Source: Oscillospiraceae bacterium MB08-C2-2 (GTDB lineage Bacteria; Bacillota; Clostridia; Oscillospirales; Ruminococcaceae). Taken from it: 64,000 bases of DNA. The DNA lies in the NCBI GenBank assembly GCA_035621215.1, contig CP141729.1, positions 124,001 through 188,000 of the forward strand, read 5' to 3'. The notes under the pieces were generated by a model, which was not told the origin of the DNA, ran no database searches, and was given only the letters and a program-made list of their open reading frames with translations. The position numbers and the translations under genes are program-made. Shown here one piece after another: positions 1 through 64,000 of the stretch; positions within the stretch are counted from its first letter, which is position 1; each line of letters opens with the position of its first letter.

Positions 1-267
1 AGCGTTGTCATTCAAAATATCGGTGACAATCCAATCCCGAAAGGGGATTAGATCCATGCTCAGAAACTGTTTCCAAAGCTCAAATTCCTGAGGAATGTCA
101 CCAAAGCGTGCGGCCAGATAAGCCCGGCCCAAAGGGTGCCGCAAATAATAGCGGGCCATCGAGCCCACAGTTACAACTCCATTTTCCTCCATAGCCGGGA
201 CAACGTCCAAATAGGCCAATTGGGATAGTGTATGAAGCTGAAGCGGCGATAAAGCGGGAGGATTCAT
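1..267 (-). CDS. Unknown protein, N-terminal fragment (gene runs off the window)
   Basis: An open frame of 89 codons starts at the ATG complementary to 265-267 and stays open to base 1, so the C-terminal part lies outside the window. An AAAGGTAGG ribosome site sits 7 bases before the start. The visible N-terminus contains LSQLAYLDV, loosely like the opening LSxLSYxDF of DUF2974 (Mbeg1-like) hydrolases, followed by a charged and aromatic stretch with LGRAYLAARFGDIP. That resemblance is weak and I do not assign a function. No signal peptide or membrane segment is visible. The gene faces away from the next gene's terminator and appears to be its own transcription unit. Confidence 0.55.
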   Translation of the reverse strand, partial: MNPPALSPLQLHTLSQLAYLDVVPAMEENGVVTVGSMARYYLRHPLGRAYLAARFGDIPQEFELWKQFLSMDLIPFRDWIVTDILNDNA

Positions 268-355
268 GAAATCGCCTACCTTTCATATCATGTTTCACTA
301 TATGAAGGGAAGGGCCGGATGTTGAAAAGGAGAGAAAGGTTTCCGTCTTGCGGCA

Positions 356-395
356 ATAAAAAAGAGAGGCCCGTCATCCGGGTCTCTCTTTTTGC
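356..395 (-). terminator. Rho-independent terminator of the amidase/Big_2 gene
   Basis: Inverted repeat AGAGAGGCCCG / CGGGTCTCTCT (one G-U pair) with a TCAT loop. On the minus strand it is followed by a run of T, just downstream of the stop codon at 410. Confidence 0.85.
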
Positions 396-409
396 TCAAG
401 TGGGTTTGT

Positions 410-3400
410 TCAATACACCGTGATCTTGCAGGTATCGGAATAATAGCCCTCGCTATCCTTAGTGGAAACAGTGATGGTAGCAGTCCCCTTTTTCAGAGCG
501 GTAATTTTTCCCTTTGAATCCACCTTTACAATGGAGGCGTTGCTGGATTTCCACTCCACATTGGGGTTAGTGGCATTGGCGGGATAAACGGTGTAAATTA
601 GCTCATGGGTTTCGTTGACCGACATTTCCAGCGTGTGATCGTCAAAAATGACCTCATCGGTATAAACCGTTTTGCTGCTGACCTCCACAGTGCACTGAGC
701 CCGCAGGCTGCTGTTCTCTTTGCTGCGAACAATAATGGTGGTTTTTCCGGCGTTAACACCGGTCACTTTGCCAGTGGAACTGACAGTGGCAATGTTCTTG
801 TTGGTGCTGGACCACACCAGATCGGAATTGGTAGAGTTGGAGGGGGTCAAGGTAACCTTAAGCGTTTCACTCTTGCTTTTGGAAAGGTATAGCTCATCCT
901 TGTTCAGGGAAAGCCCGGTCAGCTTAACCTTATCCTTGGTGACAGTAACGGAGCATTCCAGAATTTGAAGGCCTTCTTTATTTTTGCCCCGAGCCTTGAT
1001 GGTGGTGCTGCCGGCCTTTCGGGCTTTGATATTGCCGTATTTATCCACCGTGGCAATGGAATCATTGTCGGAATACCACGTGATATCGGTGCTGCGGATA
1101 GCACCTTCATCGGCATAAACCGTTAGCTGAGAGGTGGCAGTCAAGTAGAGGGTAATATTATTCTCATCCAGATACAAATCCCCAGTAGAACGGCTCAGGG
1201 CGTATCCGGAGGAATCGCTGTCATCCTCGCTGGATTCTTCCTCCGAGCTTTCGCCGGAGCTTGAATTGGTGACCGTTACCACGCAGGTGATGGAAATCTT
1301 GCTTTGGGGGTCTGTGGCTGTAATGGTAGCAGTGCCCGCCGCTACAGCCGTTACCTTGCCGGAATCGCTTACTGTGGCAACAGAGGTCTTGGAGGATTTC
1401 CAAGTCAAATCGGAGTTGCTGTCGCTTTTCTCAGGATAGAAATCCACCGAGAGCGTTTTGGTCTTACCCTTAGTCAGGGAGATATCCGATTCATCAAAGG
1501 CCATATCTTCAATTTTCCCGCTGTTCGAAGAACTGGAACTGCTGGAGGAACTTGAAGAACTGGAAGAAGAGCTTCCCGCATTGGTATTCGGCTTAACCGA
1601 GGAGCCTGCCGATTCGGTGCCGGAGGCGCTGGAGCCGCTGTAAGCCAGCTTGACATAGCCAGAAGCGGCATCTGCAAGGCCTTTGGCAATGCTGCTTTGG
1701 AAGTCCTCGGAAATCAGCTTTTCGTATTCATTTTTATTGCTCATAAAGCCGCATTCTGCCAATATAGAAGGCACTTGAGCCGAAAGAGTAACATGATAGT
1801 AGCTATACCGGGCGCCTCGATTTGCTGTGCCAAGCCCGCTGGATACATTTTTGCTGGCATTAATTGCCAGATTGTAGACATACGGATAGAAATAATAAAT
1901 CTCAGTACCGGTAGTACCGTTATTTTGAGTCGTGTTATTGTGCACGCTGATCATAAAGTGAGCATTGTATTCCTCTGCCAAGCGCACACGAGTTTCCAAA
2001 TCCATAGAGTTGCTGGTGTCAAGCAGAAGCACCTTGGCCCCACGGCCTGTCAGTTCATTCGCCAGCTTCTTAGCAATGGATGCATTGAGTACCCTCTCAG
2101 GATAATTGGCCAAAAAGCCCAAAGCACCGGGATCTTTGCCGCCGTGGCCGGGATCAATGACAATCCGGGCATTGCTTAGGGAAGAAGGCGGGTTGTTGAA
2201 GCGCAGAACCAAATTGCCGTCTGTGTTGTAGTAGCCCTTGTACCCCATAAAGCCGCTGGATTTATTGAATTTCAGGGTAAGAGTGCTGCCGTTCCACACG
2301 GCCTCCGAGAAAATGGGGTTGGAGCTGAGCTTGAGGCTATCAGTGCCTTTGTTGGTATTGTGGAAAATAAAGGAGATCTGCTCCGAACCATATTTCACCG
2401 AATAGGTCACCTTCTGTGCCGTTTTAAGCACCACATTGGTGAAGCCGTTCTCCGAGGTAACGGTCATACCGGAGATCACATTGTCGCCGGGGTAATCGTT
2501 GGAAATAGCCTGAATATCCTTGGATTCCACCCTCATTTCCGAGGCCAGAAGGGTGTAGGTATAGGTTTTATCGGCACTCTTGTAAACCACCTCATCGCCC
2601 ACGGCATAATCCATAGCGCCCTTAGGCAGAGGGTAGTAGTTGGAATTGGGAATGTTATTCAAAGTGTTTGGCGGATAAGTTTTAGCCTGATCGGCTACAA
2701 CTACAACCGGCACGCCATCCTCAATCTTGGCTTTTTTGTTGACCTTGATGGAAGCGCCCTTTTTGCTTTCCTTCTCGCCGTTCCAAGTAGCGGTCACCAC
2801 AATGTTGCCGATGGATTGTTCTGAGGTGGTGGCGGCGGGAGCGGTATAAGTTCCCACAAACTGCTTGTAGTTGGAATCACGGTCCTGCACATCCGAAACG
2901 CTTTCGTCAATTGCCATGGCCACAGTAACGCCGCCCACTTCGGCCCAGACCTCTGCATCCGAATAGGCAAGGGCAGAAATGGTCACATCCATGTTGCCAT
3001 CGGTGGAGATGCTGCCCTGCGGCTCAATTTCCTTGAGAATCTGCACCTGCCGGGTGATGTTATAGGTCAGTGTTTTTTCCTTGTGGGTGATGGTGAATTG
3101 GTTGGCACCGCCCTTTAGGTTGAAGGTTACCGTGAAATAGCCGCTGGCGTCGGTAGGGATGGTTTCCCCATTGATGACCACCGGGGAGTTGGGGTCAGAG
3201 GCACCGGTAAAGGTGATCACCGGCTCAAAGGTGGTGAAGGTTTGCTTATCCGGCTTTGTGATAGCCAGCTCAGTGAGAATATGCTCCGGCTTCACCTCGG
3301 CCTTATAAAGCTTAATGAGGGTGGTGGTGGCCCCCTTAGGGTCAGCCGCCAACCGGGATAGATTGTTGAAAATACTGCCGCCGAAATCGGAAAAATCGGT

Positions 3401-4549
3401 GGCCTCAATGACCTGCTTAGCCAGCTGGTCATGAGCTGCCCAGCCCGCTTCGTCGGTGCAGATGCTGCTGGAGGCATGGACAATGTATAGGGGAAGATTG
3501 TTTTCTCCCGCAACCTTAGCCCACCACGAGGCCGCTTCCTTAAAAGGAACGGCGGTGTTGCTGGTGGAGGTGAAAATGCGAACCGCTACAAAATCCACCA
3601 TGCCTTCTTCCACAAAAGAGAGGGTATCGGCATTGCCGCTGCCCAGTGCAGTGAAGGTCGCTTTGGTGTTGGAGCCCTGCTCGTTGTTTTCACTGTTTTC
3701 CCATACGGAATCGGTGAGAAGCCCTGCCTGCACACCGGGAGCGTTGGCTCGAAGAGAATCTGAAACTGTTTTTACAATGGAGCGGGGGGTCAGGCGCATA
3801 TAGTTATCAAACCCGATGGAACCGCCTGTCATGAGATAGGTGGGGTAGCTGTTGGTGGTTCTGGGGTTATAATATCCATCAATGAGCACAGCATCCGGCT
3901 CATAGCTTTGGGCGAATTCGGATATATTCTCAGAAAGCCTGTCCAAGCCTGCGGCAGAGCTTTCCTGCTGGGTGGAATCAGCGGTAGAAAGGCTCTTGAC
4001 CATGCCGGCATCCCCATCTGCTTCACCAAGAAAATGGCGGGCATTCACAATGGCATAGGTATAAAGGCCCCGGCTGCGGCAGCCCTCCACTATATATTTG
4101 AACACATCGAAATCCAGCTCAAGCCTCCGGGCATCCGCTGTGTTGAAGATAACATAATCCTTGAGGGCGGTATCCACGATGATGGAGTTCATGGTCAGCT
4201 CCTGCGCCTTGTCAAGAGCCTGATCGATTTCTTTTTCCACGGTAGCCCGGGAGGAATCGGTGGTAGCCAAAAAATCCACCCCCGGGGTCAAGAAAACGCC
4301 CCGCATCTGGCCGGGAACATTAAAATGCACCGGCAGCTCCTCTGGCTCGGTCTCCGGATCGGGCGCTTCCTCGAAATCGGAGGCACTTGGCTCCTCCTCT
4401 GGCAAGGAAGAAGCATCCTCTGCTGATATTCCCTTCGGATCCCATAAATCGGTTCCCAGAGCAAGGTAACTGGCGAGAGCAGTGGTTAGAATAAACACCA
4501 GGCTCAGCGCTACAGCAATCACTCGCCGATTTTTAAACAGTTCACTCAA
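410..4549 (-). CDS. Secreted multidomain wall protein: glycosidase-like domain, N-acetylmuramoyl-L-alanine amidase, Big_2 repeats
   Basis: A 1379-residue exported protein. Residues 8-30 form a signal/anchor helix. Residues ~75-420 resemble the DUF4015-type putative glycosidase barrel (GVFLTPGVDFLATT, AVLIDGYYNP). A beta-rich region follows and includes an AMIN-like part (~690-790). An Amidase_3 domain lies at ~793-975 with the zinc and catalytic residues in IDPGHGGKDPGA, PERVLN, SVHNN and LAECGFMSN. A poly-Ser linker (~980-1015) then leads to four Big_2 immunoglobulin-like domains with the SxATVSxxGKVTA pattern, the last ending at the C-terminus. The start is TTG, chosen because GGGAGG lies 9 bases upstream. 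It likely cleaves peptidoglycan stem peptides and perhaps a glycan at the cell surface. The glycosidase activity is inferred from fold resemblance only. The next gene upstream is another glycosidase-like protein. Confidence 0.85.
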   Translation of the reverse strand: MSELFKNRRVIAVALSLVFILTTALASYLALGTDLWDPKGISAEDASSLPEEEPSASDFEEAPDPETEPEELPVHFNVPGQMRGVFLTPGVDFLATTDSSRATVEKEIDQALDKAQELTMNSIIVDTALKDYVIFNTADARRLELDFDVFKYIVEGCRSRGLYTYAIVNARHFLGEADGDAGMVKSLSTADSTQQESSAAGLDRLSENISEFAQSYEPDAVLIDGYYNPRTTNSYPTYLMTGGSIGFDNYMRLTPRSIVKTVSDSLRANAPGVQAGLLTDSVWENSENNEQGSNTKATFTALGSGNADTLSFVEEGMVDFVAVRIFTSTSNTAVPFKEAASWWAKVAGENNLPLYIVHASSSICTDEAGWAAHDQLAKQVIEATDFSDFGGSIFNNLSRLAADPKGATTTLIKLYKAEVKPEHILTELAITKPDKQTFTTFEPVITFTGASDPNSPVVINGETIPTDASGYFTVTFNLKGGANQFTITHKEKTLTYNITRQVQILKEIEPQGSISTDGNMDVTISALAYSDAEVWAEVGGVTVAMAIDESVSDVQDRDSNYKQFVGTYTAPAATTSEQSIGNIVVTATWNGEKESKKGASIKVNKKAKIEDGVPVVVVADQAKTYPPNTLNNIPNSNYYPLPKGAMDYAVGDEVVYKSADKTYTYTLLASEMRVESKDIQAISNDYPGDNVISGMTVTSENGFTNVVLKTAQKVTYSVKYGSEQISFIFHNTNKGTDSLKLSSNPIFSEAVWNGSTLTLKFNKSSGFMGYKGYYNTDGNLVLRFNNPPSSLSNARIVIDPGHGGKDPGALGFLANYPERVLNASIAKKLANELTGRGAKVLLLDTSNSMDLETRVRLAEEYNAHFMISVHNNTTQNNGTTGTEIYYFYPYVYNLAINASKNVSSGLGTANRGARYSYYHVTLSAQVPSILAECGFMSNKNEYEKLISEDFQSSIAKGLADAASGYVKLAYSGSSASGTESAGSSVKPNTNAGSSSSSSSSSSSSSSSSNSGKIEDMAFDESDISLTKGKTKTLSVDFYPEKSDSNSDLTWKSSKTSVATVSDSGKVTAVAAGTATITATDPQSKISITCVVTVTNSSSGESSEEESSEDDSDSSGYALSRSTGDLYLDENNITLYLTATSQLTVYADEGAIRSTDITWYSDNDSIATVDKYGNIKARKAGSTTIKARGKNKEGLQILECSVTVTKDKVKLTGLSLNKDELYLSKSKSETLKVTLTPSNSTNSDLVWSSTNKNIATVSSTGKVTGVNAGKTTIIVRSKENSSLRAQCTVEVSSKTVYTDEVIFDDHTLEMSVNETHELIYTVYPANATNPNVEWKSSNASIVKVDSKGKITALKKGTATITVSTKDSEGYYSDTCKITVY

Positions 4550-4748
4550 GATAAACGGCCTCCCTTGGTTTGACGGTCATGTCAGCCTGAGGCTGGAGAA
4601 CAACAGTCCCGAATTTCATCGGGGTTATCGACTTAAGAGGGCTCGGGTATAGAGCCTTGCATAAGAAAGAAATCTGCCGCCCAAAATGGCAGCAGGGAGG
4701 CGAAGTTCGTCTCCCAACGGCCGGGCAAAAGCGGATTTACACCGCCGA

Positions 4749-6134
4749 TTAATCTTCCATAAGCTGCGAAAGAGCTTCTTTTTCCAACTGTACCTGGGCT
4801 TTTACCGAGGCATCGGGGTTAAAAAGGGAATCGTAGCGATAAACGGCAAAGCCCTTGTAATTGGAATATCCACGGGCAGTTTCCACCATGCTGGCCAGCA
4901 GCTCGGTTCCGCCTACCCATTCATCCTTGCCGCTGCCGGCCCAGCTATCCACCTTGCCCACTTTATAAGCGGCGATTCCCACATAAAGCTCCACAGAGGG
5001 GGAGGTGACCACATTACTCCACTGCTTTAGGGTAGTGGCGTAGGGCTGAACCTCGTTGTTATAGCCAAAGTAAATCTGAGGGCAGATATAATCGCAATAG
5101 CCTGCATTGGCCGTGATTTTGGCAACATCCAGATACTGCACATCGTAGTTGGTTTTGATGTTGCTGGCGGGAGAAATTCCGAATTTTACCGCACTGTTTT
5201 CATCTTTGATGGCCTTATACATTCTTTTGAGCAGTGTTTCCACATTGGAGCGCCGCCAATCGGCCAGAGAAAGCTTTCCGCCGTTGGCCTGATAGGCGCT
5301 GTAGGAACCAGCATCGAAGGCCGCATCGGTGACAGGATAGAAATAGTCATCAATGTGAACGGCATCAATCTTATAGTTTTTCACAATCTCCCGCACACCG
5401 TTTACAATCAAAGACTGTGCCTCAGGGCTGGCGGGGTTGTAGCTGATGATGTCACCATAGCGGACGACTGCGTTGTTGTCGCTTTCCAGCCAAATTTTGG
5501 CTTGGTTATCTTCGCAAAGGGCATTTTTGCTGGCAGTAGCCCGCACTCTGTAAGGGTTAATCCATGCTTCCAGGCGCAAATCGCGTTTGTGTGCAGCTTG
5601 AACCATAATATCCAGCGGATCAAAGCCGGGGTCTTTTCCTTCGGTGCCGGTGGCTATGTAAGACCAAGGGAAATACTCAGAAGGATACAGGGCATCACCA
5701 AAGGGCCGCACCTGCACAATCACGGTGTTAAAGCCCATTTCGGCCAGATTGTCATAGACCTTTCCAATGCTTGTGGAAAACTGGCTTTTGCTTTTTCCCC
5801 GCAGCAGAGGGTCTAAATCCAGATAGGAGATCCAGACAGAACGAATTTCTTTAACCACAGAAGCAGCCGCCACCGGCTCAGCGGCAGGAGTTGACGCAGT
5901 TTGGGTGGCTTCCTTCGCTACTGCGGCATTGGCGAATACCGGCTCAGCATCAATGGCTGGATACTCAGGAGCATAGGAGCTGTGAAAAGAGGGGGTAGGG
6001 CCGCTGTCCTCAAACACCTCTAAAGTAGGCTGAGAGCTTGCTTCACGGTCTGGAACGGGAGTGGCGGCGGAACCGCAGCCAGCCCCAGTCAGTGCAATGA
6101 TTAGGCAGAGCGCTATCGATACAATTCGTTTCAT
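4749..6134 (-). CDS. GHL10-type glycosyl-hydrolase-like lipoprotein (DUF187)
   Basis: 461 residues. The N-terminal signal peptide ends in a lipobox-like TGAG-C with Cys20 as the probable lipidation site, so the protein is expected on the outer face of the membrane. A low-complexity Ala/Pro/Ser linker (~25-95) precedes a GHL10/DUF187 barrel that opens with EIRSVWISYLDLD and contains GFNTVIVQVRPFGDALYPS, LRLEAWINPYRV, IDAVHIDDYFYP and YICPQIYFGY, all typical of the family. These proteins are thought to act on cell-wall or surface glycans, but the substrate is not established. The ATG is preceded by AAGGAG at 7 bases. It lies upstream of the amidase/Big_2 gene in the same orientation (199-base gap), so the two may share a wall-remodelling role. 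Confidence 0.85.
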   Translation of the reverse strand: MKRIVSIALCLIIALTGAGCGSAATPVPDREASSQPTLEVFEDSGPTPSFHSSYAPEYPAIDAEPVFANAAVAKEATQTASTPAAEPVAAASVVKEIRSVWISYLDLDPLLRGKSKSQFSTSIGKVYDNLAEMGFNTVIVQVRPFGDALYPSEYFPWSYIATGTEGKDPGFDPLDIMVQAAHKRDLRLEAWINPYRVRATASKNALCEDNQAKIWLESDNNAVVRYGDIISYNPASPEAQSLIVNGVREIVKNYKIDAVHIDDYFYPVTDAAFDAGSYSAYQANGGKLSLADWRRSNVETLLKRMYKAIKDENSAVKFGISPASNIKTNYDVQYLDVAKITANAGYCDYICPQIYFGYNNEVQPYATTLKQWSNVVTSPSVELYVGIAAYKVGKVDSWAGSGKDEWVGGTELLASMVETARGYSNYKGFAVYRYDSLFNPDASVKAQVQLEKEALSQLMED

Positions 6135-6177
6135 GCTTGATCTCCTTACTGTGCAGATGTCATTCTTTTAAAGATGC

Positions 6178-6198
6178 AAGGCTCTCGAAGAGCCTTTT
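6178..6198. other. Short hairpin in the leader of the GHL10 gene
   Basis: AAGGCTC and GAGCCTT arms around a short loop, 45-65 bases before the GHL10 start. The plus-strand reading is followed by TTTTG, so it could be a weak plus-strand terminator, or an mRNA leader hairpin on the minus strand. The rest of the gap between the GHL10 start and the terminator at 6469 is AT-rich and shows no gene. Confidence 0.4.
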
Positions 6199-6464
6199 GT
6201 TGCTAATGCCATAAAATGCCCTAAAAGCAAAAAAAGCGATCTGCATTAATAGTGGCAAAATCTCGCCAAAATCCTGCATAAAAAAGGAATTTTTAAAAAG
6301 TTATTTTGCAGAGTCTTGGGGAGCGCTGTCGCGAAGTATTGCTATTCGGTGAACCATGGAGAACGGTATAAAAAAATAGAAATACCCATTAGTTCGGCAG
6401 GTATTTCTGAAAAGGGTACTGCGGGTTTCAAAATATTGATGGATAGTATTCCAGCGAAAAAACA

Positions 6465-6525
6465 AAAGGGAGTGTTTGTCCCTGCCGGATGGATTCGGCG
6501 AGGATTTCACACTCCATTCTATGCG
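6465..6525 (-). terminator. Terminator of the YetF-DUF4363 operon
   Basis: On the minus strand GGAGTGT pairs with ACACTCC, enclosing an inner CGCCG/CGGC helix, and is followed by CTTTTGTTTTTT. It lies 30 bases after the DUF4363 stop codon. The double-helix form is larger than a usual intrinsic terminator. Confidence 0.6.
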
Positions 6526-6554
6526 AAAGGTAAAAGCCTTATTCGGTTTTCATC

Positions 6555-6935
6555 CTACAGGATATTATCCAATACCGGGATTTCGGAGTTCCATAAATGA
6601 AGAATTTTCCAATGTATGCGGCTAAACTCAATATAAAGCTCCCTTCCCATTTTGTGTTCGGCCATGGTTTGCAGGGTGGCCACGCTGTTGCTGATATCGT
6701 GAATCTGACCGTGACGCACATAGTGCACCAGAATGCTTTCTTGCTTTACCCACTGGATGGTAAAATCCTTAACCATTTGATTGAGTCCGTCATAATCCTC
6801 TGCATCCAGCAGTTGCTCCATCTCTGACAGTGAATTTGTCATTTCTTCCTTAATAGATCGGATGCGGTAGAGTGAAAACAGGCTGAAGGCAATAACCCCC
6901 GCTATAATAAACAATACAATTATAAAGCGTTTCAT
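6555..6935 (-). CDS. DUF4363 family protein
   Basis: 126 residues with one N-terminal membrane helix (FIIVLFIIAGVIAFSLFSL), followed by a helical extracytoplasmic part beginning RSIKEEMTNSLSEMEQLL. Length and layout match DUF4363, a family of unknown function found next to YetF proteins in clostridia. Its ATG overlaps the yetF-like stop codon by four bases (ATGA), so translation of the two is coupled. A function tied to the YetF partner is inferred from this conserved pairing only. Confidence 0.75.
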   Translation of the reverse strand: MKRFIIVLFIIAGVIAFSLFSLYRIRSIKEEMTNSLSEMEQLLDAEDYDGLNQMVKDFTIQWVKQESILVHYVRHGQIHDISNSVATLQTMAEHKMGRELYIEFSRIHWKILHLWNSEIPVLDNIL

Positions 6936-7615
6936 GGCTTTTTTCCTTCTTTTTTAGCGATATAATAGCGGCCCGTGGAATCACAGCTCATAAGAAAGAC
7001 CTCTTCCACGCTGACTCCTTCTGCTTTTAAAGTGGATTGCAGCCATTTTTCATCCAACCCCAGGTAAGGAAAAGCGTTTTTAATCAGCTCCCCATCGTTA
7101 ATGAGAACCATGGGCAGAATGTAATCTGACTTAACCTTGATGCTCATCATTTTAGCCGAAGGGGGTCGAACAGAGGCCTTTTGGTAGGAAGAAAGCTTTC
7201 CCGAGGTTTCCACCACGGCATAGGCCACTTCATCAATATCAAAAATATTGTTGATGCGGAGCTGTTCCATAAGATCGTCGATGGTCCAGCGCAGGTCCTT
7301 CATACCCTTCTGATCGATTACACCATCCCGGATGATCACATAGGGATTGCCTGTAATAATTTTGCGCAGCCGAGAGCTTTTCATAGTGACAACCGAGATC
7401 ACCACCTCGCAGCTGATCAGCATGAGAATGGGGATTATACTCCCCAGCAGGGGAACGTTATTATCTTCAATGGAAAGGGTCGCAATGTTTGAAACCAGTA
7501 TGGTAACCACTAGCTCAGAGGGCTGAAGCTCGCCGATCTGGCGCTTACCCATAATTCGCAGCGCGAAAATAATCAGTGTATATAACAGTATGGTGCGAAT
7601 CAGCAGTATAACCAC
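6932..7615 (-). CDS. YetF/DUF421 family membrane protein
   Basis: 227 residues. The N-terminal part holds three membrane helices (LLIRTILLYTLIIFALRIMGKRQIGELQPSELVV is the diagnostic block, residues ~3-40), followed by a soluble YetF domain containing NPYVIIRDGVI and LRINNIFDIDEVAYAVVE. I set the start at the GTG complementary to 7613-7615, because GGAGG lies 6 bases upstream; a longer reading from 7666 would add 17 unlike residues. The cytosolic or extracytosolic role of the YetF domain is not established. It forms a two-gene operon with DUF4363. Confidence 0.85.
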   Translation of the reverse strand: MVILLIRTILLYTLIIFALRIMGKRQIGELQPSELVVTILVSNIATLSIEDNNVPLLGSIIPILMLISCEVVISVVTMKSSRLRKIITGNPYVIIRDGVIDQKGMKDLRWTIDDLMEQLRINNIFDIDEVAYAVVETSGKLSSYQKASVRPPSAKMMSIKVKSDYILPMVLINDGELIKNAFPYLGLDEKWLQSTLKAEGVSVEEVFLMSCDSTGRYYIAKKEGKKP

Positions 7616-7708
7616 ACGAGACCTCCTTAGGGCAGCTTTCGGCGGGGAATCCAAAGCCTTTGCCAACTGTTTTCAGTATCCTCAGCCGTGAAATTTGGGC
7701 ATAGCAAA

Positions 7709-7745
7709 AGCCGGGGCATACTTGATTTTAGTATACATCCCGGCT
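7709..7745 (-). terminator. Terminator of the cNMP-DUF2225 gene
   Basis: AGCCGGG...CCCGGCT inverted repeat with inner TATACT/AGTAT pairing. On the minus strand it is followed by TTTTGCT. It lies just after the stop at 7798. Confidence 0.7.
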
Positions 7746-7797
7746 CCAATTTTATACCAATATGAAACGAAAAGCTTTTCTTCTGTCCATCTGAATA

Positions 7798-8967
7798 TTA
7801 TTTGCTGCGCAGGCTATCCCGAATGTTTTCCAAGCGGTTTTCGGACTGCCGTTTCATCAGCGGGCTGCCCGAACGGTTGGTTTTAGCCATAAAAAAGTAG
7901 TTTCGGGCTGTATCCACATTGCCCAGACGCTCCTCTAAATCGCCCATGATGTAGCAAAGCTGCTGCAGAGATTTATCGGGGATTTTGAAATGCTCGTAAG
8001 AATATTGATAATCGGATAAAGCACGCCGGGAGGCATAAAAATACATTTTGTCGTCTCCCAAATCCTTATAAAGGCGGCTCAGCTTCTGCCAGATGCTGGC
8101 CGTGGTGAGCTGATAATCATCCAGGCACACAGGCGCACAAAGCATCGTGAGATAATAGCTTGCAAAAACAGTAAAAGTGTCCCTCTCTATTCCGGCCTTT
8201 AAATGCATTACAGTATCTGCCTTATAAGGGGCAATAATCTCATAAAGCTTGTTTGCAAAGCCTCTGGAGGTGAATTCAAACTGCTCGGAAAGAGAGCTGT
8301 AAAGGCAGGTGGGGCAGGTGATGGTATCATAATGGAGAGGCTCTGCCCCTTTGTATATCACCCGCAAATCGCTGTCTGTGCGCTCCACCTTTAAGCGTGA
8401 GGTGAGCACAGCCATGTTCTTAAACGTATTGGTGCACATCGGGCAGGTATACTCTCTCTCATAAAAGAACTCTCGGTTTTCGTTATCCAGAGGGAGAAGA
8501 TAGCTGCCATGCCCCTCAGGGAAAAGTGGGCTTATCTGCGAAGAAGACTGTATGGTAACCGGCTTTCCTGCGGCTTCTATCTGAGCCTTCAGCTCGGACA
8601 AGGCGCTTTCGGCATGAGTGGCCCGGCGGCAGATGTTTTCAATCAGCATAAAGGTTAAAGCGGGCTGGACAGTGAAAAACTCCGAAATATTCTGTCGGGT
8701 AAGGGCCAGAAGAACCACATCGCTGAGTGCCACAAGGGTATAGAGCTGGGGCGCATTTAAAAACAGCGACATTTCACCGACAAAGCTGCCGGGGCCATAA
8801 GCAGTCACCTGATTTTGCTCAGCTGTGTTGTATTTCTGGAAAGCGCCCAAATTCCCCTGCAACAGAAAAAACAGTTCACCTCCGGTTGAATCCCCTTCCT
8901 GCGCCACCATTGCGCCCTTCCGATGGCGCTTGGTACTGGATAATTTAAGCAGTGCTTCAATGTTCAT
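7798..8967 (-). CDS. Cyclic-nucleotide-binding domain protein with DUF2225 metal-binding domain
   Basis: 389 residues. Residues ~8-125 form a cNMP-binding (Crp-type beta-roll) domain with GELFFLLQGNLGAF and GPGSFVGEMSLFL. Residues ~170-385 match DUF2225, with two Cys pairs (YTCPMCTNTF and ITCPTCLYSS) that probably bind zinc, then a TPR-like helical tail. No helix-turn-helix is visible, so it is not an ordinary Crp/Fnr regulator. The start at 8967 is favoured because GGAGG lies about 10 bases upstream; the longer reading from 8985 would place its ATG over that ribosome site. Its ligand and target are unknown. Confidence 0.8.
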   Translation of the reverse strand: MNIEALLKLSSTKRHRKGAMVAQEGDSTGGELFFLLQGNLGAFQKYNTAEQNQVTAYGPGSFVGEMSLFLNAPQLYTLVALSDVVLLALTRQNISEFFTVQPALTFMLIENICRRATHAESALSELKAQIEAAGKPVTIQSSSQISPLFPEGHGSYLLPLDNENREFFYEREYTCPMCTNTFKNMAVLTSRLKVERTDSDLRVIYKGAEPLHYDTITCPTCLYSSLSEQFEFTSRGFANKLYEIIAPYKADTVMHLKAGIERDTFTVFASYYLTMLCAPVCLDDYQLTTASIWQKLSRLYKDLGDDKMYFYASRRALSDYQYSYEHFKIPDKSLQQLCYIMGDLEERLGNVDTARNYFFMAKTNRSGSPLMKRQSENRLENIRDSLRSK

Positions 8968-9041
8968 ATATGCTAATTCCTCCATTCCAGAAGATTTTGA
9001 ATTGCTATACCGCTATGTTGTGCCCAGTGCTTTCTCTGGCT

Positions 9042-9064
9042 AAATGAAACACACGATTTCATTT
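9042..9064. promoter_or_regulatory. Inverted repeat upstream of the cNMP-DUF2225 gene
   Basis: Perfect 8-base arms AAATGAAA / TTTCATTT with a 7-base spacer, close to a TATAAT-like box on the minus strand (about 9075-9080). It could be an operator or a leader hairpin. No matching copy was seen elsewhere. Confidence 0.35.
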
Positions 9065-9164
9065 GTATATGAGTATATTATACAGGAAACCTCACTCATT
9101 TACCAGTCGCTTAGCCCTGTTCCAAGGCCGAGAACGCAAATTCAACAATCTATTTAAAAAATGG

Positions 9165-9178
9165 TCAGTCATGACTGA
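9165..9178. promoter_or_regulatory. 14-bp perfect palindrome upstream of the folC promoter
   Basis: TCAGTCATGACTGA is fully self-complementary and lies about 40 bases before the folC -35 box, a plausible dimeric-repressor site. No regulator gene is adjacent, so this is inference from symmetry alone. Confidence 0.3.
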
Positions 9179-9219
9179 GCACATGCACCAAATAATACAC
9201 AGTCACTCCTTGCAAGGCA

Positions 9220-9248
9220 TTGATTATGAGGTTGAAAAAAGCTATAAT
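9220..9248 (+). promoter_or_regulatory. Sigma-A-type promoter of folC
   Basis: TTGATT (9220-9225), a 17-base spacer and TATAAT (9243-9248). Transcription from it would begin near 9255, which rules out the upstream ATG codons as translation starts. Confidence 0.6.
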
Positions 9249-9300
9249 AAATATGCGGAAAAAGCCGCGAATTCAATTAAAGAAAGCGAAGAAGCATCCC

Positions 9301-10569
9301 ATGGAGCACAGCGATGTTATGCAGAGCATTTTAAGCAATTCGTGGCGCAGAAGTGTGCCCGGGCTCTCAAGGATTACCCAGCTGCTTGAGCGAATGGGTA
9401 ACCCACATAAAAAGCTGAAATTTGTGCATATAGCAGGAACCAACGGCAAGGGCTCAGTATCCGCTATGCTGGAAAGTGTGCTGCGGGAGGCCGGGTATAA
9501 AACAGGCTTGTTTACTTCGCCTTTTATTCATCACTTTGGGGAGAGAATGCAGGTAGAGGGGATTCCCATCTCTCATGAGCAGGTGGAAGAGCTGGCTAGC
9601 TGGATGACCGGGCTTGCGCAGGATATGGAAGATCCGCCCACTGAATTTGAAGTCATCACCGCTATGGCTATGGCATATTTTCAGAGAAGCGGCTGCGATA
9701 TTGTGGTTCTGGAGGTTGGCATGGGCGGCAGGCTGGATGCCACCAATGTGATTGACCGGCCCGAGGCCGCTGTGATTACCACAATCGGTTTGGATCATAC
9801 CACCGAGCTGGGGGATACGCTGGAAAAAATCGCAGGAGAAAAAGCGGGAATTATCAAGGCTGGCTGTCCGGTGGTGCTGTATCCCCAGCAGGCTGAGGTG
9901 GAGGCGGTTTTTCAGGCAGTTTGCAGGGAAAGAAGCGCTGCTCTGCACAAAGTATCCGCTACAGAAATATTGCCTGCAAACTTTGATCTGAACGGACAAA
10001 CCTTTGATTACGGCAGCCAGCATGGGCTTAAAATATCCCTTCTTGGGCAGCATCAGCTGAAAAACGCCGCCACAGTGGCGGAGACTGTTTCGGTTTTAGC
10101 CGCTGGGGGTTGGAAAATTCCTGAGACAGCTCTGTATGGGGGCCTTGAAAAAGCACGCTGGCCCGGGCGATTTGATGTGCTCCGCCGAAGCCCCGTAGTG
10201 GTTGTGGATGGCGGGCATAACCCACAGGGAGCCCAGACCGTGGCGGAAAACTGCCGCCTTTATTTCCCTGGGAAAAAGCTTCTGTTTGTGGTGGGGGTGC
10301 TGGCTGATAAAGACTCTTATGGGATATTCAGCCCGATTTTCCCGCTTGCCGATAAAATATTCACTGTATCCCCCAATATTCCCCGAGCACTTCCGGCGGA
10401 TCAGCTTCGGGATCGCTTGAGCCAGTATCATCCCCATGTGACCGCATGCGGGAGCATCAGGGAGGGGCTTGAGGCGGCCCTCAGAGAGGCGCAGGAAGAC
10501 GATGTGATTTGTGCTTTGGGTTCCCTTTATATGGTGGGGGATATCCGCCGTTATTTTAACCTAGCTTAA
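9301..10569 (+). CDS. folC: Folylpolyglutamate synthase / dihydrofolate synthase
   Basis: 422 residues. A Mur-ligase-like ATPase that adds glutamate to folates (and to dihydropteroate), retaining them in the cell. The family signature is clear: P-loop HIAGTNGKGSVSAML, GLFTSPFIHHFGERM, VLEVGMGGRLDATNV, TTIGLDHTTELGDTLEKIAGEKAGIIK, and the C-terminal domain with VVDGGHNPQGA. I chose the ATG at 9301: it gives the usual N-terminus with PGLSRITQLLERMGNP about 20 residues in, and it lies downstream of the promoter at 9220-9248. The ribosome site is weak (GAAGAAG). The folate transporter gene folT follows, separated by a THF riboswitch. Confidence 0.92.
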   Translation: MEHSDVMQSILSNSWRRSVPGLSRITQLLERMGNPHKKLKFVHIAGTNGKGSVSAMLESVLREAGYKTGLFTSPFIHHFGERMQVEGIPISHEQVEELASWMTGLAQDMEDPPTEFEVITAMAMAYFQRSGCDIVVLEVGMGGRLDATNVIDRPEAAVITTIGLDHTTELGDTLEKIAGEKAGIIKAGCPVVLYPQQAEVEAVFQAVCRERSAALHKVSATEILPANFDLNGQTFDYGSQHGLKISLLGQHQLKNAATVAETVSVLAAGGWKIPETALYGGLEKARWPGRFDVLRRSPVVVVDGGHNPQGAQTVAENCRLYFPGKKLLFVVGVLADKDSYGIFSPIFPLADKIFTVSPNIPRALPADQLRDRLSQYHPHVTACGSIREGLEAALREAQEDDVICALGSLYMVGDIRRYFNLA

Positions 10570-10618
10570 CAGGCTTTGGCCGACAGAGAAAGTGGCCGGT
10601 GCCTTTAAGAAAATATGA

Positions 10619-10714
10619 TGTCAGAGTAGGAAACACGCGTTAAGTGCCGATGGATGGGAGGTCGCCATCGGACGAAGGGTCTTGGCCCGCGGTGTGTTTT
10701 CGCATCCGCTGCCA
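10619..10714 (+). promoter_or_regulatory. THF (tetrahydrofolate) riboswitch
   Basis: The stretch carries the conserved blocks of the folT-type THF riboswitch: ACGCGTTAAGTG, a GCCGATGG/CCATCGG stem enclosing GATGGGAGGTCG, ACGAAGGG, CCCGCGGTG and CGCATCCGC. The P1 stem pairs TGTCAG (10619-10624) with CTGCCA (10709-10714), with one mismatch. CCACA (10712-10716) can alternatively pair with TGTGG (10734-10738), a possible switching helix. It precedes folT by about 50 bases and should lower folT expression when reduced folate is plentiful. Confidence 0.9.
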
Positions 10715-10762
10715 CAAAGAGAGAGCTTCTTAATGTGGCGTAACATGTTAGGAGGTCTTTTT

Positions 10763-11293
10763 ATGCCGAAATTCAGTATCAAAGCCATGGTTCAGATCGG
10801 GTTTCTCATCGGGTTGGAGATCATTCTTTCCCGATTTGCTTCCATTGCCACCCCGCTTGTGAAAATCGGGTTTGCCTTTTTGCCCATTGCGATTGTAGCC
10901 ATGCTCCACGGCCCCTTTTATGGCGGCCTTGCCGCTGCTATGGGGGATTTTCTGGGGGCTATCCTTTTCCCTATTGGGGCCTATTTCCCCGGCTTTACCC
11001 TGACAGCCTTTCTCACTGGGATGGTTTATGGAACGGCTCTTTACAAGCGTCCCAAAAGCTGGCTTCGGGTGAGCTGTACGATTTTGTTCATTACACTGGT
11101 GCTCCATTTAGGGCTCAACACTGTATGGCTGTGGATGATTACCGGCAAGGGTTATCTTGCTATCTTGCCCACCCGGCTGATGCAGGCTGCCATTATGCTG
11201 CCGATTCAAACCGCTGGGGTATATTTTGCCGGGCAGAAATTCTGCTCGCCCGGCCCTTTCTCCAAAATGCTGGGCATTAAGCTGCCCGAGTAA
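10763..11293 (+). CDS. folT: Folate ECF transporter S component FolT
   Basis: 176 residues, almost entirely hydrophobic with about five or six membrane helices, matching the size and pattern of FolT, the folate-binding subunit of energy-coupling-factor transporters. The N-terminus KFSIKAMVQIGFLIGLEIILSRF and the motif PIAIVAMLHGPFYGGLAAAMGDFLGAILFP (in two blocks) are family-like. The ATG at 10763 has GGAGG 7 bases upstream; an earlier in-frame start at 10682 lies inside the riboswitch. The shared EcfA/A'/T module is not in this window. The upstream THF riboswitch and neighbouring folC support a role in folate salvage. Confidence 0.9.
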   Translation: MPKFSIKAMVQIGFLIGLEIILSRFASIATPLVKIGFAFLPIAIVAMLHGPFYGGLAAAMGDFLGAILFPIGAYFPGFTLTAFLTGMVYGTALYKRPKSWLRVSCTILFITLVLHLGLNTVWLWMITGKGYLAILPTRLMQAAIMLPIQTAGVYFAGQKFCSPGPFSKMLGIKLPE

Positions 11294-11341
11294 TTAAGCC
11301 TTACGCCTTCTCCCAAGGCACAGTTTCTTTAACAGTATATA

Positions 11342-11389
11342 AAAAAGCACCCTGCTACCGAATTGTCGTTCGGTAGCAGGGTGCTTTTT
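11342..11389 (+). terminator. Strong terminator after folT
   Basis: AAAAAGCACCCTGCTACCGAA pairs perfectly with its complement around a short loop and ends in TTTTT. It works on the plus strand and, by symmetry of its A and T tails, could also work on the minus strand. Confidence 0.9.
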
Positions 11390-11447
11390 CTGGTGGGGAG
11401 GGAAGGTCGTTTTACATTGCAGCCTGTAGACAGAAGTCTACAGCATC

Positions 11448-11481
11448 AAATCCCCCTGTACCCAGAGGCACAGGGGGATTT
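11448..11481 (-). terminator. Terminator-like hairpin after the purine permease gene
   Basis: Arms AAATCCCCCTGT / ACAGGGGGATTT with a 10-base loop, 27 bases past the permease stop. The minus-strand T tail is short. A smaller hairpin TGTAGAC/GTCTACA (11425-11442) lies just beyond. Confidence 0.65.
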
Positions 11482-11507
11482 TTGAAACAATAAAGAATGA
11501 AACGAGA

Positions 11508-12926
11508 TTAGATGAAACACAGAAGAATGAAGTTCAGAATGAAGAGCAGGGTAGAAACTAAAAGAATGGGGTGAACGGTTTTGAGCTGGCCCTTGCAGAG
11601 CTTTACGATGCAGTAGAAGATAAAGCCAGCGGCAATACCATAAGAAATGCTGTAGCACAGAGCCATGAAGATACCGGCAAAGAAGGCGGGAATGGCTTCC
11701 TCAAGATCTTCCCACTCAATTTCCCGGAAGGAACTGAGCATCATGATACCAACTGCAATCAGCGCAGGAGCGGTGGCGGCAGCGGGCACAATACCGGCAA
11801 CAGGGGCCAGGAAAATAGAAGCGATGAACAGCAGTGCGGTGACAACGCTGGTCAGACCGGTGCGGCCGCCTGCGCCGATACCGGCTGCGCTTTCCACAAA
11901 GGTAGTGGTGTTGGAAGTACCAAACAATGCACCTACAGAGGTGGCAACGGAATCAGCAAAGAGAGCCTTATCCATTTTGGATTTGAATCCGGTGCTGGTG
12001 GCCATAGCAGCTTCGTCTTCAGCGCTGAAAATACCGCTTTTGCGGCCGGTGCCAATGAAGGTTCCAATGGTATCAAAAGTATCGGAAAGGCTGAATGCAA
12101 AAATAGTCATGAGCACCAATGGGATTTTAACAGGATCAGCAAAGAGAGAACCCATACCGTTGGGGCCGAAGGCTGCACCAAAAGTCACGCCAAGATCGGC
12201 AAAAGCATTACCAATGCCGGCAGTGGCGCTCAGGGTGGAAAGATCCACAACGCCCATGGGAATACCGATCACAGTGGTTGCCAGAATGCTGATCAGGATA
12301 GCGCCTTTGACTTTCATAATCAGCAGAACCATGATCATGATCAGTCCGATCAGTGCCAGAAGCACAGGGGCAGTATTCAAAGTGACCAGACCGGGCACAA
12401 TGCTGGAATCCGCAATAACGGTGCCACCATCCAGAACAATGTTTTTGCCGGGGTCAGAGGTGAACTGCAGCAGGCCGGCGTTTTTAATGCCTATGTAAGC
12501 GATGAAAATACCAATACCGCCGCCAATGGCATGCTGTAAGCTGAGCGGAATGGACTTAATAATGGATTTGCGGATTTTGGTGACCGTAATCAAAACGTTG
12601 ACTACACCGCAGAGGAAAACCATAGCCAAAGCCTGTTCCCAGCTAAAGCCCAGCCCAAAGCAGACTGTATAGGTAAAGAAGGCGTTGAGCCCCATACCGG
12701 GTGCCTGTGCATACGGGACATTGGCGAAAAGGCCCATGATTAAGGTGCCAACGGCGGAAGCGATAATGGTGGCTAAAAATACGCCACCCCAGGGCATACC
12801 GGTCTGGGAGAGCATAGCCGGGTTAACAAAGATGATATAAGACATTGCGAAAAAGGTAGTAAAACCGGCCATAACCTCTGTCGAGACATTTGTTCCGTTT
12901 TCCTTGAGCTTAAAGAACCTTTCCAT
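11508..12926 (-). CDS. pbuG: NCS2-family purine permease (guanine/hypoxanthine type)
   Basis: 472 residues with about 12-14 membrane helices, of the AzgA/PbuG/PbuO branch of the NCS2 family: N-terminus MERFFKLKENGTNVSTEVMAG, AMSYIIFVNPAMLSQTGMP, NVPYAQAPGMGLNAFFTYTV, FSLSDTFDTIGTFIGTG and a GTSNTTTFVESAAGIGAGGR block. It imports purine bases by proton symport. The start ATG has AAGGGG upstream. The 5' leader carries a guanine-type riboswitch and an intrinsic terminator, so uptake should be shut off when guanine or hypoxanthine is abundant. That leader supports the guanine/hypoxanthine assignment over adenine. Confidence 0.92.
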   Translation of the reverse strand: MERFFKLKENGTNVSTEVMAGFTTFFAMSYIIFVNPAMLSQTGMPWGGVFLATIIASAVGTLIMGLFANVPYAQAPGMGLNAFFTYTVCFGLGFSWEQALAMVFLCGVVNVLITVTKIRKSIIKSIPLSLQHAIGGGIGIFIAYIGIKNAGLLQFTSDPGKNIVLDGGTVIADSSIVPGLVTLNTAPVLLALIGLIMIMVLLIMKVKGAILISILATTVIGIPMGVVDLSTLSATAGIGNAFADLGVTFGAAFGPNGMGSLFADPVKIPLVLMTIFAFSLSDTFDTIGTFIGTGRKSGIFSAEDEAAMATSTGFKSKMDKALFADSVATSVGALFGTSNTTTFVESAAGIGAGGRTGLTSVVTALLFIASIFLAPVAGIVPAAATAPALIAVGIMMLSSFREIEWEDLEEAIPAFFAGIFMALCYSISYGIAAGFIFYCIVKLCKGQLKTVHPILLVSTLLFILNFILLCFI

Positions 12927-12981
12927 TGATGAATCCCCTTCTGAATGATATTTACGGGCGGATGATTCAGGGAAAAGAAAA

Positions 12982-13008
12982 ACGACAATCGTTTCTACCG
13001 ATTGCCGT
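12982..13008 (-). terminator. Intrinsic terminator in the riboswitch leader
   Basis: On the minus strand ACGGCAATCG pairs with CGATTGTCGT (10 pairs, one G-U) around a 7-base loop, followed by TTTTCTTTT. It lies between the guanine aptamer and the permease start, as expected for transcription control. Its 5' arm and loop contain GGTAGAAAC, complementary to aptamer joining strand GTTTCTACC. Confidence 0.8.
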
Positions 13009-13120
13009 AAAAGAAAAACAAAAGAAGCACACCATATTATATGTGTTTACCGGGCCAAAACAAAAGCCCTCCCCAGCCCAAAACAGCCGGAAAGCAAAAA
13101 CAAAAAATATGGTGAAAATA

Positions 13121-13190
13121 CTCCAATAGTCAAACAATTACGGTTGTTTGGTAGAAACTTCGGGTCCAATTCCCCAAATTATATCGGATC
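13121..13190 (-). promoter_or_regulatory. Guanine riboswitch aptamer
   Basis: The minus strand reads the purine-aptamer blocks in order: ATATAAT, P2 with loop GAATTGG, GAAGTTTCTACC (J2/3), P3 with loop ACCGTAAT, then TTTGACTATTGG. The GAC before TATT marks the specificity base as C74, which is the guanine/hypoxanthine type. P1 forms between CCGAT and ATTGG. The L2 and L3 loops differ from the common form in a way that may be compensatory. Confidence 0.88.
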
Positions 13191-13284
13191 TATTCACATT
13201 ACATTCATATTTTACACTGTTTTCTCCCACCGGTCAAGGGGAGAATGCCTTTTATGATATATATTTTTTCTGAAAAAAGAAAAA

Positions 13285-13312
13285 CGGCCGCATTCACCAA
13301 AGTGAGCGGCCG
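13285..13312 (-). terminator. Terminator of the V-type ATPase operon
   Basis: CGGCCGC / GCGGCCG arms with inner TCAC/GTGA pairing. On the minus strand it is followed by TTTTTC and more T, 11 bases after the last operon gene. Confidence 0.88.
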
Positions 13313-13323
13313 CTGAACAGATG

Positions 13324-13947
13324 CTAATCTTTTTTATTTTTAACCCTTTTAATCACTTTAAGCCGTGAGAATTCCTCTCGATCTTTTTCCTCCAGCGCAT
13401 CCGAAATAAACTTTGCAGTAAATTCCAAGCGGGGGATAATGATGTTTTCCAGCGCATTGGCACGGCTTTGGGTCTTTTTAATGGCAACCGCAAGCCGGTA
13501 AACACAGTTTTCAATTTCTGCAAGAGTAGCGCACAAGCGCTTAACCTCGTGGAAAGAAACAAAAGCCTGATCAAAAGCAGCGTTGGAGCTTCCAAAATCA
13601 TACCACATTTGTGGCTGATCGGCGCATTTAAGATGAATGGCAGGCAGCTCCACACCCATGACCGAGCGGTAGGTGATGGAAAGGCCTTCCTCTATGGGGA
13701 CTGTTTCAGCCAATGAATCGCTTTGACCCAGCGTAATATTGGCCCGCTGGAGAGATTGATAAGCTTTTTGAAAAATATCGTCAATGGATTCCCGAAGGGA
13801 ATTGGCTTTATCAATCAGCCCCATCATTTCACGGATGAGGATGTTGCGCTTGCGATCCATCAGCTCATAGCCCATGCGGGCCAGGCTCAAAGACTTTTTG
13901 GTGGATAGCAGGTTCCCCTTGGTGGGAAATATATTGGATGTATCCAT
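13324..13947 (-). CDS. ntpD: V-type ATPase subunit D (central stalk)
   Basis: 207 residues, a long coiled-coil rotor shaft. The N-terminus IFPTKGNLLSTKKSLSLARMGYELMDRKRNILIREM is the family signature, and a second helix at the C-terminus (KKTQSRANALENIIIPRL) pairs with it. In the complex it turns inside the A3B3 head with subunit F and links it to the membrane ring. The start at 13947 is chosen because AAGGAG lies 11 bases upstream; 12 extra unlike residues would come from a longer reading. It is the last gene of the operon. Confidence 0.93.
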   Translation of the reverse strand: MDTSNIFPTKGNLLSTKKSLSLARMGYELMDRKRNILIREMMGLIDKANSLRESIDDIFQKAYQSLQRANITLGQSDSLAETVPIEEGLSITYRSVMGVELPAIHLKCADQPQMWYDFGSSNAAFDQAFVSFHEVKRLCATLAEIENCVYRLAVAIKKTQSRANALENIIIPRLEFTAKFISDALEEKDREEFSRLKVIKRVKNKKD

Positions 13948-13994
13948 GTCGCAAGGCGCTCCTTTTTTTACTGGTTTAAGCAACAGTATATAGA

Positions 13995-15377
13995 CTACTG
14001 TGCCTTTTTAGGCAGATACCGCTCCAGAATCTGGGGGCTTACCCGATCCAGCTCGGAGGGCGACAGTGCAGAGAGAATTTCCCAGCCAAGGCTTAATGTC
14101 TGCTCAATGGTGCGGTCATCGTTGGCACCCTGAGTGATGAATTTTTCTTCAAACAGTCTGCCGAAGCTGAGATATTGCTTATCCACAGGGGAAAGCTCCT
14201 CCTCACCGATAACCGAGGCAAGAGAGCGCACTTCCTGCACCTTGGCGTAGCTGGCAAAAAGCTGATTGGCAAGATCGGCGTGATCCTCCCGGGTATAATC
14301 CTTGCCGATGCTGTCCTTCATCAGACGGGAAAGGGAGGGAAGCACTGAAATCGGCGGATACACTCCCGTTTGATCCAGCTGGCGGCTGAGCACAATCTGG
14401 CCTTCGGTAATATAACCGGTCAGGTCAGGCACCGGGTGGGTGATATCATCGTTGGGCATGGTCAGGATGGGAATCTGGGTGACCGAGCCGGGGCGACCCT
14501 CCACAATACCGGCCCGCTCGTAGATAGAGGCAAGATCGGAATAGAGGTAACCGGGATAGCCTTTGCGTCCGGGAATTTCTCCCTTAGAGGAAGAAAATTC
14601 ACGCAAAGCCTCAGCATAGGAGGTCATATCGGTGAGGATAACCAGAATGTGCATGCCTTTTTCAAAGGCCAGATATTCGGCGGCAGTCAGAGCACATTTG
14701 GGGGTGAGAATACGCTCGATAATGGGGTCATTGGAAAGATTCAGGAACATGACCACGTTTTTGAGCACACCAGACTGCTCAAAGCTGGATTTGAAATAAT
14801 CGGCCACGTCGTTTTTAACACCCATAGCGGCAAACACAACACCAAACTCCACGCCCTTTTCCTGCGCAACCTTGGCTTGCCGCACAATCTGGACAGCCAG
14901 CTTGTTGTGCTGCATACCGGAGCCGGAGAAAATGGGCAGCTTCTGCCCCCGGATTAGGGTCATCAGGCAATCGATGGAGGAAATACCGGTGTTGATATAG
15001 CTGTGGGGATATTGTCTGGCAACCGGATTCAGGGGGCTGCCGTTGATATCACCCATTTTTTCAGGGTAGATTTCCCCAAGGCCGTCAATGGGTTTACCGG
15101 AACCACCCAGCACTCTACCCAGAAGCTCCCGGGCCAAGGGCATACGCATAGGATGCCCCAGCAGGCGGGTGCGGGGAGTTTCCAGCCCCAGCCCGCGGGT
15201 GCCTTCAAACACCTGAATAGCGGCCCGGTGGCCTTCAATTTGAACAACACGCCCTGTGCGGGTCGTGCCGTTATCTAATTTGATTTCAACCATTTCCTCA
15301 AAGGCAAGCTCCGGTACATCCTCCAGAAAAACGATGGAACCGGAAATTTCCTTGAGACCAACCAGTTGTATACTCAT
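13995..15377 (-). CDS. ntpB: V-type ATPase subunit B (non-catalytic nucleotide-binding)
   Basis: 460 residues. It shows the regulatory-subunit pattern: [24 protein letters not shown] at the N-terminus, GREL-type [47 protein letters not shown] (in blocks) and [17 protein letters not shown]. It has no Walker A motif, as expected. It alternates with subunit A in the hexameric head. Start at 15377 (ATG after AAGGAAG); the reading from 15383 would use GTG. It lies between subunits A and D. Confidence 0.94.
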
Positions 15378-15414
15378 AGGCACACTTCCTTAGATAGAAT
15401 CGCAGTAAAGAAAA

Positions 15415-17178
15415 TCAAGCTGTAGCGGCCTTTAAGCTATCCAACTCTTTGTCAATTGCCTCAAAATAGGGGTCAAATTGCTCCGGATGGTCATTATCCA
15501 CTTCATATTTCAGGCGAATAATTTGCTCGTAAAGCCCGGTACGCAGTATATGGGAGATGGGCAGTCCGCCGGAGACAACCTCTTTGGACTTTTGATAAAG
15601 ATGAAGAATAACCTCCATCATTTTCATCTGCTTGGAAAGGGGAACATAGGTGTCGTTTTGGTGATAAGCATTCTGCTGGAGGAAGCCCACCCGGATTACC
15701 CGGGCAATTTCGATGGTCAGCTTTTGGTCATCGGGGAGAACATCCGAACCAATCAGCTTCACAATCTCCATGAGCTGGCTTTCCTGCTGGAGCAGAGTGG
15801 AAATTGCCTGCCTGCACCGCAGAAAATCAGGGCTGATGTTTTCTTTATACCACGGGGCCAGATCATCCACATATTCGCTGTAGCTGTTGTTCCAGTTGAT
15901 AGCAGGGTAGTGGCGGGCATAAGCCAGGTTTTTATCAAGGCCCCAGAAGCTGCGCACAAAGCGCTTGGTGTTTTGAGTGACCGGCTCTGAAAAATCTGCA
16001 CCCTGAGGGGAAACCGCCCCGATGATGGAGACCGAGCCCTGCTTGCCGCAAAGGGTGATCATATCGCCGGCACGCTCATAAAATTCCGAAAGACGAGAGG
16101 GCAGATAGGCGGGGAAACCTTCTTCAGCGGGCATTTCCTCCAAACGGCCGGAAATTTCACGCAGTGCCTCGGCCCAACGGGAGGTGGAATCCGCCATGAT
16201 GGCTACATGATAACCCATATCCCGGTAGTATTCGGCAAGAGTTACACCGGTATAAATAGAGGCTTCACGGGCAGCCACGGGCATGTTGGAGGTGTTGGCG
16301 ATCAGAACGGTACGGTCGGTCAAAGCTTTGCCGGTTCTAGGGTCGATCAGACCGGAAAATTCTTTCAGCACCTGTGTCATTTCGTTGCCACGCTCACCGC
16401 AGCCAATGTAGACGATGATATCCGCATCCGACCATTTGGCCAGCTGATGCTGGGTCATGGTTTTGCCGGTGCCGAAGCCACCGGGAATGGCGGCGGTTCC
16501 GCCTTTGGCGATGGGGAACAGGGTATCCACAATTCGCTGGCCTGTAATAAGAGGCCGTGTAATGGGCAGACGCTTTTGGACAGGCCGGGTGTTCTTGATG
16601 GGCCATTTCTGGCAGAGAGTCAGTTCATGCTCCTCACCCTGTTCATCCACAAGGCGCACAATGCAGTCGTGAATGCAGTAGGAACCGCTGGGAGCAGCAA
16701 AGGATACCTTTCCGCGCATAGTCGGTGGCACCAGCATACGGTGCTCAACAACCGGTGTTTCGGGGCAGGTGGCATAAATCTGACCAGCAGCCAGTTCATC
16801 CCCTATTTTAGCGGTAACAGTCACTTCCCACTTTCGGTCGGGATCCAGCAAGGGCACGTTGCTGCCCTGACCCAAAAAGGCGCCGGTTTCCTCAGCCATG
16901 GCTGTCAGGGGGCGCTGGATACCATCAAAAATTCCCGAAAGGATTCCCGGTCCAAGCAGGGCGCTCATGGGCTCACCTGAGCCTACCACCGGCTCCCCGG
17001 GGCGCAGCCCGGTGGTGTTTTCATAAACCTGAATGACTGTGGATTTGCGGCTGGTGGAAATAACCTCGCCTACCAGTCTCTTTTCTCCCACATAGACCAT
17101 TTCCATCATGGAGAAATCCATGGTATTCTGAACGGTCACAACAGGTCCGTTTATGGAATAGATTGCATTTGTATTCAT
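15415..17178 (-). CDS. ntpA: V-type ATPase subunit A (catalytic)
   Basis: 587 residues. The catalytic nucleotide-binding subunit has the Walker A sequence [17 protein letters not shown], the Walker B-like [24 protein letters not shown], the A-subunit insert and [12 protein letters not shown]. It hydrolyses or makes ATP in the A3B3 head. The ATG at 17178 has GGGAAG upstream; a GTG three codons earlier is the alternative. Length is normal for bacterial V-type A subunits. Confidence 0.95.
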
Positions 17179-17199
17179 CTTAAGCACTTCCCGCTTATT

Positions 17200-17802
17200 C
17201 TATATAGTCATGCCGCAGGATTGATAAAACCAAGGCAGATTCTCCTGGAATTTTGCATCCAGAGTTTCATCCAAAAGCTGTTCTGCTTTTGGAGCAAAGA
17301 GCCAAAAGCCGCCCAGCTTAATGGTTTTATCCGTTACTACGGAGCTGCCCTGACCAAGCAGCGGACGCAGCTGCTCCCACAGGGGAAGATCCTCTCCCCG
17401 CAAAGCAAGAACCAGCTCATTTGCACCCAGAACCGAAACGCTGCGGCTCAAATTTTCTTTCAGAAAATCCAGGTATTGATCCGAAGCGGCTAAAGCTGAA
17501 ATTTTAGCCCGCACATTGGCGAAAACCAAGGTTGCCAGCTCCTCCCGGTGGGAGAGAAGCTTGCGGTGGGCACTCAGCTCGTGTAAAGCAATCGTATGCA
17601 CAGCCTGCTGCTTAATTTCAAACAGCTGGGTTTGCATGGTGGAAAACATGAGGTCAATGATTTTTTCCTCCTGCTGATGGATCTCCTGATCCCGCAGCAG
17701 GTCGGCGGCTGAAATGATCTGCTGGCTCTGCTCGCTGGCCTGAGCCAGTATTGAAGAACATATCATTTCTGCGCGTTCTTCCACTCTGGCGATCGGTATC
17801 AT
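17200..17802 (-). CDS. ntpE: V-type ATPase subunit E (peripheral stalk)
   Basis: 200 residues. An N-terminal helix rich in Glu, Gln and Ala is followed by an alpha/beta C-terminal domain, as in subunit E, which with G/H forms the peripheral stalk holding the head still. Recognition rests on size, layout and operon position between F and A rather than strong motifs. AAGGAG directly abuts the first ATG, so the exact start is uncertain. Confidence 0.8.
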   Translation of the reverse strand: MIPIARVEERAEMICSSILAQASEQSQQIISAADLLRDQEIHQQEEKIIDLMFSTMQTQLFEIKQQAVHTIALHELSAHRKLLSHREELATLVFANVRAKISALAASDQYLDFLKENLSRSVSVLGANELVLALRGEDLPLWEQLRPLLGQGSSVVTDKTIKLGGFWLFAPKAEQLLDETLDAKFQENLPWFYQSCGMTI

Positions 17803-17874
17803 CTCCTTATACTAGATACTAACCGAGCTTCAAAGGAAGCTTAACGGCATACCGCTTGTGCGGCAGCCTGTTTT

Positions 17875-18183
17875 TTAGATTTTTATTCCGACGGCCTCAG
17901 CCACATATTTGGTAATAGAATCGGCAATGGCACCGTCACCATGGCGGTCGGCAACCTCCACAATCAGCGGGCGGGAGGTGCTCAACTTGATCTTATAAAT
18001 CTCGGCCCTGCACAGGCTCATCAGCTTGGCAGTGATCAAAATAACGGCCACGGTATTATCCCGCCGGGCAGCGGCCAAGGCATCCAGCGTTTCTTCGGCG
18101 GTGTGAACCATAACGCCGTCAATGCCGGCCATACGCATACCAATCAATGTATCTGTGTTGTCACTGATTAAAAAGAATTTCAT
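17875..18183 (-). CDS. ntpF: V-type ATPase subunit F
   Basis: 102 residues with the F-subunit fold: MKFFLISDNTDTLIGMRMAGIDGV at the start and VAVILITAKLMSL in the middle. It binds subunit D at the central stalk and helps turn rotation into torque. GGGGG lies 7 bases before the ATG, and the K gene ends 16 bases upstream. Confidence 0.88.
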   Translation of the reverse strand: MKFFLISDNTDTLIGMRMAGIDGVMVHTAEETLDALAAARRDNTVAVILITAKLMSLCRAEIYKIKLSTSRPLIVEVADRHGDGAIADSITKYVAEAVGIKI

Positions 18184-18199
18184 GGGGCATCCCCCTAGC

Positions 18200-18643
18200 T
18201 TAACCCAAACGGTTAATAATCAAAATGGAGATCAGCAGGCCATACAAAGCAACACCTTCGCCCAAAGCAACAAAGATCAGAGCCTTACCAAGGGCTTTGG
18301 GGTCCTCGCTGGTGGCGCCGATAGCGGCAGGAGCAGCGGCAGCCACGGCGATGCCGGCGCCGATGGTGGACATACCGGTTGCCAAGGCGGCGGCGATATA
18401 GCCCATACCGTTGCTGCTGGCAGCAGTAGCAGCGGCGGCCACAGGCTCAGCGGCGAAAGCAGCAACCTGACCGATGGGCAGAATCACCATAAGGGCGGCA
18501 AATCCGAAAAAGGCACACAGGTTAAAGATCAGGCTCTGCTTGGCCTTCTGGCCGGTGGAAATGCCTCTGTATACAGGGATAAGGGGCATGGAGATCAAAA
18601 GGATAATAGCAGCAGGAATCAATAAGGTGTAGATAGTTGACAT
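18200..18643 (-). CDS. ntpK: V-type ATPase subunit K (membrane rotor ring)
   Basis: 147 residues with four membrane helices in two hairpins. The second hairpin is typical (STIGAGIAVAAAAPAAIG, ALIFVALGEGVALYGLLISI), and the Glu in GEGVALYG is the probable ion-binding carboxylate. The first hairpin is divergent, lacks a matching carboxylate, and ends with LPIGQV. Glutamine is kept at a position comparable to the Na+-binding Gln65 of Enterococcus NtpK, but the second-hairpin Gln110 position reads Val. The coupling ion cannot be decided from this. ATG at 18643 after AAAGGA; a TTG six codons upstream overlaps that site. Confidence 0.9.
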   Translation of the reverse strand: MSTIYTLLIPAAIILLISMPLIPVYRGISTGQKAKQSLIFNLCAFFGFAALMVILPIGQVAAFAAEPVAAAATAASSNGMGYIAAALATGMSTIGAGIAVAAAAPAAIGATSEDPKALGKALIFVALGEGVALYGLLISILIINRLG

Positions 18644-18715
18644 AGAAAGCAGTCCTTTCAAAAAAGAGAATAGATTAAATGAGCATTGTTCTTTTTATAT
18701 TTCATGCAGAAACAA

Positions 18716-20782
18716 TCATACAGAAGTGGTTCCGGCACGAATAGGATCAAAAGGTGCACCATCGGCGTTGAAAAAGCGGCTGAAAATTTCGTAGAATTCC
18801 AGACGCAGCACCTGAATGCCCACAATCAGACCCTCAAGGGCCATAACAAACAGGTTGCCTCCGATTACAACACCCCAGTTCAGGCTGCCGCCTGAACCCA
18901 TCATGGCCGAAAGAGTCATAACCACCGACATCATGCCGGCGTGGGAAAGAATAAAGCCGCCCACACGCAGGAAGGACATGGTGTTGGTAATAAAGCTCAG
19001 CAGCACCTCGAACATTTCAAAAAATGTCTCGATAAAGAAGGCACCGATTCCATCGGGGAACATGATTTGCAGCATAGTGCGGTGTTTGGAGATCGTTACC
19101 GTAGTGGATTTGGGGCTGGGGGCAATGTCGGAGGGCAATCCACCGGCCTCGATGCAGCGAGTTAGGAACTCCTCGGTTTGCTCGTTGCTGACCAAATAGG
19201 ATTCAGGAATATAGATGCGTTCGAAAAACAAATCGTGGAAGATGGCATCCACTTCGGCCTTATCCGGGCCGGAGGTGATGTAAATGCACCAGACATATTC
19301 CACATCCGTTTTAAGGGGATGCACAATAAAAGGTGTCTGCGTAAAGAAATCCAGCTTCTGGAAGTTCTCGGTGGGAAGCCGGCCAAAGCGGATATAAAGG
19401 TTTTTGCAGGAGAACAGCTTAACCAGATTGACAGCACCCGGATGGAAAGTACGGCTTTCCTTCAGCTCCTGATCCTTTTCAATCAGTGTGCTGTGATCCC
19501 ATAGGGCCACGCACCGGCCAAGGGGTTCCTTAAAGAAGATAACCACCAGAGAAAAGACAATTATGATCCAAAAAACGGGAGAAACGCTTTGCCCGGTGAG
19601 GGAGAGCAGCACAGCCGCAATCACAGTGCCGTAAAACAGCAAGCCGGCCAGCCCGTTTTGGGAAAAGAGAGTTCTTTCCAGATTGTGCTGTTTGATACCA
19701 ATGCAGATATTGAAGATAATAACCATCAGGATAATGACCACGCCGATCCCCACTGAGGTGATCAAAACAGTGTTGGTGGTGGCCGGACGCATAACCTCGA
19801 TGGGCTTTTCATGCAGACCGAAAAGCTTGGTATATAAGGGAGTCAGTGCTTCCTCAAAGCCGAATACCGAACCATAAGCGGTTCCAAAAATGGCCGAAGA
19901 AATTCCAATGCGGGAAATAATAGCTCCCAGCTTCATACCCTTGAAACGATAGAGCAGGTACCCGATCAAAGATATAAGCAAGCCCTGCCCCAAATCGCCA
20001 AACATAATGCCGAACAGCAGAGTGTAGGTATAAGCCACAAAAGGTGTGGGGTCAATATCGTTGTAAGAAGGGGAACCGTACATTTCCACAAACATCTCAA
20101 AGGGCCGCACAAACCAGTTGTTTTTCAGCTTAACCGGTACCTGCACAGGCAGATGCCGATCTTGCCCCGCATCCTTGGCTGTGATGGTAATTTCCGGGTA
20201 GCCCTCAAACAGGCTGATGAACTCCTTCTCGGTTCGCGTGGTTACAAAGCCCACCACGTGGAACACGCCACGAATTTCCACCACATATTTGCGCAGCTCA
20301 TAGGCATCATGAAACAAGGAAAGCTGCGAGAACCAACAGGAAAAAGCTTCACGCTGATTCTGGGTAGTCTCTTTCAGCTTTTTAAGCTCCTGATGAAGCA
20401 TCTCCTTGGTCTGCGGAGATGCGTGAAGAAGCTTTTCTTCCAACTCTGTCTTCTGATTCAGATAGGTGGGATATTCCTTTTGAAGCTGTGTGAAAAAGGA
20501 ATCCGCATCCTTTAAAAAATCTTCCCGGCTTGAGGTCGGCACAGAACAGGAGGTGCTCATCTGCTCCAATGGGATGCCCACCGTTCCTGCAATATCCCCC
20601 ATTTTGCTGTAAAGCTCACCGAAGGGATTTTGTGAAAGAACACTGGAGCCAATGGAATATTCGCTGAATCCGGCGGCATTTTCAGGGTGGAAAAGCCCCG
20701 AACTTACACACCGGATCAGCACATCATCCAGATATTGCGAGCTGCCCCGCATATCAATGAAAGTCATTTTGTCGATAGCCAA
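18716..20782 (-). CDS. ntpI: V-type ATPase subunit I/a (membrane stator)
   Basis: 688 residues. The N-terminal ~330 residues form the cytosolic dumbbell domain with coiled-coil stretches (EKLLHASPQTKEMLHQELKK). The C-terminal half has about eight membrane helices, with DPTPFVAYTYTLLFGIMFGDLGQGLL, FRMGNTMSFLRVGG-type NTMSFLRVGGFILSHAGM, and the final LRLEFYEIFSRFF. It provides the ion half-channels facing the K ring. I place the start at the TTG complementary to 20780-20782, giving the usual AIDKMTFIDMRG N-terminus; the longer frame overlaps the upstream gene by 65 bases and adds 31 unlike residues. Confidence 0.93.
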   Translation of the reverse strand: MAIDKMTFIDMRGSSQYLDDVLIRCVSSGLFHPENAAGFSEYSIGSSVLSQNPFGELYSKMGDIAGTVGIPLEQMSTSCSVPTSSREDFLKDADSFFTQLQKEYPTYLNQKTELEEKLLHASPQTKEMLHQELKKLKETTQNQREAFSCWFSQLSLFHDAYELRKYVVEIRGVFHVVGFVTTRTEKEFISLFEGYPEITITAKDAGQDRHLPVQVPVKLKNNWFVRPFEMFVEMYGSPSYNDIDPTPFVAYTYTLLFGIMFGDLGQGLLISLIGYLLYRFKGMKLGAIISRIGISSAIFGTAYGSVFGFEEALTPLYTKLFGLHEKPIEVMRPATTNTVLITSVGIGVVIILMVIIFNICIGIKQHNLERTLFSQNGLAGLLFYGTVIAAVLLSLTGQSVSPVFWIIIVFSLVVIFFKEPLGRCVALWDHSTLIEKDQELKESRTFHPGAVNLVKLFSCKNLYIRFGRLPTENFQKLDFFTQTPFIVHPLKTDVEYVWCIYITSGPDKAEVDAIFHDLFFERIYIPESYLVSNEQTEEFLTRCIEAGGLPSDIAPSPKSTTVTISKHRTMLQIMFPDGIGAFFIETFFEMFEVLLSFITNTMSFLRVGGFILSHAGMMSVVMTLSAMMGSGGSLNWGVVIGGNLFVMALEGLIVGIQVLRLEFYEIFSRFFNADGAPFDPIRAGTTSV

Positions 20783-20810
20783 TGTTGCGTCACCGCCTTT
20801 CAAAAGGCTG

Positions 20811-21857
20811 CTAATAATCCAGCAGCGAGTGAATTTCTTCGGGAGAAACGCCATAGCGAATTCCCTCAATGACATTGATAATATTGTGAATTTCGGTATC
20901 CAGCAGGTTCATATAGCTGATCAGCACCACAGGAGCCTGTGTGGAAAAACGAAATTCCTTCTGGCTAACTCTCTTGCGCATGGTGTAATCCATCTCACCG
21001 ATGGGGTCATAATCCAAATGCTCCAGTCGGATATGTGGGAGCTTTTCCAGCTGCTGCAAAAATGCTGTGGCACTGGGCGCTTCCACCAAGGATTGGGTTA
21101 CCCGCTTGCGCAGATTGGTGTGGCAGGGGATCAAATAGCGGCTGATCTCCTCAGGGGACTTGCCAAAAAACTTCTTCATCCTATAAATCAGAGAAAAATT
21201 ATAGAAGTTGATTTTTTGGTGAAAAATATTGGTCAGAGATTTCCGAGCCTCTCCGCCGTAATCTTCTTCAATCCACTCCAGTGCCTGGCTGTAATAGTGG
21301 GTGCGCAGCTCCCGCTCACAGGCGGGAATATCAATTGCGTTGCCAATACTGGGCCGAAGGGGCAGCAGCAAGCGATGATAAACTGTATGATCCAAAACCC
21401 GCAGCAATTCATCAAAGCTGGTTACCTGTGCGGCGGCATACAAATCAAAGGAAAAATATTTGGCCAGATAGCCGGGAAAGCGGACTTTATATTTTTCCAT
21501 CGTGTTGGTACCACGCAGGTGTCTCATTAAGGAAAGCAGCTGCTCTATTTCGTTCTGCATGGTATAAAGCCGCAGCAAAAGGCCATCTGATCGGGAATAG
21601 CGCAGAAACTTGGCCAGCGTATCCCACATGCGGCGGCGAATCAGGTTTTCAAGCTGCCCTCTGTGAATGAGATTTTCTTGAATGCCGGAGAGCACTTCGC
21701 TATAGGCCGTTTCCTTCTTCAGGTAACCGGCTACCTCACCCACCGATTTCATTTGCAGAAGATGCTGGTAATCCTCCATGCGCAGACGTTTGCCATACAT
21801 AGCTTTGGCTTTGGCCATGGCGGCGTTTTCGGCGTATGCAATTCCCATTTTCATCAC
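20811..21857 (-). CDS. ntpC: V-type ATPase subunit C/d (AC39)
   Basis: 348 residues, mainly helical, matching the AC39 family that links the central stalk to the K ring. Family-like blocks are YAENAAMAKAKAMYGKRL and MEDYQHLLQMKSVGEVAGYLKKETAYSE near the N-terminus, and a C-terminal DTEIHNIINVIEGIRYGV. Its start overlaps the stop codon of the G/H gene by four bases, showing translational coupling. Confidence 0.88.
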   Translation of the reverse strand: MMKMGIAYAENAAMAKAKAMYGKRLRMEDYQHLLQMKSVGEVAGYLKKETAYSEVLSGIQENLIHRGQLENLIRRRMWDTLAKFLRYSRSDGLLLRLYTMQNEIEQLLSLMRHLRGTNTMEKYKVRFPGYLAKYFSFDLYAAAQVTSFDELLRVLDHTVYHRLLLPLRPSIGNAIDIPACERELRTHYYSQALEWIEEDYGGEARKSLTNIFHQKINFYNFSLIYRMKKFFGKSPEEISRYLIPCHTNLRKRVTQSLVEAPSATAFLQQLEKLPHIRLEHLDYDPIGEMDYTMRKRVSQKEFRFSTQAPVVLISYMNLLDTEIHNIINVIEGIRYGVSPEEIHSLLDY

Positions 21858-22165
21858 CGCCCTGTGCAGCGGGCAAACAGCTCGGTTTCCCAGCTCTTGT
21901 GGTTTTGCTCATAGAGCTCATCCAAGCGGGCCGTGTGCTGGGCATAACGGTTATCAATCTCCTGAATACCCTCACTAATCAGGTTTGATTCAGTGGCTTT
22001 GACCTTTTCCAAATGCTCGTCGGATCGCTGGCGGTATTCTTGAGAAAGGCGCTCTTTGGAGGTGTGGATTTCCGCCAGAGTTTCGTCATAATAGCGCTGC
22101 GCATCTGCAACCATCTGCGTTGCTTTGCGATCGGCTTCAAAAAGATGAGCAAAGATGCTTTGCAT
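21854..22165 (-). CDS. V-type ATPase subunit G/H (peripheral stalk helix)
   Basis: 103 residues predicted as one long charged helix (ADRKATQMVADAQRYYDETL, KERLSQEYRQRSDEHLEKVK), like the G/H coiled-coil partner of subunit E. The family is short and weakly conserved, so the call leans on position as the first gene of the operon and on helical character. The ATG at 22165 has GGAGG 7 bases upstream; the ATG two codons earlier abuts it. Confidence 0.75.
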   Translation of the reverse strand: MQSIFAHLFEADRKATQMVADAQRYYDETLAEIHTSKERLSQEYRQRSDEHLEKVKATESNLISEGIQEIDNRYAQHTARLDELYEQNHKSWETELFARCTGR

Positions 22166-22222
22166 CTGCATGCCTCCATTCTGAAATTTTTAATAGTTTG
22201 TGAATTAGAGTAGCGTCTTCTA

Positions 22223-22251
22223 ATACTATACCTCGGATTCCCAATATTCAA
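22223..22251 (-). promoter_or_regulatory. Probable promoter of the V-type ATPase operon
   Basis: On the minus strand TTGAAT (complement of 22246-22251), 17 bases, then TAGTAT (complement of 22223-22228). It lies about 60 bases before the first gene. The rest of the gap up to 22465 shows no gene. Confidence 0.5.
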
Positions 22252-22464
22252 GAGCAAAACTGGTTAAAAACAATTATTTTAAAACCGCTGTTATGTTGGA
22301 AGTGCATAAAATTTATTTAATAACGGCTCGAGTTCCAAATGCGGAACAGAATTGAGTCATAAAGTGCTTAAGGAAATCCCTGCAGCTTATAGGGGTTTCG
22401 GCGTTTTACAAACTTGCTATATATTGTACCCCGGTTTTCACCGGGCATCCATACAAGAAAGAAC

Positions 22465-22493
22465 CCCGGAAGGCTTCGTTAGAAGCTTCCGGG
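22465..22493 (-). terminator. Terminator of the nadE-ACT-UPF0210 operon
   Basis: CCCGGAAG-GCTTC / GAAGC-TTCCGGG with a GTTA loop. On the minus strand it is followed by GTTCTTTCTT, 14 bases past the UPF0210 stop. Confidence 0.85.
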
Positions 22494-22506
22494 ATTGCGA
22501 CAGTTG

Positions 22507-23862
22507 CTAATTTTTCAGGCTTTGCAGTGGAGCCGGAATCTGGCCGCCTCTTGCAATGAATTTGGCTGGGGAATAGGGATTGACTTTCATAACAGGGCCT
22601 TCACCCAGCAAGCCGCCGAAGCTGAGCTCCTCGCCTTCTTTTTTGCCAATGGCGGGGATTAGGCGCACCGCAGTGGTTTTGCTGTTGACCATTCCGATAG
22701 CCGCTTCGTCGGCGATGATGGCAGACAAAATTTCATCAGGCGTATCCCCGGGCACAATGATCATATCCAACCCTACCGAACAAACCGCAGTCATTGCTTC
22801 CAGCTTTTCGATGGAAAGTGCGCCGCACCGGGCGGCGGCGATCATACCGGCATCCTCTGAAACGGGGATAAAAGCACCGGAAAGGCCGCCCACCTTGGAA
22901 GATGCCATAACGCCGCCCTTTTTGACAGCATCGTTGAGTAGAGCCAGTGTGGCGGTGGTGCCGTGAGCACCGCAGGATTCCAGCCCGATTTCCTCAAGTA
23001 TATGTGCCACCGAATCACCCACAGCAGGGGTGGGGGCAAGGGAAAGATCAACGATTCCGAAGGGAACACCCAAAGCTCGGCTGGCCTCGGTGCCCACAAG
23101 CTGGCCCATACGGGTAATTTTGAAAGAGGTTCTCTTGATTAGATCGGCAATAGCCGTGATGTCACAGTCGCCTGCCCGGCTCAGAGCGGAGCGCACCACG
23201 CCCGGACCGGAAACACCAACGTTGATGACACAATCCGGCTCGCCCGGTCCGTGGAAAGCACCCGCCATAAAAGGGTTATCCTCGGGCGCATTGCAAAAGA
23301 CCACCAGCTTGGCGGCGCCAATGCACTCCCGGTCGGCTGTTCGCACGGCACATTCCTTGATGGCCCGGCCCATCATAGCCACAGCATCCAGATTGATGCC
23401 CGATTTGGTGGTGCCCACATTCACAGAAGAGCAGACAAAATCGGTGCAGGCCAGTGCCTCTGGGATAGAAGCAATCAGCTCTCGGTCACCGGCAGAAAAG
23501 CCCTTGTGCACCAGTGCGGAATAGCCGCCTATAAAGTTAACGCCCACTTCCTTTGCGGCCCGGTCAAGGGTTTTGGCGTATTCCACCGGGTCTCCGCCGC
23601 TGGCACCCAGCAGCATGGCAATAGGGGTAACCGAAATGCGCTTGTTGATGATGGGGATGCCGTATTTTTTTTCGATGCTTTCACCGGTGGCAACCAGATT
23701 ACCGGCCAAGCGCAGGATTTTGTTGTATATTTTTTCGCAGGAGCGCTTTTGATCGCTGTCGGCGCAATCCAGCAGGGAGATACCCATTGTAATGGTGCGG
23801 ATATCCAGATTTTCTTCTTGGATCATGGTTATGGTTTCCAGAATATCGTTGGTGTTGTACAT
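22507..23862 (-). CDS. UPF0210 (DUF711, PFL-like) protein
   Basis: 451 residues matching the UPF0210/DUF711 family. Diagnostic blocks are [27 protein letters not shown] at the N-terminus, [14 protein letters not shown]-type [55 protein letters not shown] and [20 protein letters not shown]. The family resembles the pyruvate-formate-lyase barrel in fold but has no established reaction. It is almost always found beside a small ACT-domain protein, as here (37-base gap), which suggests allosteric control by an amino acid. That role is inference. Confidence 0.92.
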
Positions 23863-23899
23863 AAAGACGTTACTCCTCCAAGGCCCCCGAGGGGATTAT

Positions 23900-24169
23900 T
23901 TAGATTCTGTGCATGGATTCAAAAATATCCTCGTGCATTACGCTGATGGAAAGCCCCATTTTCTCTCCGTTTTTTTTCAGCTTGTCAGAAAGCTCCCCAA
24001 ATTCGCAGTTCAGATTAGAAATATCAATGAGCATGATCATGGCGAACAGGTCTTGCAGAATAGACTGAGTAACCTCTAAGACATTGGCGTTAGACTCAGC
24101 ACATTGGGTGGAAACCTTGGCCAAAATACCGATCATATCCTTGCCGATTACGGTGACGACTGCTTTCAT
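23900..24169 (-). CDS. ACT-domain protein (UPF0237)
   Basis: 89 residues forming a single ACT domain of the UPF0237 type: MKAVVTVIGKDMIGILAKVS at the start, ESNANVLEVTQSILQDLFAMIMLIDIS in the centre. Such domains bind small molecules, usually amino acids, and dimerise. Its partner is the UPF0210 gene downstream. AAAGGA lies upstream of the ATG. It follows the large nadE by 37 bases in the same operon. Confidence 0.9.
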   Translation of the reverse strand: MKAVVTVIGKDMIGILAKVSTQCAESNANVLEVTQSILQDLFAMIMLIDISNLNCEFGELSDKLKKNGEKMGLSISVMHEDIFESMHRI

Positions 24170-24206
24170 AAAATAAACATTCCTTTCAATATGGTTGTAT
24201 CAAATA

Positions 24207-26012
24207 TCAAAGAGCCTCCAGCTCCCGGAGAAGGGAGGAAGGGTCTAAATCCGAGGGGATGTAATAGTTCACGCCGCAGAGATTGATTTCGGTGATGCTG
24301 GCGGCATCGGGGGCGCAGGCACGCTTGAACTGCCCGGCGCAGAAACGCTTGAAGAAAATACGCAGCTTTTCCTTGATAAAGGCAGGCGCCAGCTCGCTGG
24401 CAAAAGCGTGGCAGGCATAAGCAAAAAGCTTGGAAGGGCGAAACTGGTACCGGACAAAATGGTAAAGGAAAAAATCATGGAGCCGGTAAGGCCCTAAAAT
24501 ATCCTCCGATTTTTGGGCAACCTCCCCTTGCTCGCTTAAAGGCAGCAGCTCGGGGCTGATGGGTGTATCCAGAATATCCTCCAGAATGCCTGCGGTTTCC
24601 GGCGAAAGCTTAGTGGCCAGATGGGTCACAAGGCTGCGCAGAACGGTTTTGGTGATGCACACATTTACATTGTAGTTGGCAATGTGGTCACCCGCAAAGG
24701 TGCAAAAGCCCAGCGCTTCCTCCGAAAGATCACCAGTCCCGATGACAAGGCCACCCTTGGAATTGGCAATATCCAGCAGAATCTGGGTGCGTTCTCGGGC
24801 CTGCGCATTTTCATAGGTGGTATCCTTTTGGCCGCTGTGGCCGATATCCTCAAAATGCTGCTGCACCGCCGCCTGAATGGAAATTTCCATCTGGGTGGCG
24901 CCCAGCGTATTTAAAAGGCTCAGAGCATTGAAATGGGTGCGTCCGCTGGTTCCAAAGCCGGGCATGGTGATTCCAATCAAATTCTTGGGGGGAAGCTCCA
25001 AAACCTCTAAAGCCTTAACCCCTACCAGCAAGGCGGCGGTGGAATCCAGCCCGCCGGAAACCCCCACAATCAGCTTTTGCAGCCCGGTGTTTTCAATGCG
25101 GGCTACCAGCGAGCGAACTTGAAAATCAAACAGTTCCTCTAAATAAGCTTCGGCTCCTGTCTCAGGCAAAAAAGGATTTTGCGAAACGGAGCGCAGAAGA
25201 CCCTGCTTTTCTTTGCAGCCAGCCAGCACCGCAAAGGGACGTACGGTTTTGCCCGGTAACCGCTGGGAACGGATAATATCCCCATCCAGATCGCAGAAGT
25301 GAACCACGCTCTGGTAACCGGCTTTGGCAAAGTGCAAGGGCACGCCGCATTCATATACAGAAGAAAAACCGTTGTAAAGGTAGGGGGAGGAGGTATCGCC
25401 TATCCCACCGTTAACCAGCGCCACGGCACAGCCAAGAGATTGGGAAACAGCCTGTGCCATGGAACAGACCTGCTCGGTATACCCGGCCCAGACCGGGCTG
25501 TAAGCGGGGAGAACCAGCAGGTCACAGCCTGCCGAGACCGCAGCGGGTGCCACCATAGGAAGCTCCTGCGGCAGGCAGTCCAGCAGACACAGGCGAAGCG
25601 GCCCGCAGCGGAAAACCGTGGAGCTGGACAGCAGCTCGGTTTCGGGGTAATGCAGGGGCTGGTCTTCCGAATCGGAAACAAAGCCCAAAACCTTACCACG
25701 GTGTAGCACAGCGGTTACCGAAATAGGCCCATTGTGACCAGCCAGTGGCAGGCCAATCAGCACAGTGGTTTCTAGCCCGACAGTGGCGGCACACAGTTCC
25801 CGAAGAGCCCGGTCGCAGTCATCCAGCAAAGCAGGGTTGCCCAGCAGACTTCCGCAGCTTGCTGGGCACAAGGCCAGCCGAGGAAAAATCATCAGGTCGC
25901 AGGGCGTTTCTTCCAGGGGAGCCAACAGCCCTTTTATCTCATCCAGACAGTCGGCGGGGTTCCCGCTGTTGACCTTGTTGACAGCAACAGCTATGCGCAG
26001 CAGGGATTGCAT
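24207..26012 (-). CDS. nadE: Glutamine-type NAD+ synthase with a degenerate amidase domain
   Basis: 601 residues. It makes NAD+ from deamido-NAD+. The C-terminal synthetase domain (~310-560) is intact: P-loop GVSGGLDSTAALLVGVKALE, YENAQARERTQILLDIAN, GTGDLSEEALGFCTFAGDH. The N-terminal CN-hydrolase domain (~1-275) normally releases ammonia from glutamine with a Glu-Lys-Cys triad. Here the Glu site reads FPRLAL instead of FPELxL, the Lys site reads VSDSEDQP, and only Cys in LLDCLPQ remains. It therefore probably uses free ammonia. I start at the ATG complementary to 26010-26012, with AGGAGG 8 bases upstream; a reading from 26114 adds 34 unlike residues. A second, short nadE lies at 55.5 kb. 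Confidence 0.9.
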   Translation of the reverse strand: MQSLLRIAVAVNKVNSGNPADCLDEIKGLLAPLEETPCDLMIFPRLALCPASCGSLLGNPALLDDCDRALRELCAATVGLETTVLIGLPLAGHNGPISVTAVLHRGKVLGFVSDSEDQPLHYPETELLSSSTVFRCGPLRLCLLDCLPQELPMVAPAAVSAGCDLLVLPAYSPVWAGYTEQVCSMAQAVSQSLGCAVALVNGGIGDTSSPYLYNGFSSVYECGVPLHFAKAGYQSVVHFCDLDGDIIRSQRLPGKTVRPFAVLAGCKEKQGLLRSVSQNPFLPETGAEAYLEELFDFQVRSLVARIENTGLQKLIVGVSGGLDSTAALLVGVKALEVLELPPKNLIGITMPGFGTSGRTHFNALSLLNTLGATQMEISIQAAVQQHFEDIGHSGQKDTTYENAQARERTQILLDIANSKGGLVIGTGDLSEEALGFCTFAGDHIANYNVNVCITKTVLRSLVTHLATKLSPETAGILEDILDTPISPELLPLSEQGEVAQKSEDILGPYRLHDFFLYHFVRYQFRPSKLFAYACHAFASELAPAFIKEKLRIFFKRFCAGQFKRACAPDAASITEINLCGVNYYIPSDLDPSSLLRELEAL

Positions 26013-26177
26013 AAGCACTCCTCCTATGAATAAATGGCAAAAATCATGGAAACAACTCTGAGTTATCACTATAGTATCACAAAATAGCCAAAGTATAAAC
26101 TGATTCATTGACAAAATTTACACCGGTAATATACATTATCTTTGGAAGGTGCTATACTGCCTATGGGTTTTATATCA

Positions 26178-26331
26178 TGCCTGCTGAATAATTTGAAAAT
26201 GCAACAATAACAATACGTTGACAGCGTCTTTAAATTGTTTGGGTGCATGTTTTTGCCGTATTCGGCCAAAAACCTTGCACAAAGGATTTGTGGCGTGTGT
26301 CCGCAAATCCTTTCAGGCAGTCAATCAATAT
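26178..26331. repeat. Dispersed structured repeat, copy 1 (conserved core)
   Basis: About 154 bases that recur, in the same orientation and clearly homologous, at 63485-63639. The core opens with TGCCTGCTGAA and closes with TTTCAGGCAG, able to pair end to end (TGCCTG/CAGGCA). Inside are a GTGCA...TGCAC stem-loop with an inner CCG-TATT-CGG, and a long stem AAAGGATTTGTGG / CCGCAAATCCTTT. It sits in the gap between divergent nadE and the PHP gene. No open frame of note is shared by the copies, so it looks like a structured RNA or a non-coding mobile repeat. Confidence 0.85.
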
Positions 26332-26437
26332 CAAAATCCTATGGAATTTTGATACAGCGGGCTTTTGCCCACTGGCATGCCTTGGGCGTGGGATTGACTA
26401 TGCAGCAAGGTTAACCAGTTATACCACGAGGTATAAC
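26319..26437. repeat. Multi-hairpin module attached to repeat copy 1
   Basis: AGTCAATC (26319-26326) can pair with GATTGACT (26393-26400), enclosing hairpins TCAAAATCC/GAATTTTGA-type and AGCGGGC/GCCCACT-type. A further perfect hairpin GTTATACC-ACGA-GGTATAAC follows at 26418-26437, ending 27 bases before the ribosome site of the PHP gene. Confidence 0.6.
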
Positions 26438-26480
26438 GAGAGAACTTCAACATACCGTTTATTGGGGAGGCGGCGTATTG

Positions 26481-27308
26481 ATGCGTACACCGAAGCTTTA
26501 TGACAGTCATACCCATTCCTATCATTCGCCGGATGGCCACGATTCCGTTTTTCAGCTCTGCCAGTCGGCGCTGGACCGTGGTCTTTCCGGCATAGCCATT
26601 ACCGATCATTATGAAAACGATGTGCCCAGCGGGGATGAAGAACAGCGGTGCCGGGAATCCGCCGCCAACATCCGCCAAGCCAAAGAAATCTTTCGCAAAA
26701 GGCTGGATATATCGGTGGGCATGGAAATGGGACAAGGCCCCTCTGATACCCAGCGGGCGGCTGCCATTGTGGATGAGCTCAGACCGGATGTGGTGCTTGG
26801 CTCTATCCACCATCTCAATGGGCCTCATGATGAGATTTATCACACCAACTTTGCGGGTGTATCCGCTGCTTATGTCAACCAATTTATGCACGATTATTTT
26901 CGCAAGGTTTATGAGGTGGTGGAGTGGGGCAACTTTGATGTGCTATCTCATATAACCATGCCCCACCGGTATCTGGTCTCCATATTCAAGGTGCATGTGG
27001 ATTTGGCCCGTTATGAGGAAGATATTGAGGAAATTCTCAAGCTGTGTGCCCAAAAGGGAAAAGCCATTGAAATCAACACCTCCGGCCTGCGCACCGACCA
27101 TAAGGAATTCATGCCCCTTGCCCGGCATGTAAAGCGCTTTCATGAGCTGGGCGGCGAGGTGGTTACCCTTGGCTCTGATGCCCATTACATGGAGCATGTG
27201 GGCGAAGGGCTGACACCAGCGCTGGATGTGCTGCGGGAAGCTGGGTTTAAATATTACGGTTTTTTTAAGGAACGTAAGCCCGTGATGATCCCCCTACTTT
27301 CTTTTTGA
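26481..27308 (+). CDS. PHP-domain phosphatase, histidinol-phosphatase (HisJ) like
   Basis: 275 residues of the PHP metallohydrolase family. Metal-binding motifs are visible: DSHTHSYHSPDGHDS at residues ~8-22, ITDHYEND, GMEMGQGP, LGSIHHLNG, NFDVLSHITMPHRY and TLGSDAHYMEHVGE near the C-terminus. Best match is the HisJ-type histidinol-phosphatase that dephosphorylates L-histidinol phosphate in histidine synthesis, but no other his gene is in the window, so another phosphate ester is possible. GGGGAGG lies 10 bases before the ATG at 26481; a TTG directly before it is an alternative start. The stop codon lies in the arm/loop of a 14-pair hairpin. Confidence 0.85.
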   Translation: MRTPKLYDSHTHSYHSPDGHDSVFQLCQSALDRGLSGIAITDHYENDVPSGDEEQRCRESAANIRQAKEIFRKRLDISVGMEMGQGPSDTQRAAAIVDELRPDVVLGSIHHLNGPHDEIYHTNFAGVSAAYVNQFMHDYFRKVYEVVEWGNFDVLSHITMPHRYLVSIFKVHVDLARYEEDIEEILKLCAQKGKAIEINTSGLRTDHKEFMPLARHVKRFHELGGEVVTLGSDAHYMEHVGEGLTPALDVLREAGFKYYGFFKERKPVMIPLLSF

Positions 27309-27323
27309 GAAAAAGAAAGTAGG
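27293..27323. terminator. 14-pair hairpin over the PHP stop codon
   Basis: CCTACTTTCTTTTT pairs with AAAAAGAAAGTAGG with a 3-base loop. There is no T tail, so it may protect the mRNA end rather than terminate. A related motif (CCTTTCTTTT / AAAAGAAAGG) lies at about 30556-30578. Confidence 0.45.
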
Positions 27324-27400
27324 CAAAGAAAAACCGATGATTCTGTGCTGTGTTCACCATAGAAAGTGAACCGAGAAAATTTGTATGTTGGACAGGGTTA

Positions 27401-28087
27401 ATGATGAAAACAAGAAAACTGTCGCTGCTAAAAGTGTTGCTGTCATTGGTTGGCTTTTTATTCCTTTGGGCAATTGTTACAGATGCCTGGGGTTATTCAG
27501 AACTGCTCTTTCATGCAGAAAAGGGAACCTGGGAAAAATATATATTCAATTTAGTAAATCGCCTTATTTGGGCGATACCTGCTATTGTTTTGCTGCGATT
27601 GTATAAAGAAGATTTGCCCACAAAATGGAATGAACTGTTTTTAAACAAACCACATAAGAGGCCTTTTATTATAGCGGCAGCTGTGATCATCCTCTATTGC
27701 TTTGCTGGGATGCTGTTTTCACACGGCGGTATTTGGTTGAATCCACAATTTAATTGCATCAAAGATTTTTTGAAACTGTTGATGGTGGCATTTGCCGAAG
27801 AACTGGTTTATCGTGGATGGGGACTCAATGCCCTGTCTGTATTTATGTCCAAAAGAGCAGCAAACTTAGTATCAACCCTGTTTTTTGTATTGCTACACTT
27901 ACCTGCATATTTTATAAAATTCTATTTGATCGGGACAATCCCACTGGCAGCGATGGCTTTTCAGTGCTTTTTTGTATTTATACTTGGGCTTTTATTTGGA
28001 TATTTATATAATAGAGGCAGATCACTCTGGAGCCCTATGGTAGTGCACTTTTTAGCTGACTTTTTATCGATTATGGTAATTGGCTAA
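27401..28087 (+). CDS. CPBP-family intramembrane glutamic protease
   Basis: 228 residues with about seven membrane helices. The CPBP (Abi/CAAX protease-like) motifs are present: AEELVYRGWGLNAL (EExxxR), FVLLHLPAYF with the conserved His, and VVHFLADF near the C-terminus. Members cleave within membranes and include CAAX proteases and bacteriocin-immunity proteins; the substrate here is unknown. Start at MMKTRKLSLLK (27401) puts the first helix about 10 residues in, but the ribosome site is weak. The gene is more AT-rich than its neighbours, so recent acquisition is possible. Confidence 0.82.
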   Translation: MMKTRKLSLLKVLLSLVGFLFLWAIVTDAWGYSELLFHAEKGTWEKYIFNLVNRLIWAIPAIVLLRLYKEDLPTKWNELFLNKPHKRPFIIAAAVIILYCFAGMLFSHGGIWLNPQFNCIKDFLKLLMVAFAEELVYRGWGLNALSVFMSKRAANLVSTLFFVLLHLPAYFIKFYLIGTIPLAAMAFQCFFVFILGLLFGYLYNRGRSLWSPMVVHFLADFLSIMVIG

Positions 28088-28097
28088 GCTTTTACAG

Positions 28098-28162
28098 TAT
28101 AAGCATTTTGATTGTTTACTTTTGTAGCAGGAAGTAAACAATCAAAAACTACAATGCTTATA
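28098..28162. terminator. Long hairpin after the CPBP gene
   Basis: TATAAGCATT/AATGCTTATA outer stem and TTGATTGTTTACTT/AAGTAAACAATCAA inner stem, with a 7-base bulge and 10-base loop. It begins 11 bases past the stop codon. No T tail follows, so termination is uncertain; it is also of the shape of a small palindromic insertion. Confidence 0.5.
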
Positions 28163-28234
28163 GTTCTCAGGTTGATAAACCAAGAAAGAGCCTATTGCTT
28201 TTCCGGCTTTGGCTGTCACAAAAACCGTCAGGAC

Positions 28235-28264
28235 TTGACAAAAACCGCAGACAGCCGATATTAT
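28235..28264 (+). promoter_or_regulatory. Promoter of the topoisomerase pair
   Basis: TTGACA (28235-28240), an 18-base spacer and TATTAT (28259-28264), about 145 bases before the first topoisomerase start. Confidence 0.55.
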
Positions 28265-28291
28265 AGTATACATAGAGCTTGTCCGCAGTTA

Positions 28292-28342
28292 GCGGCACCG
28301 TGTAGGGGGAAAGGCCTGACTTTCGGGTCTTTCCCCTTGCCG
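28292..28342 (+). promoter_or_regulatory. Structured leader of the topoisomerase mRNA
   Basis: GCGGCA/TGCCGC outer stem around GGGGAAA/TTTCCCC and GAC/GTC inner stems. It lies in the 5' leader between promoter and start codon, with no clear T tail. Role unknown. Confidence 0.4.
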
Positions 28343-28410
28343 CAGAAGGGGGCAGGTGTCTGGATGAAATTTCGGTCGGTGCACCGCATCGGTCTGGAGG
28401 ATAAAGATTT

Positions 28411-30399
28411 ATGACAGCAAAAAAACAAGGGCAGGATTACGGCAACGAAAGTATTTCATCCCTCAAGGGAGCCGACCGTGTACGGCGCAGGCCGGCGGTT
28501 ATTTTCGGCTCCGATGGGCTGGAAGGCTGCGAGCACGCCGTTTTTGAAATTCTTTCCAACGCCATTGATGAGGCACGGGAGGGCTTTGGAAACCGGGTGG
28601 ATATCACCGTATTCCCCGATCATTCCATACAGATACAGGATTATGGCCGGGGCATTCCGGTGGATTACAACCAGAATGAAGAGAAATACAATTGGGAGCT
28701 GATTTTCTGCGAGCTTTATGCAGGCGGAAAATACACCACCAACGATGGCGGCAGCTACGAATATTCCCTTGGCCTCAACGGCCTTGGCCTGTGTGCCACC
28801 CAGTATTCCTCCGAATACATGGATGTGGAAATTCTGCGGGATGGCTTTCAGTATAACCTTCACTTTGAGAAGGGCGAGCTTGTGGGAGAAATGCTTAAAA
28901 CACCCACAACCTCCAAAAAAACCGGCACCAAGATCAAATGGCGGCCGGATCTTTCGGTTTTCACCGACATTAACATCCCCATAGAATATTTTGAGGATAT
29001 TCTGCGCCGTCAGGCGGTGGTCAACAAGGGCTTGACCTTTGTGTTGGAGCAGGTTACTCCCCAAGGCACCAACCGGCAGGAGTTCTTTTATGCGGATGGT
29101 ATCACCGATTATGTCAAGGAACTGACCGGAGAAAATGTGCTGACCCCGGTGCAGTTTTGGCAGGCGGAGCGGCAGGGCCGTGACCGGGAGGATAAGCCGG
29201 AATACAAGGTGAAGCTCTCAGCCGCCATGTGCTTTTCCAACCGCTTGGATCTGCTGGAATATTACCACAACTCCAGCTTTCTGGAGCATGGAGGCTCCCC
29301 GGATCGGGCGGTGAAAGTTGCTTTTGTGGGCCAGATTGATTCCTACCTGAAAACGGCGGGAAAATACCTGAAAAATGAAAGCAAGATTACCTTTCAGGAT
29401 GTGCAGGATTGCCTTGTGCTGGTTTCCTCCTCCTTTTCCACCCAGACCTCCTATGCCAACCAGACCAAAAAGGCTATCAACAACAAGTTTATTTATGAGG
29501 CCATGACCGAATTCCTCCGCCATTCTCTGGAGGTTTATTTTGTTGAGAACCCCGATGATGCCGCCAAGATCGCCGAGCAGGTACTGATCAACAAGCGCAG
29601 CCGGGAAAATGCCGAAAAAACCCGCCTGAATCTGAAAAAGAAATTGGCCGGGTCTATGGATCTTTCCAACCGGGTGCAGAAATTTGTGGATTGCCGCTCT
29701 AAGGATATTTCCCGCCGGGAGATTTACATCGTGGAGGGTGATTCGGCGCTGGGCGCCTGCAAGCTGGGGCGGGACAGTGAATTTCAGGCCATTATTCCGG
29801 TGCGGGGCAAGATTCTCAACTGTCTCAAGGCAGAGTTTAACAAGATTTTTCAGAACGATATCATCACCGATATCATTAAGGTTCTGGGCTGTGGCGTGGA
29901 GGTTAAATCCAAGGCCAACAAGGAACTGGCCAGCTTTGACCTGGAGGGCTTGCGCTGGAACAAGGTGGTTATCTGCACCGATGCGGATGTGGACGGCTTT
30001 CAGATACGCACCCTGATCCTCACCATGCTTTACCGGCTGACCCCTACTTTGATTGAGAAGGGGTATGTATACATCGCAGAATCCCCCCTTTATGAGATTA
30101 GCTCCAAAAACGAGACCCATTTTGCCTATACGGAGCAGGAAAAGGCGGAGGTTCTGGAAAACCTTGCCGGCCAGAAGGTAACGCTGCAGCGTTCCAAAGG
30201 TCTTGGTGAAAACGAGCCGGAAATGATGTGGCTGACCACCATGAACCCTGAAACACGCCGCCTGATTAAGGTGTCTCCCAGCGAGGCTGAAAAAACCGGG
30301 GAGATGTTTGAAATTCTCTTGGGGGATAATTTGCAGGGGCGCAAGGATTTTATCGCCGAGTTCGGCCAGAATTATCTGGATGCAGCCGATATTTCTTAA
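28411..30399 (+). CDS. parE: Type IIA DNA topoisomerase subunit B (ParE-like, divergent)
   Basis: 662 residues. The GHKL ATPase domain holds EILSNAIDEA (Mg/ATP-binding Asn/Glu), DYGRGIPV and the transducer QTK motif in YANQTKKAINN. The TOPRIM domain holds IYIVEGDSALGACKLGRD, PVRGKILN and CTDADVDGFQIRTL. Some sites differ from usual ParE/GyrB: GDSALG for GDSAGG, PVRGK for PLRGK, and a changed ATP lid (GGSYEYSLGLNGLGL). With the next gene it should form a heterotetramer that passes DNA strands, more likely a topoisomerase IV than gyrase. The ATG has GGAGG 10 bases upstream. Confidence 0.9.
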   Translation: MTAKKQGQDYGNESISSLKGADRVRRRPAVIFGSDGLEGCEHAVFEILSNAIDEAREGFGNRVDITVFPDHSIQIQDYGRGIPVDYNQNEEKYNWELIFCELYAGGKYTTNDGGSYEYSLGLNGLGLCATQYSSEYMDVEILRDGFQYNLHFEKGELVGEMLKTPTTSKKTGTKIKWRPDLSVFTDINIPIEYFEDILRRQAVVNKGLTFVLEQVTPQGTNRQEFFYADGITDYVKELTGENVLTPVQFWQAERQGRDREDKPEYKVKLSAAMCFSNRLDLLEYYHNSSFLEHGGSPDRAVKVAFVGQIDSYLKTAGKYLKNESKITFQDVQDCLVLVSSSFSTQTSYANQTKKAINNKFIYEAMTEFLRHSLEVYFVENPDDAAKIAEQVLINKRSRENAEKTRLNLKKKLAGSMDLSNRVQKFVDCRSKDISRREIYIVEGDSALGACKLGRDSEFQAIIPVRGKILNCLKAEFNKIFQNDIITDIIKVLGCGVEVKSKANKELASFDLEGLRWNKVVICTDADVDGFQIRTLILTMLYRLTPTLIEKGYVYIAESPLYEISSKNETHFAYTEQEKAEVLENLAGQKVTLQRSKGLGENEPEMMWLTTMNPETRRLIKVSPSEAEKTGEMFEILLGDNLQGRKDFIAEFGQNYLDAADIS

Positions 30400-30761
30400 A
30401 GAGGCTTCGCCTCTTACTTCGGGCTTAGGTGAGTGAAAACTGTTGCCTTAGCGCTCGATGGGAAGCTTTATTTCTTTTATCGGGCGCAAGCCGATTAAAC
30501 CTTCCCCCTCGCTGGATGATAGTTTAATTTAAGGGGAAGCCCTTTTCTTTGATACCTTTCTTTTTCTAAAAGAAAGGGTGCCCGTGCGGCACAAGCACGA
30601 CCTAAGCCAAACTGTTTAAACGGCGTTGAATCTTGGCGGGGGAGGGTCCCAAGGGGGGAGTCACCCCCCTTGGCAATTCTTTGCATCCTTTCTCATTGCA
30701 GAGAAAGGATGTGCCAGTCTGCGCGGCACGAGCGCAGGGGGAAGCGGGACTACTTGCTTCC
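30399..30761. repeat. Array of perfect hairpins between the topoisomerase genes
   Basis: The 434-base gap has no gene but a row of hairpins: AAGAGGC-TTC-GCCTCTT (30399-30415, over the stop), CTTCCCC/GGGGAAG (about 30511-30539), CCTTTCTTTT/AAAAGAAAGG (30556-30578), CCAAGGGGGG-AGTCA-CCCCCCTTGG (30649-30673), CATCCTTTCTC/GAGAAAGGATG (30684-30711), CTGCGC/GCGCAG (30719-30737) and GGAAGC/GCTTCC (30740-30761). None has a T tail, so the downstream gene may still be co-transcribed. Confidence 0.7.
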
Positions 30762-30833
30762 GGTAAACGCTGGCATAAATTGTTGAACTAAGGCCCTTTC
30801 TACCCCACCTGACTAATAGGAGTGAAGAACACA

Positions 30834-33068
30834 GTGCCTCCAAAAAAGAAGGATAACAATAAAAAAAGAAGCGATGTTTCCGGCGCATTCATTGAGAATG
30901 CCGGAATTGTCCTTGAACAGCCCATTACCGATACGCTGGAAAAAAACTACATGCCCTATGCCATGAGCGTGATCGTATCCAGAGCCATCCCTGAGATAGA
31001 CGGCTTTAAGCCCTCTCACCGGAAGCTGCTGTATACCATGTATAAAATGGGGCTTTTGGGTTCTACCCGAACCAAATCAGCCAACATTGTGGGCCAGACC
31101 ATGAAGCTGAATCCCCACGGTGATCAGACCATTTATGAAACCATGGTGCGCCTTTCCCGTGGCTATGAGGCTCTGCTCCACCCCTATGTGGATTCAAAGG
31201 GCAACTTCGGCAAGGCCTATTCCCGGGATATGGCCTTTGCGGCTTCCCGGTATACCGAAGCCAAGCTGGACCCCATTTCCACTCAGATTTTTGGGGATAT
31301 CGATCTGGATACCGTGGATTTTGTGGATAACTACGACAACCAGATGAAGGAGCCAACCCTTTTGCCGGTGAGCTTTCCTTCTGTGCTGGTCAACGCCAAC
31401 ATGGGCATTGCAGTGGGTATGGCCTCCTCCATTTGTTCCTTTAATCTTGAGGAAATCTGCCAGACCACAGTTGCTCTTATTCGGGACCCGGAACATGATT
31501 TGCTTTCCACTCTCAAGGCACCCGATTTTTCCGGCGGGGGCTATATAGTTTACGAGGAAGAAACTTTCCGGAAGATTTACCAGACTGGGCGGGGCGGCTT
31601 TAAGGTTCGCAGCCGTTATGCCTACGATAAATCCAGCAACTGTATCGATATCACCGAGATCCCCCCCACCACCACGGTAGAAGCCATTATGGATAAAGTG
31701 GTTTCTCTGGTCAAGCAGAACAAGCTTCGTGAAGTGGTGGATATGCGGGATGAAACCGATCTCAGCGGCCTGAAGCTCACCATTGACCTGCGCCGGGGCA
31801 GCGATCCAGATAAGCTGATGCAGAAGCTTTACCGCATGACTCCGCTGGAGGATACTTTCTCCTGCAATTTCAACGTGCTTATTGGCGGTGCCCCCCGGGT
31901 GCTGGGTGTCCGGGAGCTGCTGGAGGAATGGACAGCTTTTCGGTTAGAGTGTGTCCGCCGCCGGGTATTCCATGACCTGAAAAAGAAAAAGGAAAAGCTT
32001 CATCTGCTCAGAGGCCTTGCCAAGATTCTGCTGGATATTGATAAGGCTGTTCGTGTGGTGCGGGAAACCGTTGAGGAAAAAGAAGTCGTTCCCAACTTGA
32101 TGATCGAGTTTGGCATCGATGAAATTCAGGCTGAATACGTAGCGGAAATTCGCCTGCGCCACCTGAACCGGGAATATATTCTCCGCCGCACCCAGGAAAC
32201 CGAGCAGCTTGAACAGGATATCGCTTCGATGGAGGATATTCTGGCTAACCCCAAGAAGATCAAGGGTATCATTGTGGAGGAGCTGAAGCAGGTTGCTAAG
32301 AAGTATGGCAAGCCCCGCCGCAGTCTCCTGTATTACCCCACCCCCGAGGATCAGGAAATACCGGAGGAGGAAGTAGCGGATTACCCGGTGAACCTCTTCT
32401 TTACCCGGGAAGGATATTTCAAGAAAATTACGCCCCAGTCTCTGCGCATGAGCGGGGAACAGAAGCTTAAAGAAGGGGATAGCCTTTCTCAAGAAATTCT
32501 GGCCTCCAATGCCAGCCACTTGCTGTTTTTCACCGACCGTCAGCAGGTGTATAAAGCTTCTGCCAGTGATTTTGCCGATACCAAGGCCAGTGTGCTGGGG
32601 GATTACATCCCGGCCCGGTTGGGTATGGATGAGGGCGAAACAGTCATTTATATGGCGGTTACGACTGATTACAGCGGCTATATGCTTTTCTTCTTTGAAA
32701 ACGGCAAGGCCGCCAAGGTGGAGCTTTCCAGCTACCAGACCAAGACCAAGCGCAAAAAGTTGTTGGCCGCTTATTACGGCGGCTCTCTTTTGGTCAGCCT
32801 TTATCAGCTTTTGGAGGAAGGGGAATATCTGCTGCGGGCCAACAATGACCGCACTCTGGTGGTGCATTCGGGAGCCATTTCCCCCAAAACCACCAAGAGC
32901 ACCCAGGGTATTCAGGCGCTGACCCTGAAAAAGAACACCTTCTTGACTGTTGCAGTGCCCTTTTCAGAGGAGCTGCTGGCCAATTCCCACCGTTTCCGCA
33001 CCAAGAACCTGCCTTCTATGGGATTTTTCCCTCGGGAAAGCGATAAGGGCGAGCAGCTGACGCTGTAG
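30834..33068 (+). CDS. parC: Type IIA DNA topoisomerase subunit A (ParC-like, divergent)
   Basis: 744 residues. The breakage-reunion domain is clear: NYMPYAMSVIVSRAIPEIDGFKPSHRKLLYTMY, NPHGDQTIYETMVRLS, and the catalytic Tyr in AASRYTEAKL. The C-terminal third is beta-propeller-like but lacks a recognisable GyrA box, favouring a topoisomerase IV type. In the quinolone-contact stretch the usual Ser and Asp/Glu positions read Gln (GDQ) and Glu (YE). The start is uncertain: GTG at 30834 lies 11 bases after AGGAG, while the GTG at 30822 overlaps it. It pairs with the ParE-like gene upstream despite the long gap. Confidence 0.9.
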   Translation: MPPKKKDNNKKRSDVSGAFIENAGIVLEQPITDTLEKNYMPYAMSVIVSRAIPEIDGFKPSHRKLLYTMYKMGLLGSTRTKSANIVGQTMKLNPHGDQTIYETMVRLSRGYEALLHPYVDSKGNFGKAYSRDMAFAASRYTEAKLDPISTQIFGDIDLDTVDFVDNYDNQMKEPTLLPVSFPSVLVNANMGIAVGMASSICSFNLEEICQTTVALIRDPEHDLLSTLKAPDFSGGGYIVYEEETFRKIYQTGRGGFKVRSRYAYDKSSNCIDITEIPPTTTVEAIMDKVVSLVKQNKLREVVDMRDETDLSGLKLTIDLRRGSDPDKLMQKLYRMTPLEDTFSCNFNVLIGGAPRVLGVRELLEEWTAFRLECVRRRVFHDLKKKKEKLHLLRGLAKILLDIDKAVRVVRETVEEKEVVPNLMIEFGIDEIQAEYVAEIRLRHLNREYILRRTQETEQLEQDIASMEDILANPKKIKGIIVEELKQVAKKYGKPRRSLLYYPTPEDQEIPEEEVADYPVNLFFTREGYFKKITPQSLRMSGEQKLKEGDSLSQEILASNASHLLFFTDRQQVYKASASDFADTKASVLGDYIPARLGMDEGETVIYMAVTTDYSGYMLFFFENGKAAKVELSSYQTKTKRKKLLAAYYGGSLLVSLYQLLEEGEYLLRANNDRTLVVHSGAISPKTTKSTQGIQALTLKKNTFLTVAVPFSEELLANSHRFRTKNLPSMGFFPRESDKGEQLTL

Positions 33069-33083
33069 GTTTCCACAATATAC

Positions 33084-33123
33084 AAAAGGCCTGTGCAAAA
33101 CTAAGTTTTGCACAGGCCTTTTT
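33084..33123 (+). terminator. Terminator of the topoisomerase genes
   Basis: AAAAGGCCTGTGCAAAAC pairs with GTTTTGCACAGGCCTTTT around TAA and runs into TTTTT, 15 bases past the stop. Confidence 0.92.
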
Positions 33124-33140
33124 GAGGTTGCAGGCAAAAG

Positions 33141-33303
33141 TCTACAACCTCTATGGGGGGCATCCAATGCCCCCCATAGTCCCCCCGGATTGCACCGCTC
33201 CGGTGCAAAAAGTGGGATTCCTGCATCGAAATCAATTCGATGCAGGAAGAAATACGAATCAAAACCATAAGGTATTCAAGTAAAGGCAGGTATGACTACA
33301 GGC
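33141..33303. repeat. Inverted intergenic repeat, copy A
   Basis: About 160 bases closely matching the reverse complement of 35645-35807. Three hairpins stand in a row: ATGGGGGGCAT-CCA-ATGCCCCCCAT, TTGCACCG-CTC-CGGTGCAA and CTGCATCGAA-ATCAA-TTCGATGCAG. The shared sequence continues through AAAACCATAAG and TAAAGGCAGgTATG. A small GAGGTTG/CAACCTC hairpin adjoins it on the left. Confidence 0.85.
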
Positions 33304-33338
33304 CTTTTTATGCAGATAATGGCTTACTTTCCTACAGA

Positions 33339-34982
33339 TTAAGACCTTCTGCTTGCATAGTAGGGTGGATACCACTTCTGGAACCAGCCTGTAAAGAATC
33401 CCAATAGGGCCGGGAGCAAAGAATTGAGGGCCCCCACCCACGGTGCAAGGGAGGATTGCATCAGAAAATAGGTCCAGATCGGGGTCACCAGGTACAGCAT
33501 CCCCCAGCATGCTGTCAGAATTCGGTTGGTTTGAACAAACAACCCATTGCTTAAAGCCTTTTGCCCGCCATAATCATACATAGAATAATAGGCGGTCAGA
33601 GGTACCTTTAAAAATACCGTGGTACTCCACATAATACCAAAAAGAAGATAAGACACAGGCAGAAGAAGGCTGGGGGGTACCCCCAATATGCCCAATGTGC
33701 TGATGCAGGCAACAGCAGTCAGAGAGAGGCATTCAAATACAGTAGCTTTCCATTTCAGGAATCCAAAGGACAAGAGAGCGCTGGCGGCAAGGCCGATCAG
33801 CCCTCCGGCAAAAGGGTGAATGGCCATGCCCACCCAGATCGGAAGCCAAGGCAAAATCAACAGATTCATGTTGCTTTTTTTCTCTGACTCTGCATCCTGC
33901 GGAACCGCATTGCTACCAGAGGAATAGCCAAATATCTCATCCCAATGGAGCATCAGTCCGAAATCCCCCTCCACACGGTAGCGGTGCTCCATTAACGCAG
34001 TTTGCCCATCGGTTTCACCTTTGGCAATTTCCATCCAGATGGTGAGAGGTGTTTCAATTCTGGTGGTAAAGGGCAGGAAATCCTCTGTCAACACCTGTTG
34101 GCCTTCACGGCCCAGTAGAATTTGATAGGTTTTGCCGGTGTCCGTATAGTTCATTTCCAAGATTCTGTCCTGGCCATTCCATGCCTCTGGGTTATAGAGT
34201 GCCGCCATTTGCCGGGTGAACAGGAGGGCGGCATCGGCCGGTTCGCCGGCAGCATCTTGGCAGGAATCCTGTGCAGCCTCAATTCCCCAGCTGGCATCCG
34301 CCATTTGCTCAAAAACCTTTCGGGGATACAAAAGCTCTGAAAGCTTTTTCTTTGTAGGTTCTGTTATGCCTTGCGCCATAAATTCGCTGCCAGCGGTTTT
34401 GACATAGCCTAAATATTCATCGGTACGTCCGCGCAGCTCGGGTACACGGAAAAGCTCGCCCTGCCCACAGTAAAGGGTCTCATAATTTTCCTTGCCAAGG
34501 CAGTGATCAAACAGAAGGTTGACACTGTCATAGTTGCCTGCCGCTGTATAAAAGCCGCAGGTGGAAATGAGCATATACCTTTTCCCCGAGAGATCGTAGC
34601 GGGAGGGATGAGAGCCACTGTCTGGATTGCCATCGGCTCTTTGGACCATAAAGGGCAAATTCATGGGAAGCTGGCGATCCATCAGGGCCTTGAGCTGTGA
34701 AGGAAGGCTGTAATAATAAAGAGGAAAGCTCCAGATTATCACATCGGCATCCAGCATTTTTTCTATAACCTGTGCCATATCATCCTGCATGCAGCAGTGA
34801 CCGGGGGTTTTGTTCCAGCAGGCAAAGCATCCGATACAGGGGTTTATATTCAGCTTGTATACCGGTAAAATATCAATTTCCAGTGAAGCCTTTTGTGCCA
34901 TCCCCTCTAAAAAAGCATTGGTAAGGCACATGGTGTTGCTGTTTTTTGGCCTGGGGCTGCCGTTGAGCACCAGAATCTTCAT
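33339..34982 (-). CDS. NAD(P)H-dependent flavodoxin-like oxidoreductase fused to a membrane domain
   Basis: 547 residues. Residues 1-~190 form a flavodoxin-fold FMN reductase (KILVLNGSPRPKNSNTMCL at the FMN phosphate site, a Cys-rich NPCIGCFACWNKTPGHC stretch and WSFPLYYYSLPSQLKALMDR). Residues ~190-360 form a soluble linker domain of unknown type. From ~370 there are about five or six membrane helices (LLILPWLPIWVGMAIHPFAGGLIGLAAS onwards). The redox partner and substrate are unknown. The ATG overlaps the upstream padR-like stop by four bases, so the regulator and this gene form one operon. Confidence 0.75.
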   Translation of the reverse strand: MKILVLNGSPRPKNSNTMCLTNAFLEGMAQKASLEIDILPVYKLNINPCIGCFACWNKTPGHCCMQDDMAQVIEKMLDADVIIWSFPLYYYSLPSQLKALMDRQLPMNLPFMVQRADGNPDSGSHPSRYDLSGKRYMLISTCGFYTAAGNYDSVNLLFDHCLGKENYETLYCGQGELFRVPELRGRTDEYLGYVKTAGSEFMAQGITEPTKKKLSELLYPRKVFEQMADASWGIEAAQDSCQDAAGEPADAALLFTRQMAALYNPEAWNGQDRILEMNYTDTGKTYQILLGREGQQVLTEDFLPFTTRIETPLTIWMEIAKGETDGQTALMEHRYRVEGDFGLMLHWDEIFGYSSGSNAVPQDAESEKKSNMNLLILPWLPIWVGMAIHPFAGGLIGLAASALLSFGFLKWKATVFECLSLTAVACISTLGILGVPPSLLLPVSYLLFGIMWSTTVFLKVPLTAYYSMYDYGGQKALSNGLFVQTNRILTACWGMLYLVTPIWTYFLMQSSLAPWVGALNSLLPALLGFFTGWFQKWYPPYYASRRS

Positions 34983-35527
34983 AGAATTTCCCTCAGCCTT
35001 TCAATGCTTTTTTTTGCCCAAGTGATGCAGGTCTGCGTATAGGTATAGCCGAAATCAGCGGCTAGCTCCCAGTAGATGGTCTGATAAGGCTCCACCTGTT
35101 GGCTGTACCGTTCAATGGCTTGGGGAATATGGCTCATTTCGGCAAGATATGTTTGGCAGTCCTCAGAGAATTGTTCCAGCATGGCGATGCATTTTTCCGG
35201 CGGATTGCTGCCGGAAAAGAACACCTTCATCAAAAAAGCATCCTTTGTGCCCTTTGAAAGCCCTGTGTTTTCATCCGAAAGCCAGTGGAGAAACTCCGTT
35301 CTTCCGCTTTCGGTAATGCTGTAAAGCTTTTTGTTGGGCTTATCGGTTTGCAGAATCGGCTGGCAGGTTACCAGCTCTTTTTTCTCCAGCTTGCCCAGCT
35401 CCAGATAAATCTGGCTGGTTTGGGCATACCAGAAGAATTTAACGGACGAACCAAAGGCTTTGGATAAATCATAGCCTGTCATGCTGCCATAGGAGAGAAA
35501 GCCTAAAATTCCATGGGAAAGAGACAT
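34979..35527 (-). CDS. PadR-family transcriptional regulator
   Basis: 182 residues. An N-terminal winged helix (HGILGFLSYGSMTGYDLSKAF, SQIYLELGKLEKKELVTCQ, KLYSITESGRTEFLHWLSD) is followed by a C-terminal four-helix dimerisation domain of the Vir-type (PadR-2). Such repressors respond to small aromatic or toxic compounds. AGGTGA lies upstream of the ATG. The gene is first in an operon with the flavoprotein-membrane gene, and a 40-base palindrome lies just upstream, so autorepression is likely. Confidence 0.9.
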   Translation of the reverse strand: MSLSHGILGFLSYGSMTGYDLSKAFGSSVKFFWYAQTSQIYLELGKLEKKELVTCQPILQTDKPNKKLYSITESGRTEFLHWLSDENTGLSKGTKDAFLMKVFFSGSNPPEKCIAMLEQFSEDCQTYLAEMSHIPQAIERYSQQVEPYQTIYWELAADFGYTYTQTCITWAKKSIERLREIL

Positions 35528-35543
35528 TGTATTTCACCTGCTT

Positions 35544-35583
35544 CTATATTATAAAATTATAATAGTATAATTTTATAATATAG
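35544..35583. promoter_or_regulatory. 40-bp near-continuous palindrome, probable PadR operator
   Basis: Two perfect 18-base arms, CTATATTATAAAATTATA and its complement, flank a 4-base centre. It lies 17 bases before the padR start, overlapping the expected promoter (it contains TATAAT in both directions). Confidence 0.65.
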
Positions 35584-35615
35584 TCAACACATTTAGAAGA
35601 TCTGGAAGAACAAAA

Positions 35616-35641
35616 AAGCGAATGGCCGTAGCCATTCGCTT
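35616..35641 (-). terminator. Terminator of the InlB-repeat protein gene
   Basis: AAGCGAATGGC-CGTA-GCCATTCGCTT, followed on the minus strand by TTTTTTG. It lies beyond repeat copy B and before the padR operator. Confidence 0.8.
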
Positions 35642-35644
35642 CAG

Positions 35645-35807
35645 ACTGTAGACATATCTGCCTTTAACTTCAAATCTTATGGTTTTGATGCGTAATTCTT
35701 CCGAAGTCGAATTGATTTCGACGCAGGAATCCCACTTTTTGCTCCGGAGCGGCGCAATCCGGGGGGAATATGGGGGGCATTGGATGCCCCCCCATAAAGG
35801 TGTAGGA
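35645..35807. repeat. Inverted intergenic repeat, copy B
   Basis: Reverse-complement partner of 33141-33303, with the ATGGGGGG-type hairpin well kept and the other two hairpins partly decayed. It begins just after the stop of the InlB-repeat gene. With copy A it brackets the padR and flavoprotein genes. Confidence 0.85.
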
Positions 35808-35820
35808 TTGTTTTGTTTTT

Positions 35821-38088
35821 TCAGACCTGACCTTCCAGTAGAGGAACAAACAGGAAAGCACCGCCTGTTTGCTGCCAAAGAGTAGCAATACCGCTGTCGT
35901 CCGCCTGTATCTCGGCCAAAAGCTCCAGCTTCCCGTGGGCATTCAGACGGTAGACCCGCAACGTCTTTTTACGGAACCAGCTGCCCAAATCATAAGTCAC
36001 CTCAATTGGTGCGGTAACCGGCAACGTTTCACTGAGCAGGCGCACCACTACCGCATCTGGAGTGTCGGTCTGGGATAAAGCGGCTTTGGCCTCCACACTT
36101 TCCGTATCGTAGAGAACAGCACCGAAATCATGCAGCAGACCTGCATTGGCGCTTAAAGAGCCTGGGGGAAAGGAATACACCACATCGGCTGTGTTGACCG
36201 TTACTTGCCCTTCCCGGTTGGCACTGTAAAGCTGAGAAAGGGCTCCCAGACCGGCTTCGGTGGAGCCACGTGTCAAAGGAAGCTGGGTATCATCGGGCGA
36301 AACAAACACAGCATCCTCGGTTTTGGGCTGGGCGGAATCTAGGGGAGAGGCGATTGAGGTGCCCTGAGAAGAGCTTGGCTTGGCAACCGCAACAGGCTCT
36401 GGTACGCTTGGGTCGGGATCACCGGGTTGAGTAGGGCCTACAGGGTCTACAGGGTCTACAGGGTCTGGGGGATCAGGCGGAGCAGGATTTGCCTGCCACT
36501 GCGCATAAAGGAAAACGGTTTCTGAAACACTGTGGCTAAAGGCAGTGTCCGCCCCATAGAAAGTACCCTGACCCAAGCCGGCTCTGGTGCGCCAGCCGGT
36601 AAAGGAATAGCCCTCCCGAGAAAAACCGGTTCCATCTGAAAGGGTAATCCGCTGTCCCACTGGTTGGGATACCGGCACGATGGTGCCTTGGCCGCCATTT
36701 GCATCATACTGAACGGTATAGGTTTCATCCTCCGGAACAGTAATGAAAGCAGCAGGAGAGGGCAAAACATTATCCGAGCCGCTAAAGCGCACCTGATAAA
36801 CACCGGGGTTTTCCACCGGTGTAGCGCCCGCTGTACAGGGGTGAAAATTCGCTCTGCCCAAAGAAGTGTATTCCATATGAGCGGAGGTACCCTCAATGGC
36901 CCCGCCCGAGGTCTGTGCAAGACTGGGGGAAAGCCCGGTTAGACCGGCGGGAGCATCGGCTTGGCTTGCTTGCTCCACTGCCTGTGAGAATGTATACACA
37001 TAAGGCTCATCACCTATCTGTATGGTCAATGTACCTTTGTAAGGTGAGGGTGAAGCAGGCGTATTGGGCAAAAGCTGAACGGTTACAGCAGCCACATGCG
37101 CCGGAGGAAGATTGCCTAAGGCAACAGAGCCGCTACCCATCATCGGTCTGACAGAGCTGAAAACACTGAAAGCCGGGCTGTCTTCCAGCACAGCGGAGTA
37201 GGTGATATCATGGGGCGTTTCGTTGGTGATTTCCACCACCAGCTTAGAAGGCTCAGGATTGAGATAAAAGCTGTTCTCCAATAAAGTATTGCCCGGAGAG
37301 GGCGCCACAGTCAAAACGGAAATCCCCACCGTTATTTCAACCGGCTCAGAAGGTGCGGCTTCATCCGTTGCCGCCATGCGGATTTGATAGTTTCCCGGTG
37401 CCACCAGGGTTTGCCCATCCTGACAGGGCAGATAGTCTTCGGTGTTAAGAAGGCGGTATTCCATGGCGGATGTGGTGCCTTTGAGTGCGCCATTTTCATA
37501 GAGGGAAGGAGCCGGGAGAGCCTCAAGCCCTGTGGGTGGCTCTTGGGGAAGAAGCTGTGCTTCTGCTCTTAAAGTGACATCATAAGTGGCCAGAACTGTA
37601 TCGTCCAGCGTATCTTCCAGTATTAACTGAACACTGTGATTTCCGGCTTGAGCATTTGCTCTGAGATACAGCTCCAGATCCACCGTTTGGTTGGCGGAAA
37701 CCCAAAGAGAAAAAAGAGAAGCGGAGCTTGTACCTGCTTTGCGGACAGCAAACAAATTTGCGCTGCTTCCCACAAAGTTAAAGCTTACGTTTTGCCGGAC
37801 ATTTCCAGAAAGATTAGTTACGGAAAAGGTCAAACAAGCGGCTTGGCTCCCCTGAGCATAAGTTCCTTCAAAGGGATAGCTTCCGCTTGCTGGCGAGGCT
37901 TCCAGAAGAGAGCCGGATTCATCTATATTCTGCGCCGCCCTTTCCAAAGGAACGGTCTTTTCAGGCAACACGGTGGAGTCCCCCAGAGCGATTTCTGAAG
38001 TAAAGGCTGCGGCCGGTGCGATGCACATAAAAGAAAGAACAAGTGAAGCGGCGGTGATCAAAGCGGATAGACGGCGAAGTATGCTCAT
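35821..38088 (-). CDS. Secreted protein with InlB-type beta-repeat domain
   Basis: 755 residues with a cleavable signal peptide (RRLSALITAASLVLSFMCIAPAAAF). Several beta-rich modules follow; the two segments YLLN... and MEYTSLGRANFHPC look like related repeats (each has MEYRLLNTEDYLPCQDG / MEYTSLGRANFHPCTAG with a PGxYQVR ending). Residues ~470-545 form an InlB B-repeat (YDANGGQGTI, GYSFTGWRT, YAQWQANP). A Pro-Asp-Val linker contains 12-base tandem units (DNA about 36430-36465). No sorting signal is visible, so it is probably released or loosely wall-bound. The ATG at 38088 follows AAGGAG by 7 bases. Confidence 0.8.
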   Translation of the reverse strand: MSILRRLSALITAASLVLSFMCIAPAAAFTSEIALGDSTVLPEKTVPLERAAQNIDESGSLLEASPASGSYPFEGTYAQGSQAACLTFSVTNLSGNVRQNVSFNFVGSSANLFAVRKAGTSSASLFSLWVSANQTVDLELYLRANAQAGNHSVQLILEDTLDDTVLATYDVTLRAEAQLLPQEPPTGLEALPAPSLYENGALKGTTSAMEYRLLNTEDYLPCQDGQTLVAPGNYQIRMAATDEAAPSEPVEITVGISVLTVAPSPGNTLLENSFYLNPEPSKLVVEITNETPHDITYSAVLEDSPAFSVFSSVRPMMGSGSVALGNLPPAHVAAVTVQLLPNTPASPSPYKGTLTIQIGDEPYVYTFSQAVEQASQADAPAGLTGLSPSLAQTSGGAIEGTSAHMEYTSLGRANFHPCTAGATPVENPGVYQVRFSGSDNVLPSPAAFITVPEDETYTVQYDANGGQGTIVPVSQPVGQRITLSDGTGFSREGYSFTGWRTRAGLGQGTFYGADTAFSHSVSETVFLYAQWQANPAPPDPPDPVDPVDPVGPTQPGDPDPSVPEPVAVAKPSSSQGTSIASPLDSAQPKTEDAVFVSPDDTQLPLTRGSTEAGLGALSQLYSANREGQVTVNTADVVYSFPPGSLSANAGLLHDFGAVLYDTESVEAKAALSQTDTPDAVVVRLLSETLPVTAPIEVTYDLGSWFRKKTLRVYRLNAHGKLELLAEIQADDSGIATLWQQTGGAFLFVPLLEGQV

Positions 38089-38302
38089 AGTAACTCTCCT
38101 TATGCTTTCCTGTAGGAAGCACCGTGCTTCCGGGAACACTGCCAAAGGGGGTTATGCTGAGAACCTGTATCCACAATTCTGGAATAATATGGAATACAGT
38201 ATAGCATATTTTGTCGAAAATTGTAATATAAATGGCGCCAAGTATAAAAAATATATTGAGGAAGTTTTCCTTGTGTGCTCAGTGTATACAATGCAAAAAA
38301 AC

Positions 38303-38336
38303 AGCATCACCTAAGGCAAAAAGCCAAGGTAATGCT
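38303..38336 (-). terminator. Terminator of the Afu-type transporter / PfkB operon
   Basis: AGCAT-C-ACCT...GGC with GCC...AGGT-A-ATGCT, followed on the minus strand by GTTTTTTTGC, 26 bases past the PfkB stop. Confidence 0.85.
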
Positions 38337-38361
38337 GCTCAAGATGCAGTTGGAAAGTGAC

Positions 38362-39342
38362 CTAAAGAAGCGAAGCCAATGCCGGGTCAATTCCCAGAAT
38401 ATCGGCGGCGCTTATTTGAGCGGCCACCCACATGGAGGCATTAGCGGCTCCGGCGGCCTGCGCCAATCGGATGCACTGGGCCATGTCATAGCCTTTGCAC
38501 CAGCCATGGAGCCAACCGGCCACGAAGCTATCCCCCGAGCCTACCGGGTTGACCGTTTCAATACGATAGGGAGGGAAGAAAGCCTCCTGCCCCTTTTGCC
38601 ATGTGAAAACACCTTCCTCACCCAGAGAGATCAGCAGGGTGGCACTGCGGGTGTAATCCAGCAGAGGCAGAAGTCTTTGGGTTTGTTCGGCTCCCCAAGG
38701 AGCACAGGAGAGCGAAAAAGGAGAGCCTGCATTTTCCTGATTTTTCAGCTGATCGGCCAGCTCCAAAGCCTCCTCAAGGTTGGGCTTGAAGAAATCCGGC
38801 CCGGCTGTAGCGGCCTCTAAAAACCCGGCTCCGTGGCAATCCAGCCAAACGGGAACCCCCTTGGAATGAGCCAGCCGTATAAGAGAAGGATACAAATCAA
38901 GAGTGGCCTGCGGGTTGGCCTTTAAAGCGCCTTCCGGCAGACGCCCCGAAAGCACCAGTAAATCACAGCTATCCAGCCGATTGGCCAGATTTTGGCGAAT
39001 GGCATCCATATGTTCCAGTGTCAGCATAGAGCCGGGCTGGAAGTGCTGCACCTGCTCAAAGGTGCTTTCCTGCACACAGGTTACCACCGTGCGGGTCTCG
39101 CCCTGACAGGGCAGAGCCTCCAGAGAAAAACCTTCTTCCTTGGCCAAGGCAAGAACCTTTTCACCCGCCGCACCATAAAGAGGAGCCAGTGCGGTGACCT
39201 TGTTGCCCAGCGAGGCCAGCACCCGGGCCACATTGACACCCTTTCCGCCGGTTTGGTAGCTGCGCCGAAGCTCTTTGTCACCATCCATCCAGCGGGTTTC
39301 ATCCAAACAGGGATTGGGGGTAAAGGTAATGATTGATTTCAT
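38362..39342 (-). CDS. pfkB: PfkB-family sugar-phosphate kinase (1-phosphofructokinase type)
   Basis: 326 residues of the ribokinase/PfkB fold. The N-terminal TFTPNPCLDETRWMDG and GGKGVNVARVLASLG are typical of 1-phosphofructokinase and tagatose-6-phosphate kinase; the C-terminal NPVGSGDSFVAGWLHGW holds the catalytic Asp and anion hole. It should phosphorylate a hexose phosphate to the bisphosphate. GGAGG lies 6-7 bases before the ATG at 39342; 83 unlike residues from a longer frame are excluded. It follows the ABC transporter ATPase by 82 bases in the same direction, suggesting the transported substrate or its product is the kinase substrate. Confidence 0.9.
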   Translation of the reverse strand: MKSIITFTPNPCLDETRWMDGDKELRRSYQTGGKGVNVARVLASLGNKVTALAPLYGAAGEKVLALAKEEGFSLEALPCQGETRTVVTCVQESTFEQVQHFQPGSMLTLEHMDAIRQNLANRLDSCDLLVLSGRLPEGALKANPQATLDLYPSLIRLAHSKGVPVWLDCHGAGFLEAATAGPDFFKPNLEEALELADQLKNQENAGSPFSLSCAPWGAEQTQRLLPLLDYTRSATLLISLGEEGVFTWQKGQEAFFPPYRIETVNPVGSGDSFVAGWLHGWCKGYDMAQCIRLAQAAGAANASMWVAAQISAADILGIDPALASLL

Positions 39343-39424
39343 ATTTTTCCTCCATATCAAGCAACAACCCGGCCGAAGCTCCCTTGCAGGAGTGACAGCC
39401 GGGCTGAAAGGATCTAAGCTGTTC

Positions 39425-40504
39425 CTATAAAATATGCACATTTTCGGGGGCAAAGTCAAGGAAAGCTTTTTCTCCCGCCTCATAGACCTTTCGATTGATG
39501 GGGTTGGAATCGATGATTTTAACCAGATTATTCTGCACCATAACGTGATAATCCTGATAAGAGCCCATAAAGGTGGACATGACCACATGGCAGGGGAGAA
39601 GTCCTTTATCTCGAATGCTGGCTGCCTCCGGGCGAAGCACGATCTTGCAGCTTTTTCCCTTCACCGCCTTACCGGAGCCGGATACCTGAATGATGGCACC
39701 GGAAATGTCAATTTCGCAGGAATCTCCCTCGGCCCGCAGAACGGTGCCCTCAAGGAAATTGGCTTCGCCGATAAAATCAGCCACGAACTCATTGACCGGG
39801 TGATAATAGATTTCCTGCGGGGTTCCCATCTGCTCGATAATGCCTTTGTTCATAATGATGATCTTGTCAGAAATGCTCATTGCCTCGGATTGATCGTGGG
39901 TGACATAAATGGCAGTGATGCCCACCTTTTGCTGAATGCGGCGAATTTCGGTGCGCATGGCTACCCGAAGCTTGGCATCCAGATTGCTCAAAGGCTCATC
40001 AAAGAGCAGCACAGCCGGCTCCATAACCAAGGCACGGGCAAGGGCAACACGCTGCTGCTGACCACCGGAAAGTTGATTGGTCATGCGATTTTCCATACCG
40101 GTCAGCTCCACCAGCTCCAGCATTTCATGAACCCGCTTGTTTACTTCGGCCTTGGGCACCTTTTGAATTTTCAGGCCATAGGCGATGTTATCAAAAATAT
40201 TATATTGGGGGAAAAGGGCGTAGCTCTGAAAAACCATTGCGGTATCCCGCTTGTTGGGCGGTATTTCGTTGACCATTTGCCCACCTATGTAAAGATCGCC
40301 CCCATTAGGGTCTTCAAAGCCTGCTATCATGCGCAGAGTGGTGGTCTTTCCGCACCCGGAGGGGCCAAGCAGGGTGATAAAATCCCCCGGATTTATTTCC
40401 AGCGAAACATTATCCACCGCTTTAAAGCTCTTGCTCTTATCTTTGTGATCGGGGTATATTTTGGTGATGTTCACCAGCTTGACTCCCGTTGGCTGTTTCT
40501 TCAT
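39425..40504 (-). CDS. ABC transporter ATP-binding protein (AfuC/FbpC/PotA type)
   Basis: 359 residues. Walker A GPSGCGKTTTLRMIAG, Q-loop VFQSYALFPQ, signature LSGGQQQRVALARAL, Walker B VLLFDEPLSNLDA and switch His in YVTHDQSEA are intact. A C-terminal TOBE domain (~270-355) is present, as in MalK/PotA/FbpC proteins. It powers the adjoining fused permease. The ATG at 40504 has GGAGG 9 bases upstream and lies one base beyond the permease stop codon. Confidence 0.92.
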   Translation of the reverse strand: MKKQPTGVKLVNITKIYPDHKDKSKSFKAVDNVSLEINPGDFITLLGPSGCGKTTTLRMIAGFEDPNGGDLYIGGQMVNEIPPNKRDTAMVFQSYALFPQYNIFDNIAYGLKIQKVPKAEVNKRVHEMLELVELTGMENRMTNQLSGGQQQRVALARALVMEPAVLLFDEPLSNLDAKLRVAMRTEIRRIQQKVGITAIYVTHDQSEAMSISDKIIIMNKGIIEQMGTPQEIYYHPVNEFVADFIGEANFLEGTVLRAEGDSCEIDISGAIIQVSGSGKAVKGKSCKIVLRPEAASIRDKGLLPCHVVMSTFMGSYQDYHVMVQNNLVKIIDSNPINRKVYEAGEKAFLDFAPENVHIL

Positions 40505-40505
40505 T

Positions 40506-42185
40506 TCAGTTTCCCTCCGTAACAACAGTGCGGCTGACTCCGAAGAATTTCAGGAAGAGGTTCATGAGCAGAATGGCGCTGTATACAATAAGAATCAGCA
40601 GCGTTGAATAAGCGCAGGCCACGCCGAACCGCCCGATATCCGCCTGTGCCATAATCTGGGGCGTAATCAGCTGGTGGGATGGCGAAACCAGAAAGATAAC
40701 GGCGCTGGTGGCAGTCATACTGCGGACAAAGGCGGTAACCAGCCCACTGAAAAAGGAATCCTTAATGAGGGGCAGGGTGACCGAAGTGAAAACCTTGCCG
40801 GAACCGGCTCCCATATCGTAGGCGGATTCCTCCAGCGATTTATCAATCTGCCGCAGAGCGGACATGCCCGAGCGTGTTCCCACCGGCAGGCTGCGCACCA
40901 CATAAGCCAGAATGATGATAGCGGCCGTGCCGGTCAAAGTCATAAAGCCGGAGCCCAGCAGGCCGGTGTTAAAGGCTCGGATATAGCCAAGACCCAACAC
41001 CGTTCCGGGAACAGCCATGGCGAAAAGGGAGGTGAATTCGATAAAGCTCTTGCCGATAAACCGCCGCTTTACCACCAGATAGGCGATAATCATAGAGATA
41101 ATGGCAGTGATGGGTGCCGCAATCGCCGAGAAGATCAGCGAATCCTTAAAGGGCTTGATGCCCACAGTCAGCACATACTTAAAATGAGCCAAACTAAAGG
41201 AATAATCCCGGCCCCACAGCTTAAACAAAGCCCCCAAAGGCACCAGCGCATAAAACACCAGCACACAGACAGTGAAAAACAGGCAAATGGCCGAAAGGGG
41301 AACCGTTACGCTTTTATCCCCAATGGGCATCCGTTCCCGGCTGGCTTTTCCGGTAAGGGTGGCCACGCTCTTGCTTTCCACCCAATATTTGGAGAGAACA
41401 AACAAAGACATGGAAAGAAGTAAAAGAATCACAGCCATGACAGTGGCACCCTTTAAATCATAAGCGCCCACTGCCTGTATGTAAATAGAAGTGGCCAGTG
41501 TGGAGTAGTTGCCGCCAATCATCATCGGGTTGGAAAAATCCGCAACAGCCTCAATAAAGGTTATGAGAAAGGCGTTGGCAAGCCCCGGAGCCAGCAAAGG
41601 AAGGGTAACGGTGGTGAAGGTTTCCCACCGGGAAGCCCCTAAATTGCGGGCAGCTTCCTCCAAAGCGGGATCAATGTTTTTCAGCAGCCCCTTGAGCATG
41701 AGATAGCAGATGGGGAAAAAGGTCAGTGTTTCCACAATCAGAATGCCGTGGAGGCCATAGATGTTGGCATCCACCATGCCGAACAGCTTGTTGGTAATAA
41801 AACCGCTTCGGCCAAAAAGCATAATGGCCGAAAGGGAAAGAACAAAAGGCGGCGAAACCACCGGGAGAACAGATATAATCTTGAAAAGCCCGCCGAATCG
41901 GGTTTTGACATAGCAATCCACATAGGCAAACAAAAAGCCCACCGAGGTTGCCAGTATCCCGCTGCACAGGCCCAGAATTAGCGTGTTGAGAAAAACGCCC
42001 CGAAAGGATCGCTTTGACCATATCTCCATATAACCGGCAAAAGAAACCCCGCCACCATCTCCGGCGAAGCTTTCCAAAAGCAGGGAGAAAATGGGGTATA
42101 CAATAAACAGCAGTAAAAACAAAATAAGCAGGAGCACAGCGGTTTTAATGAGCGGATCGTTCTGAATTTTCCTGTGTTTTTTCAC
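40506..42185 (-). CDS. ABC transporter permease, fused double permease (AfuB/FbpB type)
   Basis: 559 residues with about 12 membrane helices in two repeated halves, each with an EAA loop (EEAARNLGASRWETFTTVTLPLLAPG and EESAYDMGAGSGKVFTSVTLPLIKD). This two-in-one layout is typical of the iron/hexose-phosphate/aminoethylphosphonate group. The start is GTG complementary to 42183-42185, with AGGGGG 6 bases upstream. It lies between the binding protein and the ATPase. Confidence 0.92.
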   Translation of the reverse strand: MKKHRKIQNDPLIKTAVLLLILFLLLFIVYPIFSLLLESFAGDGGGVSFAGYMEIWSKRSFRGVFLNTLILGLCSGILATSVGFLFAYVDCYVKTRFGGLFKIISVLPVVSPPFVLSLSAIMLFGRSGFITNKLFGMVDANIYGLHGILIVETLTFFPICYLMLKGLLKNIDPALEEAARNLGASRWETFTTVTLPLLAPGLANAFLITFIEAVADFSNPMMIGGNYSTLATSIYIQAVGAYDLKGATVMAVILLLLSMSLFVLSKYWVESKSVATLTGKASRERMPIGDKSVTVPLSAICLFFTVCVLVFYALVPLGALFKLWGRDYSFSLAHFKYVLTVGIKPFKDSLIFSAIAAPITAIISMIIAYLVVKRRFIGKSFIEFTSLFAMAVPGTVLGLGYIRAFNTGLLGSGFMTLTGTAAIIILAYVVRSLPVGTRSGMSALRQIDKSLEESAYDMGAGSGKVFTSVTLPLIKDSFFSGLVTAFVRSMTATSAVIFLVSPSHQLITPQIMAQADIGRFGVACAYSTLLILIVYSAILLMNLFLKFFGVSRTVVTEGN

Positions 42186-42271
42186 GGCAATACCCCCTGA
42201 CATAGCCGGTCACCCCCAGTGTTTCAATGGAATCGGGCTTTTTTCGCTTGCGTGAGCAGGTGAAAAGAAAA

Positions 42272-42312
42272 ATCACAGTACACCTATTTGAAATCCATAA
42301 GTGTACTGTGAT
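42272..42312. other. Intercistronic hairpin between binding protein and permease genes
   Basis: Perfect 12-pair stem ATCACAGTACAC / GTGTACTGTGAT with a 17-base loop, no T tail. Such hairpins after binding-protein genes often protect the upstream mRNA and give it higher expression than the permease. Confidence 0.6.
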
Positions 42313-42345
42313 CCGGGTTAAACAGCTGCTACCCCATGGATGCTT

Positions 42346-43413
42346 TTATACAACAATCTTATCGGCAGTGATGTATTTGTTCCATTCATTTACCAGACGT
42401 TCCCGGTTATCCGCAGACCACGAAAAATCATAGTCAATGAGCTTGGTGTTGGAAAGCACATCCGCTTCCGGGGGATTTTTGGCACCCTCAACTGTGAGGA
42501 ACTGATAAGCGCCCACCTCTTGGCCGATTTGCTGGCACTCGGGGGTCAGTGCAAACTCAATAAAGAGCTTGGCGGCTTCTTCCTGCTTGGAATTGGCGAT
42601 AATGGCGGTTGCACCGATTTCGTAGCCGGTCCCCTCGCTTGGAGCGGAAAGCACTACGTTATCGTAGCCCAGCTTCTGCTGGGTAATGCCATCGTGCAGC
42701 ATACCGATAGCGATTTCCAATTCTCCGCTGCCCACCAGCTTAGAGGGGCCGCCGCCGGTTTTGGGGTACTGCTTGATGTTCTTATCCAGTGCGCTCAGGT
42801 ATTCCATGGCTTCTTTTTCGCCCATGAGCTGAACCAGCGTGGAAACGATGTTGTAGCCGGTGCCGGAAGCGCCGGGATTAGCAAAGGAAATGCAGTTTTG
42901 ATATTTAGGATCAATCAGATCGGCCCAAGAGGTGGGAACAGGCAGGTTCTTCTCTTTGAGCAAATCCTCGTTGCAGATAAAACCGATGTAACCGCTGTAA
43001 ATGCCATACCAGCGGCCTTCCTCACCGATATAGGCCTCAGAAAGAAGGTTTTTGGCGTTCTGGGCTTCATAAGGAGCCAACAGCCCTTCGGAGGCAGCCA
43101 CAATGTAAGGATCGTTGGGGCCGCCATACCAAACTCCGGCTTGGGGGTTGGCGGCTTCTTCTTTGATGCGGGCATAAACCTCGCCTGTGCTCATGCGGAC
43201 AAAGGTGGTTTTAACGCCGGTGGATTTTTCAAAAGCTTCGCACACCCGAGCCACATGTTCCTCATCACAGGAGCCATAGACAGTCAAATCCAGCCCCTGA
43301 CCCGCCGAAGCGGTCGGCTTGGAGCCGCAGCCGGTAAAAGATAAAACGGAAACCAACATGAATGCAAGAATCAGACTGAGCAGCTTGGCAGTTTTGGTTG
43401 GTGCTTTCATCAT
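42346..43413 (-). CDS. ABC transporter substrate-binding lipoprotein (AfuA/FbpA type)
   Basis: 355 residues. Signal peptide with a lipobox SFTGC and Cys at about residue 26, then a periplasmic-binding type II fold: LTVYGSCDEEHVARVCEAFEKSTGVKTTFVRMSTGE, PQAGVWYGGPNDPYI, DLIDPKYQNCISFANPGASGTGYN. The Ca. Fe3+-binding paired Tyr of true ferric-binding proteins is not evident, so sugar phosphate or phosphonate is a better guess than iron. AfuA of Actinobacillus is known to bind hexose phosphates. The ATG at 43413 (or 43410) has GGAGG 5-8 bases upstream. Confidence 0.87.
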   Translation of the reverse strand: MMKAPTKTAKLLSLILAFMLVSVLSFTGCGSKPTASAGQGLDLTVYGSCDEEHVARVCEAFEKSTGVKTTFVRMSTGEVYARIKEEAANPQAGVWYGGPNDPYIVAASEGLLAPYEAQNAKNLLSEAYIGEEGRWYGIYSGYIGFICNEDLLKEKNLPVPTSWADLIDPKYQNCISFANPGASGTGYNIVSTLVQLMGEKEAMEYLSALDKNIKQYPKTGGGPSKLVGSGELEIAIGMLHDGITQQKLGYDNVVLSAPSEGTGYEIGATAIIANSKQEEAAKLFIEFALTPECQQIGQEVGAYQFLTVEGAKNPPEADVLSNTKLIDYDFSWSADNRERLVNEWNKYITADKIVV

Positions 43414-43589
43414 GCAATCCTCCAGTGTATAATGATAAATCGTATTGTCACCCGAAAGAAATAAAACAGGCGGCCTCCCTTCCTGTGGAAATGGCAGGAT
43501 ACACATTCGTGAAGAAGGAACTATAAAATTTTATTTCATTTAAAACGGATAATGCAACGGCTATGATACCGGAGAGGTTTCCTTTTATT

Positions 43590-43618
43590 ATTATATAAAG
43601 GTTCATCTATTTTGTCAA
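43590..43618 (-). promoter_or_regulatory. Consensus promoter of the Afu-type operon
   Basis: On the minus strand TTGACA (complement of 43613-43618), 17 bases, TATAAT (complement of 43590-43595). It is the best sigma-A match in the window and gives a 5' leader of about 170 bases. Confidence 0.8.
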
Positions 43619-43646
43619 TATTATAATTAAACAAAATCAATATATT

Positions 43647-43665
43647 TATGTATAATATATACATA
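43647..43665. promoter_or_regulatory. Palindrome upstream of the Afu-type promoter
   Basis: TATGTATA-ATA-TATACATA, perfect 8-base arms, about 30 bases upstream of the -35 box and 18 bases before the end of the DhaL stop side. A candidate operator or upstream site. Confidence 0.35.
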
Positions 43666-43683
43666 GATAACCAAGCTGTGAAA

Positions 43684-44373
43684 TTATATTTCAAGACGAT
43701 GGAGGGGGATATTGGTGGAGGGAGATTCATCTGTCTCTTCTCCATACAGGAAATCAGAAAATGCTTTAAAAATCAGTGAAGTGGATATAGCTCCCGGGTC
43801 GGGGTGACCGATGGTTGCCTCGTGAAAGTTTTTAGAGCGTCCGGTCCGGGAACGCAGCGTACTGCTGTGGGCGGCGCCCGCCTGTGCCGCAAGGGAGGCG
43901 GCTTCCAGCAAGGCCTTGATATCATCGCTTTCTGCCGCCGATTTTTCCATAGCTTCCACAGCGGGGGCCAGCGCATCCAGCATGGTTTTCTGCCCCGGCT
44001 TTGCCTTGCCTCTCTTTTGAATAGCCTGCTGCCCTGCATCGAAAAAAGCGGCAAGCTGGGCTGCGGTTACTCCATTCGAATCGGTCAGATGCTCCAGGCC
44101 GCCAATAAACAGCGTGCCAAAAATAACACCGGAAGCGCCTCCCATGGTTTTGACCAGCTCTATTCCGGTGGCACGGAAAAGCTGTGCCGGGTTTTCAAAG
44201 GCAGTGGTGGAAAGCATCTCCTCCAGTGCGGTAAAGCCCCGTTTCATACCAATGCCATGATCCCCATCGCCGATAATTGTATCAATTTTGGTGAGATAGG
44301 GCTCGTTTTCCACAATCACCCGTGCGCTGTAAAGCAGCATACGGCGGAGCTGATCGGTTGTCAGCCGGTTCAT
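43684..44373 (-). CDS. dhaL: DhaL-type (DAK2) kinase subunit
   Basis: 229 residues of the DAK2/DhaL all-helical nucleotide-binding family. The Mg-ADP site is recognisable: DTIIGDGDHGIGMKRGF at residues ~31-47 and the phosphate-contact MGGASGVIFGTLF; the tail has ATIGHPDPGAIS. It supplies ATP binding to a separate DhaK subunit, encoded 9 bases upstream. GAGGTG lies before the ATG. It closes an operon with a ribose-type ABC importer. No PTS EIIA-like DhaM is nearby, so it is probably ATP-dependent. Confidence 0.9.
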   Translation of the reverse strand: MNRLTTDQLRRMLLYSARVIVENEPYLTKIDTIIGDGDHGIGMKRGFTALEEMLSTTAFENPAQLFRATGIELVKTMGGASGVIFGTLFIGGLEHLTDSNGVTAAQLAAFFDAGQQAIQKRGKAKPGQKTMLDALAPAVEAMEKSAAESDDIKALLEAASLAAQAGAAHSSTLRSRTGRSKNFHEATIGHPDPGAISTSLIFKAFSDFLYGEETDESPSTNIPLHRLEI

Positions 44374-44382
44374 ATTGTCACC

Positions 44383-45348
44383 TCAAATTGTAAAATCATA
44401 GCCTTTGGCCGGTTTTAGCAGAGCGTCCAGCTCGGCATCCGCCGCCAGCAGGCTCACAATAAAGCCGGTAGCGTTGAAGGCATTGAAATAAGCGCCAAAG
44501 GAGCAGGCTGCTACCAAGTGGCCTGCTTGTTCCAGTTCAGTTTTCAGCAGGCCGGTGAGAATAGCTGATTCCAGATAGGTGCTTTGCTGCATACGGTTGA
44601 CTGCTAAATGATAGCGGGAACCGGGGAATGCCTCCAGTTCATTGGTAAGCCAGCGGCAAAGCTCACTGGTTAGCTGATCGGCGTTTTGATAGGGTAGGCT
44701 GTGGGGTGCTTTTTCCCCGGAAAAACCAGCTCCGAATTCCATCGCTTGTTCTTGTGGGTTGATTTGCACCGATACCGAACGCAGCCGGTGATTGCCCTTT
44801 TCCACAATGCGGAAAACCTCATCCAGCTCCGCTCCTGTGTCAGCGGCGGCACTGGCCAGCTTGATCAGCAATCCGATGCCGCACAGGCCGCCCCGGTTTT
44901 CTTGTGGTTCACCCCGGGCGCTAAAAAGATCGTCTGTGGCATAAACAGTTCGCACAGGAATGCCCTCGCCAGCCAATAGCTCCTGCGCCATATCGTTGTT
45001 GAGGAAATCCCCGGCAAAATTGTTGGTGAGAAACAGAATGCCCTTTCCTTGATTGAGCCGCTTGGCCACTTCGTATAGGGTATAGGCATTGGGTGCGTTG
45101 GCAAAATCCCCCGAGCAAGCGCCGTCGGCTAGGCCCTCGCCCACAAAGCCTGTGAAAAGGGGGCCATGGCTTCCGCCGCCGCTGATGACAACCTGTACCC
45201 GATTTCGCCGGGGGTATTTTTTAAACAGTGTGTGGCTGTAGGGGCTGGGGATTCGCTCAAAGATACCCGGCTGAGCGGCTTGGATGCCGTCCAGCGCCTC
45301 CTCCAAAGCATTGGGGCGGTGACCAAAAACACCCATCAAATCTTTCAT
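44383..45348 (-). CDS. dhaK: DhaK-like kinase subunit lacking the substrate-binding histidine
   Basis: 321 residues of the DAK1/DhaK family. It keeps VVISGGGSHGPLFTGFVGEGL and the catalytic-Asp block NNFAGDFLNNDMAQELL. Two key sites differ: SGGGSHGP lacks the Gly-His-Glu order of GGGSGHEP, and MEFGAGFSGEKAP has Ser where the usual GIHGE histidine binds dihydroxyacetone as a hemiaminal. It is therefore unlikely to be an ordinary dihydroxyacetone kinase; a different small sugar or polyol is possible. The ATG at 45348 follows GGGGGTGG by 7 bases. It lies between the ABC permease and DhaL. Confidence 0.85.
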   Translation of the reverse strand: MKDLMGVFGHRPNALEEALDGIQAAQPGIFERIPSPYSHTLFKKYPRRNRVQVVISGGGSHGPLFTGFVGEGLADGACSGDFANAPNAYTLYEVAKRLNQGKGILFLTNNFAGDFLNNDMAQELLAGEGIPVRTVYATDDLFSARGEPQENRGGLCGIGLLIKLASAAADTGAELDEVFRIVEKGNHRLRSVSVQINPQEQAMEFGAGFSGEKAPHSLPYQNADQLTSELCRWLTNELEAFPGSRYHLAVNRMQQSTYLESAILTGLLKTELEQAGHLVAACSFGAYFNAFNATGFIVSLLAADAELDALLKPAKGYDFTI

Positions 45349-45364
45349 AAAGATACCACCCCCG

Positions 45365-46345
45365 CTAATTCTTTTGATTTTTCTGCGCCATATCCACAAT
45401 AACGGCAAATAGAATAATCAAGCCGGTTATGACCTTCTGCCAGTAGGAGGAAACCTGTAAAAGATTCATGCCGTTGTTGATGATGGCGATAATAGCCACG
45501 CCCATCATAGCACGGGCCACACTGCCGCTGCCGCCGGTGAGGCTGGTTCCGCCCAGCACGGTGGAGGCAATAGCAAACATTTCGTATCCATCGCAGGAGG
45601 CGGGCTGGCCGTTGTTAAGCCGGGAGGCTACGCACACACCACCCAGAGCCGCCATAATGGAGCAGAGAATATGTACCCGAAGCTTGACATTTTTCACGTT
45701 AATGCCGCTGAGGTGCGCCACACTTTCGTTGCTGCCCACTGCATAAACATGCCGCCCAAAAACGGTTTTGGTCAGCAGAATGTGCATGAGAACCACCACC
45801 ACAATGGTGAATAGGGTGATGATAGGGATAACGCCCAGCTGCATATCCTCTGTGGGCAGGATGCGCCCGGCTCCCAGCCAGGCAAAGTTATTGCTCAGCC
45901 CATATACCGGCTGGCCGCCGGTGACCACATAGGCAAAGCCCCGGGCCATGGTCATCATAGCCAGTGTGGCGATCATGGGAACAACCCGGAAGCGGGTGAT
46001 CATCATCCCGTTAAAAAGGCCGCAGATGCCGCCGATGACAATGGCGCTCCCCACCTGAATCAGCAGGCTGGAGCCAGTGGACATATTGGGGAACCGCAAT
46101 CCCACAAAGGCAGAAAAGATTCCGGCAAAGGCGGCCACAGAACCAAGGCTGATATCGATGCCGCCGGTTATAATCACAAAGGTGATGCCGGTGGCCAGCA
46201 GTGCATTGATGGACATCTGGGAGGTGACATTGATGAGATTACCCATTGTTAAAAAGGTGGGGCTTGCCAGACTGAAAGCCACCACGATAATCAGCAGAAA
46301 GACAACCACTGCATTTTTGCTCATCCAGCTTTTAACATTTACCAT
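45365..46345 (-). CDS. Ribose-type ABC transporter permease (RbsC family)
   Basis: 326 residues with about nine or ten membrane helices. Family blocks: AVVVFLLIIVVAFSLASPTFLTMGNLINV, GGIDISLGSVAAFAG, ARGFAYVVTGGQPVYG and YAVGSNESVAHLSGINVKNVKL. It forms the homodimeric channel of a CUT2 sugar importer. ATG at 46345 has GGGGAG 10 bases upstream; a TTG three codons before is too close to that site. A cloverleaf-shaped inverted-repeat element lies between it and the ATPase gene upstream. Confidence 0.92.
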   Translation of the reverse strand: MVNVKSWMSKNAVVVFLLIIVVAFSLASPTFLTMGNLINVTSQMSINALLATGITFVIITGGIDISLGSVAAFAGIFSAFVGLRFPNMSTGSSLLIQVGSAIVIGGICGLFNGMMITRFRVVPMIATLAMMTMARGFAYVVTGGQPVYGLSNNFAWLGAGRILPTEDMQLGVIPIITLFTIVVVVLMHILLTKTVFGRHVYAVGSNESVAHLSGINVKNVKLRVHILCSIMAALGGVCVASRLNNGQPASCDGYEMFAIASTVLGGTSLTGGSGSVARAMMGVAIIAIINNGMNLLQVSSYWQKVITGLIILFAVIVDMAQKNQKN

Positions 46346-46374
46346 ACTATTCAAACTCCCCTGTTTCTATAGTT

Positions 46375-46446
46375 GTATAGGTTTAAAACCGCAACGTGGT
46401 TTTAAACAGCGGCGATCTGCCGCTAACCGCCATAGGCGGTCTATAC
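46375..46446. repeat. 72-base cloverleaf element inside the ribose-type operon
   Basis: A closing stem GTATAG/CTATAC encloses three perfect hairpins placed end to end: GTTTAAAACC/GGTTTTAAAC (46381-46407), AGCGGC/GCCGCT (46408-46424) and ACCGCC/GGCGGT (46426-46440). Only base 46425 is unpaired outside loops. Stem lengths 6-10-6-6 and the lack of tRNA invariant bases exclude a tRNA. It lies 29 bases before the permease ATG. Confidence 0.85.
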
Positions 46447-46462
46447 CGAGCCTGTTTTCATT

Positions 46463-47983
46463 TCAACTGCCGCTGTGAAGGCTGGAAAGCTGAATCACGC
46501 TGTATTCGTTGGCTTCCTCCCGGGAAAGCTCGCCGCTGATGCGCCCTTCCCGCATGACTAGAATCCGGTCGCTGACCCCCAGGATTTCCGGGAGCTCAGA
46601 AGAGACCATAACAATGCAGCCGCCCTGCTCCACAAACTCGTTCATCAGGCTGTAAAATTCAGATTTGGCGTTTACATCAATGCCGCGGGTGGGCTCATCC
46701 AACAGAAGTATCTTCGACTGAGCCACCAGCCATTTGGCAAGGATGATTTTTTGCTGGTTGCCCCCGGAAAGATGGCTGACCTCTGTGTAAATACCGGGTG
46801 CACGCACCTTTAGCTTTTTATAGTATTCAGTCGTGATTTCTTTCTCCCACTTTGTATTGATGAAGGAAAGGCCTGCCATACGTTTGGCGGTGCGCAGCAG
46901 GCTGGGGAGAGAAACGTTGTCCTTTATTTTCGCCTTGAGCATCAGTCCGGTGCTGCGGCGATCCTCTGTTACAAACCCAAGGCCACTCTCGATGGCCTCC
47001 TTGGGGCTGCGGAGCTTTACGGGCTGACCTTCCAGAAAGACCTGCCCTGCATCCGGCTGGCGGGCGGCAAAAATGCTTTCCAGCACATCGGTGCGTTTGG
47101 CTCCTACAAGACCGGCGATGCCGAGAATTTCCCCGGCATAGGCGGTGAAGGAAATGTCGCTGAAAACGCCGCTTACCGTGAGGTTTTCCACCCGGAGCAT
47201 TTCTTTGCCCGGTGTGTGCTCTTTTTTGTTGTAGTAATCCTTTAGCTCACGTCCCACCATACTGCCGACAATTTCGGCTTCGGTGGTTTCAGAAAGCAGC
47301 ATGGTTCTGACCTTTTGGCCATCCCGCAGAACGGTAACCCTTGCGCAGACAACGGGCAGCTCCTTCATGCGGTGTGTTATGTAAATAATGGCGACATGAT
47401 TCTGCTTGAGTATTTCAATCTGCCGGAACAAAGCGAAGATTTCACTATCCGACAGGGATGAGGTAGGCTCATCCATAATAACAATCCGGGAGTTTTTCAC
47501 AATGATTTTGGCGATTTCGATCAGCTGCTGCTGTGCAGCGCTGAGCGATCCGGCCAGACTGGTGGCCTCTAGCTTGGCACCCATGCCGTCCAAGACCTCT
47601 TGTGCTTTTTGGTTCATTTCACGGCGGCTCAGCAGCATTCCTTTGTGGGGCTCCATGCCGAGGAAGATGTTTTCCGCCACGGTCAGGTGATTGGCAATAC
47701 TCAGCTCCTGATGGATAATGGAGATGCCCTCATCCAAGGCTTGGCGGGGGTTTTTGAACTGGCGTTCCTGCCCATCGTATACAATACTGCCCTCTGTGGG
47801 GGTATACACACCGGAAATGATTTTAACCAGTGTGGATTTTCCGGCTCCGTTTTCACCCACCAGAGCATGGGCCTCTCCGGGGTAAAAATCAATGGATACA
47901 TCGCTGAGAGCCCGGGCGCCCGGAAACAATTTGGTGATGTTCTTCACCTGTAGAATAGGGGTTGGTTCCCTCTTGTTTTCCAT
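46463..47983 (-). CDS. Ribose-type ABC transporter ATP-binding protein (RbsA family)
   Basis: 506 residues with two fused ABC domains. The first (~1-235) has Walker A GENGAGKSTLVKIISG, LSAAQQQLIEIAKI and IVMDEPTSSLSDSE. The second (~255-500) has a degenerate Walker A (GIAGLVGAKRTDVLE), signature LSGGNQQKIILAKWL and ILLLDEPTRGIDV, the normal asymmetry of CUT2 importers. It powers uptake of a pentose or similar sugar. AGGAA and GGTGAAGAA precede the ATG. Confidence 0.93.
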   Translation of the reverse strand: MENKREPTPILQVKNITKLFPGARALSDVSIDFYPGEAHALVGENGAGKSTLVKIISGVYTPTEGSIVYDGQERQFKNPRQALDEGISIIHQELSIANHLTVAENIFLGMEPHKGMLLSRREMNQKAQEVLDGMGAKLEATSLAGSLSAAQQQLIEIAKIIVKNSRIVIMDEPTSSLSDSEIFALFRQIEILKQNHVAIIYITHRMKELPVVCARVTVLRDGQKVRTMLLSETTEAEIVGSMVGRELKDYYNKKEHTPGKEMLRVENLTVSGVFSDISFTAYAGEILGIAGLVGAKRTDVLESIFAARQPDAGQVFLEGQPVKLRSPKEAIESGLGFVTEDRRSTGLMLKAKIKDNVSLPSLLRTAKRMAGLSFINTKWEKEITTEYYKKLKVRAPGIYTEVSHLSGGNQQKIILAKWLVAQSKILLLDEPTRGIDVNAKSEFYSLMNEFVEQGGCIVMVSSELPEILGVSDRILVMREGRISGELSREEANEYSVIQLSSLHSGS

Positions 47984-48105
47984 TTCTTCACCATTCCTGC
48001 CTATGCGATTCGTGATTCTGTTTATGAGCGGTCTTATGCTCGAAATAGGCGGGCCTTTCCAAAAAGGATATACTGCAATTTACACGGATATAGCTATGAA
48101 TAGAC

Positions 48106-48139
48106 CAATTCTCCGGGCAGAATTTTACCCGGAGAATTG
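48106..48139. other. Intercistronic hairpin between binding protein and RbsA-like genes
   Basis: Perfect 12-pair stem CAATTCTCCGGG / CCCGGAGAATTG with a 10-base loop, no T tail, in a 239-base gap with no gene. Same position and stem length as the hairpin after the AfuA-like gene. Confidence 0.6.
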
Positions 48140-48222
48140 ATAGGAGTGCCGTGTTGGGCTTTCCCCTCGTGGTTAGCTGAAAGCCGTGTGGTTTTATACG
48201 AATCTTCCAGTATGGAGTGGTC

Positions 48223-49233
48223 TTACAGGCCGTTTTTCTCGATGTATTCGGCTGTGATGATATAAGGATCAATGGGAATCAGTTTCGCATCCACCGAACC
48301 GGAAGTTAGGTACTTGTGAACCTGCTGGGTGATGGTGGTGCCGATAAGAGCGGGGTTCTGGGAAATTTCAGAAACCCACCACTGGCCGTCGCCTTCCTTA
48401 TCCTTGATAGCGGCAATGGCTTCGGGGTTGCCGTCAAAGCCGACTACAAGGGTCTTGGCTCCTGCGGCCTTGATAGCGGAAAGGGCACCGGTTGCGGCGG
48501 GATCACCGGCACAGAAAATAACGGCCAGATCCGGTTTGGAAACCAGCCAATCCTGTGTCAGAGACATGGCCACGTTGGCATCGCCTTCGTAGTTGCCGAA
48601 GAAGGGGTATTCAACATCGGTCTGTGCCTTGATAACTTCTTCAAAGCCCTTCTGGCGATCCAGAACCGAGGCGGAGGCAGGGTTACCGATCATGGCGACT
48701 GAGCTTCCTTTAGGGGCAAGGCGCAAAGCTTCCTGAGCGCCCAAACGGCCGCCTTCCACGTTATCGGTGCCAGCGTGACAGATGATGGAATCGGAGTCGT
48801 AGCCTGAATCAAAGGTGAAACAGGGAATACCGGAAGCGGAGGCGGCATCAATAGCGGGGCCTACACCGGCGGCGTCTACGGTAGCCAGAGCAATGGCATC
48901 CACCTTCATGGCGACCAGATTGTCGATGTGGTTGGACTGAACGTTGGCATCCAGCTCGCCGTCGTAAACAATGGCTTCGATGCCAAGCTTTTTGGATTCC
49001 TCAACAATGGCGGCTTCAATCAGGTTATAGAATACATGCTCCCGGGAGCCCACAATGAAGCCAACGGTGATTTTCTTATCGGCTGCTGATTCGGGGGCGG
49101 CGCTGCTGGCGGCTGAAGGAGCCGTAGATGAAGCGGGGGCTGCCTGAGAAGTTGCCGGGGTGCTGCTGCCGCAGCCAGCCAAAGCCATAAGCACGAGAAC
49201 CGCGGCCAGAACAATGCTGATTGATTTTCTTTT
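48223..49233 (-). CDS. Ribose-type ABC transporter substrate-binding lipoprotein (RbsB family)
   Basis: 336 residues. Signal peptide with lipobox LMALAGC, an Ala/Ser/Pro linker (~25-55), then a periplasmic-binding type I fold: KKITVGFIVGSREHVFYNLIEAAIVEESKKLGIEAIVYDG, IDNLVAMKVDAIALATVD, CFTFDSGYDSD, NVEGGRLGAQEALRL and AVIFCAGDPAATGALSAIKAAG. Ligand is a small sugar or polyol; identity cannot be read from sequence. The start is TTG (49233), with GGAGG 9 bases upstream. It opens the operon binding protein-ATPase-permease-DhaK-DhaL. Confidence 0.9.
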   Translation of the reverse strand, partial: KRKSISIVLAAVLVLMALAGCGSSTPATSQAAPASSTAPSAASSAAPESAADKKITVGFIVGSREHVFYNLIEAAIVEESKKLGIEAIVYDGELDANVQSNHIDNLVAMKVDAIALATVDAAGVGPAIDAASASGIPCFTFDSGYDSDSIICHAGTDNVEGGRLGAQEALRLAPKGSSVAMIGNPASASVLDRQKGFEEVIKAQTDVEYPFFGNYEGDANVAMSLTQDWLVSKPDLAVIFCAGDPAATGALSAIKAAGAKTLVVGFDGNPEAIAAIKDKEGDGQWWVSEISQNPALIGTTITQQVHKYLTSGSVDAKLIPIDPYIITAEYIEKNGL

Positions 49234-49282
49234 CAAGTCTAGAATCCTCCTTTTCGTGGAACCAGTTTTGTGTTGTTTCAGT

Positions 49283-49378
49283 TTATACTCACCAAACTTC
49301 AAAATATAAACGTGGTTTTGAAGTCTCCGTCTACAGGCGGATAAGGCAGCCGGAGCGGCCTTCTGGCAGAGTGTATAA
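49283..49378. repeat. Multi-hairpin junction element 1 in the RbsB-like leader
   Basis: Closing stem TTATAC (49283-49288)/GTATAA (49373-49378) encloses ACTTCAAAA/TTTTGAAGT (49296-49324), CCGTC-TACA-GGCGG (49327-49340) and GCCGGA/TCTGGC (49349-49367). An alternative CGGATAAG/CTTATCTG helix competes with it. The first hairpin shares ACGTGGTTTT with the cloverleaf at 46375. It lies in the 5' leader of the operon mRNA. Confidence 0.65.
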
Positions 49379-49384
49379 TACTTA

Positions 49385-49466
49385 TCTGCGATTAAAACAA
49401 TCGAAAAATATCCATTGTTTTAATCCGGCAAGCAAAGCTTGCCGCTGCACTGAAAGTGCAGGCAGA
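49385..49466. repeat. Multi-hairpin junction element 2 in the RbsB-like leader
   Basis: Closing stem TCTGC/GCAGA around three perfect hairpins: GATTAAAACAAT/ATTGTTTTAATC (49390-49425), GGCAAGC-AAA-GCTTGCC (49427-49443) and CTGCACT-GAA-AGTGCAG (49445-49461). The layout is the same cloverleaf plan as at 46375. Confidence 0.8.
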
Positions 49467-49487
49467 ACGCATCGAACAACGTCTCCA

Positions 49488-49519
49488 CGGGCTGTGCCCG
49501 CTGCCGCATTTCATGCGGC
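49488..49519. repeat. Further hairpin pair in the RbsB-like leader
   Basis: CGGGC-TGT-GCCCG (49488-49500) and GCCGCAT-TTC-ATGCGGC (49503-49519) follow element 2 directly. No closing stem is clear. Confidence 0.65.
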
Positions 49520-49644
49520 ACACACAGAGGGAAAGGGGATGTTGGATTGTATCTTTCACTTGAAAATGCGTTGAAATTAAAGGGGTGATGCGTCTGTTGA
49601 TATCCGATATATAATATTGTTTATTTATGATTGAATTTATTTGA

Positions 49645-49673
49645 ATATTATCATATATAGATTATACAGTCAA
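49645..49673 (-). promoter_or_regulatory. Promoter of the ribose-type/DhaKL operon
   Basis: On the minus strand TTGACT (complement of 49668-49673), 17 bases, TAATAT (complement of 49645-49650). It implies a 5' leader of about 400 bases containing the hairpin elements. From 49674 to 50109 the sequence is AT-rich and shows no convincing gene on either strand. Confidence 0.55.
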
Positions 49674-50109
49674 TAATAATCTACAATTATAATTTTTTTG
49701 TTATAATCTATATAAATTATGATACCATATTTAAACAATTCAAATAAACGAAAAAAAACGATAGAATTTTAGCGGAATTTGTTTCGGAAAAATGCGGACA
49801 AACCCCTACGGCAAAGTTTACTGAGATTGGGGTGCAAAAACAGTCTGATATAGGAACAGAAATTATTTTTTTTCGGGCTTAAGATAAGCAGAAAAGCTTT
49901 AGAATGGATTCCTGCTTCTTGTTTGCCCCAATTTTTTTCACAAGGTTTAAGGCAATGCATAATCATACCGAAAATACAAAGGCTATGGCTATAGAATGGG
50001 AGATTATACTCATTTTGCTTCCAAATTGTCTGCAAAATGTTTTGCAGTTAAACTGACTTTAAGCAGTTCAACTTGCGCATGGGGAAGCAACTGGGAAAAC
50101 ACAGGGGGA

Positions 50110-51720
50110 ATGGTCAATTTGTCGTTGTCTTCGATGCTGCGGAAAGCTCTTACAGGCTCCAGCCGCAAACCGCCCAATCAGGAAAATCATCCCCGGGAGC
50201 ATGGCTTCCCGGCACTGGAAGAGAGCCTGGAGAAAAATATATCGTCATTTAAAGAATATTTGGGTACAAGCGAAGATGTAAAATATCACGCTTTTTCTTT
50301 TGGCCGGAATTTGGAATTTAATGGAACCTTGCTGTTTCTTGATGGAATGGTCAGCAGCGATACGATTACCCAGAGCATTTTGAAACCGCTCATATCCAAT
50401 AAAGAAATCAGCCGAAAAAAAGACGATATCCAAAGCATGCAGGATATCCAAAAAAGCATGCTTTGTTCAGGCGATGTGGTCTGCCAGAAAGAGTTCGCCA
50501 AGCTGTTGGATGGCCTTTTATCCGGTGACACGATTTTTCTGTTGGATGGATTTCCCCAAGGCTTGGTGATCAGCACCCGAAATTGGGATAAGAGAAGTGT
50601 AACGGAGCCTCAGACCGAATCGGTGGTTAGGGGCCCCCGAGAAGGCTTTACTGAAAATTTCAGAACCAATACCTCTCTGATGCGCCGCAGGCTGAAATCC
50701 CATCGGCTGCGCATGGAGCATATGGTGATCGGTGAGAAAACCTCCACCAGTGTGTGTATTGTTTATATTGAAGGAGTAGCAAAGCCCGAAATAGTGAAAA
50801 CCCTTCGCCAGCGCCTGGCTCAGGTGCATGTTGATTCGATTTTAGATGCAAGCTACTTGGAGGAATACATTGAGGATTCCCATTTTTCCGTTTTTTCCAC
50901 GGTCAATTATACCGAAAAACCGGATGTGGCCGCCGCCAAAATTTTAGAGGGCCGAGTGGGCATTATTACAGATGGCAGCCCCTTTATGCTCACGGTTCCT
51001 GCACTGTTTATCGAAAGCTTTCAGACTGCTGAGGATTACTATATCCGCCCCTTTTATGCCAGTATCACCCGCCTTATGCGGTTTTTGGCTTATGCTATTT
51101 CCATTTTTGCGGTACCCATCTATATTGCCCTCACAACCTTTCATCAGGAGCTGATTCCCACCACGCTGCTGATCACCATTGCCAGCGCTCGAGAGGGAAC
51201 GCCCTTTCCTGCTTTGATGGAAGCGCTGATTATGGTGCTTTCCTTTGAGATATTGCGAGAAGCAGGGCTGCGGCTTCCGCGGCCGGTGGGTCAGTCTGTC
51301 AGCATCGTAGGGGCGCTGGTTATGGGGGATGCCGCTGTCTCAGCCGGCTTAGTAGGAGCGCCTATGGTCATAACCGTGGCCATTACAGCAGTTGCCGGGT
51401 TTATCATTCCCTCTCAAATAGATTCCATCACCATTTTGCGCATTATCATGATGCTGCTTGCCTCTATGCTTGGCGGCTTTGGAATTGCTGTGGGCCTTTT
51501 GGGGGTTCTGGTGCATTTGGCTGTGCTGAAATCCTTTGGAGTTCCTTATTGCGGCGCTGTAATTCCCTCCAGAGACCAACAGGATACCTTTATTCGTCTC
51601 CCTTTGTGGATGATGATCAAGAGGCCCGAGACCATTGCTGGCAGGGATGAAGTTCGCAAAACCGGTTGGATGCCGGCAACAGGAAAAGAAAGTGATGGGC
51701 AAAGTGAAAATAACCAATAA
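50110..51720 (+). CDS. gerAA: Spore germination protein GerAA family (germinant receptor subunit A)
   Basis: About 536 residues. N-terminal soluble domain (~20-300) with SLEKNISSFKEYLGTSEDVKYHAF and FLDGFPQGLVISTRNWDKRSV, then the membrane half with FAVPIYIALTTFHQELIPTTLL, SAREGTPFPALMEALIM and LPRPVGQSVSIVGALVMGDAAV, all typical of GerAA/SpoVAF. It forms the nutrient receptor of dormant spores with GerAB and GerAC. The start is uncertain: AGGGGG lies 1 base before the ATG at 50110 but 9 bases before an in-frame TTG at 50119, which may be the true start. First gene of a four-gene operon. Confidence 0.92.
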   Translation: MVNLSLSSMLRKALTGSSRKPPNQENHPREHGFPALEESLEKNISSFKEYLGTSEDVKYHAFSFGRNLEFNGTLLFLDGMVSSDTITQSILKPLISNKEISRKKDDIQSMQDIQKSMLCSGDVVCQKEFAKLLDGLLSGDTIFLLDGFPQGLVISTRNWDKRSVTEPQTESVVRGPREGFTENFRTNTSLMRRRLKSHRLRMEHMVIGEKTSTSVCIVYIEGVAKPEIVKTLRQRLAQVHVDSILDASYLEEYIEDSHFSVFSTVNYTEKPDVAAAKILEGRVGIITDGSPFMLTVPALFIESFQTAEDYYIRPFYASITRLMRFLAYAISIFAVPIYIALTTFHQELIPTTLLITIASAREGTPFPALMEALIMVLSFEILREAGLRLPRPVGQSVSIVGALVMGDAAVSAGLVGAPMVITVAITAVAGFIIPSQIDSITILRIIMMLLASMLGGFGIAVGLLGVLVHLAVLKSFGVPYCGAVIPSRDQQDTFIRLPLWMMIKRPETIAGRDEVRKTGWMPATGKESDGQSENNQ

Positions 51721-52894
51721 AATAAGAAAATATAAGTTGAAAATACTGGCTTGCAAGCTATTGGTGATCTTGCTGGTAACCGGCGCTGTGACCGGTTGTT
51801 GGGATAGTCAGGAGCTGGATACAATTTCGCTGGTGACAGGTGTGGGGATCGATGAGGTTCAACAGCCGGATGAGGCGAATTTTGTTTTTCAGATTGTAAA
51901 AATCGGCTCCAATGACCCGGGAAATGAGAATTCATTCTTTGTGATGGAATCCCAGAATAAGGGGATACTGCCGGCATTGGATGCTCTGGAATACAAGAAT
52001 ACAAGAAGCCTTTTTCTGCATCAGAATCAGGTCATTGTGATAGGAAAAGAACAGGCGGAAAAGGGAATCAAGACCTATCTGGATGCATTCCTTCGTGGCG
52101 AGGAAATGCGTATGGAAACATGGCTGATGGTGGCGGATGGAACAGCTAAGGATATATTATCAACCAATTTGAACCAAGAGCCCATATCCTCGGTGGGGCT
52201 TGTGCGCATGATGGAAACAGAACGCCAGCTTTCGCAGCATATTACCACTAGAATGTTGGATTTTACTGTTAGGCTTCTGGAGGAAGGAGGAGCAGCTATT
52301 ACTCCAATCATCCAAACAGCGGAAGAAAACGGTATATCCAGATATAAGATTTCAGGGCTGGCGGTTTTTAAAGACGCAGCCATGGTGGGCAGGCTGGATG
52401 CCCAGCAAAAACGAGGCTTTTATTGGATTATGGGCGATATTGATGATGGAACTATGAGTGTAACCACGTCCCATGGTTTTGCCAATTTAATTATCAGTGA
52501 AATCGATCATACCATTTCGCCTCGGTTTACAGAGGATGGCAAGCCATATATGCAAATTGATGTTTTGGGGTATATGGCGGCCGGTGAGGTGCAGGGCTAT
52601 GATGACATGGATACCCTCCAAATGGGCAAGGATCTGGAGAAAGAGGCCCAGAAAAAGATGGAGGAGGAAATGCGGGATAGCCTTCAGGCCAGCCAGAGAA
52701 TGCGGGCGGATATCTTCCGTTTTGCCAAGGCCTTTGAGCGTTGGCATCCCAAGGAGTGGGAAACAATGCAGGGCAACTGGGAGGAAATATACCAGCAGCT
52801 TTCGCTGAACGTTAACATCACGCTGAAAATGCGGGATACCGGCAAGACTACCTTGCCCTTTAACAAGGAGGTGAAAGAAGAGAATGCAGCTTGA
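51695..52894 (+). CDS. gerAC: Spore germination lipoprotein GerAC family (subunit C)
   Basis: 399 residues. The signal peptide ends in a lipobox (AVTGCWD), so it is lipid-anchored; CWDSQELDTISLVTGVGIDE is the family hallmark. The middle has LFLHQNQVIVIGKEQAEKGI and the C-terminal domain ends in a helix. It overlaps the gerAA end by 26 bases. The ATG at 51695 follows AGGAAAAG. It is part of the germinant receptor on the spore inner membrane. Confidence 0.92.
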   Translation: MGKVKITNKIRKYKLKILACKLLVILLVTGAVTGCWDSQELDTISLVTGVGIDEVQQPDEANFVFQIVKIGSNDPGNENSFFVMESQNKGILPALDALEYKNTRSLFLHQNQVIVIGKEQAEKGIKTYLDAFLRGEEMRMETWLMVADGTAKDILSTNLNQEPISSVGLVRMMETERQLSQHITTRMLDFTVRLLEEGGAAITPIIQTAEENGISRYKISGLAVFKDAAMVGRLDAQQKRGFYWIMGDIDDGTMSVTTSHGFANLIISEIDHTISPRFTEDGKPYMQIDVLGYMAAGEVQGYDDMDTLQMGKDLEKEAQKKMEEEMRDSLQASQRMRADIFRFAKAFERWHPKEWETMQGNWEEIYQQLSLNVNITLKMRDTGKTTLPFNKEVKEENAA

Positions 52895-53996
52895 TAAAGG
52901 AAAAATCACAGGCGCACAATTTTTGTTTGCCGTTATCTGCTTTATTCAGTCCTCTTTTTTGTTAATCTCTCACTTTGTGGTTTTGGTTCAGCAGGATGCA
53001 TGGCTCACAGTGTTGCTGGGGTTTTTATTCACGATGCCGCAGATGCTGGTGTTTTTGGGGCTGATGAAAAGTTTTCCAGGGAAAAACCTCATTGAGATCA
53101 ATGATCTTGTGTTAGGCAAATGGGTGGGCAAGATCTTTTCCGGTCTTTATATCTTTTTCTTCATCACCCTGATGTCACTGAATTTAAGGGATATGGGGGA
53201 TTTTGTTCAGAAAACAATCATGCCCAGAACACCGGAATATGTTACAATCATTCTTTTTATTTTGGTTTGCGCATGGTCGGCCCGAAATGGTGTGGAGGTA
53301 GTAGCACGTTACAGTGTGCTCTTTACCCTCATTTCCTTTGTGGTTTTGCTTATTGCTACTGCGCTCAATGTCAATATTATGAGTTGGGAGAATTTTCTGC
53401 CCATATTAAGGCAGCCGCTTAAAAGCTATGTGCAGGGGGCGCATATTGTTTCCACAATTCCATTGGGGGAATTGATTATTTTTCTGATGATAGCCCCTAA
53501 TGTGCAATCGCCGCCCAAAAAAGTGAGAAAATATCTTTTTTTAGGTCTTGTACTCGGGGTCAGTAACTTATTGCTCATTATTTTGCAGGATACAGCTATT
53601 TTAGGCAATGCTATTGTGCTGTTTGCACTGCCTCCCTTCGAAGCCTTTCGGATGACAGCCATCAGCCCCGCATTGAGCCGCATGGAGATTCTCTTTGCCG
53701 TTTCGCTGATTATACTCATGTTTTTCAAAATCGGCCTGCTCCATTATGTTACAACATCGGCTTTGGCACAAACCACCGGTATGCGGGAATTTAAGCATCT
53801 GGCTTTAGCCGTGGGGACCATTGGCGTTGTTTATGCCCTGTCGGTTTACAGCTCCACTTTGGAGCATATGCAGTCGGCAAGCAAGCAGGTTCCTTTTTTG
53901 TGGCTGCTGTTTGAGTTGATCCTGCCGCTTATTACTTTAATCTGTGCAAAAGTTAGAGGGCTTTCCCAACCTCAAGGGAAGGCGGCCTTGGAATGA
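52884..53996 (+). CDS. gerAB: Spore germination protein GerAB family (subunit B, germinant-binding)
   Basis: 370 residues with ten membrane helices of the APC-transporter fold. GKITGAQFLFAVICFIQSSFLL at the start and WSARNGVEVVARYSVLFTLISFVVLL in the middle are typical. GerAB subunits bind the amino-acid or other germinant. It overlaps gerAC by 11 bases, with GAGGTG upstream of the ATG. The order A-C-B differs from the Bacillus gerA order A-B-C. Confidence 0.92.
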   Translation: MQLDKGKITGAQFLFAVICFIQSSFLLISHFVVLVQQDAWLTVLLGFLFTMPQMLVFLGLMKSFPGKNLIEINDLVLGKWVGKIFSGLYIFFFITLMSLNLRDMGDFVQKTIMPRTPEYVTIILFILVCAWSARNGVEVVARYSVLFTLISFVVLLIATALNVNIMSWENFLPILRQPLKSYVQGAHIVSTIPLGELIIFLMIAPNVQSPPKKVRKYLFLGLVLGVSNLLLIILQDTAILGNAIVLFALPPFEAFRMTAISPALSRMEILFAVSLIILMFFKIGLLHYVTTSALAQTTGMREFKHLALAVGTIGVVYALSVYSSTLEHMQSASKQVPFLWLLFELILPLITLICAKVRGLSQPQGKAALE

Positions 53997-54205
53997 TACT
54001 TTTATTTATTATTTTTGCGGTTATTGCCATGATCGACTTTGTGCCGCTGCTCAAAGAAAAGAGTCGGCGAGATGCTGTGATTACCGGAATTGTGCTGTGT
54101 TCCGGGCTGGTTTTGTCCGTGCTTTATGCCCTTGGTGTGGAGCTTCCAAGCCCTATTGTAATAATGGAACGTTTTTTGCGGGATAACCTGAAAATAGGAT
54201 ATTGA
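53993..54205 (+). CDS. Small two-helix membrane protein of the germinant-receptor operon (GerD-subunit-like)
   Basis: 70 residues with two membrane helices (MILLFIIFAVIAMIDFVPLL and ITGIVLCSGLVLSVLYALGV). It overlaps gerAB by four bases (ATGA), so it is translated with it. Small two-helix D proteins are known in several gerA-type operons and tune receptor activity. Assignment rests on size, topology and position. Confidence 0.7.
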   Translation: MILLFIIFAVIAMIDFVPLLKEKSRRDAVITGIVLCSGLVLSVLYALGVELPSPIVIMERFLRDNLKIGY

Positions 54206-54250
54206 AAAAAGCAGAACCGGGAAGGATAACCCCTCTCGGTTCTGCTTTTT
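54205..54250. terminator. Bidirectional terminator between the ger and dapL operons
   Basis: AAAAAGCAGAACCG pairs with CGGTTCTGCTTTTT. It ends the plus-strand ger operon directly at its stop codon and has a T tail on the minus strand as well, where it would end the dapL transcript. Confidence 0.88.
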
Positions 54251-54344
54251 GGTCTGTTCAATATTCGTTTTTACCCAAGCTATGCAACTACAGTCTCGCT
54301 TATGTATGCATTTGCATATTGCCCGGGGAACTCCTTAAACCGCC

Positions 54345-55520
54345 TTATAGAGCCGCAAAACGCTCCATTGCTTCCTGCGTTTTTTCTTTACTGCCAAAAG
54401 CGGTGAGACGGAAAAATCTTTCACCGTTTTTGCCGAAACCGGCTCCGGGGGTTCCCACCAAACCGGCTGTGGTCAGTAAGTAATCAAAATAATCCCAAGA
54501 GGTCATTCCGCCCGGACATTGCAGCCAGATATAGGGGGAATTCTCGCCGCCCACAAAGGAAATCCCCTTGCGCCGCATGGTGGCGGCAATCAGGCGGGCA
54601 TTTTCCATATAGTAGGCGATGGCACGCTCCGACTGAAGCTGCCCCTCTGGGGTGAATACAGCGGCTGCACCTCTTTGAACAACATAAGGCACGCCATTGA
54701 ATTTGGTGGTCTGGCGGCGAAGCCACATTTTGTTCAGCTTGATGCCGTCAAATTCCAGTTCCATGGGCAGGATGGTATAGCCGCAGCGGGTGCCGGTAAA
54801 CCCGGCGGTTTTGGAAAAGGAGCAGAATTCAATGGCGCATTTTTTGGCTCCCGGAATCTCATAAATGCTGCGGGGGAGAAAATCATCCTGAATAAAGGCT
54901 TCATAAGCCGCATCAAAGAGGATAACGGCACCCTGCTCCAGCGCATAATCCACCCACTGCCTGAGCATATCGTGGCTGTAGACTGCACCGGTGGGGTTGT
55001 TGGGGGAGCAGAGATAGATGATATCCGCCTGCACCGAGGGTTCCGGCAGGGGCAGAAAGCCGTTTTCCATATTGGCGTTCATGAAAAGGATTTTGCGCCC
55101 GGCCATAATGTTGGTATCCATGTAAACAGGGTAGACCGGATCGGGAATCAGCACAGTGTTATCGGTGCTGAAAATATCCAGAATGTTGCCCAGATCGCTT
55201 TTGGCGCCATCGCTGACAAAGACCTCGTCTTCCTCCAGCGTCACCTCTCTGCGGGTATAATATTTGCAGATGGATGCTTTGAGGAAGCCATAGCCCTGCT
55301 CAGGCCCATAGCCGTGGAAGCTCTGGGAAAGGCCCATTTCATCAACAGCATTGTGGAGCGCCCCCACAACGGCATCGCACAGAGGCAGGGTCACATCCCC
55401 GATTCCCAGCCGGATAATATCTGACTGAGGATTGGCCTGCTGGTAAGCGGCTACTTTCTTGGAGATGGAGGAAAACAGATAGCTTTCCTCAAGAGCTTGA
55501 TAATGAGTATTTATTTTCAT
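54345..55520 (-). CDS. dapL: LL-diaminopimelate aminotransferase
   Basis: 391 residues, PLP fold type I. It converts tetrahydrodipicolinate to LL-diaminopimelate in one step. Visible motifs: RLGIGDVTLPLCDAVVGAL, SFHGYGPEQGYGFLK, SDGAKSDLGNI, DPVYPVYMDTNIMAGR, CSPNNPTGAVY and the Schiff-base Lys in FSKTAGFTGTRCGY. ATG at 55520 follows GGAGG by 8 bases, with the ribosome site inside the end of the upstream nadE. It is the last gene of the nitrogen cluster and works with DapF in the same operon. Confidence 0.94.
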   Translation of the reverse strand: MKINTHYQALEESYLFSSISKKVAAYQQANPQSDIIRLGIGDVTLPLCDAVVGALHNAVDEMGLSQSFHGYGPEQGYGFLKASICKYYTRREVTLEEDEVFVSDGAKSDLGNILDIFSTDNTVLIPDPVYPVYMDTNIMAGRKILFMNANMENGFLPLPEPSVQADIIYLCSPNNPTGAVYSHDMLRQWVDYALEQGAVILFDAAYEAFIQDDFLPRSIYEIPGAKKCAIEFCSFSKTAGFTGTRCGYTILPMELEFDGIKLNKMWLRRQTTKFNGVPYVVQRGAAAVFTPEGQLQSERAIAYYMENARLIAATMRRKGISFVGGENSPYIWLQCPGGMTSWDYFDYLLTTAGLVGTPGAGFGKNGERFFRLTAFGSKEKTQEAMERFAAL

Positions 55521-55524
55521 GCAG

Positions 55525-56277
55525 TTATCCTCCGTAGACCGGAGGCATCCGGCGTTTGTGCTCACTTTTCTTGTGGAACTCATCGATCAGCTTCTGGTCG
55601 GCCTCATCCGCTTCGCCCCTAAGGAGAAACTGATCAATACGGGCGTAGGTGATGCCCATTTCCTGCTCATCGGTCTGGCCCTCATAGAGAGCGGCCGAGG
55701 GCTTTTTCTCCAAAATGGCTTTGGGAGCGTTCAGAAAGGCCAAAAACTCATAAACTTCAGTAACGGTCAGATCAGCGATGGGGTTAAAATCAAAGGCGCC
55801 GTCTCCCCACTTGGTGAAGTAGCCCATATAACCCTCGCTGGCGTTGCCGGTTCCGGCTACCAAGGCGTTTTCACTGGCTGCGGCGGCATAAAGGGTGGCC
55901 ATGCGCAGGCGGGGGGCCATATTAAAGACCGCCGCAGGGGTGAGCCCAAGCTGCCGGTGCAGCAGATCAAGGAATTCTGCCTTAATTTCGGTCAGGTCAA
56001 AGGTTTTGGTTGTGATGGAGAACTGCTCCGCAACCGACAGCGCATCCTGCAAATCCTCGTTAAAATTCCGCTTGGAGCCGCAGGGCATTTGAATGCCGAT
56101 GGTGTTTTCACAGGCAGTCTTGCACAGGATACCCACAAGGGCACTGTCTTTACCGCCGCTGTTGCCGTAAACAATACCGGCGGCACCGCTTTCAGCCAAC
56201 ACTTTCTGGATAAAAGCGGTTCTCTTTTCCAGTTCTTCGGCGTAGTTTCTTTTTTTTGCATGTTCAATGGGTTTCAT
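55525..56277 (-). CDS. nadE: NAD+ synthase, short ammonia-dependent type
   Basis: 250 residues. The N-type ATP-pyrophosphatase P-loop reads YGNSGGKDSALVGIL, followed by NMAPRLRMATLYAAAASENALVAGTGN and YFTKWGDGAFDFNPIADLTVTEVYEFL. It adenylates deamido-NAD+ and adds ammonia. It has no glutaminase domain. Its ATG overlaps the carB-dapF stop by four bases, and dapL follows. The window has a second nadE at 24.2-26.0 kb. Confidence 0.92.
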   Translation of the reverse strand: MKPIEHAKKRNYAEELEKRTAFIQKVLAESGAAGIVYGNSGGKDSALVGILCKTACENTIGIQMPCGSKRNFNEDLQDALSVAEQFSITTKTFDLTEIKAEFLDLLHRQLGLTPAAVFNMAPRLRMATLYAAAASENALVAGTGNASEGYMGYFTKWGDGAFDFNPIADLTVTEVYEFLAFLNAPKAILEKKPSAALYEGQTDEQEMGITYARIDQFLLRGEADEADQKLIDEFHKKSEHKRRMPPVYGG

Positions 56278-57113
56278 ATTTCCACCGTCCCTTCAAATAC
56301 AGTTTGTGCCTTTCCAGTCATAAATACTCCATCGTCGGTATAACGAATGACCAGATCACCGCCCTTTAGCTTGACTGTTACATCGGTATCCTTCCCGCAA
56401 TAACCATTCAGTACCGCTGCTACAACGGCAGCGCAGGCACCGGTGCCGCAGGCCCATGTTTCGCCGCTGCCACGCTCCCATACCCGCATCAGCAGCGTGT
56501 GAGAATCAATCACCCGGATAAACTCTGTGTTGACCCGCTGGGGGAAGAGAGTGTGGCTCTCAAATACAGGGCCTATTTTCTCCAGCTCCAGACCATCGGG
56601 GTAATCGCAGAAGACCACACAGTGGGGATTTCCCATGGAAACACAGGTGATGTTATACTCCTGACCGCCGATTTCCACAGGGCGGCTGACAACTGTTTCA
56701 CCCTCCAGCAAAACTGGGATTTCAGTAGGCTCCAGCCGGGGCACACCCATATCCACAGTCACGGAATCCACCTTGTCGTTTTGCAGGTGCAGATCAAGGG
56801 TTTTAATGCCGCTGAGGGTTTCAATCTTTAGGATTTTCTTCTTGCGGATGTCGTTTTCATAGAGATATTTACCCACACAGCGAATGGCGTTGCCGCACAT
56901 GTTACCCTCGCTGCCATCCAGATTGAACATACGCATCTGAGCATCCGCCGTTTCGGAGGGGCAGATGAGCACCACCCCATCCCCGCCGATACCGAAATGC
57001 CGGTCGGAAAGGGAAACGCTCAGAGATTCCGGGCTGGTTATCTTCTGCTCAAAGCAGTTGAAATAGATATAATCGTTGCCGCAGCCCTGCATTTTGGTGA
57101 AGGAAAGCTTCAT
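56274..57113 (-). CDS. dapF: Diaminopimelate epimerase (internal start within the carB frame)
   Basis: 279 residues, the normal DapF length, starting at the ATG complementary to 57111-57113 with AGGAG 7 bases upstream, so it has its own ribosome site inside the carB frame. The two catalytic Cys are in NMCGNAIRC and WACGTGACA; FTKMQGCGNDYIYFNC and GIGGDGVVL are also typical. It converts LL- to meso-diaminopimelate. It acts right after DapL, encoded two genes downstream. Confidence 0.93.
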   Translation of the reverse strand: MKLSFTKMQGCGNDYIYFNCFEQKITSPESLSVSLSDRHFGIGGDGVVLICPSETADAQMRMFNLDGSEGNMCGNAIRCVGKYLYENDIRKKKILKIETLSGIKTLDLHLQNDKVDSVTVDMGVPRLEPTEIPVLLEGETVVSRPVEIGGQEYNITCVSMGNPHCVVFCDYPDGLELEKIGPVFESHTLFPQRVNTEFIRVIDSHTLLMRVWERGSGETWACGTGACAAVVAAVLNGYCGKDTDVTVKLKGGDLVIRYTDDGVFMTGKAQTVFEGTVEI

Positions 57114-60100
57114 TTTCTCACTCCTCATATGATTAATATCCACCAGCTCAGTGCTGTAGGGGGTATAGCGCCCCATAAGGCAGCGGGCAAGAGCATTGGC
57201 GGTATCCACTGAGGTCAGGCAGGGAATCGCCCGCTCTACAGCCGCGCGGCGTATTTTCACACTGTCCCGGGCCGGGTCACGGCCCTTGGAGGAGGTGGAG
57301 ATAATATAGCTGATTTTCCCGCTTTCCAGCAGGGTCATGGTGTTCTCCGAGCACTGGTGAATTTTCTTCACCGGCTCTGCTTTCAGCCCTGCCTTGTGCA
57401 GAAGCTGGGCTGTGCCCTCGGTGGCATACAGCGAAAAGCCCATGTCTGCGTATTTCTTGGCGGCATCCACAATTTCCGGTTTGTCGGAATCCCGGACACT
57501 GATAAACACGCCGCCGCCCTTTTTCATTTGGTAACCTGCTGCAATGAGGCCTTTATAGAGGGCTTCATCCAGCGTTTTGCCGATGCCCAGCACTTCACCG
57601 GTGGATTTCATTTCCGGCCCCAGCTGCACATCCAGCTTGGGCAGCTTCTCAAAGGAGAAGATCGGCACCTTGACCGCCACATAGGGGGGGACAGGATAAA
57701 GCCCGGTGCCAAAGCCCATATCCGCCAGCTTTTCACCCAGCATGGCTCTCGTTGCTAAATCCACCATGGGAACCCCGGTCACCTTGCTGATATAGGGGAT
57801 GGTTCGGGAGGCACGGGGGTTCACCTCAATTACATAGATTTTGCCGTGGAAAATAACATACTGGATGTTCACAAGGCCCTTGGTGTTCAGCGCCAGAGCC
57901 AGCTTCCGGGTGTTTTCCACCAGCTGCTCAATCAGCTCACCGGGGACATTCCATGCAGGATAAACGGCGATGGAATCCCCTGAATGAACACCCGCCCGCT
58001 CGATGTGCTCCATAATGCCGGGGATGAGAATTTCCTCCCCATCGCAGATGGCATCCACCTCCACCTCGGCTCCCATCAGGTACTGATCGATGAGCACCGG
58101 GCTGTCGATGCCTTTTTCCAGTATAATGGCCATATATTCCCGGATATCTTCGGGAGAAAAGGCAATGATCATATTCTGCCCACCCAGCACATAGGAGGGG
58201 CGTAGCAGCACCGGGTAGCCCAATGTTTCGGCCACGTCCAGTGCCTGCTGGGTGGAGAGCACACCGCTGCCCCGGGGCCGGGGGATAGACAAATCTTCCA
58301 GAAGGGCATCAAAGCGCTCCCGGTTTTCCGCCATATCAATGCTGTCGGCCGTGGTGCCTAGAATCAGCACACCCTGCTCCTCTAAAAACCGGGTCAGCTT
58401 AATGGCGGTCTGCCCGCCGAAGGCCACCACCACGCCATAGGGCTTTTCGGTGGCAATAACCTGCATCACATCTTCGGGGTAGAGTGGCTCAAAATAGAGT
58501 CGGTCAGCGGTATCAAAGTCGGTGGAGACCGTTTCTGGGTTGTTGTTGATGATAGCCACCTGAAACCCGGCTTTTTTCAGTGCCCATGCGCAGTGAACGC
58601 TGGCATAGTCAAATTCAATACCCTGCCCGATGCGGATAGGCCCCGAGCCAAGGACGATAACAGTTTCTCGGGTATCCTGCCGCTCTGCAAGCAGCTGCGC
58701 CGCTTCGTTTTCCACGCCATAGGCGCTGTAAAAATAGGGGGTTTGGGCGGCAAATTCCCCGGCGCAGGTATCCACCATCTGGAAAGAGGCGGCCATAGAC
58801 TGGGGGAGTTCCCGTCCGCTGAGGCGGTGGATGACCCGGTCTGGGTAGCCCAGCTTCTTGGCGGTTTCATACAGCTTGGGTGTAAGCGGCTCTTTTTCCA
58901 GCCGCTTTTCCAGCTCCCGAAGATTCAGGAGCTTGGAAAGGAACCAATGGTCAATCATGGTGATGCTGTGGATTTCCTCACAGGAAATGCCTCGGAGCAA
59001 GGCTTCATACACCACAAAAAGCCGCTGATCCGAGCAGTGGTGAAGCAGCTTGGCGATTTCCTCAGTGCTCTTTTGCTCAAGGGAAGAGAGGCGCAGACTA
59101 TCCTGTGAGATTTCCGCACCACGCACCGCCTTCATCAAAGCCTGCTCAAAGGTTTTGCCCATAGCCATAACCTCGCCGGTGGCCTTCATCTGGGTGCCAA
59201 GGGTGCGGGTGGCGTAAACAAATTTATCAAAGGGCCAGCGGGGCAGCTTAACCACCACATAATCCAGTGCCGGTTCAAAGCAGGCTTGGGTTTTGCCGGT
59301 GACCGCATTGGGAATTTCATCCAGCGTATAGCCGATGGCAATTTTAGCCGCTACCTTGGCAATGGGATAACCCGTAGCCTTTGAGGCCAGCGCCGAGGAG
59401 CGGGAAACACGGGGGTTCACCTCAATGACACCGTATTCAAAGCTGTCTGGGTCAAGGGTGAATTGGCAGTTGCATCCGCCTTCAATCCCCATAACGGTGA
59501 TGATATCCAAGGCCGCCGAGCGGAGCATCTGGTATTCTTTATCCGAAAGGGTAACCGCCGGGGCAATGACAATGCTGTCTCCAGTATGAACGCCCACAGG
59601 GTCAAAGTTTTCCATGCTGCAAACGGTGATCACGTTTCCAGCACTGTCCCGCATGACTTCAAACTCAATTTCTTTTTGGCCTGCTACACTTTTTTCCACC
59701 AAAATCTGATGAATGGGGGAAAGACGCAGACCGCTTTCGGCAATGACTTCCAGCTCAGTGGGGCTTTCGGCAATGCCGCCGCCGCTGCCGCCCATAGTAA
59801 AGGCAGGGCGGACAATCACCGGGTAACCCATTTTTTGCCCAAAGGCAAGGGCGTCCGCTATGGTATGCACCACAAGGGAGGGAATAACCGGTTGGCCGAT
59901 GGCTTCCATGGCATCTTTAAAAAGCTGGCGATCCTCGGCCTTGTCGATGGTTTCAGGGCTTGCTCCCAGCAGTTTAACCCCATGAGTTTCCAGAAAGCCT
60001 TCTTTGGCCAACTGCATGGAAAGGGTCAGGCCGGTCTGGCCGCCTAAGGTGGAAAGCAAGCTATCCGGTTTTTCGATCTCGATGATCCGCTTGACTGTAT

Positions 60101-60314
60101 CCAAGGTCAGCGGCTCAATATAAATCTGGTCGGCCATGGCATTATCGGTCATGATGGTGGCCGGGTTGGAGTTGATGAGCACAACCTCAAGCCCCTCTTC
60201 CTTCAGCGCACGGCAGGCTTGGGTGCCCGCATAGTCAAATTCCGCCGCCTGACCGATGACAATAGGCCCCGAGCCGATGACCAGCACTTTGTGAATATCC
60301 TGTCTCAGTGGCAT
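56274..60314 (-). CDS. carB: Carbamoyl-phosphate synthase large subunit joined in frame to diaminopimelate epimerase
   Basis: A single frame of 1346 residues. Residues 1-1067 are CarB: two ATP-grasp halves (KVLVIGSGPIVIGQAAEFDYAGTQ and TVIVLGSGPIRIGQGIEFDYA-type starts, ESxxNxxMGGSGGG-type PAFTMGGSGGGIAES, PSYVLGGQNM) and an MGS-like regulatory C-domain (FISVRDSDKPEIVDAAKKY). Residues 1068-1346 are DapF. No stop codon separates them. CarB makes carbamoyl phosphate with CarA. The start at 60314 is taken because AAAGGA lies 12 bases upstream. Whether a fused protein is made, or DapF is only translated from its own site, cannot be told from sequence. Confidence 0.9.
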   Translation of the reverse strand: MPLRQDIHKVLVIGSGPIVIGQAAEFDYAGTQACRALKEEGLEVVLINSNPATIMTDNAMADQIYIEPLTLDTVKRIIEIEKPDSLLSTLGGQTGLTLSMQLAKEGFLETHGVKLLGASPETIDKAEDRQLFKDAMEAIGQPVIPSLVVHTIADALAFGQKMGYPVIVRPAFTMGGSGGGIAESPTELEVIAESGLRLSPIHQILVEKSVAGQKEIEFEVMRDSAGNVITVCSMENFDPVGVHTGDSIVIAPAVTLSDKEYQMLRSAALDIITVMGIEGGCNCQFTLDPDSFEYGVIEVNPRVSRSSALASKATGYPIAKVAAKIAIGYTLDEIPNAVTGKTQACFEPALDYVVVKLPRWPFDKFVYATRTLGTQMKATGEVMAMGKTFEQALMKAVRGAEISQDSLRLSSLEQKSTEEIAKLLHHCSDQRLFVVYEALLRGISCEEIHSITMIDHWFLSKLLNLRELEKRLEKEPLTPKLYETAKKLGYPDRVIHRLSGRELPQSMAASFQMVDTCAGEFAAQTPYFYSAYGVENEAAQLLAERQDTRETVIVLGSGPIRIGQGIEFDYASVHCAWALKKAGFQVAIINNNPETVSTDFDTADRLYFEPLYPEDVMQVIATEKPYGVVVAFGGQTAIKLTRFLEEQGVLILGTTADSIDMAENRERFDALLEDLSIPRPRGSGVLSTQQALDVAETLGYPVLLRPSYVLGGQNMIIAFSPEDIREYMAIILEKGIDSPVLIDQYLMGAEVEVDAICDGEEILIPGIMEHIERAGVHSGDSIAVYPAWNVPGELIEQLVENTRKLALALNTKGLVNIQYVIFHGKIYVIEVNPRASRTIPYISKVTGVPMVDLATRAMLGEKLADMGFGTGLYPVPPYVAVKVPIFSFEKLPKLDVQLGPEMKSTGEVLGIGKTLDEALYKGLIAAGYQMKKGGGVFISVRDSDKPEIVDAAKKYADMGFSLYATEGTAQLLHKAGLKAEPVKKIHQCSENTMTLLESGKISYIISTSSKGRDPARDSVKIRRAAVERAIPCLTSVDTANALARCLMGRYTPYSTELVDINHMRSEKMKLSFTKMQGCGNDYIYFNCFEQKITSPESLSVSLSDRHFGIGGDGVVLICPSETADAQMRMFNLDGSEGNMCGNAIRCVGKYLYENDIRKKKILKIETLSGIKTLDLHLQNDKVDSVTVDMGVPRLEPTEIPVLLEGETVVSRPVEIGGQEYNITCVSMGNPHCVVFCDYPDGLELEKIGPVFESHTLFPQRVNTEFIRVIDSHTLLMRVWERGSGETWACGTGACAAVVAAVLNGYCGKDTDVTVKLKGGDLVIRYTDDGVFMTGKAQTVFEGTVEI

Positions 60315-60365
60315 AGTAAAAACCATTCCTTTCGGATTTGCTAGCAATGTTGAGAAGAATTGCTC

Positions 60366-61448
60366 CTAACGCAGGGTCTGCATATTTTCCACAAACCGGT
60401 CAAAGAGAAACCGGGTATCCTGCGGGCCGCCGCAGCCCTCCGGGTGAAACTGCACCGAAAAGGCGGGCATATCCTGATAATCGATGCCCTCACAGCTCCC
60501 GTCGTTGGCGTTGATCATGCTGACCCGGGCTGTGGAAGGCAAAGAATCGCCGACTACCGCATAGCCATGGTTCTGGCTGGTGATGTAAAGGCGACCGGTT
60601 TCCAGCGCCTTGACCGGCTGGTTGGTACCCCGGTGGCCATAGTGAAGCTTTTCGGTTTTGCCCCCTTGGGCAAGAGCCAGAAGCTGATGCCCCAAGCAGA
60701 TTCCGAATATGGGAATCCCAGCCTTGCAAACCTGCGCCAGCTCCCAGATCACACTTAAATTATCGGTGGGGTCTCCCGGCCCGTTGGAAAGCATAACGCC
60801 ATCGGGGTGAAGCTCCAAAATCGCCTGAGCGGTGGTGTTCCAAGGAACACGGGTTACCCGGCATCCCCTTGCCAAAAGCTCTCGGAGGATGCCCTCCTTG
60901 GCTCCGAAATCCCACAGAACCACATGAAAGCGTTCTTCCCCTTGGGGCTTGTGGGTGGATACAGTCTGGATACCGGCGTTGGGAACAGCATCGGCTACCC
61001 GGTAAGCGGCGGCCTGCACACTGTGCAAAGCGGCGCTTTCGGCACTTGCTGTGATTTTACCGTTCATAACGCCCTTTTCCCGGATCATCTTGGTCAGCGC
61101 CCGGGTATCAATGCCCCAAAGGCCGGGGATTCCCCAACCTTTTAAAAAAGTGTCAAGGGTTCCCTCCTGACGAAAATTGGAGGGAGCCTGACACCATTCA
61201 CCGACAATATAGCCCCTGCACCGGGGGGCATTGCTTTCAAAATCCGCAGGAATAATCCCGTAGTTCCCAATGAGCGGGAAGGTCTGAACGACAATTTGGC
61301 CGTAATAGCTGGGGTCTGTGAGCGTTTCTAGATAACCGGTCATGCCGGTGGTGAACACCACCTCACCAATGGTTTCCTTCCACGCACCAAAGGCTATCCC
61401 TTCAAAGACGGCACCGTTTTCTAATATCAGACAGGCTGCTTGCTGCAT
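60366..61448 (-). CDS. carA: Carbamoyl-phosphate synthase small subunit
   Basis: 360 residues. N-terminal CarA domain (CLILENGAVFEGIAFG, TGMTGYLETLTDPSYYGQIVV) and C-terminal class I glutamine amidotransferase with nucleophile Cys in IFGICLGHQLLALAQGG and the catalytic His in SVQFHPEGCGGP. It hydrolyses glutamine and passes ammonia to CarB. AAGGAG lies 7 bases before the ATG. carB follows after 51 bases; the ANTAR gene ends 11 bases upstream. Confidence 0.95.
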   Translation of the reverse strand: MQQAACLILENGAVFEGIAFGAWKETIGEVVFTTGMTGYLETLTDPSYYGQIVVQTFPLIGNYGIIPADFESNAPRCRGYIVGEWCQAPSNFRQEGTLDTFLKGWGIPGLWGIDTRALTKMIREKGVMNGKITASAESAALHSVQAAAYRVADAVPNAGIQTVSTHKPQGEERFHVVLWDFGAKEGILRELLARGCRVTRVPWNTTAQAILELHPDGVMLSNGPGDPTDNLSVIWELAQVCKAGIPIFGICLGHQLLALAQGGKTEKLHYGHRGTNQPVKALETGRLYITSQNHGYAVVGDSLPSTARVSMINANDGSCEGIDYQDMPAFSVQFHPEGCGGPQDTRFLFDRFVENMQTLR

Positions 61449-61459
61449 AAGGCTGCTCC

Positions 61460-62023
61460 TTACCCTTCGTAGGTTTTTAGTATTCCTTCGGCAATTTGCC
61501 GCTTGGTACGCCGCATATCCATGGCTTGCTTTTCGATATAGCGGTGAGCCTGCGGTTCTGTCATGCCGAGATATTGTATCAATGTATATTTTGCCCGGTC
61601 AATCAGGCGGATTTCCTCGATTTTGATCTGTAACTGAGAGCGCTGGCTTTCCAACCCTCGGAGCCGGCTGCTGGAGGCGTGAACCAAGCTCAGCGCCCGG
61701 TAAAAGAAAGGCTTGTGGATGGGCTTTTCTACCACAAAAACGCCGTATTCCTCCACGCGTGCCGAGATTTCCTCCACATATTGTGCCCGGGTCAGCAGCA
61801 GAACACCCGTTTGGTTGTTGGCGGCTGCCTCGATGGATAATTCAATACCATTTTCATCGGACAAAGGGGTGTTGATAACCGTAAGGTCATAAGGGATTTC
61901 AAGCAGCATTCTGCGTGCCTGTGCACCGCTGGATGCTGTTGCAATCTGATAACGGCCCTGAGACTGCAACAGCTCCACAATCAGTTCTGCTCCCTTGCCG
62001 GCCGTTATAAGCGCCCGTTCCAT
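61460..62023 (-). CDS. Response-regulator-like ANTAR antiterminator
   Basis: 187 residues. Residues ~1-115 form a receiver-like domain without a clear phospho-acceptor Asp cluster (SGAQARRMLLEIPYDLTVIN; NTPLSDENG). Residues ~125-187 are an ANTAR RNA-binding domain (RLIDRAKYTLIQYLGMTEPQAHRYIEKQAMDMRRTKRQIAEGIL). Such proteins prevent transcription termination by binding paired hairpins in nitrogen-related leaders. AAGGAGG lies 8 bases before the ATG at 62023. It lies between the glutamine synthetase-like gene and carA, so nitrogen-responsive control of this cluster is likely. Confidence 0.88.
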   Translation of the reverse strand: MERALITAGKGAELIVELLQSQGRYQIATASSGAQARRMLLEIPYDLTVINTPLSDENGIELSIEAAANNQTGVLLLTRAQYVEEISARVEEYGVFVVEKPIHKPFFYRALSLVHASSSRLRGLESQRSQLQIKIEEIRLIDRAKYTLIQYLGMTEPQAHRYIEKQAMDMRRTKRQIAEGILKTYEG

Positions 62024-62144
62024 CCACACACCCTCCTTTCCTCATAAGGATTCATCATACAAATCCCGGCTTTAAGACTGCCGCTGCCGGAATGCCATAC
62101 AATATGACTGCCTGTGCCCTTCACAGGGCAGTAACCAGAATTTG

Positions 62145-63410
62145 CTACAGTGGCTGTACAGCGGCTCGGGAAAGCTGCTTTTGCCAGAGCTCATGCTCGG
62201 CATGCTTTTCTGCAATGTATTTTTCCAAAGCCTTTTGAGGAATCACCTTGGCCACCAGTGCGCTTTGCTGAGCCAGTTTTATGGCTTCCTCCAGATTGGA
62301 GGGCAGCAGCGGACAATCCTCTTCGGGGATACTGCGGCTCAGTGGGCGGCCTTGCTGGATTCCTTCCAAGCCAGCCTCCATTAAGAGGGCGAAAGCCAGA
62401 TAAGGGTTGAGAGAAGGATCGGGGGAGCGCAGCTCCATGCGGCTGTATTGGCCGCTGGCGGCGGGAATGCGCACCAGCTGAGCACGGTTCTGGTGGGACC
62501 AGGTAAGGCGGCGGGGAACATCATCGCCAAAGCGGCAATAGGAGCTGGCAAGAGGATTGAGGAAAAGGGTCAGCTCATCCAGATGGGCCAGAACACCGGC
62601 CAGAAAGCTTTCGGCTTCGTGAGAGTGCTCACCCCCGGCCTTAAAGAGGTTAACGCCGCCGCGGGAAAGGGAGAGATTGATGTGCAGGGCGTTTCCTTCC
62701 TTATCCGCCAGCGGTTTGGGCAGGAAGGAAGCGTGGAGCCCGTTGCGGGCCGCAATCACCGAGCTGACAGCCCGGAAGCTGATCAAAGCGTCGGCGGCCT
62801 GCAAAGGACCGGAATATTTGCAGACAATTTCGTTCTGGCCCGGCCCACGCTCGTGGTGAGAGCTTTCGGGTTGAATGCCCATATCCTCCAGAGACATGCA
62901 GATTTCACGGCGGACATTTTCACCTTTATCCAGCGGCGCTATATCGCAGTAACCGGCTGTATCCTGCGGCTTTTTGCTGGGAACGCCGGTTTCATCCAGT
63001 TCAAAAAGATAAAACTCGCATTCACAGCCGATTTGGCAGGTGTAGCCCAGATCGGTGGCTTTTTGAACCGCATTTTGCAGAAGCTTTCTCCCATCCTCCT
63101 CAGAGGGGGAGCCATCGGCACGGCGTATTTCGCAAAAAAATCGCACAACCCGGCCATGTGAAGGCCGCCAAGGCAGGATAGAAAGGGTGGCCGGGTCAGG
63201 GAAGAGAAAAATGTCGCCGTCCTCTTCGCCCACAAGGCCCTCCACCGAGGCTGTATCGATGCAGACCCCCCGTTCAAAGGCATCCGGGAGTTCCCCGGCC
63301 ATAATGGATATATTTTTCTGCACACCGAAAAGATTGCAGAAAGCAAGTCGAATAAACTTAACGTCATTTTCCTGGACAAATTCCAGAACTTCCGATACGG
63401 TAAAGGCCAT
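62145..63410 (-). CDS. glnA: Glutamine synthetase family protein (type I-like)
   Basis: 421 residues, slightly short for GS type I. N-terminal beta-grasp (VKFIRLAFCNLFGVQKNISI), active-site residues in GCECEFYLFE, HHERGPGQNEI, NALHINLSLSRGG, WSHQNRAQLVRIP and RMELRSPDPSLNPYL. The flap that usually carries the ammonium-binding Glu (GxEAP) reads GDDVP. It may therefore be a GS-like ligase with altered activity, or a true GS that uses Asp. GGAGG lies 8 bases before the ATG at 63410. First gene of the nitrogen cluster. Confidence 0.85.
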   Translation of the reverse strand: MAFTVSEVLEFVQENDVKFIRLAFCNLFGVQKNISIMAGELPDAFERGVCIDTASVEGLVGEEDGDIFLFPDPATLSILPWRPSHGRVVRFFCEIRRADGSPSEEDGRKLLQNAVQKATDLGYTCQIGCECEFYLFELDETGVPSKKPQDTAGYCDIAPLDKGENVRREICMSLEDMGIQPESSHHERGPGQNEIVCKYSGPLQAADALISFRAVSSVIAARNGLHASFLPKPLADKEGNALHINLSLSRGGVNLFKAGGEHSHEAESFLAGVLAHLDELTLFLNPLASSYCRFGDDVPRRLTWSHQNRAQLVRIPAASGQYSRMELRSPDPSLNPYLAFALLMEAGLEGIQQGRPLSRSIPEEDCPLLPSNLEEAIKLAQQSALVAKVIPQKALEKYIAEKHAEHELWQKQLSRAAVQPL

Positions 63411-63484
63411 TACCATTTCCTCCAATACATTCATATTGCTGCTTAAAGGCGCTGACAACCGCCTTTTTCACTTTCACTATATAA

Positions 63485-63639
63485 TGCCTGCTGAACAATT
63501 CAAAAATGCAACAATAGCAATACTTTGACAGCGTTTTTGGATTGTTTAGGTGCAAGGTTTTTTGCCGAATACGGCAGAAAGCCTTGCACAAAGGATTTGC
63601 GGCGTGTGTCCGCAAATCCTTTCAGGCAGCCAATCAATG
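63485..63639. repeat. Dispersed structured repeat, copy 2 (conserved core)
   Basis: Homologue of 26178-26331 in the same orientation. It keeps TGCCTGCTGAA, ATGCAACAATA, TTGACAGCGT, the GTGCAAGG/CCTTGCAC stem with inner TGCCG-AATA-CGGCA, the AAAGGATTTGCGG/CCGCAAATCCTTT stem and the closing TTTCAGGCAG. Base changes in the stems mostly keep pairing. It lies upstream of the glnA-like gene, on the far side of that gene's promoter region. Confidence 0.85.
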
Positions 63640-63823
63640 TATCTGAAGCAGCAAAACAGGCCTGTTTTGCTGTCAACCAGAGTGAAAATTGCTCTGGTTG
63701 CAAATGCGCTTCGCAAAGCGCATTTGTTCAGTGGATATTATATAGTCAATCAACCTGAAAGCCATAAAAGGCGTTCAGGTGGAAGCAGGAGCCTGCCGGC
63801 ACACTCTGCGGCATGCGATTGAC
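63640..63823. repeat. Multi-hairpin module attached to repeat copy 2
   Basis: Perfect hairpins in a row: GCAAAACAG/CTGTTTTGC, ACCAGAG/CTCTGGT, CAAATGCGCTT/AAGCGCATTTG (ending near 63727), and ACCTGAA-GCC/GGC-TTCAGGT (63753-63780). GTCAATC (about 63745-63751) can pair with GATTGAC (about 63817-63823), enclosing the last ones, the same plan as beside copy 1. The remaining 63824-64000 is AT-rich with no gene seen. Confidence 0.65.
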
Positions 63824-64000
63824 CAAGCGTTTCAATGGGGCCGCCGAAAGCGGCGTACAGGTGAAATCTGTGCCTTTAAGATGCTGTTTTTCTTAAAGCT
63901 CATTGAATATATAATGACCTAATTATTGGAAAAAAGCAAAGGTAATCATAAAAATAATTTCATTTTTCTTTAATTGTGGGTGTAAAGCCGTTTGTAGGGA

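Follow-up and report, generated by a model that had tools for sequence, protein, structure and literature searches.

A double-cloverleaf MITE family in an Oscillospiraceae genome and its probable mobilisation by an IS5-family transposase

The conspicuous repeat in the 64-kb window analysed here (the whole stretch of DNA at G000:C1:124001-188000, from a host genome of 3.29 Mb in two contigs) is real but is not built as an invariant core followed by a variable tail, so that the initial annotation of this DNA is partly confirmed. We consider it highly probable that the repeat belongs to a MITE family mobilised in trans by an IS5-family transposase related to NF033578 and using the same ends, with palindromes that are kept at the DNA level. 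This explanation builds on the observed ends, target duplications, copy numbers, covariation and insertion sequences (IS) with the same ends, and from these we infer the mobilisation in trans, the descent of one hairpin (P3) and the reason why the shape persists. As expected for MITEs, the elements are short, multi-copy and non-coding, carry terminal inverted repeats, produce a target-site duplication and have ends in common with a transposase-carrying element; among the options initially offered, that of a non-autonomous mobile element is the one borne out by the terminal repeats, the duplications and the transposase-bearing relatives.

Pairwise comparison located the core at 26177-26329 again at 63478-63638 with 86-91% identity, in agreement with the recurrence at 63.5 kb of a core of about 154 bases that had been reported, and both copies fold far more strongly than shuffled sequence (z -8.2 for copy 1 and -10.3 for copy 2). 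The pairing TGCCTG/CAGGCA described for its ends is present, and so are the inner stems, although the folds contain three inner hairpins rather than two. The proposed combination of a fixed core with an exchangeable hairpin array, however, arose from cutting the element at the wrong place, as the core is the left half of a mobile element of ~255 bp. A complete element of this family (family A) contains no gene, carries terminal inverted repeats ATGYCYRCTGAACAA, starting with ATGYCYRCTGAACAATTC and finishing with TTGTTCAGTGGACAT, and lies between 6-7-bp TA..TA duplications. The full-length elements inspected share an anatomy of two domains with three hairpins each, every domain being closed by one terminal repeat paired with its internal inverted copy. 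Domain 1 runs from the left terminal repeat through hairpins P2, P3 and P4 to an internal CAGGCA, the pairing partner of TGCCTG at the terminus, and a short linker (YCAATCA) leads into domain 2, in which AATGTATCTGAA, P5, P6 and P7 are followed by the right terminal repeat; the latter is paired with AATGT..CTGAA.

Copy 2 (63484-63738) is a complete element, flanked by unstranded TATATA duplications at 63478-63483 and 63739-63744. On the plus strand it comprises domain 1 at 63484-63628 (left terminal repeat, P2, P3 at 63550-63589, P4 and the closing arm CAGGCA at 63623-63628), the interdomain linker GCCAATC at 63629-63635 and domain 2 at 63636-63738 (internal arm AATGTATCTGAA, P5, P6, P7 and right terminal repeat TTGTTCAGTGGATAT), whose three hairpins are closed by TCTGAA/TTCA and which ends at the terminal inverted repeat at 63738. 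The hairpin set closed by (A)GTCAATC/GATTGAC(T), taken initially for the tail of both copies, does adjoin both of them as AGTCAATC/GATTGAC, but the core of copy 2 continues into its own second domain, and the GTCAATC..GATTGAC unit found there is a separate neighbour past the 6-bp target duplication, a type C hairpin element running from AGTCAATC to GATTGAC at 63744-63823 on the plus strand.

Copy 1 holds only domain 1 of family A (26177-26319, plus strand), which is the left half of the element and comprises the left terminal repeat ATGCCTGCTGAATAA (26177-26191), P2 (about 26184-26242), P3, with the form GTGCATG..CCTTGCAC (26243-26280), P4 (26281-26313) and the closing arm CAGGCA (26314-26319). 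At AGTCAATCAAT it passes, on the same strand, into a different family (family B), represented by a first domain at 26319-26399 (AGTCAATC, three hairpins and GATTGACT) and, at 26400-26423, by the linker remnant ATGCAGCAAG and a collapsed second domain (GGTTAACC, 26409-26416) whose hairpins are missing. Family B is itself a double cloverleaf (z -12.7 against shuffles) with a sequence unrelated to that of family A, and its layout is AGTCAATC, three hairpins, GATTGACT, a linker, GGTTA, three hairpins and TAACC. The B part of copy 1 is 93% identical to a B element at 3.04 Mb (G000:C1:3044935-3045135), and elsewhere in the genome family B has its own left end. Judged from these sequences, copy 1 is a recombinant in which the second half of family A has been replaced at AGTCAATCAAT by the unrelated family B. 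Only few copies of family B occur in this genome, for example the one at 3.04 Mb (L011:1496-1672) and L013.

Searches with both window copies recovered ten full-length copies in the chromosome and about ten partial ones, so further copies do exist in the genome. Full-length copies of the family measure 241-257 bp and lack coding capacity, and those of the window's genome are about 87-91% identical to copy 2. When the terminal repeat TAATGYCYRCTGAACAA was searched allowing up to two mismatches, the genome gave 44 matches against 1 in the control, most of them oriented towards one another like the ends of an element and frequently separated by about 260 bp; Clostridiales bacterium isolate AS21ysBPME_66 (JAAYOP01, G305) gave 221 against 0. 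Exact target duplications are likewise frequent. Among 55 elements of G541, G570, G506 and relatives, 42 carry one of 6 or 7 bp (25 and 17, respectively), compared with 3.2 expected (1.6 at each length) when left and right flanks were re-paired, and none has a duplication of 8 or 9 bp. By the same calculation, the window's genome and JAAYOP01 together have an exact duplication in 25 of 64 elements (4.5 expected), which is of 6 bp in 21 (4.0 expected) and of 7 bp in 4 (0.4 expected). The duplicated target begins and ends with TA almost without exception, as TANNTA or TANNNTA. Copies in the window's genome are intergenic and occur in all three gene arrangements with no clear orientation preference, an indicative result only, as the survey relied on simple ORF calls and counted some overlapping candidate pairs twice. 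The same genome contains two elements of ~255 bp (L092:1503-1756 and L068:5045-5301) with the same terminal repeats, quite different interiors and perfect duplications (TAGCTA and TAATTA, respectively), which can be regarded as further subfamilies.

The window element found no match in ten other genomes of its genus, and related elements extend across a number of genera and families within the order. Within the window's GTDB family, the terminal-repeat ends are abundant in G031, G197 and G128, with few or none in most genomes. Among 394 genomes of the order, 22 contain a hairpin of about 40 nt corresponding to P3, GTGCAAGG..CCTTGCAC, with up to 20 copies each and control matches near zero; some single matches are probably unrelated hairpins or IS leaders. 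The surroundings of P3 are full elements with the same double-cloverleaf plan and unrelated hairpins, and this plan is present in the window's own genome, in G031, G197 and G235, and in genomes of f14 and f20. JAAYOP01 copies have hairpins in common with the window element and frequently lack entire ones: some are without P2 and P3 and some without other hairpins. An apparent 1.8-kb JAAYOP01 element with ordinary genes between its ends was in fact two separate copies. Element length is almost uniform in G541 (254-255 bp) and G570 (243 bp), and the G570 copies have probably spread recently, because they are on average 95% identical. We also observed mini-palindromes of ~50 bp that comprise nothing but a terminal repeat, a single hairpin and the repeat in inverted form, at L326 (G541:C8:58295-58342), G541:C12:124464-124511 and L267:1067-1117 (G031), the 44-bp one of G541 having the near-matching flanks TATGTA/TACATA; these are possibly the smallest mobile form. 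Plasmid and phage collections searched in distant mode with the window element and an f14 element gave no match, and viral contigs searched for the terminal repeat contained none.

Several genomes of the order harbour IS5-family-like insertion sequences (NCBIfam NF033578) with the same ends and the same 6-bp duplication, which carry in the transposase leader a hairpin similar to that of the MITE. In G541:C29, behind one copy of the terminal repeat come a -10-like box, a P3-like hairpin and the reading frame of a transposase, which scores 327.3 bits with the NF033578 model 'IS5 family transposase' (cut-off 275) and 55.1 with Pfam PF05598 DUF772 (cut-off 23.1); the gene is truncated, and the ISNCY model comes second, under its cut-off. 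Duplications of 6-7 bp are listed for the ISDol1 group of ISNCY. A pairing of ends 24 kb apart in G541:C29 was rejected, since the flanking duplications differ; one end adjoins an unrelated transposase insertion and the other is the IS end. Both ends were found in G580, as a 1,532-bp IS with three mismatches at its left end and TATATA duplications, and in G073, as an IS of ~1,521 bp with TAATTA duplications and a right end that matches without its last bases, and in both the transposase gene is decayed by frameshifts or stops. In G197, an IS with an internal deletion directly adjoins, by its right end TTGTTCAGTAGACAT, a double-cloverleaf MITE (G197:C124, L388:1-1370); this may be an intermediate in the way IS and MITE ends come together. 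Further IS ends with 0-1 mismatch and a leader hairpin occur in G337 and G565. The hairpin search also gave at least three identical IS-type leader hairpins in G579 (C15, C191 and C247; L282), of which at least one is preceded by a terminal repeat and a -10-like box and lies at a contig end, which suggests that assembly breaks in this genome conceal an autonomous IS with recent activity. No intact full-length transposase between two perfect terminal repeats was found, the gene being truncated in G541 and decayed or deleted in G580, G073 and G197.

These results make an IS of the NF033578 type the likely source and mobiliser of the MITEs. The transposase family has no match at 1e-5 in the window's genome or in JAAYOP01, and therefore the local mobiliser has probably been lost from both. 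In the IS, the hairpin is preceded by the -10-like box and followed by the transposase start, which makes the transposase leader the probable ancestor of P3 in the MITE. In the IS leader this hairpin mostly has non-complementary inner arms (AAAA..AAAA), in the MITEs complementary ones (TTTTT..AAAAA), so the palindrome would have been perfected afterwards, in the MITEs.

Stem pairing was analysed in 31 elements of the GTDB family f14 with a mean identity of 79%. Standard pairs fill 98.0% of the pair cells, both sides have changed in 29 of 89 pairs, and there are 230 double-change cells compared with 84.7 in shuffles, while slid structures paired at only 35-45%. The ten copies of the window's genome are 96.8% paired, with both-side changes in 10 pairs against 4.1 in shuffles. 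In both sets, stems are thus preserved much more frequently than they are disrupted. If RNA were maintained for its fold, G.U would be tolerated on one strand, and the corresponding excess over A.C was absent from f14 (G.T 21 and A.C 24 of 2,447 cells, counted in pairs found on folding either strand) and, with a strand-neutral stem finder, from JAAYOP01 (9 of each). As the largest set shows both mismatches at the same low level, the constraint on the stems looks to be at the DNA rather than the RNA level, although the window's genome, with the same stem finder, leans to G.T (27 against 14, p 0.06, among related and non-independent copies), which leaves some room for a constraint acting on RNA in this host. 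Imperfect palindromes are known to mutate by template switching between their arms (for example PMC7202029, PMC8604942), and this process could yield such covariation without selection.

A structured non-coding RNA that functions as a cis-regulator or sRNA and is dispersed by chance, which the initial annotation had left as an option, would explain the very stable folds, the strong covariation, the many intergenic copies and the slight G.T excess just mentioned. We nevertheless regard it as very unlikely, given the equal mismatch counts in f14 and JAAYOP01, the mixed orientation relative to co-directional genes and the wholesale replacement of hairpin sequences between genera, and given that target duplications and IS ends account for the dispersion. 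Nor does any Rfam family match the element at the gathering score, below which there are only sub-threshold matches; over the window, that score retrieved only a tetrahydrofolate riboswitch (10620-10713, plus strand, 80.7 bits) and a purine riboswitch (13107-13206, minus strand, 68.2 bits), both elsewhere, and E-values up to 5 added nothing credible.

An active exchange of hairpin modules around a fixed core, another of the options first considered, fits the junction of family A domain 1 with family B at AGTCAATCAAT and the many JAAYOP01 copies without whole hairpins, and to this extent, loss of whole units and a two-family chimera, the idea stands. The remainder of it has an extremely low probability, since the supposed core itself varies (P2 and P3, or other hairpins, are absent from JAAYOP01 copies), the expanded families of G541 and G570 are nearly uniform at 254-255 and 243 bp, and ordinary recombination and palindrome deletion explain one chimera and the hairpin losses. 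We give hardly any credence to a tyrosine-recombinase element whose ends would be inverted arms around a 6-7-bp overlap, like Xer or Tn916-like sites: in a circular form, an AT-rich spacer of 6-7 bp would indeed lie between the arms TTCAGYAGACAT and ATGYSTRCTGAA, and the duplication length alternates between 6 and 7, but copies within a single genome carry different duplications, most of them with exactly matching sides, as expected from a staggered cut and fill-in, and the gene inside the same ends is a DUF772/NF033578 transposase and not an integrase.

Under the preferred explanation, mobilisation in trans by an IS transposase, the enzyme of an NF033578-related IS (IS5 family, DUF772) would act on the terminal repeats that it shares with the MITE and would cut TA-rich targets, leaving the 6-7-bp TANNTA or TANNNTA duplication. 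Within these repeats lie the two three-hairpin cloverleaves, each closed by a terminal repeat and its internal inverted copy, with P3 putatively derived from the 5'-leader hairpin of the transposase gene. Selection on folded DNA, template-switch correction of imperfect palindromes, or both, would keep the palindromes at the DNA level. In the window's genome the mobiliser would be gone and the full copies would be old and decaying through whole-hairpin loss and recombination, copy 1, with family B in place of its second half, being one such recombinant. A bolder and rather doubtful proposal is that transposition has the double cloverleaf as such for its substrate, which the transposase or a host factor would recognise as a folded single strand or cruciform with internally paired terminal repeats; if so, selection would keep the shape of the DNA and not its sequence across a bacterial order and in at least two unrelated end-families, and a shape needed for movement would represent a transposon anatomy selected for DNA structure.

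A conspicuous intergenic repeat can thus be explained as one mobile family with an identified type of mobiliser. More generally, DNA can show covariation as strong as that of structured RNA, and covariation alone is no evidence for a functional RNA; the G.T versus A.C count helps to tell DNA palindromes from RNA folds. In practical terms, uniform elements of ~250 bp with intact ends are candidate small delivery or tagging tools for Firmicutes that are hard to manipulate.

In kind this is an ordinary MITE family; what is unusual is the two-cloverleaf anatomy, which outlives sequence similarity across many related Firmicutes. A literature search for MITEs with such an anatomy, with most subscription papers outside its scope, found no description. 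Among the closest known systems, the NF033578 (transpos_IS5_1) IS has the same terminal repeat ATGTCTRCTGAAYAA, the same type of 6-bp duplication and, upstream of the transposase, a hairpin of the GTGCAAGG..CTTGCAC type like P3, but it is ~1.53 kb long with a transposase gene, whereas the MITE is gene-free and its palindromes are perfected and extended. The REP/BIME repeats of IS200-like (Y1) transposases are likewise palindromic, interspersed and mosaic, although REPs measure 20-40 bp (PMC3733652) and the elements described here are ~250 bp long with terminal inverted repeats and target duplications. Pneumococcal BOX elements are also modular structured repeats, in which boxB modules may be absent or multiplied, and BOX-related ends with exchanged modules occur in S. 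suis (PMC3049150); compared by their published description, they consist of boxA, boxB and boxC units, unlike the two cloverleaf domains, different ends and 6-7-bp TA..TA duplication found here. Prokaryotic MITEs such as Nezha, Correia, RUP and QMITE, in a review whose text does not use the words 'cloverleaf' or 'hairpin' (PMC10969869), are similarly short and non-coding, with terminal inverted repeats, target duplications, stable stem-loops and ends in common with an IS; the present family differs from them in its two tandem closed three-hairpin domains, with terminal repeats paired to internal copies, and in an anatomy that is kept across genera while the sequences change.
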